Below, piece by piece: positions 1-24,978 of a stretch of DNA of 24,978 nt. The stretch is taken from IMG/VR virus record IMGVR_UViG_3300040806_000987, positions 1 to 24,978 of that record; one strand, written 5' to 3'. This DNA is from a virus. Position 1 is the first letter of the stretch. Each line of letters opens with the position of its first letter. The position numbers and the translations under genes were made by a program. The notes below the pieces were generated by a model, which saw nothing but the letters and a program-made list of their open reading frames with translations, was not told where the DNA came from and ran no database searches.

Positions 1-1640
1 GATAAAACAAATCCGTTATTGAAATCTTTAGTAGCATAAAAATTTAACTTCTTAAGATCATCTAACTTTGTTTGTCCTTCTGGTAGTACATCATATTGAC
101 TAGGTTCTCTATCTAGTTGTACTGCATACTTAATTCTAAGATTTACACCATAAACATCTTTACTGTATTGTACAGCACCTGATATTTTTGGTACTCTAGG
201 TTGTTCAGTATCTGTATACTTTAAACTTAAATACACTGGTCCAAAGTTATTAGCAAATCTAAAACCTTGTGTGATGTAATCACCACCATTTGCGTACGTG
301 GCATTTGTGTACACATCTTCTGTTACAGCAGGTGTTACAGTAACTTCACCTGTGTCAGGATCTGTTACACTTACTTCTGGTTCTACAACTACAGTAGTAG
401 AATATCCTGCTACATACTCAATTGTTTCATCGAACTCATATCTAAATAAACTCATAACGCCAAAGCCTAATTCATATCCAATACCTTCTTCAGGCTTTAG
501 ATCTTCGTCGCCATCGACATAGGCATCACCAAACTTTTCATACAAGTTAGGTTTTCTAAAACTGTCACCAATGTTAAAATACCATGGTCCATTTTCAATA
601 CCAAGTCTAAGAGCATTTTGATCATCGTTACCTAGTCTAAATCCAAAGTTGTAACTCATTACAAAGTCAGCATTAGCAGACATGAATACAGCAAAGTTCT
701 CATCTTCATATATGTTTGAACTATAAGGAGATGATGTTTTATAGTGTTGCTGTTCTGCATCTAGACCGTATGTAACATTTAGTTTGTTACTTAGAATCAT
801 TTGCTTACCAACTCTAAGAAAGTCTCTATAGTTTTCATTCACGTATGTTGAATCACCTTCAGTAAAGTATTCTGATTTTTCGTATGCTCTACCTAATGTT
901 AGTATGTTGTTTCTAATAGCAACATTGTAACGTTCGCCGTCTTGTAAACAGTCATTGCTTTGAGAGAAACTTGAAGTATAACAGTTGTCATAATCATATT
1001 CGTAATCTGTATATTTGCCTACTAGATTAAAGTCTCCAGCATCAACATCAAACCTTGCAGTTTTATTTTTGTAACTGTCTTCTTCATCATTGTCGTTGCG
1101 AACACTATCCATGCCATCGTTTATCATACTAAATTCAATTGAATCAGTAGGTGCAACTCTGGCAAATTTTATATCGTCTTCGAGCCGTACTGTTAAACCG
1201 CTATCAATTGTATCAGTAATAAGTATTGCACCAGCAATACTACCTGAGCCATATAACACTCCGTTTGCACCTGAAATAACCTTTACAGTTTGTCCACTTG
1301 CAAAATCGTGTCCAAAATCATACCAACCACTGCCTGTGCCATTTGCTGGTATACCATTTACATAAACTGATGTATGTATTGTTTGAGCACCTCGCTCATT
1401 GTAGCCTACAAAACCACCATATCCACCTTGTGAGTATGTAAAGTCTTCTTGTATTGCACTAATAAGGCTACTTGATGTAACAGGATTTGCTACCACAGTT
1501 TCCTCTTGTTGAGCAGTTACAATAATTTCTTCTATCTCATCGCCTTTTACTTCACTTGCCCATAACATAAAAATCATGAAAACAAATGTTAAATATAAAG
1601 GAGACATATTGATATGAAAGTTCTTATCTAATTTATTCAT
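1..1640 (-). CDS. TonB-dependent outer-membrane receptor, phage-encoded, 3' end beyond window
   Basis: The reading frame is open from an ATG at 1640 to the window edge (546 codons seen, C-terminus missing). The N-terminus has a signal-peptide look, with a hydrophobic core at residues 15-27 and possible cleavage near residues 28-33. It is followed at once by EIEEIIVTAQ (residues 35-44), a classical TonB box. A compact plug domain follows, with a VYVNGIPANG-like loop and VKVISGANGVLYGSGSIAGA, which fits the family's 'RGP.G.LYG..A.GG.I' block. The rest looks like alternating beta-barrel strands and includes FRKPNLYEKFGD...LKPE, the typical barrel motif. In the family such proteins import siderophores, cobalamin or sugars across the outer membrane using TonB energy; the substrate here is unknown. 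A GGAG ribosome site precedes the ATG and the gene has its own sigma70-type promoter. The plug seems shorter than usual. Family assignment is firm; the role in a phage is inference. Confidence 0.9.
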   Translation of the reverse strand, partial: MNKLDKNFHINMSPLYLTFVFMIFMLWASEVKGDEIEEIIVTAQQEETVVANPVTSSSLISAIQEDFTYSQGGYGGFVGYNERGAQTIHTSVYVNGIPANGTGSGWYDFGHDFASGQTVKVISGANGVLYGSGSIAGAILITDTIDSGLTVRLEDDIKFARVAPTDSIEFSMINDGMDSVRNDNDEEDSYKNKTARFDVDAGDFNLVGKYTDYEYDYDNCYTSSFSQSNDCLQDGERYNVAIRNNILTLGRAYEKSEYFTEGDSTYVNENYRDFLRVGKQMILSNKLNVTYGLDAEQQHYKTSSPYSSNIYEDENFAVFMSANADFVMSYNFGFRLGNDDQNALRLGIENGPWYFNIGDSFRKPNLYEKFGDAYVDGDEDLKPEEGIGYELGFGVMSLFRYEFDETIEYVAGYSTTVVVEPEVSVTDPDTGEVTVTPAVTEDVYTNATYANGGDYITQGFRFANNFGPVYLSLKYTDTEQPRVPKISGAVQYSKDVYGVNLRIKYAVQLDREPSQYDVLPEGQTKLDDLKKLNFYATKDFNNGFVL

Positions 1641-1676
1641 ATTTCTCCAAAAAAAGATATAGTTCATTAAGTACTA

Positions 1677-1704
1677 ATTATACATGACTTTTAAGTATTG
1701 TCAA
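1677..1704 (-). promoter_or_regulatory. sigma70-type promoter of the TonB receptor
   Basis: On the minus strand TTGACA (1699-1704) and TATAAT (1677-1682) are separated by 16 bp, both exact consensus hexamers. Transcription would start near 1670, giving a leader of about 30 nt with a GGAG site just before the ATG at 1640. The sequence around the -35 (ACTCTTGACAAT) is the same as at the promoter at 3097-3124. Confidence 0.75.
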
Positions 1705-1710
1705 GAGTTT

Positions 1711-1746
1711 TATAAAAAGAAACCCCCAAATAAATTTGAGGGTTTC
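1711..1746 (-). terminator. Rho-independent terminator after the AAA+ ATPase gene
   Basis: GAAACCC (1719-1725) pairs with GGGTTTC (1740-1746). The stem continues after one mismatch (1726/1739) with C1727-G1738 and three A-T pairs, closing on a TAAA loop. Read on the minus strand the hairpin is followed by a T-rich run (TCTTTTTATAAA, down to about 1709). It lies 48 nt after the ATPase stop codon and just ahead of the receptor promoter, so it insulates the two transcription units. Confidence 0.8.
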
Positions 1747-1793
1747 AAAGTGCTCAAAGTGGGAGGGTTTTGAACACTAGGGGGAGTATGAAA

Positions 1794-2813
1794 CTATGAA
1801 CGTCTCATACATGTTGACTCAGCAATTGATTTCCAATTATCGAAATCCATCTTAGCCAAGTCAGCAATTTTTAGTACCATTCTTAAACTTATCTCTCTAA
1901 GTCTAGCACTTTTCAAAACCATAAAGTCTATGATTTCTTTTTCGAACTCTTTGCTGAATCCGTATTCTTTAAGCATACCATCTCTAACGATTTGGTTAAT
2001 TCTTAAGAACTTATCACTTGTAGAGTCCATACCTAAATCTAAATAATGGCACCTTGACATAAGTGCGTCTAAGTGATCTTTGATCTTTTTACTTCTAACA
2101 TTTTCAAAGTTGACATTAGTAATAAAAATACAACCACCCTTAAAATCAAATCTTTCAGGTATACCTTCTCTTCTTAAAACGTTAGACTCTGCTTTCCAAG
2201 TAATAGTTCTCTTTTTACCAGAATCTAAAACAGCCTTAAGCATGTTTAAACAAACTTCATCAAATAAAATACTATCGCAGTCATCAAATACAAGAATGTC
2301 TCCTGCATTCGAATTATTAAATAATGTTTGAAATAACCCAATCGGTGTCATTGCACCTTTTACCATTTCAGTTCTAGACTGACCTGATAATTTAGCCATT
2401 GCTTCATACTCATCAAGTATAGTTTCTACACCAAAACTTTTACCAACTCCTGGAGGACCACTAACAATAAGTCCTCTTACATTACCATTAGCAACTGCAT
2501 CGGTCATCTTATCTAATACTTCAAAACGACCTTTGATTCTATCCATAGCCTGTTCTGGAGTTTCTTTTTTCTTAGTAGTTTCCTTAACTGGCATCAAGGA
2601 TTTGTATTCTTCCTGTGAACTAGGTGTTACATCTAATGGTGATGCTACTAACACTCTAATTTTTTTAGCAGTACTGCCCATTAAAGCAGAACCATCAACC
2701 GTTACAAACGGTCCTTTCTTACCAAATGAAAGTGGCTTAACTACTGGAAAAACCGCATCTTTAATAGGTGCATTACGGTAAGTACCTTTTTTAATTTTAA
2801 CAAATGATTTCAT
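1794..2813 (-). CDS. AAA+ family ATPase
   Basis: The protein is 339 residues from the start chosen here. It has a Walker A motif GPPGVGKS (about residues 119-126), Walker B ILVFDDCD (about 173-180) and a sensor-1-like segment IFITNVN. This order is that of an AAA+ ATPase. Related stand-alone ATPases occur in marine T4-like phages, but their role is not known to me and no partner is evident here. An in-frame ATG lies further upstream at 2834. I prefer 2813 because GGGAGGC (2821-2827) sits 7 nt before that ATG and would lie inside the gene if the longer start were used. It has its own sigma70-type promoter and ends before a strong terminator, so it is a single-gene unit, probably expressed early. 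Confidence 0.85.
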   Translation of the reverse strand: MKSFVKIKKGTYRNAPIKDAVFPVVKPLSFGKKGPFVTVDGSALMGSTAKKIRVLVASPLDVTPSSQEEYKSLMPVKETTKKKETPEQAMDRIKGRFEVLDKMTDAVANGNVRGLIVSGPPGVGKSFGVETILDEYEAMAKLSGQSRTEMVKGAMTPIGLFQTLFNNSNAGDILVFDDCDSILFDEVCLNMLKAVLDSGKKRTITWKAESNVLRREGIPERFDFKGGCIFITNVNFENVRSKKIKDHLDALMSRCHYLDLGMDSTSDKFLRINQIVRDGMLKEYGFSKEFEKEIIDFMVLKSARLREISLRMVLKIADLAKMDFDNWKSIAESTCMRRS

Positions 2814-2853
2814 ATTGATTGCCTCCCACAGCATTAATTTAAAATATAGTTAT

Positions 2854-2881
2854 ATTATACTATCGTTTTTGATATTGTCAA
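2854..2881 (-). promoter_or_regulatory. sigma70-type promoter of the AAA+ ATPase
   Basis: TTGACA (2876-2881) and TATAAT (2854-2859) lie 16 bp apart on the minus strand, both exact consensus. The -35 overlaps the last codons of the upstream membrane-protein gene. The predicted start near 2847 leaves a leader of about 34 nt that carries the GGGAGG ribosome site of the ATPase. Confidence 0.75.
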
Positions 2882-3090
2882 CCATAAGTAAAATTATATA
2901 AAAAATTACCAATACCAGAAAAGATTAAATATATAATCCAAAAATACAATCCGACCGCTACAAAGGGCATAATAAGTTGAAACCAAATAGGAGTACCAGA
3001 AAGATCGATATTAAAGTTCTTCCAGGCACCTTCGATAATCACACCTGCTAGAAGTATGAAACCTATTAAAAAGACTGTATTAATTAACAT
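2878..3090 (-). CDS. Small two-helix membrane protein, unknown function
   Basis: This 70-residue protein has two strongly hydrophobic segments (about residues 3-20 and 38-62) joined by a short polar loop (EGAWKNFNIDLSGTP). That predicts a helical-hairpin inner-membrane protein. I do not recognise the family. A consensus sigma70-type promoter lies so close upstream that its predicted start point falls on the A of the ATG, so the mRNA would be leaderless; no ribosome site is seen. The next in-frame ATG is about residue 41 and would destroy the first helix. An early-type promoter on a tiny membrane protein fits a host-takeover or superinfection-exclusion role, but that is only inference. Confidence 0.65.
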   Translation of the reverse strand: MLINTVFLIGFILLAGVIIEGAWKNFNIDLSGTPIWFQLIMPFVAVGLYFWIIYLIFSGIGNFLYNFTYG

Positions 3091-3096
3091 AGTATT

Positions 3097-3124
3097 ATTA
3101 TAGCAAAAATACTGTAATTGTCAA
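3097..3124 (-). promoter_or_regulatory. sigma70-type promoter with extended -10, abutting the start codon
   Basis: On the minus strand TTGACA (3119-3124) and TATAAT (3097-3102) are 16 bp apart, and the -10 is preceded by TGC, an extended -10 feature. Only 6 nt (AATACT) separate the -10 from the ATG at 3090, so the transcript would begin at or within a base or two of the start codon. Confidence 0.75.
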
Positions 3125-3139
3125 GAGTTTTTAATATGC

Positions 3140-3171
3140 TTTATTAAAAGAGAATCTGCTTTCCTGCAGAT
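3140..3171 (-). terminator. Weak intrinsic terminator after the Smr-like gene
   Basis: ATCTGC (3154-3159) pairs with GCAGAT (3166-3171) around a 6-nt loop. On the minus strand the stem is followed by TCTCTTTTAATAA. The stem is only 6 bp, so termination may be partial. It lies in the 142-bp gap between the Smr-like gene and the next promoter; I see nothing else in that gap apart from the promoter. Confidence 0.45.
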
Positions 3172-3232
3172 ACGTTTTGCTCGATATAGATAAAATCGAA
3201 GTGTTAATTGATGATATATGTTTCCTATAATT

Positions 3233-3442
3233 CTAAACATTTCTAATAACTATGATGCCATAACTATCCATTACAACTGTTTCACAACCTATTCTACTTA
3301 TAACATCAAATACTAAATCTATCATACGTTGGCTGTTACCACAAATAATTGTTAAGGGTATTTGAGATTGATTCATTAGTATAAAATTTTCTACCTTTAA
3401 ATCAACTTCGTGGTGCCTTACGCCATGTAAATCTAATTTCAT
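3233..3442 (-). CDS. Stand-alone Smr-like domain protein
   Basis: The protein has 69 residues, about the length of a bare Smr domain. It opens with KLDLHGVRHHEV, matching the LDLHG signature of Smr (small MutS-related) domains. The strand IPLTIICGN fills the place of the usual TGxG loop (here CGNS, degenerate), and a helix-strand end follows (MIDLVFDVISRIGCETV...IIVI). Smr domains are nucleic-acid endonucleases or binding modules in recombination and RNA quality control. The changed glycine loop leaves nuclease activity uncertain. The start overlaps the stop of the 400-residue gene by 4 nt (ATGA), so the two are translationally coupled. It is at the far end of the recombination block. Confidence 0.6.
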   Translation of the reverse strand: MKLDLHGVRHHEVDLKVENFILMNQSQIPLTIICGNSQRMIDLVFDVISRIGCETVVMDSYGIIVIRNV

Positions 3443-4641
3443 TGATACTTTAAATCCATATTAATTAAATGTTTTTGGTTATGTTTTAATATAGGCATCA
3501 TGTCCCAATACATTTCGTGTATCTCATCTATATGTTTGTTGTTTAATTCATTGATGAGATCAATTATCATTTGTAATTTACGTTCACCGTTTTCTTCATT
3601 ATCGTAGTCTTCGTTCCAATAATTACTAAATGTTTTAAACCCTTTTTCTTTATAATATTCTAATGTACCTGCACCAGAATAAATTATTTGAGGATGTAAA
3701 TTTAACATTGGTCGTGTACTTTTTTCAGTTAAAAATGTTTCTCTATGAAAAGGCCTAAAATAGTTATCTAGTTTTTCATCATTACAAACATCAAGATTCC
3801 CATGGCATTCACCACTTTCAGTGGTAATAGTTATATATGACCTATCATATATGTATCTATAATCACCAGTTTTATTAAAATCAGTGCCATTCATATCAGT
3901 TTCTATATGAAAAATTTGATCGAACACTTGTTGCCAATCTCCTTTTAAATCATACTGTATAGGCAACATTTCTAATAACTTTTCTGGTAATGGAAACATA
4001 TTATCTACATCATGCCAATAATGAAAACTTGTAATATTGTTATTTAAAAATGTTTGGGTTAAAATACCACTTTCAAAAAGTTTTAACATAAACACTTGTC
4101 TATGTTTTAACATATTTGCATTTAAGCAATTAAATCTAAAACTTCGTTTGATATCTATTGGGTCAGAACTATAAACAAGTTTATCATGATGAACATGGCC
4201 TTTTGAATATAACCAAATACCAAAATTATAGTATTCACAATTAAACTTTTTGTCATTAGGCACATAAAGTGAATGCCATCTATCATATGATTCTTTGAAT
4301 TTTAAATTACCTGAAGTGAATGTAATATTTTCTAATGGTATGCCTGTGTCGTTTGAAAAATTGTGTATTGCTCTAGGAAACCATTCGCCGTTAATTAGAA
4401 ATTTAGATGCTTCACAAGAATATAAAAATTTTATAAAAAGATATTCAGGAGACTCTAACTCGCTTAATTTTTGATCTATGTCTTTACGAAAAGTTTTTGT
4501 AAAATCTTCAAAATTGTCCCATACTCGCTCTTGACAATTTATAATATCATAATTTACAAAATGACGTTTAGGAGAATCTAGTCGATCACTATGTCTTCCA
4601 TTCCCGCTGTTCTCAATCTCGTTATGTGTCCTATCTGCCAT
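3439..4641 (-). CDS. Conserved hypothetical protein, possibly glycosyltransferase-like
   Basis: This 400-residue soluble protein is rich in aromatic and acidic residues and has no signal peptide or membrane helix. Its C-terminal third holds FLTEKSTRPMLNLHPQII, then GTLEYYKEKGFKTFSNYW. That resembles a block I associate with unnamed phage proteins and, loosely, with the nucleotide-sugar-binding end of some glycosyltransferases ('TEK...P...P...G'). I cannot confirm catalytic residues. The ATG at 4641 makes the gene overlap the end of uvsY by 64 nt in another frame. No later start codon is convincing without losing sequence that reads like protein, but the first 20 or so residues (polar, low hydrophobicity) might be an overlap artefact. 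It is probably in the gp32-uvsX-uvsY operon. Confidence 0.55.
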   Translation of the reverse strand: MADRTHNEIENSGNGRHSDRLDSPKRHFVNYDIINCQERVWDNFEDFTKTFRKDIDQKLSELESPEYLFIKFLYSCEASKFLINGEWFPRAIHNFSNDTGIPLENITFTSGNLKFKESYDRWHSLYVPNDKKFNCEYYNFGIWLYSKGHVHHDKLVYSSDPIDIKRSFRFNCLNANMLKHRQVFMLKLFESGILTQTFLNNNITSFHYWHDVDNMFPLPEKLLEMLPIQYDLKGDWQQVFDQIFHIETDMNGTDFNKTGDYRYIYDRSYITITTESGECHGNLDVCNDEKLDNYFRPFHRETFLTEKSTRPMLNLHPQIIYSGAGTLEYYKEKGFKTFSNYWNEDYDNEENGERKLQMIIDLINELNNKHIDEIHEMYWDMMPILKHNQKHLINMDLKYQ

Positions 4642-5039
4642 TGTTTAGTATCCAATCCTTTCATTATGCCTAGATATTTATTTCGTAAAAGGCTAAATTG
4701 GTTTACAAGGTGAGTTAGATCAATAACACTATCTTCACCGTCTACAAATTTATCTGCATCTCTACTACTAAGTGTTCTATTGTAACTTTCTAAATATTTT
4801 CTAAATACTTTACTACGTTCTCGCCTAAGTTCAATATTTAAATGCTCAAGTATCGCTTCAATCTCTTGTAGTTGATTAAAGCGATACTCGGTCAATCCGG
4901 GTAGTGAAGAAGAGGCCTTTTCTAAACTCCCTTTAATTTTGACTTCCCATCTAGCATCATCAAGTTCTTTTTCGTAATACTCGATCGCCGGAACTATATT
5001 ACCTAAGTCTTGAACAATTTTATTGTAATGGGTAGCCAT
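4578..5039 (-). CDS. uvsY: UvsY-like recombination mediator
   Basis: The protein has 153 residues (T4 UvsY has 137). The middle and end (KVFRKYLESYNRTLSSRDADKF, then LRNKYLGIMKGLDTKQWQI, then GHITRLR) follow the T4 UvsY layout, in which a Lys/Arg-rich helical region leads to a conserved C-terminal helix ending in an 'I..I..MR' motif. UvsY loads the UvsX recombinase on gp32-covered single-stranded DNA. Its place two genes after uvsX and three after gp32 fits this well. Only 4 nt separate the preceding gene's stop from the ATG, so coupled translation is likely; no good ribosome site is visible. The gene's last 64 nt overlap the next one. Confidence 0.8.
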   Translation of the reverse strand: MATHYNKIVQDLGNIVPAIEYYEKELDDARWEVKIKGSLEKASSSLPGLTEYRFNQLQEIEAILEHLNIELRRERSKVFRKYLESYNRTLSSRDADKFVDGEDSVIDLTHLVNQFSLLRNKYLGIMKGLDTKQWQIGHITRLRTAGMEDIVID

Positions 5040-5043
5040 TTAA

Positions 5044-5277
5044 TTAATCCCAATCTTCTTCGTCATCATCATCGTTTAATCCGATGTCAAAGTGACTGAT
5101 TAATGCGGCTTTCATAACAGAATCAAATTCGTTAGCATTATCTTCTGCATCTGAAATATCTACATGATCTTCAAAAGACCTAAGTAATTCTTCTGCTACA
5201 TGTAGTCGTTCTTTTGCAGGGATAAACGATTTAACCGTATCCCATGCGTCTAATAGTAGTGCTACTTCAGGACTCAT
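5044..5277 (-). CDS. Small acidic hypothetical protein between uvsX and uvsY
   Basis: This 77-residue protein has a helical N-terminal two-thirds and a very acidic C-terminus (GLNDDDDEEDWD). Its start overlaps the end of uvsX by 11 nt, and a GGAGG ribosome site inside the last uvsX codons lies 9 nt before the ATG, so it is a real translated gene. I do not recognise a named family. The acidic tail recalls partner-binding tails of DNA-binding-protein accessory factors or DNA mimics, which is only inference. Its position points to a recombination or replication role. Confidence 0.65.
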   Translation of the reverse strand: MSPEVALLLDAWDTVKSFIPAKERLHVAEELLRSFEDHVDISDAEDNANEFDSVMKAALISHFDIGLNDDDDEEDWD

Positions 5278-6373
5278 CTGTATAATCCTCCATTTCTGGT
5301 TCTAATACCTCTGGGTCTAAATCTTCTACTATGTCACCTTGTGCTAGTGGATTTTGACCCCATTCATCTAGAATTACTTGAAGTTTATCATCTGTCCAAC
5401 CTTTTCTGAACTCTTTGATCTCTTCACCTGTAACAGGAGAAACATAAGAAAGTTTGTTACCTACTTTAGTAAGTATTTCTTTTGCTTCTAGCATTTCTAC
5501 CATTCCGCTATAAGGGTCCATTCCTGTTTCATATGGAATCTTAATCTGTACACCTTCAAAAGGTTTACTATATCTAGACTTCATAACTTTACAGGCGGCT
5601 CTGATGCCTTGCACAGAAGATACTTTGTTTCCGTCTGCATCTTCTTTTAGTTTTAGTTTTTTAATTGCAACTACAATACTACTTGCATAGATAAAGCCTT
5701 GACCACCTGAGATCTTGTCATCTGGGTCAAACATATCTTGTGATGCATATGTATGGTTAGTTGCAACAATTCCAATTGGAAAAGGTGCAATTTGGTTAAC
5801 TGTGTTTCTAACTAAAGACGCCAATGCCTTTGGTTTTCTACCCATGTCACCTTTCATGTCACCTTTTTCAAATTGTGTTACATCAGTAGGGGTTAATAAC
5901 ATTCCTAAACTATCTATAACAAATAATAGTTTTGGCATATCTTCATATTCCATATCACCGTAATTATTTTTATAGTCTTTCATAAATTCACTTATTGCTT
6001 TAGCAACATCGTCAATCATTGAAACACTAATTTTTAATAGTTTTTCCGGTGATGTATCAACATCTAATGCCTGCAACCATTGTTCATCTAATGCGTTTTC
6101 AGAGTCAAATAATACTACTTGGCATCCTTGATCTTGTGCATTTTTAACAATGTTTCCAGAACATATAAACGATTTACCAGAACCTGATTCACCTGCAAAC
6201 ACACTAACTTTACCTAGTGGTATACCTCCATTGAAGTCTCCACTTATTAAGTAGTCTAATGTTTTGTTACCAGTACTGATCCAATCCTTTGGGTCATGGA
6301 AACCAGCACTAATACCAGATATGCTTTTAGTCAATCCAGTTCTAAACTTTGTTAAGTCAAATGGTTTTTGCAT
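5267..6373 (-). CDS. uvsX: UvsX RecA-like recombinase
   Basis: The protein has 368 residues (T4 UvsX has 391). The RecA core is clear: Walker A GESGSGKS (61-68), the SENALD segment after the next strand (catalytic Glu), Walker B LLFVIDSLG (Asp154), then the DNA-binding loop region (MLLTPTDVTQFEKGDMKGDMG) and an ATNHTY segment. UvsX forms filaments on single-stranded DNA and drives strand invasion for recombination-dependent replication and repair. The C-terminus is acidic (DIVEDLDPEVLEPEMEDY), as in recombinases whose tails modulate DNA access. A GGAGAAATC ribosome site precedes the ATG. It lies 9 nt after gp32 and is surely co-transcribed with it. Confidence 0.95.
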   Translation of the reverse strand: MQKPFDLTKFRTGLTKSISGISAGFHDPKDWISTGNKTLDYLISGDFNGGIPLGKVSVFAGESGSGKSFICSGNIVKNAQDQGCQVVLFDSENALDEQWLQALDVDTSPEKLLKISVSMIDDVAKAISEFMKDYKNNYGDMEYEDMPKLLFVIDSLGMLLTPTDVTQFEKGDMKGDMGRKPKALASLVRNTVNQIAPFPIGIVATNHTYASQDMFDPDDKISGGQGFIYASSIVVAIKKLKLKEDADGNKVSSVQGIRAACKVMKSRYSKPFEGVQIKIPYETGMDPYSGMVEMLEAKEILTKVGNKLSYVSPVTGEEIKEFRKGWTDDKLQVILDEWGQNPLAQGDIVEDLDPEVLEPEMEDYTDES

Positions 6374-6382
6374 GATTTCTCC

Positions 6383-7411
6383 TTACGACTGTCTGTTTCT
6401 GATCATGTTAAGAATATCATCTGCTGATTTCTTACCAGTATCTTCTGCTGGAGTACTTGCAACTGGCTCAGCCGCTGGTGCTGGAGCAGGAGTTTCTACT
6501 GCTGGTGCAGTTGTTTCTGCTACTGCTGGTGCAGGTGCTGTTACAGGAGCCACACTCTCTGTTGCAGGTTGTGATACTGCTGGAGTAGTTTGTGCTGGTG
6601 CAACTGTTGCCTGTGTTTTTGTACCAACATCGAGTCCATAGGGTTTGAAAAAGTTACCCCATTTTGCAGGGTCATATAACTCCCCATCTACTGATGCTTG
6701 GAACATTTCTGCTATTGCTTGTACGCCTTCTGCTGTTGGTTTAGCAGGAAGGAAGTCATTGAGATCAAATAAACCATGTGTATCAATTGCCGCTAAGTTT
6801 TCTTCAGTAAGAGCACTTTCTTTTCTTGCCCACTTACTTGTAGAATAGTCTGCGTATTGACCTTTGGTTGTTTTTGATAAACGGAAATCTGTACCTGCAA
6901 CATAATCAGTTGGAAGGTTTTCCATTTCTGGGTCCATCAATGCTGATTTAATAATGTTAAAGATTTGAGGTCCAATAACAAATCGTCTAATTGGATTCTC
7001 TGGTGATTCCTCGTTAAGTGGATTTTCATTTACAAAGCCTTGGAAAATATAACTTCTTTTCTTCCAATACTTTCTGCCCATATCTTCTAGTGAAGGATCT
7101 TTAAACCAAGGTCTTACCTCAGTTAATACTGGACATGTTTCACCAAACATTTCCATACAAGGAACTTGTACAGTTGTTGGTTTTTGATCGCCGCCTACTA
7201 CTCCTGGGAATGTAAGTCTGATCATTTGTCGTTCAACCCAAAAGAACGTGTTGTTTGGATCATTGTCAGGTAGGAATCGTAGTACTGTACTACTTCCTTC
7301 GTCTATGTTCCAAAATGGGTATATTGCGTTATCGCTTGAGCCGGTGTTGTTACCTTTGGAATTGTTTTCCATTGATTGTAACTTTGCTCTTATTTCTGCT
7401 AATGAGGCCAT
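6383..7411 (-). CDS. 32: gp32-like single-stranded DNA-binding protein
   Basis: The protein has 342 residues (T4 gp32 has 301). It starts with a basic-hydrophobic segment (ASLAEIRAKLQSM) as in the gp32 cooperativity domain, followed by the OB-fold core. The core has GRKYWKKRSYIFQGFV and IFNIIKSAL, which fit gp32 of marine T4-like phages. The zinc subdomain is changed: Cys85 and Cys93 (CPV) remain, but the position of the last T4 cysteine ligand is Leu96. Residues 265-325 form an Ala/Pro/Thr linker. The end is a small helix-like tip (KKSADDILNMIRNRQS) rather than the long acidic tail of T4. It coats single-stranded DNA during replication and recombination. AGGAGAAAT precedes the start. Two promoters and a leader hairpin lie upstream. 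Confidence 0.93.
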   Translation of the reverse strand: MASLAEIRAKLQSMENNSKGNNTGSSDNAIYPFWNIDEGSSTVLRFLPDNDPNNTFFWVERQMIRLTFPGVVGGDQKPTTVQVPCMEMFGETCPVLTEVRPWFKDPSLEDMGRKYWKKRSYIFQGFVNENPLNEESPENPIRRFVIGPQIFNIIKSALMDPEMENLPTDYVAGTDFRLSKTTKGQYADYSTSKWARKESALTEENLAAIDTHGLFDLNDFLPAKPTAEGVQAIAEMFQASVDGELYDPAKWGNFFKPYGLDVGTKTQATVAPAQTTPAVSQPATESVAPVTAPAPAVAETTAPAVETPAPAPAAEPVASTPAEDTGKKSADDILNMIRNRQS

Positions 7412-7438
7412 GATATTTCTCCTATATTTGCCATGTTC

Positions 7439-7466
7439 GTAATACCTTCTGTGTTTAGGGTATCAC
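7439..7466 (-). promoter_or_regulatory. Hairpin in the gp32 mRNA leader
   Basis: GTGATACC and GGTATTAC can form an 8-bp stem with one G-U pair around a 12-nt loop (stem arms 7459-7466 and 7439-7446, minus strand). It would sit at the very 5' end of the transcript from the 7476-7504 promoter, about 28 nt before the gp32 ATG. T4 gp32 represses its own translation through a structured 5' leader; a similar job here is inference. I found no pseudoknot partner for the loop. Confidence 0.4.
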
Positions 7467-7475
7467 TTGTTTTTT

Positions 7476-7504
7476 ATTATAAAGCCAAGATGTAAAAAAG
7501 TCAA
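7476..7504 (-). promoter_or_regulatory. sigma70-type promoter of the gp32-uvsX-uvsY operon
   Basis: TTGACT (7499-7504) and TATAAT (7476-7481) are 17 bp apart on the minus strand. It is the only such site above the whole recombination block, which has no gaps large enough for another. Confidence 0.65.
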
Positions 7505-7520
7505 CACCTTTTTACAACTA

Positions 7521-7539
7521 TTAATAGATTTTCTATTAA
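7521..7539. other. AT-rich inverted repeat upstream of gp32
   Basis: TTAATAG (7521-7527) and CTATTAA (7533-7539) are perfect arms around 5 nt. It lacks a T-run for the minus-strand transcript and is AT-dominated. It could be an operator, a weak terminator for the gene above, or chance. Confidence 0.3.
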
Positions 7540-7545
7540 CAAATT

Positions 7546-7553
7546 TATTTATC
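7546..7553 (-). promoter_or_regulatory. Late-promoter-like GATAAATA upstream of gp32
   Basis: Exact GATAAATA on the minus strand, the same octamer found before sheath, tube, gp13 and gp16. It is 135 nt from the gp32 start and could give gp32 a second, late transcript. Confidence 0.4.
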
Positions 7554-7567
7554 TGGTTAGTGTGTTT

Positions 7568-8824
7568 TTAGTCTGTAAACTGGTTCAAAAATGCTTCGTA
7601 TGTTTCTGCAACATCTACAGGTGATGCATTTTTACTGTTAGAATTAGCACTTAATAAACAACTTTTAATAGTGCCATATTCAAATTGATTTAAGTTACCG
7701 CCTGATGAAAGTTTACTACTAATGCTTTGTAAATAGTTAGACAATACAGGATCACTTGCAGAATAACCTAATTGACTTACTTGATGTCCAAGCCTTGCAT
7801 GTGGTGAAGCAAAGTCAACTAAATCAGACTCTTGTAATTTATCTTTTAATGTTGCAAATGATTCAGATTCTATTGCTGACACAATTTTACTTTCAAAACT
7901 TTTCTTTTTGTTTACTAATGTTTTTAAATTGTCCATTACATCTGAAACTTTATTATCGAAATGTGTTTCAGTAAATTTACTTTCTAAATCTATATCATCT
8001 TCTAAAATTTCTACATTATTATAATCTGATATACTTTCAATGGTACTTGCATAAGTTTTTACACCACTCAATTTTTTAAATGTAGTTCTAATATCATTTA
8101 TATTTTCAATAGCAAGATCTACATATTCTTGATTGCTTTCGTTAACTAATTTAGAGTTTTTTACATAACGTACAAATTCTCTTAATTGACGATAATCTTC
8201 TGCCATTTTAGAAATTGTTGTGCCTTGTTGATCGTAAACTTCACCGCCATTATATAAATGTCTTGCCATTGCTCTTGCGGCTTGTAAGTTATTTTCTGCC
8301 ATTTTAAACTTTTCTTCACCACGTTGTATTAGTATACTATGTATATTTCTACTTCTAGCACCGCGTACTTCTTCGTTTACTGCTTTTTTATGTCGTACTA
8401 TTAGTTTGATGTTTTCTAATGCTTGGTAACTAGATTTGGTGCTACCTGTCATTTTTCCGTAGTTGGCTTCCATTACTTCTGCCATGTCTCTCTCCGCATT
8501 CCTCTTAATATCGATTTGCTCACCTTTTGGTTTTAATTTTTTATCAAATACCTTATAATCAAAATCTAGTAAGTAATCTTGTGCTAGTTCTTTAAGACGT
8601 ATTCTTATCTCATCTGCATTAATATCTTCACTAGTAGCCATATATACTTCGTCTTTATCTTTATTAACTCTAACTATGATGTTAGGCGAATCAACAGCAA
8701 ATCTAGAACCTTGACTAGGATCTATTACTAATTCACCATCTTCATTAAAAGATTGTACTGAGTACCCAAAACCTTTTAAAGAATTATAAATTTTTTCTGC
8801 TACTGTACTATAACTAATTGGCAT
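7568..8824 (-). CDS. Conserved hypothetical, probable virion-associated protein
   Basis: This 418-residue, mostly helical protein is rich in Lys, Glu, Asn and Ser, with no signal peptide or membrane helix. It contains ENNLQAARAMARHLYNGG and a helical stretch (MAEDYRQLREFVRYVKN) that looks like a coiled-coil rod. I recognise no enzyme motif and cannot name the family. It sits directly after the large terminase gene and has its own GATAAATA late promoter (8844-8851) and a GGAG ribosome site, so expression with structural genes is likely. A virion or head-assembly role is inference from this context. Confidence 0.6.
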   Translation of the reverse strand: MPISYSTVAEKIYNSLKGFGYSVQSFNEDGELVIDPSQGSRFAVDSPNIIVRVNKDKDEVYMATSEDINADEIRIRLKELAQDYLLDFDYKVFDKKLKPKGEQIDIKRNAERDMAEVMEANYGKMTGSTKSSYQALENIKLIVRHKKAVNEEVRGARSRNIHSILIQRGEEKFKMAENNLQAARAMARHLYNGGEVYDQQGTTISKMAEDYRQLREFVRYVKNSKLVNESNQEYVDLAIENINDIRTTFKKLSGVKTYASTIESISDYNNVEILEDDIDLESKFTETHFDNKVSDVMDNLKTLVNKKKSFESKIVSAIESESFATLKDKLQESDLVDFASPHARLGHQVSQLGYSASDPVLSNYLQSISSKLSSGGNLNQFEYGTIKSCLLSANSNSKNASPVDVAETYEAFLNQFTD

Positions 8825-8843
8825 TATGATTTCTCCTTACTAC

Positions 8844-8851
8844 TATTTATC
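8844..8851 (-). promoter_or_regulatory. Late promoter GATAAATA before the 418-residue gene
   Basis: Exact octamer on the minus strand, 19 nt before the ATG at 8824, overlapping the stop codon of the large terminase gene. The leader it predicts still carries a GGAG ribosome site. Confidence 0.6.
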
Positions 8852-10436
8852 ATAAGATACCAATTGGTAGCGGACTGTTAGCAGGATCGTCATCATCGTC
8901 TTGTGGATTGTATGTTAAACTACTATTTACAGCATTATAAACATCATCTTCAAAAGTACTTACATATTCTATCATTCTAATTGCAACAACTAATGCCATT
9001 ACTAAATCATCTGTTTGTCCTGGCTTAGATCTAAATGTATTATGTGTTGCAACAAAATTCTTTAGTTCACTTACTAGTGCTTTACTTTTAATAAAAATTT
9101 TATTGCTTTCTACTAATCTTTTTAATTGCAAACAGGCTTCCATTTTATTTTTGTGTGTAGTGTGAAATCCTTTACGTCCTTTCTTACCTTGTATCTTTTT
9201 TGGTTCGTGTAAAAAGTCTCCTGGGAACTGATCTTCTCCAGTATCTCTTATAACTACTAAGGCCGCTTCACCTATGGCATTATTTTCTACAGTCCAGTAT
9301 ATAGAAGATTTACATGTTTCTTTTATGTAATACATAATTTCCATCATAACTTTTACTTGGCCTTCTATAGGCGTTTTGTTATGATTCCATTCTGCAACCT
9401 GTTTCATGCTAGGTAATTCTAATACTTGTATAGCGGCATTATCTCCGCCTGTTCCTGTACTTGGATCTAAAGTTACTATGTAAATGCTATCTTGATTAGG
9501 TTGACTGTACCAACGAACTTGCCCCATTTTAATTTGAGGGTCGACACCTTTTAATTCTATTAATACAAGTGGATCTATAAGTGTTTCGTCATATATAATA
9601 AATTCGCATTCGTGTTCACGTCTAAAACGTTCTTCTCCAATTCTACCACGTTCTTCTGTTGCCCAAATTGAATCTCTGTCTGGGTGTTCTTCCCATTTTG
9701 CAAGTAATGGCTTGAATCCGTTTACACCTACGTCCTGTTCATTTCCAAACTCATCAAACAACTTGTTTGCCTGATTCCAAATCATAGCAAAGGTATCTTC
9801 ATCACTATTTGGTGTGCTTGTAATAATACACTTACCACCTGTTGCTAGTGTGGGTGATAGTGATGTCCAAAACTCGCTGGCTATTCTAGGAGGCACAAAA
9901 GCAAACTCGTCTAAGTATACTAATGTAAGCGACATACCCCTACCAGTGTTTTCGGTTGTTGTACTTGCTACAATTCTACTACCGTTATCAAAACTTATAC
10001 TACCTTTATTATATTCTGTTACACCTGCTCTAATGTAATCTGGTACACTTTCGTAAGCATACCTAATACGTTGCATAATTTCCTGAGCACCTGCTTGTTT
10101 GTGAGCCGCAACTAATATTGTACTGTCGGGTCTAAACATAGCATACCACAGCAAGTATCCTGCCGCTACAGTGGTTTTACCCATCTGTCTGCCCAGCATG
10201 TTGATACTGTATCTGTAATTATTGTAGTTTTCTATTAGATCTAATTGATAACTAAATGGATCAAAATCCATGCCTCCCTTTGTAGGATGTTGAATTTTGA
10301 CATGATTTGTCATAAAGTGCAATGGTCCTGATTCTAGATCAGCACACTTTTTAAAATCTTCTAATGTTTCTGGTGTATAGGCAATTCTACTATAGCCTTG
10401 TTTGACCAGACTGGTATCCGCAGTTCCTCTTGCCAT
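8850..10436 (-). CDS. 17: Large terminase subunit (gp17), packaging ATPase and nuclease
   Basis: The protein has 528 residues (T4 gp17 has 610). The ATPase domain shows Walker A GRQMGKT (82-88), as in the T4 form of this motif, Walker B LVYLDEF (Asp176, catalytic Glu177) and coupling motif ITSTPNS (205-211). The RNase H-like nuclease domain has TLDPSTGTGGD (Asp324), TVENN (Glu384) and QTDDLVMAL (Asp476/477), the expected metal-binding acids. It cuts concatemeric DNA and pumps it through the portal. The N-terminus is shorter than in T4. A TATAAATA element sits just 6 nt before the ATG with no ribosome site, so the mRNA may be leaderless. The small terminase gene is separated from it by two minus-strand genes and one plus-strand gene, unlike the adjacent 16-17 pair of T4. 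Confidence 0.95.
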   Translation of the reverse strand: MARGTADTSLVKQGYSRIAYTPETLEDFKKCADLESGPLHFMTNHVKIQHPTKGGMDFDPFSYQLDLIENYNNYRYSINMLGRQMGKTTVAAGYLLWYAMFRPDSTILVAAHKQAGAQEIMQRIRYAYESVPDYIRAGVTEYNKGSISFDNGSRIVASTTTENTGRGMSLTLVYLDEFAFVPPRIASEFWTSLSPTLATGGKCIITSTPNSDEDTFAMIWNQANKLFDEFGNEQDVGVNGFKPLLAKWEEHPDRDSIWATEERGRIGEERFRREHECEFIIYDETLIDPLVLIELKGVDPQIKMGQVRWYSQPNQDSIYIVTLDPSTGTGGDNAAIQVLELPSMKQVAEWNHNKTPIEGQVKVMMEIMYYIKETCKSSIYWTVENNAIGEAALVVIRDTGEDQFPGDFLHEPKKIQGKKGRKGFHTTHKNKMEACLQLKRLVESNKIFIKSKALVSELKNFVATHNTFRSKPGQTDDLVMALVVAIRMIEYVSTFEDDVYNAVNSSLTYNPQDDDDDPANSPLPIGIL

Positions 10437-10442
10437 AATAGT

Positions 10443-10450
10443 TATTTATA
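10443..10450 (-). promoter_or_regulatory. Late promoter TATAAATA before the large terminase
   Basis: Exact T4 late consensus on the minus strand, ending 6 nt before the ATG at 10436. Such spacing predicts a transcript starting at or next to the start codon. Confidence 0.6.
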
Positions 10451-10460
10451 AAGATTTAGT

Positions 10461-11222
10461 TTAAGAAAGAGACTTTTTAAGTTTGTCTTTGAGTACATTA
10501 ACTAATGTTTCTTTGTCAGTAGTATATGCGGCATCTAAATCTGATATTGGTTGTGCATTAGGTGTTAATACCTTAACTTCAGGTTTGTCATCAGCACATG
10601 TATCGCATTCTTCATCACCATGATCATGTCCTGGACAGTCACATTCTGATCCAGGCTTGCCACAATCATCACATACTTCTTCTGCTTCTGGTTCTTCCGG
10701 ATTCATACCTTTTGGTAGTGTAAGTCCTGCAAGTTTTAAAACTCTTGCAAGTTCTTGCATGTCTTCACCACTTGCTTCTATACTTACTGAACCTTTGTCA
10801 GTGTTTTTATGTTGTTTGAATTCTACTGAACTTTCAACTTCAGGTTCTGCATTTACAACACCATAAGCATCGCTCATTGCTTCGTTAACTGATTCTGCTT
10901 GTGGTTTCATCTCTTGATGCATTTGTCTTACTAATTGTAAGAATCGTTGTCTATATTTTGTATTAGAAAATATGTCATTAAGTATATTTGCATACGGTTC
11001 TAATGATTTTAGTACTTCACCTGAAACTTGCTTACCTTGAGAAATGTTATCTAAACCTTTAGCAACTATCTGACCTGAATGACGTCCACCGACATCCTTT
11101 TTGCCCATATTAAATCCTGATGCTGTTCCTTGAGGCTGATTAATGCGTTTTACAAACTCTGGATCACGCCCGAGGTCATCTGGCACCATGTTGGTGTATC
11201 TTTCAAATATATCTTTTTTCAT
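10461..11222 (-). CDS. Hypothetical protein with Cys-rich, probably metal-binding segment
   Basis: The protein has 253 residues. A basic N-terminal part (KKDIFERYTNMVPDDLGRD) is followed by a helical middle (MQELARVLKLAGL) and then a short Cys-rich acidic stretch, CDDCGKPGSECDCPGHDHG and a further CDTC. The spacing CxxC, CxC, HxH and CxxC suggests a small zinc-binding knuckle. I do not know a named family, although unnamed proteins of this layout are familiar from marine T4-like phages. Its ATG overlaps the previous stop by one nucleotide, so it is coupled to the 231-residue gene, and the large terminase follows 24 nt later. A role in packaging or head assembly is inferred from context only. 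Confidence 0.6.
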   Translation of the reverse strand: MKKDIFERYTNMVPDDLGRDPEFVKRINQPQGTASGFNMGKKDVGGRHSGQIVAKGLDNISQGKQVSGEVLKSLEPYANILNDIFSNTKYRQRFLQLVRQMHQEMKPQAESVNEAMSDAYGVVNAEPEVESSVEFKQHKNTDKGSVSIEASGEDMQELARVLKLAGLTLPKGMNPEEPEAEEVCDDCGKPGSECDCPGHDHGDEECDTCADDKPEVKVLTPNAQPISDLDAAYTTDKETLVNVLKDKLKKSLS

Positions 11223-11917
11223 TATAAATTACCGCCGCTTTGAAAAATGTTAGTAACTTGCTTAGTTGATTCAGCACCTTTACCCATATTAGGTCTTCCT
11301 GTGAGATCATCGTAAGTTGGTTTTAAGTTATCGCCCATTAATTCGTCTTTAGTTGGGTAGTTGCTAAAATAGTCAGCACCTTTTTCTGCTTTAATTTTTG
11401 CTAATTCTTCTAGGAATTTTTTATTATACTCTTCGCCAAAGAACGCATCTTTTAAATCTATTTCTGCATTTTCGTTTTCGTAATGTGCCATTTCTTCTTT
11501 GGCCAGTTCTGCATCTTCACCAGTTACAGTTCTATCTACATCATTTACTAATCTTTCTGCAGATAAGTCTGATTCAAGTTTTCTAGGTTCTTTCACATTG
11601 TAGCATAATACTCTTTCATGATCTAAACCTAAATTTACTGCTAACCATACTTCTAAAATTCTTTCGTTAACTGGATATTTCAATGATATATCTGTACTGC
11701 ATACTTCACTTGTAAATGTAGCACCTTTGGCTCTCTGAAATTCCTGTGGATTTTCTTGTATTGGTGTTCTATTGAACGGTGCAATACTTGTTACATTATA
11801 TTTTGCTAGACATTTTTCTAATATGTCCATATGGTCAGAACCACAATCTGCGGCTATTTTTACTCTAAAGCCATACTCTTTTTTGAATGCTTCTGCTATA
11901 TAAGTTTTTAGTTCCAT
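11222..11917 (-). CDS. Conserved hypothetical protein, late gene
   Basis: The protein has 231 residues. The N-terminal 110 (KEYGFRVKIAADCGSDHMD to YPVNERILEVWLAVNLGLD) look like a compact alpha/beta domain of a kind I associate with unnamed proteins of marine T4-like phages. The rest is charged and probably extended, ending in a Gly/Asn-rich tail. No catalytic motif is visible. It has a GATAAATA late promoter (11942-11949), a normal leader and a GGAG ribosome site, and it heads a two-gene unit leading to the large terminase. A structural role is possible but unproven. Confidence 0.6.
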   Translation of the reverse strand: MELKTYIAEAFKKEYGFRVKIAADCGSDHMDILEKCLAKYNVTSIAPFNRTPIQENPQEFQRAKGATFTSEVCSTDISLKYPVNERILEVWLAVNLGLDHERVLCYNVKEPRKLESDLSAERLVNDVDRTVTGEDAELAKEEMAHYENENAEIDLKDAFFGEEYNKKFLEELAKIKAEKGADYFSNYPTKDELMGDNLKPTYDDLTGRPNMGKGAESTKQVTNIFQSGGNL

Positions 11918-11941
11918 TTACTTAACTCCAATTATAGTACT

Positions 11942-11949
11942 TATTTATC
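11942..11949 (-). promoter_or_regulatory. Late promoter GATAAATA in the divergent intergenic region
   Basis: Exact octamer on the minus strand, 24 nt before the ATG at 11917, with a GGAG site between. It lies back-to-back with the plus-strand element at 11971-11978. Confidence 0.6.
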
Positions 11950-11970
11950 ATCTAACTAAAATTTAAATCA

Positions 11971-11978
11971 AATAAATA
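11971..11978 (+). promoter_or_regulatory. Late-type element AATAAATA for the plus-strand gene
   Basis: AATAAATA ends 5 nt (ATACT) before the ATG at 11984. One base differs from GATAAATA and TATAAATA. No ribosome site follows it, so a leaderless mRNA is predicted. Confidence 0.45.
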
Positions 11979-11983
11979 ATACT

Positions 11984-12616
11984 ATGTTTAAACTATCACA
12001 AGAAGAATTTTCAAATAGAGTTACCTGGGGTACTGCAATAGAACAAATGCATTGCCCTAATGCAGATATGTTACACTTGTTTGATCAATCAGGGTATGAC
12101 TTATGTCCACTAGAGCAAGAATACGCCAAAGCAAATATAGGAGAAGCAGAGTACATACGTTATAGACGTGCTATTGCTAAACCTTGGATACTCAGTGAGA
12201 CTAATAAAACAGGACCACACATCAATCATTCTTACTTATTTGAACGCAAAGGTTATCACGGATATGCTCTAGAACAGTTAGGGCATTGGGCAGAAGGCAA
12301 TCATCTTATACACAAAATGACTCAACTTAAATCTAAGTGGGGCATAGATATCAGTTTAGATTATGTTGATAGCAATAGATACAACACTATGGAATTGTTT
12401 CATTATGAATGGGATAGCAACGACTTAGATGAAGTATTAGTCAAAAAAGAGGAAATTGAAAAATTAATTTTTAGTATGGATTGGCAAGAATTTGCTAACT
12501 ACAAATTAGAAAATAAAGAAAGTTGGAAAGACTTAGATTTTGTTGGACAAAGTAAATGGACTACAGAACAATTAAACTTACCCAAAGAAAGATTTAAACT
12601 AGTTACTTGGGTCTAA
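11984..12616 (+). CDS. Hypothetical protein, the only plus-strand gene
   Basis: This 210-residue soluble protein is rich in Trp, Tyr and His and has no membrane helix or signal peptide. Recognisable blocks are HINHSYLFERKGYHG, KWGIDISLDYVD and MELFHYEWDS, and the C-terminal DFVGQSKWTTEQLNLP. Similar unnamed proteins occur, to my memory, in other marine T4-like phages; I know no function. It is divergent from the 231-residue gene and convergent with the small terminase gene, overlapping its stop region by 4 nt (shared TAG/TAA). Base composition looks like that of its neighbours, so it need not be recent. It separates the small and large terminase genes. Confidence 0.75.
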   Translation: MFKLSQEEFSNRVTWGTAIEQMHCPNADMLHLFDQSGYDLCPLEQEYAKANIGEAEYIRYRRAIAKPWILSETNKTGPHINHSYLFERKGYHGYALEQLGHWAEGNHLIHKMTQLKSKWGIDISLDYVDSNRYNTMELFHYEWDSNDLDEVLVKKEEIEKLIFSMDWQEFANYKLENKESWKDLDFVGQSKWTTEQLNLPKERFKLVTWV

Positions 12617-13092
12617 TTACCTTTTATAATTTTTAAAAGATCGTTTCTATCAAATACTGTTGCTTGTACTGATTCTGTTTCTGCACCTTTATTATCAAAT
12701 TTATCAATTCTGGCTTTTTTTAGCATTAAATCTATTTGTTGTAGTTTTGCTTTTGTTTTAGCATCACTGGCCTCAAGTGCAATTTTTAACATATTACTTG
12801 CTTCTGCAAATACTTTACCAGCCGCCATATCACTTACATTCATTCCTAATTGCATTAATGTTTCATAACTTTCTAATGCTTTTTTGCCAATGTCTGACAT
12901 TTCAGTTTCATGATCTTCTAAACCTTTAATTTCTTTGAATGCCGCATTGATCTTTTCACTAACACTAAGAGCACCTTGTGTTTCTTGTATGACTTCTGTA
13001 GTTTCTTCAACCGTGGGTATAACTTCTTCTTCAGTTTTAGTAACTTCTTCTATAGGAGGTAAATTAAACTCTTCTTCTAATTTTTTAGTCAT
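12613..13092 (-). CDS. 16: Small terminase subunit (gp16-like)
   Basis: The protein has 159 residues from the ATG at 13092 (T4 gp16 has 164). A very acidic N-terminal tail (about residues 5-35) is followed by a helical core containing AAGKVFAEASNMLKIALEA and LQQIDLMLKKARID, which follows the central coiled-coil oligomerisation region of gp16. The end (FDRNDLLKIIKGN) is a short C-terminal motif. Gp16 rings recognise phage DNA and stimulate gp17. A longer reading frame begins at 13143 but would overlap the upstream gene. The start at 13092 is preferred because GATAAATA lies exactly 5 nt before it, as at other genes here. That predicts a leaderless mRNA. Confidence 0.75.
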   Translation of the reverse strand: MTKKLEEEFNLPPIEEVTKTEEEVIPTVEETTEVIQETQGALSVSEKINAAFKEIKGLEDHETEMSDIGKKALESYETLMQLGMNVSDMAAGKVFAEASNMLKIALEASDAKTKAKLQQIDLMLKKARIDKFDNKGAETESVQATVFDRNDLLKIIKGN

Positions 13093-13096
13093 ACTT

Positions 13097-13837
13097 CTAT
13101 TTATCGAGCCAATTAGGATAGATTTTGTGGAAATGATTTGCAACTGTTAAGTGCATATCATTCGTTAAGTGAGAAATATAATTGTTACATTCTTTTGATT
13201 CAAAAAATTCAAACCAATTTATATCAGCATGTCTAAAATCAAACATAGGAGTATTTGTAAAAAAATTATATTGCTCTTGTATATTTGCATCGTCAAATGG
13301 TGCAACAAATAATAATTTAATATTATTTCTATCGCAAAAAGTTTTAATTAAAGACAAACAACTTAATTTAGTATGTAAATTTTTAAATTCAGCACTTGTA
13401 TGAAAGTATCCTTTTACAATATCATTTTCTTCATTTTTAAAAATATTTTCAAAGTTTACAAATTTATAATCACTATATTCTGTATCTGTTTTTGCTACGC
13501 CTGAATCCGCAAAATTGTTTTCATAATTATCTATAAAATTGTTATGAGTAGTGCTTACTGCAATATCTGTATGCCTTCTACTATTTGTTTGTATAATATC
13601 TCGATCAACAGATGTAATAAAAAATATGCAATGAGTAAAACTAGTGTCTTGCAGAATACGTTGTATTGTGACAAAAGAAGTTGTGTACATATCTCCTGCT
13701 CCATAACCAATCGAAACAGCATTTTTATCGATTAGTTGACACCAATGCTTATCTGTTATATGTGATTCAGCAAAACTTTTATACCATTCACCATTAGGAA
13801 ATTGTGCAAAACTGTCACCTGCTACTAATAACTTCAT
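13097..13837 (-). CDS. SGNH/GDSL hydrolase-like protein
   Basis: The protein has 246 residues. It opens with KLLVAGDSFAQFP, the GDS block that holds the nucleophilic serine (Ser9) of SGNH hydrolases after the first strand. A central segment CIFFITSVDRD occupies the place of a later core strand. Near the end HLTNDMHLT supplies an Asp-x-His (Asp227, His229) close to the usual catalytic Asp-x-x-His. SGNH enzymes are esterases, often deacetylating polysaccharides. Phages use them to change host surface sugars, or carry them as tail enzymes or during lysis; the role here is unproven. It sits between gp4 and gp16, and an AATAAATA element is 9 nt before the ATG. A full set of SGNH blocks is not certain. 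Confidence 0.6.
   Translation of the reverse strand: MKLLVAGDSFAQFPNGEWYKSFAESHITDKHWCQLIDKNAVSIGYGAGDMYTTSFVTIQRILQDTSFTHCIFFITSVDRDIIQTNSRRHTDIAVSTTHNNFIDNYENNFADSGVAKTDTEYSDYKFVNFENIFKNEENDIVKGYFHTSAEFKNLHTKLSCLSLIKTFCDRNNIKLLFVAPFDDANIQEQYNFFTNTPMFDFRHADINWFEFFESKECNNYISHLTNDMHLTVANHFHKIYPNWLDK
13098..13105 (-). promoter_or_regulatory. Late promoter GATAAATA abutting the small terminase start
   Basis: Exact octamer on the minus strand, 5 nt before the ATG at 13092, inside the last codons of the SGNH-like gene. Confidence 0.6.
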
Positions 13838-13845
13838 ATATACAT

Positions 13846-14337
13846 TTATTTATTTGCTTGTAATTGCCAAACGTTCAAGTGCTGGTCGCCTCTTACTAAT
13901 GCGGCTGTGAATCTGCCTACACCAAAATCTATTGCGCCATCTACCATTACACTGGGTCTTGCTGTAGAAGGGTCCATTTTAGAATATTGATCATATCTGT
14001 TAGGATTCTTTTCAAAGTTTTTGTTAATATTATTTGGTATGGGACTATTTGGATGATTTTGTTTTATTTTATATAGTATGTCCTGGGGTAAATTTTTCAT
14101 TTGAAGTATATTATCTTTATGTTGTAATAGTTTTTCTACAGGCATTTTTACTGGTGTTGGTTTAACTAATGTTAAATTGTTTATATATTCTACAGCATCT
14201 TTACCTGCTGTGGGGTCTTTCATTATCCATTCATCTTCAATTTCCTTAATAAGTCCTGCTGGCCATTTTTTATCTATCATTATTTTTCTTATGATATATC
14301 TATGATCAATCGAATTTGTTATTTCAAATATCTTCAT
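13846..14337 (-). CDS. Hypothetical protein with ParB-like C-terminal motif
   Basis: The protein has 163 residues. The C-terminal part (RPSVMVDGAIDFGVGRFTA, then ALVRGDQHLNVWQL) follows the pattern 'dG.i..G.gR..Aa..rG...v.vw', reminiscent of the ParB/Srx-like fold in which DGxHR is replaced by a diverged form. The N-terminal half is helical with a WPAGLIKEIEDEW stretch. Function is unknown. The start codon overlaps the gp4 stop by 4 nt (ATGA), so translation is coupled to gp4. The fold suggestion rests on one motif only. Confidence 0.5.
   Translation of the reverse strand: MKIFEITNSIDHRYIIRKIMIDKKWPAGLIKEIEDEWIMKDPTAGKDAVEYINNLTLVKPTPVKMPVEKLLQHKDNILQMKNLPQDILYKIKQNHPNSPIPNNINKNFEKNPNRYDQYSKMDPSTARPSVMVDGAIDFGVGRFTAALVRGDQHLNVWQLQANK
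13847..13854 (-). promoter_or_regulatory. Late-type element AATAAATA before the SGNH-like gene
   Basis: AATAAATA on the minus strand, 9 nt before the ATG at 13837, overlapping the end of the upstream gene. Local AT-repeats make this less certain than the GATAAATA sites. Confidence 0.35.
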
Positions 14338-14783
14338 TTTCTTTTCTGTTTTCGAGGTTTGTTGTTTTGAAATATTTGATCTTCGTTGATAACTTTAAAA
14401 CGTATACCTTTGCGTTTACACCATTCTTGTGCCGCAACCCATTTAGCGGCATTTAAGGCTGTTTGAACTTTTTGTCCTTGTGTTCTAGCACTTTCCATTG
14501 TGGTCTGATTACGAGGTTTTATTTCAATTACTTCAACATGGCCTTTGCCATTTTTGTCTTGATATTGTATCATAAAGTCAGGAACATAATTATGGTACTT
14601 GCCATCTAAAGGACTTTGGTAAGGTATTTTTATGTTTTCACTTGCCCATTTAAAAATATTAGGATGATTATCGCACATACGCATAAATGCTAATTCCCAA
14701 CTACTTCTGTATGTAGGAGCCTTTTTGCCTACATATTTAGATTCGTTTATTACGGTATATTGGCCTTTTGCAAACTTAGGCAT
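14334..14783 (-). CDS. 4: Head completion protein gp4, TnsA-like nuclease fold
   Basis: The protein has 149 residues (T4 gp4 has 150). SKYVGKKAPTYRSSWELAF matches the start of T4 gp4, with the invariant Tyr-Arg-Ser-x-Trp-Glu (Glu30). VPDFMIQ (Asp69) and VIEIKPR (Glu87-x-Lys89) complete a PD-(D/E)xK nuclease centre. The C-terminal part (KWVAAQEWCKRKGIRFKVI) also follows T4. Gp4 acts late in head maturation, after packaging, together with gp2 and gp50-type proteins; a role in trimming DNA ends has been proposed for the family. It begins just after the upstream stop and shares ATGA with the next gene. Confidence 0.85.
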   Translation of the reverse strand: MPKFAKGQYTVINESKYVGKKAPTYRSSWELAFMRMCDNHPNIFKWASENIKIPYQSPLDGKYHNYVPDFMIQYQDKNGKGHVEVIEIKPRNQTTMESARTQGQKVQTALNAAKWVAAQEWCKRKGIRFKVINEDQIFQNNKPRKQKRK

Positions 14784-14785
14784 TG

Positions 14786-15235
14786 TTACGGCTTAATAAG
14801 AGATTTTACTGTACTTCTGTTATTAAGTATAGGTGTCTTAAGATCTATTTTACTTCCTTTAGGTCTTAATGAATTTACTGCATTGTATGAGTCTACTGTT
14901 AATTTAAGGCTATTTTCACTTATTTCAAAATATTCCATTGGACTTATATTTTGCACTTTTGCTACTTGTATTAATACTTTAGCCATTGCATTAGCATTGT
15001 ATTTTCCAAACCCAATACTTTCTAAACGAGATTTTACTGCTTCTAATGTTTGCGAGTCAATTGGTGTTTCTGGAGGTACAGCAATTTGTGATAGTATGTC
15101 AGACGTTGCTTCCGGAAGAGGAAATTTTACAGATGCATTTTCAAAATATGCTTCTAAAACTCCCTGGTTATATTTAAATTGTATTTCAGAACCAAATGTA
15201 TTATATATAGCAGATGACATATTACGAATCTCCAT
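14786..15235 (-). CDS. Conserved hypothetical protein next to gp4
   Basis: The protein has 149 residues, starting EIRNMSSAIYNTFGSEI. The conserved-looking half is SRLESIGFGKYNANAMAKV and SPMEYFEISENSLKLTVDS, with a C-terminal patch ILNNRSTVKSLIKP. I associate this pattern with unnamed tail or baseplate-associated proteins of marine T4-like phages. T4 carries gp53 next to gp4, but this sequence does not look like T4 gp53. Its start overlaps the previous gene by 14 nt. A structural role is inferred from location. Confidence 0.55.
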   Translation of the reverse strand: MEIRNMSSAIYNTFGSEIQFKYNQGVLEAYFENASVKFPLPEATSDILSQIAVPPETPIDSQTLEAVKSRLESIGFGKYNANAMAKVLIQVAKVQNISPMEYFEISENSLKLTVDSYNAVNSLRPKGSKIDLKTPILNNRSTVKSLIKP

Positions 15236-16406
15236 TATTTAGTTGGTCGCCTAAATAACTTAACCCTTTATCAATAGCATAGTTTTTAAGGTCATCACCT
15301 ACATCACCGCCACTTGAATAAGATTGTGCCGCAGTATCTATGATTCCGCCCAGGCCTGGAATAAAGTCGTTTAACTTTTTAGTAATAGGGTTATCTAACC
15401 TATCATATGTAGGAGTAGCGGCAGTTACACCTGGACTACTACCATTGGATCCACCAAATAATAAATCTTTTGCATAACCTTTTATTATATCAGATAAAGA
15501 CGGTTCAAATTCTGCTTTTGGAGTTGTTCTTACACCTGGTTGTGATGTACGACCTCTTGTACCATTTGCACTTATCGAATTACCTGATTTATTGCCTAAA
15601 AATTCTAAATCTGTTTCTTTCTGAATTGCTAATGGTTTAATCATTACTTCATCATTAGCAAAATTTACACCTGCTACATTTTCAAATCTATCCAAATCAA
15701 CACTCGATAATTCAAAATTAGTAATGTCGTATGTTGTAAAGTTTTCGTATTCAATTTGCATATTGAATTCCATTGCTTCACTGTTAGCATAATCAATTTC
15801 TGAATTAGAAAATTGTGTTATAAAAGGATTTGTTAAACTATATTGGACTCCTCGTCCGCCATGGTATAAAATTATATCTATTCTTTCAAAAAAGTTTTTA
15901 TCAACTTGCAAATTTAAACCTGCTTCATTGCTGTTAAAAAAGTTTTTTTGTTTTTCTAATGCTTCGATTGTGTAAGGATAAACATCTCTGTCATTTTCTG
16001 CATTCTTATTTCTTGGATTCATATATAAGTATGCATAGTATCTCATCAATAATGTTAACCATTCATTATTAATAGTATCAAAAACTGTCAAGTCTATAGG
16101 TGCAAAATCTACACCGGTTGTTACAATACGTTTCTTATTATATTGATTCTTAACTTCAGTTCTAAAATTAGCGGCTGGTAAAGAAGATCTTCTGACTAAA
16201 CTACTAATACTAGTTCTAAAACTTGCGCCTGCTAAATTATTGAATACTGTTTCTTGTAATTGTCTATTTACAATAAAATTAACGTATCCATTAAATTTTT
16301 GACGTGGTGGATTTACGTCAGGTCGAAAGCGATAAGCATTTCGAAAGTCCCTGACGTAAAACTTGTTCTTACTGTTCTTTCCAGTAAACTTTAGGAATTC
16401 AGACAC
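15222..16406 (-). CDS. Tail tube/baseplate-associated protein (gp19/gp54-like)
   Basis: The protein has 394 residues and starts with GTG at 16406; an in-frame stop lies a few codons upstream, so no earlier start exists. The centre (GGRGVQYSLTNPFITQFSN, then ...EAMEFNMQIEYENFTTYDI) resembles the tail-tube fold where a 'G..p..i....y......f.v...y..' block ends the core. The preceding DFAPIDLTVFDTINNEWLTL also fits that fold. T4 has such tube-like proteins in gp19, gp54 and gp48. A flexible Gly/Ser/Asn-rich end (about residues 275-394) has GGSNGSSPGV and GLGGIIDTA. It directly follows the tube gene. I favour a baseplate-tube initiator or tube terminator, without certainty. Confidence 0.55.
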   Translation of the reverse strand: MSEFLKFTGKNSKNKFYVRDFRNAYRFRPDVNPPRQKFNGYVNFIVNRQLQETVFNNLAGASFRTSISSLVRRSSLPAANFRTEVKNQYNKKRIVTTGVDFAPIDLTVFDTINNEWLTLLMRYYAYLYMNPRNKNAENDRDVYPYTIEALEKQKNFFNSNEAGLNLQVDKNFFERIDIILYHGGRGVQYSLTNPFITQFSNSEIDYANSEAMEFNMQIEYENFTTYDITNFELSSVDLDRFENVAGVNFANDEVMIKPLAIQKETDLEFLGNKSGNSISANGTRGRTSQPGVRTTPKAEFEPSLSDIIKGYAKDLLFGGSNGSSPGVTAATPTYDRLDNPITKKLNDFIPGLGGIIDTAAQSYSSGGDVGDDLKNYAIDKGLSYLGDQLNNGDS

Positions 16407-16419
16407 AACTTGAACACGT

Positions 16420-16442
16420 CAATTAGTATTAAGTACTAATTG
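16420..16442. repeat. Inverted repeat spanning the tube gene stop codon
   Basis: CAATTAGTA (16420-16428) and TACTAATTG (16434-16442) are perfect 9-bp arms around 5 nt; the TAA of gp19 lies in the loop. There is no T-run after it, so it is not a normal terminator. It may lower or process the mRNA between gp19 and the next gene. Confidence 0.4.
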
Positions 16443-17067
16443 TTGAATTGGTTGGTACTGTATCCGGGAATGGATTTCCTGCTACTGTTCTACCATTAAT
16501 ATCGTTATCACCTTCAAAGTGAGTTGCGTTATCATATCTGATAGTCATTGTTACTGTTACTGCATCATTTACAGAATAGTCGCCTTCACTGTAATCAACG
16601 TTTTGTAAGAAACAGCCTTCTAAGAACCAAACTTCAGTAGCACCTGCGTTGACACCGTCTAGTACTTCAATTTGCATATCAAATTTGTAGTCTGAACCTG
16701 CCGCTGGTGTTGTTTGTTGAAAATGGTTAAGTTGTCTTTGAACCTGAGCCCCTATTTGCTTAGTGACCTGGTTAGTTATATCATCCCTAATTATACATGT
16801 AATTTGATCCCATGTATGTTTACCTTGAAGGTAACTTCTTGAGTTATAACTATCAATTATTATTTCTTCGTAAGTAATTTTTGGTCTACCAACATTCTGA
16901 ACGTTTTGAGTCAAAACTTTTGCTTCTGGCGTGCCGCCGAAGTTGTTTAAGAAACTGACTCTAAATCTGTACTTTAGTTTTGGCATCAAAATGCCAGAAC
17001 CGGTAGCACCTGTTACAGGAACACCAAACTTACTCTTAGTTTCTGTTGTTGCACTTGATACTGCCAT
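16429..17067 (-). CDS. 19: Tail tube protein (gp19)
   Basis: The protein has 212 residues (T4 gp19 has 163). The tube fold is shown by LKYRFRVSFLNNFGG, QNVGRPKITYEEIIIDSYN, HTWDQITCIIRDDI, EVLDGVNAGATEVWFLEGC and VTVTMTIRYDNATHFEG. Gp19 hexamers stack into the inner tube inside the sheath. The N-terminal 25 residues and the C-terminal tail are longer than in T4. It has its own late promoter (17098-17105) and a GGAG ribosome site. A strong terminator separates it from gp18, so it is expressed as its own unit, as fits a very abundant virion protein. Confidence 0.9.
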   Translation of the reverse strand: MAVSSATTETKSKFGVPVTGATGSGILMPKLKYRFRVSFLNNFGGTPEAKVLTQNVQNVGRPKITYEEIIIDSYNSRSYLQGKHTWDQITCIIRDDITNQVTKQIGAQVQRQLNHFQQTTPAAGSDYKFDMQIEVLDGVNAGATEVWFLEGCFLQNVDYSEGDYSVNDAVTVTMTIRYDNATHFEGDNDINGRTVAGNPFPDTVPTNSTIST

Positions 17068-17097
17068 ATTTTTCTCCTAAGGGCTATATTATGCTAA

Positions 17098-17105
17098 TAT
17101 TTATC
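17098..17105 (-). promoter_or_regulatory. Late promoter GATAAATA before the tube gene
   Basis: Exact octamer on the minus strand, 30 nt before the ATG at 17067, followed by a leader with AGGAGAAAA. Confidence 0.65.
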
Positions 17106-17146
17106 ATAATAAGGAGAAAAAAGTAAACTCTAGTTTTAATTATGGC

Positions 17147-17178
17147 ATAAAAAAAAGGGCAGTAAAAACTGCCCTTTT
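17147..17178 (-). terminator. Strong Rho-independent terminator after the sheath gene
   Basis: GGGCAGT (17157-17163) and ACTGCCC (17168-17174) form a perfect 7-bp stem with an AAAA/TTTT extension (17153-17156 with 17175-17178) and a 4-nt loop. On the minus strand it is followed by eight T. It lies 20 nt after the gp18 stop codon. Confidence 0.9.
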
Positions 17179-17197
17179 ATCTAAGTTAGGGTATAAC

Positions 17198-19951
17198 TTA
17201 GCCTGTTGAACCCAAAGTATTTTGAATTCTGATCGGAATGTAAATAAACTCAACTGCTTTAACAGGTTGAATAGCAATATCAATATGCAATTCATTTCTG
17301 TCAATCCTTGCTGGAGTGTTATTAGTAGTGTCGCAAACTGTGATAAAGTCAAATAAACCTCTTTGTGTTACCAATTGGCCTAAGAATCTATCAACTACTA
17401 CTTTAGCATTTGCTCTAGTTACTTCGTCGTTTGGTTCGAACAAGAACGGTTTTACTGCATCATCAAGTTGTTCTCTGATGTAAATAACCAATCTTGCTAC
17501 ATTAATTCTATCTAATGCACTTGCACTTGGATTCAAAGTTTTTTGTCCAAATACTGCAATACCTCTACCTGGGAAGTTTCCAACAGGGTTAATTTTGTTA
17601 AGGTAAAGACTGTCTCTTTGTCCTTCACTTAAACTAACTGATTGGAATTCTCCAGTAGTTGAATCTAAGTATCCTGTGCTTGTAGCATTATTAACAAGAC
17701 CTCTTTGGAAGCCTGCTGGTGCAAACCATGGGAATGATACCTGGTCATTAAATGCTATAGTTCTCAAAGCCATGTGCGAAGCAGGAACCATTACGTTAGT
17801 ACCGTCTAGGTTACTTGCTAATCCATGTGGATAATATACTGCGGCGTTGTAAGAACTACTTACAAGTCCATCTTCACCGTTCTCAGTAGCAATACTAGAA
17901 TTAGTTGCCCAGTTTTGAGTGCTTGTTGCGTCTGCGGCCAATCTAAATGGTGCGTCTGCTACACAAAATACTGTGTCTTTTCTAGATGTGCTTAGTGCTA
18001 ACATTTCATCTAAACATTCACCATATCCAGGAACTGCTAAGATATTAAATCTATTAGATTCATTTCTTATTGCATCGTTGCTGTTTAATGTTGATTGTAA
18101 TGCTTTAGTTACTGCCTTTCTTTGTGCTTTACGCATCATGTAAGGTGAACCGTCTTCTTTGTTACCACTGTAATCAACCCATCTGCTGTTTGTTGCATCA
18201 TATGATTTAATATTACCAACTGATGCAGACTTGTTCCATAGCAACATACCACTTGGATATAATGCGGCACTTGGTGCGTCTGAGTATGCACTACCTGATG
18301 AACTTGCTCTGTAATCTGCAAATAAAATACCATCTTCAGATACTTGGTCTGTATTATCTACTAGTACCCAAGTTGAAGTTGCTGATCTTTTATAAATTAC
18401 AGGGAAGTTTTCTAAGTCACTGCTGTCAATCCATAAATCGCCAGTTACCAATGAACTTGAACCATCGCTTTGTAGTGTTGGTGCACTTGCGGCAAATTGA
18501 ACATCATTTGAATATGTTGCCCATGAGCCAGCATTTTGATATAACATATCAATGTTAGTATTTGAAACATTGTTATCATACCATAAAGTGCCTTCTACTG
18601 GGTTACCAGTAATTGCTGTTGAACTTGCTTCATAACTTAAATCTGCAAAGTTTGAATAAATCTGTGCTGTTAAATTTAAGTTTGATGCTGTAAATCCTGC
18701 AACATTACCGTCTATAACTTCTAAATCAGTACCATTGCTTACAGTAATACTCAACTTACCTTCTACATTACTTGCTGTTGCAACATTAGAACTTAATGCA
18801 TTAGTAATAGAAGCCGCAATATCGTCAACGGATACTGAAGTAACATTAGAACCATCAACATTTGCTAATGTTACATTTACCTGTGAACCATGATTAATTT
18901 TAAAACCAATTGATGTTTTTCCTGTATGAGCACTAAGATCAACTCCGTCTGCTAAAGCAGTTGTTGATGTAGCACTTAAACTTGTTCCACCATTATGTCT
19001 TGTTAAATTAATTGTTCCTAAGTTAGAGTCGTCTGCATCTGCCCAAAGATCGCCAACTGTTGGAGTTGGATAATCATTTGCATAAACTGAATTCGAAAGT
19101 GTTTTTAATACGATACTTTCAGTTGTGAATTGAGCACTTGATGTGGAATATTTTTTAACAATAACATTAGAACCATTGTTTGATGTTGTTGTTTGTAAAA
19201 ATACATCACCTGATGTTAAGGATCCGCCTCCACCTTTAGTTGTAGGTATTAACAAATGACTTGCAAATTGGAAGTCACCGTTTGATCCACTTACTGCACT
19301 TGTCCAATTACTTGAACCTAAATGATACCATGCACCGCTAAGTTTTTGGAAAAACTTAATAGTACTTGCAGTAGCACCAGCGTCTGTATAATATACTACA
19401 CAAAAATCGTTGTCAGAACCAAATGCTGTTTTTGGATTTCCTGAACTATTAATTTCACTTGCACTAGGAACTTTAACAGTTTGTAATTCCCATGCTGTGC
19501 CGTTGTATTTTTTGATACCCCATGTAGTTGAACTAGCATCTAACCAATAAGCACCATCGGCTGGTTTCTTAGTTGGTGATGTAGTACTAGGTGTCAACTC
19601 TTCTAAGTCAATGTCTGCTCTTAAGACATAGGCTCGATTAGCAATACCTAAAAAACTGTATGCGGCAAATAATCCATATTCATTTTGTTCATTACCATGT
19701 AGTGCTGTTCCACCACTAGTTTTGAATACTGGATTTCCGTAATTTTGTAATAACTCTCTTTGACTTGTAATCAATTGAAGTTTGTTTGCATTGGCTGATG
19801 TAGTGTAACTTGCTGTTCCACTTCCGTCTGGTGCAGATTTATCTTGTGCTGTTGAGATCACAATCAAAGGTACTGTACCGGCTCCTGCAGGAGCATAGAA
19901 AGATTCGTCGGATGTTGTTATACTTACACCAGGGCTAGTCAATGTCGCCAT
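17198..19951 (-). CDS. 18: Tail sheath protein (gp18), unusually long
   Basis: The protein has 917 residues against 659 in T4. The ends are typical sheath: TLTSPGVSITTSDESFYAP and YSFLGIANRAYVLRADIDL (about 99-116) at the front, and from about residue 605 the conserved core (MMRKAQRKAVTKALQST, GRGIAVFGQKTL, RINVARLVIYIREQLDDAV, IAIQPVKAVEFIYIPIRI). Between them residues 120-600 form a Gly/Ser/Thr/Asn-rich insertion with six copies of a G.LW.D-like motif (near 133, 249, 300, 454, 504 and 568), several followed by 'K.Y....W'. Sheath subunits contract to drive the tube into the host; the insertion would be expected on the outside. GGAG precedes the ATG and a late promoter lies 41 nt upstream. 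Confidence 0.92.
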   Translation of the reverse strand: MATLTSPGVSITTSDESFYAPAGAGTVPLIVISTAQDKSAPDGSGTASYTTSANANKLQLITSQRELLQNYGNPVFKTSGGTALHGNEQNEYGLFAAYSFLGIANRAYVLRADIDLEELTPSTTSPTKKPADGAYWLDASSTTWGIKKYNGTAWELQTVKVPSASEINSSGNPKTAFGSDNDFCVVYYTDAGATASTIKFFQKLSGAWYHLGSSNWTSAVSGSNGDFQFASHLLIPTTKGGGGSLTSGDVFLQTTTSNNGSNVIVKKYSTSSAQFTTESIVLKTLSNSVYANDYPTPTVGDLWADADDSNLGTINLTRHNGGTSLSATSTTALADGVDLSAHTGKTSIGFKINHGSQVNVTLANVDGSNVTSVSVDDIAASITNALSSNVATASNVEGKLSITVSNGTDLEVIDGNVAGFTASNLNLTAQIYSNFADLSYEASSTAITGNPVEGTLWYDNNVSNTNIDMLYQNAGSWATYSNDVQFAASAPTLQSDGSSSLVTGDLWIDSSDLENFPVIYKRSATSTWVLVDNTDQVSEDGILFADYRASSSGSAYSDAPSAALYPSGMLLWNKSASVGNIKSYDATNSRWVDYSGNKEDGSPYMMRKAQRKAVTKALQSTLNSNDAIRNESNRFNILAVPGYGECLDEMLALSTSRKDTVFCVADAPFRLAADATSTQNWATNSSIATENGEDGLVSSSYNAAVYYPHGLASNLDGTNVMVPASHMALRTIAFNDQVSFPWFAPAGFQRGLVNNATSTGYLDSTTGEFQSVSLSEGQRDSLYLNKINPVGNFPGRGIAVFGQKTLNPSASALDRINVARLVIYIREQLDDAVKPFLFEPNDEVTRANAKVVVDRFLGQLVTQRGLFDFITVCDTTNNTPARIDRNELHIDIAIQPVKAVEFIYIPIRIQNTLGSTG

Positions 19952-19992
19952 AATGTTCTCCTAATATATTAGATACGTTACTCGTATTCATA

Positions 19993-20000
19993 TATTTATC
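19993..20000 (-). promoter_or_regulatory. Late promoter GATAAATA before the sheath gene
   Basis: Exact octamer on the minus strand, 41 nt before the ATG at 19951, with GGAGAAC just ahead of the start. It stands in a 100-nt gap that contains no other feature I can name. Confidence 0.65.
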
Positions 20001-20051
20001 ACAAATAGATATTTTTGTGTATTTAAGGAAATTATTCGATATTAGGCGATA

Positions 20052-20714
20052 TTATATTAATTTAAGAGATTCTCTAAACTTACCAGTATTCCAGTCTCTT
20101 ATATCTTCTATTTGCTTTGCTAAATGGTCTAGATCACTATTATTATCAATTATATAGTCTACAGGATACCCTGCCCAGTTCCATTCGCTTTCATGTACAT
20201 CTTTGTACTTAGTTGTCATTATCTTCTTAGCAACGACGTTGTCGTGTGCCTTAGATGCCGTTTCGAACCATTCAGGTAACTCTCCGCGTTGTACCCAAAC
20301 AACAACTCCGCCCATTCTTTTTATAACATCTAGTTCATTTCTGAATCTAGCATCGCTTATAACTACGCATGGTGCTTGTTCTGTTAATTTACGCATACGA
20401 TATTCTAAACTATTAATCCAAATATCTTGGTCAAAATGGTTTCTTAATACATCTGTTCCTAATAATTGTAGTGCTAGTCTGGGAGTAAAATTTGGTACGC
20501 CTAATTTACTAGTCCAGTATAAGTCTGGAGTTTCTCGAAAGTCTCTACTTTCTACAGTATCGCCTTCTAATAGTTCTCTGGACCAGCCAAATATACTAGA
20601 GCAAACATCTTTAACTGGTGCCGCAAAACTGTCTTGAACACAGCCTTTGTCTACCATCATTTTTGCTACTGTATCTTTACCGCTACCAATAAATCCACAA
20701 ATACCTATGATCAT
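20052..20714 (-). CDS. 1: Deoxynucleoside monophosphate kinase (gp1 family)
   Basis: The protein has 220 residues (T4 gp1 has 241). MIIGICGFIGSGKDT carries the P-loop GFIGSGKD. RLALQLLGTDVLRNHFDQDIW follows T4 gp1 closely (its 'LMQALGTDLIVNNFD'), and CVVISDARFRNELD holds the SDxR segment. The enzyme phosphorylates deoxynucleoside monophosphates to feed DNA synthesis. A GGATAAT element serves as a weak ribosome site, and the gene begins 2 nt before the gp13 stop region, so it is coupled to gp13. A metabolic gene within the structural unit is unusual for expression timing, though it would be made late. Confidence 0.85.
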   Translation of the reverse strand: MIIGICGFIGSGKDTVAKMMVDKGCVQDSFAAPVKDVCSSIFGWSRELLEGDTVESRDFRETPDLYWTSKLGVPNFTPRLALQLLGTDVLRNHFDQDIWINSLEYRMRKLTEQAPCVVISDARFRNELDVIKRMGGVVVWVQRGELPEWFETASKAHDNVVAKKIMTTKYKDVHESEWNWAGYPVDYIIDNNSDLDHLAKQIEDIRDWNTGKFRESLKLI

Positions 20715-20715
20715 A

Positions 20716-21477
20716 TTATCCTATTATAAAGTTTAAAGGCATATTGCCTTCTTCCATATTATGAATGCTTTCTTTGAGACTATCGATCATTGCCTGTGCT
20801 TCTGCTTTTAGAGCCTCGCCATTTAACTGAATTGCTCCGCCGGCGCCTGGTAAGCCTGATTGATATTTACTTCTTGCTTCACCTAGCATCATTTTACTTT
20901 GTGCTAATGCGTAGGTACCTAGCCAATTACTTGCGTATATGTCTTTTAATAATAAACTTTCTGGAATAAAGTTATACACACCTACAGCAATTTCTTCCTC
21001 GTGACGTATGTTTCTTAAAATTTTTAACTGTTTAGTATTTCTATTCCAAAGAAAATTATACTCACTTCCAAAAATACGCCCGATTGTTTCTTTATATTGT
21101 GCAAATGCATCAAATACTGCAAGTCCGCCTATTTGGCCGGCTTGTAGCATGTACATATTGTTGAATGCAACATCAAATGGATCAAAGTTAGTACCGCCAC
21201 CGCTGTTAGTACCTATACCTCTACGATACATTCTTCTAACTTCCATAACTTCATCTGGGAGAGTGTATTCAGTAACACCATCTTGAGTAGTTAAAAATAT
21301 AATACTTTCTTCTACTGAGCCTGCACTTAACTGTCTATAGATTGCTAATGCTTTATCTATTGCAACATCGTAATGACCTCTGTCTAATTCGACATCTACC
21401 ATTCCGTCAGCCAATCGTAATTGCAACTCTTTTATAAGGTCTTCTCTACTTTTATATCCTATTTGATCTTGCGGCAT
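20716..21477 (-). CDS. 13: Neck protein (gp13-like)
   Basis: The protein has 253 residues (T4 gp13 has 309). RGHYDVAIDKALAIYRQLSAG is a helical N-terminal part. DPFDVAFNNMYMLQAGQIG and FLWNRNTKQLKILRN follow the middle of T4 gp13 (its 'FRFNRNTGKLYLDI'). Gp13 caps the filled head with gp14 so that the tail can attach. The gene is shorter than T4's at the C-terminus. A GATAAATA late promoter stands 5 nt before the ATG with no ribosome site, suggesting a leaderless mRNA. Gp14 and gp15, next to gp13 in T4, are not in this window. Confidence 0.75.
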   Translation of the reverse strand: MPQDQIGYKSREDLIKELQLRLADGMVDVELDRGHYDVAIDKALAIYRQLSAGSVEESIIFLTTQDGVTEYTLPDEVMEVRRMYRRGIGTNSGGGTNFDPFDVAFNNMYMLQAGQIGGLAVFDAFAQYKETIGRIFGSEYNFLWNRNTKQLKILRNIRHEEEIAVGVYNFIPESLLLKDIYASNWLGTYALAQSKMMLGEARSKYQSGLPGAGGAIQLNGEALKAEAQAMIDSLKESIHNMEEGNMPLNFIIG

Positions 21478-21482
21478 AGTAC

Positions 21483-21490
21483 TATTTATC
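21483..21490 (-). promoter_or_regulatory. Late promoter GATAAATA abutting the gp13 start
   Basis: Exact octamer on the minus strand, separated from the ATG at 21477 by GTACT only. Confidence 0.6.
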
Positions 21491-21500
21491 AGAATTCATA

Positions 21501-22646
21501 CTAAAATGCTTTAAGTATAATGATATGCTCGTTAAGTCTACCATTAAGTTTTATTTCAGTAGCATTTATATCATCAAATGCAGATTGATACTTTGTTTTT
21601 GCATTACCAGTAAACAACTTTAATTGTTCCGCTGGTTTACGCAATGTTTTTTGCCAACTACTAGTCTCTGAAAAATCTCTTATAGAGGTACCTTTTACAG
21701 TTAAGCCAATTGATGTTATTGATTTTTTATACACACCTAATTTTCTATTTTTAGTATTATAAACCCAAACTTCTGATGCATCTAAAATATCTATTGGGTG
21801 AATACTTGCTATGCCTAAATCACTATCATTAATTTTAAATTTAAGTTTACTAATTAGTTTGTCTTTATTAATTGCTTTAGGTTTACGCGGCTTGCGTTGT
21901 GCTTTGCCAGTTTGAATCAATGTGTCTGTTGCACTATTAATTTTTTCAAAAAATGCTAGAAAGTTCTTTCTCATCTTTTTATCAAAATGACTATATGCTT
22001 CTTTTATATCTTCATCCTTCCAAGCAAACACTTCTAATGCTTCTTGATATTCGCAATCAAATAATTCTTTAATAATTTTAGCATGTGCTGGTTTTATAGC
22101 AGGAGTGTGAGCCCTCATATCGTTGTAAGGGTCAAATGCCTTTAAATCAAAGTCATCTGATTCTAAGAATTGATCTAATACTGCTTCCCATTTGCCACAT
22201 AGTGTAGAAACCTGTTCTCTCATACGATCTTGTATACTAATTACTTTAACATCTTTTTTCTTGTCTTGTTTGTCAACTTTTTCTGCAAATGCTTTTTTTC
22301 CAAGTTGTAACCAATGAGGTTTACATTTTTCATGTATGTGTTCAATTGTACCTTCAGGCCAATAACCTAATTTTTCAGCAGTCCAGGCCGTTTTGCCCAT
22401 CGATGAAAAATACCCTTTGTCAATACTTAAAATATATTTTATATCTTGTTTACTCCAACCACTTTGTTTTTTTATCCAATTAATAAGTGCTTCTTGTTTT
22501 TTCTTTGTGTGTATTTCATAATGTACAAAATACTCGCAATGTGCTAATGCTTTTTTTTGATCTGCAAGTTCCGTAAGTAATGATAATTGTTTCCAATCAG
22601 GTTCCTTTAACAAGTAAAGCGATTTTGTTTTCTTTCTTCTAGGCAT
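21501..22646 (-). CDS. Conserved hypothetical protein, Lys-rich
   Basis: The protein has 381 residues with a basic start (PRRKKTKSLYLLKEPDW). An N-terminal half contains GWSKQDIKYILSIDKGYF and a Trp-rich stretch (KTAWTAEKLGYWPEG). A basic hinge (QRKPRKPKAINKDKLISKL) joins it to a C-terminal beta-rich domain (IDILDASEVWVYNTKNRKL, VKGTSIRDFSE). I know unnamed homologues of this layout from marine T4-like phages but no function. DNA or virion-nucleoid association is a guess from the charge. There is no clear ribosome site or promoter before the ATG, so it probably depends on the small gene just upstream. Confidence 0.6.
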   Translation of the reverse strand: MPRRKKTKSLYLLKEPDWKQLSLLTELADQKKALAHCEYFVHYEIHTKKKQEALINWIKKQSGWSKQDIKYILSIDKGYFSSMGKTAWTAEKLGYWPEGTIEHIHEKCKPHWLQLGKKAFAEKVDKQDKKKDVKVISIQDRMREQVSTLCGKWEAVLDQFLESDDFDLKAFDPYNDMRAHTPAIKPAHAKIIKELFDCEYQEALEVFAWKDEDIKEAYSHFDKKMRKNFLAFFEKINSATDTLIQTGKAQRKPRKPKAINKDKLISKLKFKINDSDLGIASIHPIDILDASEVWVYNTKNRKLGVYKKSITSIGLTVKGTSIRDFSETSSWQKTLRKPAEQLKLFTGNAKTKYQSAFDDINATEIKLNGRLNEHIIILKAF

Positions 22647-22663
22647 AGTAAATATTGTTTCAT

Positions 22664-22900
22664 TTATTTTTTCATATCTTCAATAATATGTATAGAAGAT
22701 TGAAAAATGTGTCTAATTGGTGTAGGCCAATTTTTATATCCTGTTATTTTGTTTTTATCAACAAATGCGTTCTTTGTCTTAAAAAACTGAGTAATACTTA
22801 TCATTCCTTGGTACATACCCTCTTTTTTACCAGCAGAATATGAGAAATATGAATTCAATAGAATAAAAATCATAAAAATAGTAATCTGAAAAAAGTCCAT
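22664..22900 (-). CDS. Small membrane-anchored protein, unknown function
   Basis: The protein has 78 residues. A hydrophobic segment at residues 5-22 (TIFMIFILLNSYFSYSAG) makes a single N-terminal helix, with a basic cytoplasmic-looking tail (GKKEG, KNKITGYKN). I recognise no family. A GGAG ribosome site lies before the ATG and a sigma70-type promoter (22921-22948) precedes it. As with the other small membrane gene, an early or host-takeover role is possible but only inferred. Confidence 0.6.
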   Translation of the reverse strand: MDFFQITIFMIFILLNSYFSYSAGKKEGMYQGMISITQFFKTKNAFVDKNKITGYKNWPTPIRHIFQSSIHIIEDMKK

Positions 22901-22920
22901 AGATACTCCAATAAAAAGTT

Positions 22921-22948
22921 AGTATAGCACTACTTAGTTATTTGTCAA
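22921..22948 (-). promoter_or_regulatory. sigma70-type promoter of the 78-residue membrane protein
   Basis: TTGACA (22943-22948) and TATACT (22921-22926) are 16 bp apart on the minus strand, and TGC stands just before the -10. The predicted start near 22914 leaves a short leader with GGAG. Confidence 0.7.
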
Positions 22949-22955
22949 GTCTTAT

Positions 22956-23912
22956 CTATTTTCCTCTGCTGAAGTTTTTTCTTTGATTGTGAGGTTTATC
23001 GTTTTCTATTATATCTTTCCAAACTGCAATAGTTTTATCTAAACCGTCACTTAATTCTACTTTAGGAAACCAGCCTAACCTAGTTGTGATTTTGTGATTC
23101 GTGCTGTTAAGTAGATAAATTTCTCCTGGTCTAGGAGGTTTAGTATTCCAATTTACATGTCCGTTCCAATCTAATTTATCAGCAATTAATTTTACATAGT
23201 CTTTGATCTTGATTGCATTATCAGGTCCTATGCAAAATATTTCTCCTTGGCATTTATCAGGATTCTCAATCACTGCCTGCCAGGCATCTAATAAATCATC
23301 AATGTAAATAAAGTTTCTGTATGGCTCACCATATCCTAAGTTAATCTCTTTGGGATTTTTTAACATTTGTGTAATAATTTGCTCTGTTACAAAAAAGTCA
23401 TTGTCTTTTCTACCGTATGCATTTGTTTGCCTAATAGCAGTAAAAGGCAATCCATAACTTCTGTGAGCATACTCTAAGTATTTTTCACAGCCATACTTTG
23501 CAACGGCGTAGGGGGCATTAGGATTTGGAGGCGTTGCTTCATTGAATGCAATAATGCCTTCTTCTTTTCCGTCTCTAATCAAATCACTTATAGGTTGCCA
23601 ACCATATACTTCCATTGTACTTGCAAATACAAAATTTTTCAAATTAGGTAGTGTTGCCGCAATTTCAATTAAATTTACAGTACCAACGTAATTTACTTCG
23701 CTAAAAGTTATTTGCTCATAGAAACTTTCTTGTACTTCTGTTCTTGCGGCTAAATGCACAATTACTTCTGGATCAAATTGTTTAATTTGAAATCCTACTT
23801 TAGCATGATCTCTTAGATCTTCTTTTAAAAACTCTAATTCGTGGTTGTCTTTAAGCCGTTGTACCATATGCTGACCGATAAATCCGTCTGCGCCTGTTAT
23901 AAAGATTCTCAT
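22956..23912 (-). CDS. NAD-dependent nucleotide-sugar epimerase/dehydratase
   Basis: The protein has 318 residues, an ordinary length for extended short-chain dehydrogenases. The Rossmann motif is MRIFITGADGFIG (Gly7, Gly10, Gly13). LAARTEV is the usual NAD-contact segment, FASTMEVYG holds the catalytic Ser/Thr (98/99), and YAVAK (Tyr135, Lys139) the catalytic pair. RNFIYIDDLLDA is also typical of the family. Such enzymes remodel UDP- or GDP-sugars. With two dioxygenase-like proteins upstream it may supply or change a sugar for virion or host glycans, an inference. The start overlaps the preceding stop by 4 nt (ATGA). Confidence 0.9.
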   Translation of the reverse strand: MRIFITGADGFIGQHMVQRLKDNHELEFLKEDLRDHAKVGFQIKQFDPEVIVHLAARTEVQESFYEQITFSEVNYVGTVNLIEIAATLPNLKNFVFASTMEVYGWQPISDLIRDGKEEGIIAFNEATPPNPNAPYAVAKYGCEKYLEYAHRSYGLPFTAIRQTNAYGRKDNDFFVTEQIITQMLKNPKEINLGYGEPYRNFIYIDDLLDAWQAVIENPDKCQGEIFCIGPDNAIKIKDYVKLIADKLDWNGHVNWNTKPPRPGEIYLLNSTNHKITTRLGWFPKVELSDGLDKTIAVWKDIIENDKPHNQRKNFSRGK

Positions 23913-24454
23913 TGTATATCCTCAGTTTTTGTATAACCTGTAATTTGCATCGTAAATCTCGGCTCATATCCTAAGTTAGCAACTGAATGAACAGTATTAG
24001 GTGTTATAATAGTATAATCACCTTTCTTATAATCTAACCAAGATTCGTTTTCTATTTCAATGTAGTGTCCCATTAGCCTATCTTGTAAAAATAGATTTAC
24101 TCTAACAGGTTCCATACCTTTTGTATTCATGTTTTCACGTTCTACTTTCTTACGCATTTTGTATAAAGTATCGACATGAGGAGCAATAAATCTTCCTGGC
24201 ATTAATTTATTAATTGTAACTATACCATAGTGTAACCAGTCACTAAAATTATCGTACACACTATGTACCCAACTAGGGCAGTCATCTTCAAATACTTGCC
24301 ATACCCAAGGAGCATCATGTGGATAGTCAGGAACTGCTACTCCTAAACTTTTCCAGTAACCTCCACTGTAAACAGTATTAGTATGTTCTGTGAATTTGAG
24401 CCTATATAACATTTCATCTGTTATATGTTCTATATCTACATGGCCTTTATGCAT
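23909..24454 (-). CDS. 2OG-Fe(II) dioxygenase-like protein, copy 1
   Basis: The protein has 181 residues from the ATG at 24454. Iron ligands are His93 and Asp95 in IAPHVDTLY and His156 in TPNTVHSVANLG; Arg166 (EPRFTMQ) could bind 2-oxoglutarate. Between them lies the beta-jellyroll (VRVNLFLQDRLMGHYIE, YKKGDYTII). The layout resembles aspartyl/asparaginyl hydroxylase-type enzymes common in marine T4-like phages. A longer frame begins at 24493, but there GGGAG touches the ATG with no spacer. Starting at 24454 also aligns the N-terminus with its neighbour (KGHVDIEHITDE...LKF against YGNIKLDIPLAQ...LRF). It overlaps copy 2 by 8 nt. The substrate is unknown. Confidence 0.75.
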   Translation of the reverse strand: MHKGHVDIEHITDEMLYRLKFTEHTNTVYSGGYWKSLGVAVPDYPHDAPWVWQVFEDDCPSWVHSVYDNFSDWLHYGIVTINKLMPGRFIAPHVDTLYKMRKKVERENMNTKGMEPVRVNLFLQDRLMGHYIEIENESWLDYKKGDYTIITPNTVHSVANLGYEPRFTMQITGYTKTEDIQ

Positions 24455-24938
24455 TTTTAAGTACTGTAATCTGTGCAGAATAAAATGGTGCATCTCCCAT
24501 ATTGCCTGCTATGTGCCAATCATCTATGCCAAACTTTACCCAATCACCTTTACGCCATTTTGTAAAAGGTTGATCATGCACTTCATAATAGTGCCCACGT
24601 TTCCAATCTTCTAAAAATATTAAGTAACGATAACTTTCGCCTTCGCCATGTTCCTGTTTAAGTTTAAAATGTTTGTCAACATGATGTGGAATTGTTTGTC
24701 CTGGTTCTATGTTAATCACACTCACAACATGATGATCGTAATTTTGTGGAATCTTTAATGCTAGGTCATGCACCCATTGTGGTGCTGTCTCAAACATTTG
24801 CCATATACTGCTATTATGTTTTGTGTAATATTTTTTTATTGCATCATATTGTTGATAGCACTGAAAATAATCTTCGAATCTCAAGTTCTCTAATTGAGCA
24901 AGTGGAATGTCGAGTTTTATATTTCCGTATTTAATCAC
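24447..24938 (-). CDS. 2OG-Fe(II) dioxygenase-like protein, copy 2
   Basis: The protein has 163 residues and starts with GTG at 24938. The iron site is PHHVDKHF (His86, Asp88) and His142 in IDDWHIAGNMG. FLEDWKRGHYYEV and KWRKGDWVKFG parallel copy 1, so these are tandem paralogues that have diverged widely. The arginine that would bind 2-oxoglutarate is not obvious here: the region after His142 reads PFYSAQITV where copy 1 has PRFTMQITG. That may mean changed co-substrate binding or loss of activity. Its GTGA overlaps the stop of a further upstream gene, so all four frames of this cassette are translationally coupled. Confidence 0.7.
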   Translation of the reverse strand: MIKYGNIKLDIPLAQLENLRFEDYFQCYQQYDAIKKYYTKHNSSIWQMFETAPQWVHDLALKIPQNYDHHVVSVINIEPGQTIPHHVDKHFKLKQEHGEGESYRYLIFLEDWKRGHYYEVHDQPFTKWRKGDWVKFGIDDWHIAGNMGDAPFYSAQITVLKNA

Positions 24939-24978
24939 AATAACTCTCTAATGTGCCTCTTCTTCTTAAGTCTAGTGT
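24935..24978 (-). CDS. C-terminal end of another gene, cut by the window edge
   Basis: An open frame runs in from the window edge and ends ...RLKKKRHIRELL before a TGA that overlaps the GTG of the next gene (GTGA). Only the last 13 or so residues are visible, strongly basic. The overlap suggests a real coupled gene; its product cannot be told. Confidence 0.35.
   Translation of the reverse strand, partial: TRLKKKRHIRELL

Follow-up and report, generated by a model that had tools for sequence, protein, structure and literature searches.

A predicted BtuB-like TonB-dependent receptor with exchanged alleles at a conserved locus of T4-like phages

Introduction

Phages often attack their hosts via TonB-dependent receptors (TBDRs), and in the case described here a whole phage lineage brings its own. 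Among the phage genes with a role at the host surface, Lc of phage PA-2 is a porin. Vitamin B12 is often scarce in surface seawater. According to the available text of PMC9586334, phage T5 makes Llp, an outer-membrane superinfection-exclusion lipoprotein that binds FhuA (structure 8a60). The gene studied here resembles Llp and Lc in that it is a phage gene that would act at the host outer membrane with a possible receptor-related effect, but neither the lipoprotein nor the porin is a TonB-dependent importer.

The closest described system is a putative TonB-dependent receptor, “SusC”, in the marine megaphage Mar_Mega_1 and in LR745206, for which carbohydrate uptake is proposed; the available text of the source names these two genomes and no conserved locus (PMC9723777). 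The likeness to our case lies in the annotation of a TBDR in a marine phage of huge size. In fold, the viral protein most similar to our receptor is BFVD A0A8D9FQQ5 (TonB-dependent receptor SusC from an uncultured marine phage, E 6.4e-12), which is presumably the same protein as the published SusC, but it has 805 amino acids and shares 11% identity with our receptor in the fold alignment. In the portions of the papers that were available, a phage TBDR is reported in PMC9723777 and none in PMC9004378, PMC11360552, PMC7360065 and PMC12494485. A BtuB-like phage family was not found among the literature matches listed for phage-encoded TonB receptors or BtuB, a search that left most subscription papers and bioRxiv outside. 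A phage TBDR had been reported earlier, and a conserved BtuB-like phage family with cassette swapping is new within the literature searched.

The receptor gene and its promoter

The window, that is, the whole stretch of 24,978 bases that was analysed, is one complete IMG/VR record and a linear fragment. The receptor occupies a single open frame of 555 codons on the minus strand (3..1667), the C-terminus of which is cut off by the left window end (Table 1). Its start is likely to be the second ATG, nine residues into the longest frame, because a GGAG precedes it and several relatives begin there; the ATG at 1667 lies only about 10 bases from the promoter. The full-length protein at locus L003, which belongs to the window's own phage (record G001), has 588 amino acids counted from the first ATG and ends in YYLTLGYKW.

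Table 1. Positions of the receptor gene, its parts, its neighbours and companion genes. Positions without a prefix refer to the window.
Feature	Position	Strand	Remarks
BtuB-like TonB-dependent receptor gene	3..1640	-	likely start ATG 1640; longest frame from 1667
Hydrophobic N-terminal segment	1542..1640	-	read as Sec signal peptide by eye; AF2 helix 23-39
TonB box EIEEIIVTA	1512..1538	-	pattern EE[IVT][IVL][IVT] in relatives
Plug domain	1212..1508	-	PF07715, E 4.4e-7
Acidic loop RNDNxExDxY	1071..1109	-	BtuB L2-like place by strand order (AF2); putative ligand/Ca2+ role
Loop YEYDYDNC-x10-C	945..1004	-	two invariant cysteines; BtuB L3-like place by strand order
Perfect sigma-70 promoter of the receptor gene, TTGACA-16-TATAAT	1677..1704	-	
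Intrinsic-terminator-like hairpin behind the upstream AAA gene	1719..1746	-	
AAA ATPase (phrog_1250)	1794..2834	-	usually next to the receptor on its upstream side
Perfect sigma-70 promoter before the AAA gene	2854..2881	-	
UvsY-like recombination mediator	4578..5039	-	phage context
UvsX-like recombinase	5267..6373	-	phage context
gp32-like single-strand binding protein	6383..7411	-	phage context
T4-type terminase large subunit (TerL)	8850..10436	-	phage context
MTAN-like gene directly upstream of the receptor, second context	L028:9462-12010; L011:9453-11986		
Phage MetK, then adenine phosphoribosyltransferase	L003:16445-18071		both kinds also in receptor-less relatives
616-aa B12-binding and radical-SAM protein (CPFACTFC)	L095:11207-13057	-	G013/G014, beside an NAD synthase-like gene
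689-aa radical-SAM protein, similar layout	L119:3161-5230	-	250-kb phage G016; B12 domain below cut-off

The first-pass annotation of the window had proposed a TonB-dependent receptor, and this identification is genuine: the Pfam Plug family (PF07715) matches residues 66-147 of the window protein above its curated cut-off, and the TonB box is present. The compact, gated-open plug that the annotation had also suggested found no support: the alignment with the PF07715 model begins at its position 19-25 and reaches the model end (107), with only the first part unmatched. As to whether the plug fills the barrel, AF2 predicted the plug with less confidence than the rest of the structure.

Three perfect sigma-70 matches were found in the window, all on the minus strand between 1.6 and 3.2 kb, where 0.14 were expected, and the number three was reached in none of 100 shuffles. 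A looser promoter scan of positions 1-8000 showed no excess (28 matches versus 36.7 expected). Near the receptor start, 24 of the 75 loci with upstream sequence have a perfect promoter, 20 have one mismatch, six have two and 25 have none, which is a raw count with no shuffled control.

The phage context

The window also contains a tail sheath gene and, between gp32 and TerL in the gene listing, a virion protein gene. Its TerL is closest to those of PA5oct-type Pseudomonas phages, Sinorhizobium phage Phosso and Vibrio phage 2.275.O. The first-pass annotation had placed the receptor in a T4-like phage and not in a host fragment, and the adjoining genes for UvsX, UvsY, gp32 and TerL agree with this. 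The T4-like assignment can be refined to a jumbo lineage, based on the TerL neighbours, in which the receptor seems to be a lasting part. Relatives of the receptor are encoded in records of 339,794 bases (G013) and 250,519 bases (G016), each of which contains Portal_T4. This portal was identified in two of the 19 records searched, most of the others being short fragments, and no portal was found in a record of 216,820 bases. Judged by their sequences, the receptor-bearing viruses are jumbo T4-like phages.

The annotation had named a chimeric join at 1640-1800, or host DNA beyond the window edge, as the main danger to its reading, and the receptor gene does run off that edge. However, record G001 (58,615 bases) contains the whole window at 99.996% identity over 24,978 bases, without a break in the feared region, and locus L002 matches the window at 99.991% over 11,667 bases. 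The extension of the contig that the annotation had called for is provided by G001, in which both the C-terminus of the receptor and a downstream phage gene were recovered; this gene, which encodes a UvsW-like helicase, begins 12 bases past the receptor end. The same arrangement recurs in 53 of 60 loci and in two records longer than 250 kb, and two motif scans of genome_contigs gave no bacterial relative. A chimeric contig or a fragment of host DNA is thus hardly credible and was rejected on the basis of the G001 alignment, the recurring locus and the long records.

Similarity to BtuB

The nearest characterised relative of the receptor is BtuB, as judged from its sequence, its family profile and its predicted fold. 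The family profile, A1, was built from 22 sequences. BtuB was the only match to A1 below E 0.01 among the PDB sequences (E 1.7e-13, aligned end to end), followed by heme receptors at E 0.03 in the plug region. The scores of A1 against five E. coli receptors were 52.9 bits for BtuB, 10.5 for CirA, 6.6 for both PqqU and FepA, and -0.8 for FhuA. BtuB was usually also the best match in single-sequence blastp searches, except for L067, where FepA scores above BtuB. The receptor at locus L072 shares 25% identity with BtuB across 605 columns, and as a query it matches 35 of 72,556 plasmid records, 17 of which are covered to at least 80%. Nine of these near-full-length matches are annotated as btuB, five are unannotated and three are plain TonB-dependent receptors, while most of the partial matches bear a generic TBDR annotation or none.

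The L003 receptor scores 26.7 bits against the NCBIfam model for BtuB (TIGR01779), which is far below its cut-off of 599.7, and we therefore class the protein as BtuB-like rather than as BtuB. At E 0.001, 17 of the 22 members match this B12-receptor model (best E 4.1e-14), again far below the cut-off, and two heme/hemoglobin models weakly match ten and four of the 22 members. PF07715 is found in all 22 members, while the Pfam barrel family PF00593 is reached by only one.

The predicted structure points in the same direction. The AF2 model (pLDDT 77.0, pTM 0.72) aligns with BtuB, which suggests an outer-membrane barrel fold, with the plug as the less confident part. In a Foldseek search with the model, BtuB ranked first (2.6e-18); PirA, a siderophore receptor, took second place (3.1e-17) amid further BtuB entries. 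The best VIA-align match was again BtuB (Z 34.1, rmsd 2.8, 499 residues). Rows 1-11 of that alignment are all E. coli BtuB (Z 31.9-34.1) and rows 12-15 are Bacteroides B12 transporters (29.9-30.7), followed by the heme receptor ChuA and the zinc receptor ZnuD (29.4). The Bacteroides BtuB rows exceed ChuA and ZnuD by only 0.5-1.3 Z and are near ties, and one BtuB model was placed 29th (Z 27.9).

The phage receptor and E. coli BtuB have in common the TonB box, the plug, the barrel, the overall length, the end-to-end alignment, and acidic loops that are conserved where BtuB has L2 and L3. They differ in that their identity is about 21-25% where blastp aligns most of the length, and in that the receptor is phage-encoded, with cobalamin as a putative ligand. 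Furthermore, the invariant YDYDNC..C loop has no counterpart in the BtuB alignment, and no cobalamin riboswitch was found in ten sources (the window, L003, L008, L011, L028, L060, L067, L072, L081 and L164). The PHROG family phrog_5687, of unknown function, matches 19 of the 22 family members and indicates that related plug regions are present in reference phages, but the best stretch covers the plug only (residues 40-154 of L003) in a profile of 760 positions.

Sequence conservation

The receptor gene is under purifying selection, with a median dN/dS of 0.148 and a range of 0.07-0.37 (Nei-Gojobori, 204 non-independent pairs). Of the 77 relatives with an intact N-terminus, 76 have preserved the TonB box. 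The C-terminal residue is a tryptophan in 51 of 64 complete members, including that of the window's phage, and otherwise P (10), K (2) or H (1). One frame, L056:7635-8825, looks shortened (396 amino acids), and L021 has the odd C-terminus EYYLH, either of which may reflect sequencing error or decay.

There are 76 invariant positions in A1, with 23 of 99 positions invariant in the plug, six of 13 in the RNDNxExDxY loop and eight of 18 in the YDYDNC...C loop (224-241); the YDYDNC motif itself is present in 77 of 80 loci. Conservation is likewise high at 372-394 and 486-494, in contrast to the two longest loops (310-322 and 415-465), which differ among members and hold long insertions. The limits of the loop segments were chosen by us from the strands of the AF2 model, and these comparisons cover 22 sequences. 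In BtuB, cobalamin is contacted by the loops L2 and L3, which are close to the calcium sites, and the Ca2+ cage consists of five aspartates, according to the available text of PMC7360065. Acidic residues are invariant in both of the phage loops that, by strand order, take the places of L2 and L3, without a one-to-one match to the Ca2+ and B12 residues of BtuB.

A fixed locus with probable losses and a second context

Relatives of the receptor are encoded by 125 viral stretches in our scan, 80 of which were kept as loci. A search for the Plug domain in 26 virus records identified exactly one receptor in 24 of them and none in two records already known to have an empty site. In 39 of the 70 loci with sufficient upstream sequence, the end of an AAA gene from the same cluster lies no more than 400 bases upstream of the receptor. 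A UvsW-like helicase gene starts at most 200 bases downstream in 49 of 66 loci, with 12 of the misses being loci of the second context described below.

An independent scan for the helicase gave 247 UvsW-like relatives, 80 of which were kept. The receptor was located upstream in the 53 loci mentioned above, out of 60 with at least 2.5 kb of upstream sequence. Ten of the 80 helicase loci have an empty site, in which the AAA gene abuts the helicase gene, and two further loci are undecided. Presence and absence of the receptor require three changes on the midpoint-rooted helicase tree. The simplest reading, drawn from the tree, would be an old presence with later losses, because one receptor-less clade (nine rows and one undecided) is nested among receptor-bearing helicase rows.

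In the second context, which comprises 12 loci, the receptor is placed between T4-type baseplate-like genes (identified by eye) and on the other strand. It lies 1-2 bases behind an MTAN-like gene or overlaps with it, and these loci split into two separate clades of the receptor tree.

A tblastn search with three members against 50,697 phage records found no phage receptor; there was either no match or matches only to Salmonella records annotated as a B12 receptor, with 16S rRNA next to it, so that these are probably bacterial DNA filed in the wrong place. As for a bacterial donor, the pattern matches from the two scans of genome_contigs, 70 in one and 12 in the other, included no relative; these scans required short exact motifs and could have missed a distant donor.

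Exchange of alleles

The AAA, receptor and helicase genes are all complete in 39 loci, which gives 741 locus pairs. There are 38 pairs in which both neighbours differ by less than 10%, and seven of them have receptors that are more than 30% different (33-49%). When the twin loci L002 and L003 are merged, the seven swapped pairs amount to five distinct comparisons. The same kind of control showed no divergent pairs for UvsX (0/50), UvsY (0/52) and gp32 (0/25).

The clearest pair is L003 and L009. The two are 97-100% identical at the DNA level in the 1.2 kb before the receptor and 89% in its first 150 bases, then 62-81% to the receptor end, and 89-97% in the helicase gene. Both proteins begin with 46 identical residues, which run from MNKLDKNF through the TonB box. 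In this pair the plug and the barrel have thus been exchanged, while the export signal and the TonB box in front of them stayed constant. In the comparison of L003 with L052, the divergence already starts within the AAA gene. The distances between receptors correlate with those between UvsW-like helicases (r 0.734, 37 loci; the best of 2000 permutations gave 0.225). Despite this correlation, the clear allele exchanges led us to reject strictly vertical inheritance of the receptor. Such swapping would be expected if the outside of the receptor were under changing selection, either for another form of the ligand or for escape from agents that dock on it.

Companion genes

Downstream of the receptor, and in the same direction, there are genes for MetK (above the NCBI cut-off) and adenine phosphoribosyltransferase (APT, above one cut-off), and in some loci also for an MTAN-like nucleosidase, which falls below the cut-offs. 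For the helicase loci with at least 2.5 kb of downstream sequence, MetK, APT and MTAN were identified in 37, 53 and 19 of 56 receptor-bearing loci, respectively, as compared to six, six and none of seven receptor-less loci. MetK and APT do not depend on the presence of the receptor, because receptor-less loci carry both, and this weakens the idea that the adenine and SAM genes are strict partners of the receptor. The pairing of MTAN with the receptor, with its small difference in presence, is only suggestive. In 12 loci, the MTAN-like gene lies within two bases of the receptor start or overlaps it, which has a parallel in E. coli, where mtn overlaps btuF.

The 340-kb phage (G013) has a MetK gene elsewhere in its genome as well. 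The nearest NCBI model for its 616-aa protein (Table 1) is a KedN5-type methylcobalamin-dependent C-methyltransferase, below cut-off, and no other relative of the 689-aa protein in G016 was found in a motif scan of the viral contigs. None of the eight other records that carry the radical-SAM/B12 protein has a plug domain, these records being fragments, and the protein was dismissed as a general partner of the receptor. Ribonucleotide reductase (RNR) genes were identified in six of 19 records. A link to B12-dependent RNR was rejected for the 340-kb phage, in which the enzyme is of class Ia (NrdA/NrdB) and uses iron, not B12.

Function of the receptor

The best explanation in our view, at roughly even chances, is that the phage makes an energised BtuB-like outer-membrane importer, the probable substrate of which is cobalamin or a related corrinoid. 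The first-pass annotation had suggested iron or vitamin uptake; the likeness to BtuB in sequence and fold leans towards vitamin B12. Host RNA polymerase would transcribe the gene early in infection; after export, the protein would take its place in the host outer membrane and draw its energy from the TonB system of the host, as TonB (PF03544) was found in none of 14 phage records. It would then import cobalamin or a related corrinoid. The cofactor could feed the host methionine synthase and hence the production of SAM, a supply that would join the MetK and adenine phosphoribosyltransferase of many of these phages and the MTAN-like nucleosidase of some, to which one 340-kb phage may add a methylcobalamin-type radical-SAM protein. 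Recombination between phages would exchange the plug-barrel part, with the signal peptide and TonB box kept in the clearest pair, presumably to change ligand variants or to evade phages and bacteriocins that dock on the receptor.

The main rival to import, unlikely but to be taken seriously, is receptor replacement or superinfection exclusion, in which a phage-made receptor keeps up the uptake while evading competing phages or bacteriocins, and import is secondary. It explains the swapping equally well, since surface parts traded at a fixed locus with constant neighbours are what an arms race would produce, and the host-type promoter fits it too; moreover, BtuB itself serves as a phage receptor, according to the available text of PMC8624392. 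However, the L2 and L3 loops and the TonB box have been kept, and a mere decoy needs no TonB box. The two roles may also act together. That the importer takes another ligand, such as an iron-siderophore, heme, a metal or a carbohydrate, for example iron for a phage class Ia RNR, is improbable in our judgement. In its favour, a sequence identity of about 25% is a poor guide to the ligand of a TBDR, ChuA and ZnuD follow the B12 transporters in the structural comparison, PirA is second in Foldseek, the heme/hemoglobin models have their weak matches in ten and four of the 22 members, and the 340-kb phage has the iron-dependent NrdA/NrdB. On the other hand, the family profile gives low scores to CirA, FepA and FhuA, and the near-full-length plasmid matches are largely btuB.

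The annotation had also raised the incorporation of the receptor into the virion for the exploitation of host iron transport (“Ferrojan horse”). This general idea, for which we found no sequence support, could draw on the 12 second-context loci, where the gene lies between baseplate-like genes, albeit on the other strand. It is disfavoured by the export-like N-terminal segment, the preserved TonB box, the host-type promoter and the setting among replication genes in the main lineage, and we consider it very improbable.

Returning to cobalamin import, a broader and more tentative reading, which we hold with more doubt than belief, is that the jumbo T4-like lineage inherits a near-core cobalamin-import gene coupled to a phage SAM cycle (MetK, MTAN-like nucleosidase, APT and, in one genome, a radical-SAM protein). 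Infection would then reprogram the B12 supply, and the ligand-facing part would be a cassette traded behind a constant signal peptide and TonB box. If B12 is imported, these phages would control the uptake of a vitamin and not a step in an intracellular pathway. The empty sites and swapped alleles provide natural pairs of close relatives with different receptors or none, with which nutrient import and receptor replacement can be tested directly against each other.

Other genes in the receptor-bearing records

At the far end of the record, the window encodes an NAD-dependent epimerase/dehydratase that is similar to GDP-mannose 4,6-dehydratase (22956-23912), followed by two adjoining frames (23909-24938) which we take, by eye, to resemble Fe(II)/2-oxoglutarate-type oxygenases. 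The large frame at 3439-4641 in the window has no Pfam match. Its C-terminal part looks similar by eye to those of two other large frames, L119:6107-7456 and L095:14883-16199, and the three possibly represent one phage family.
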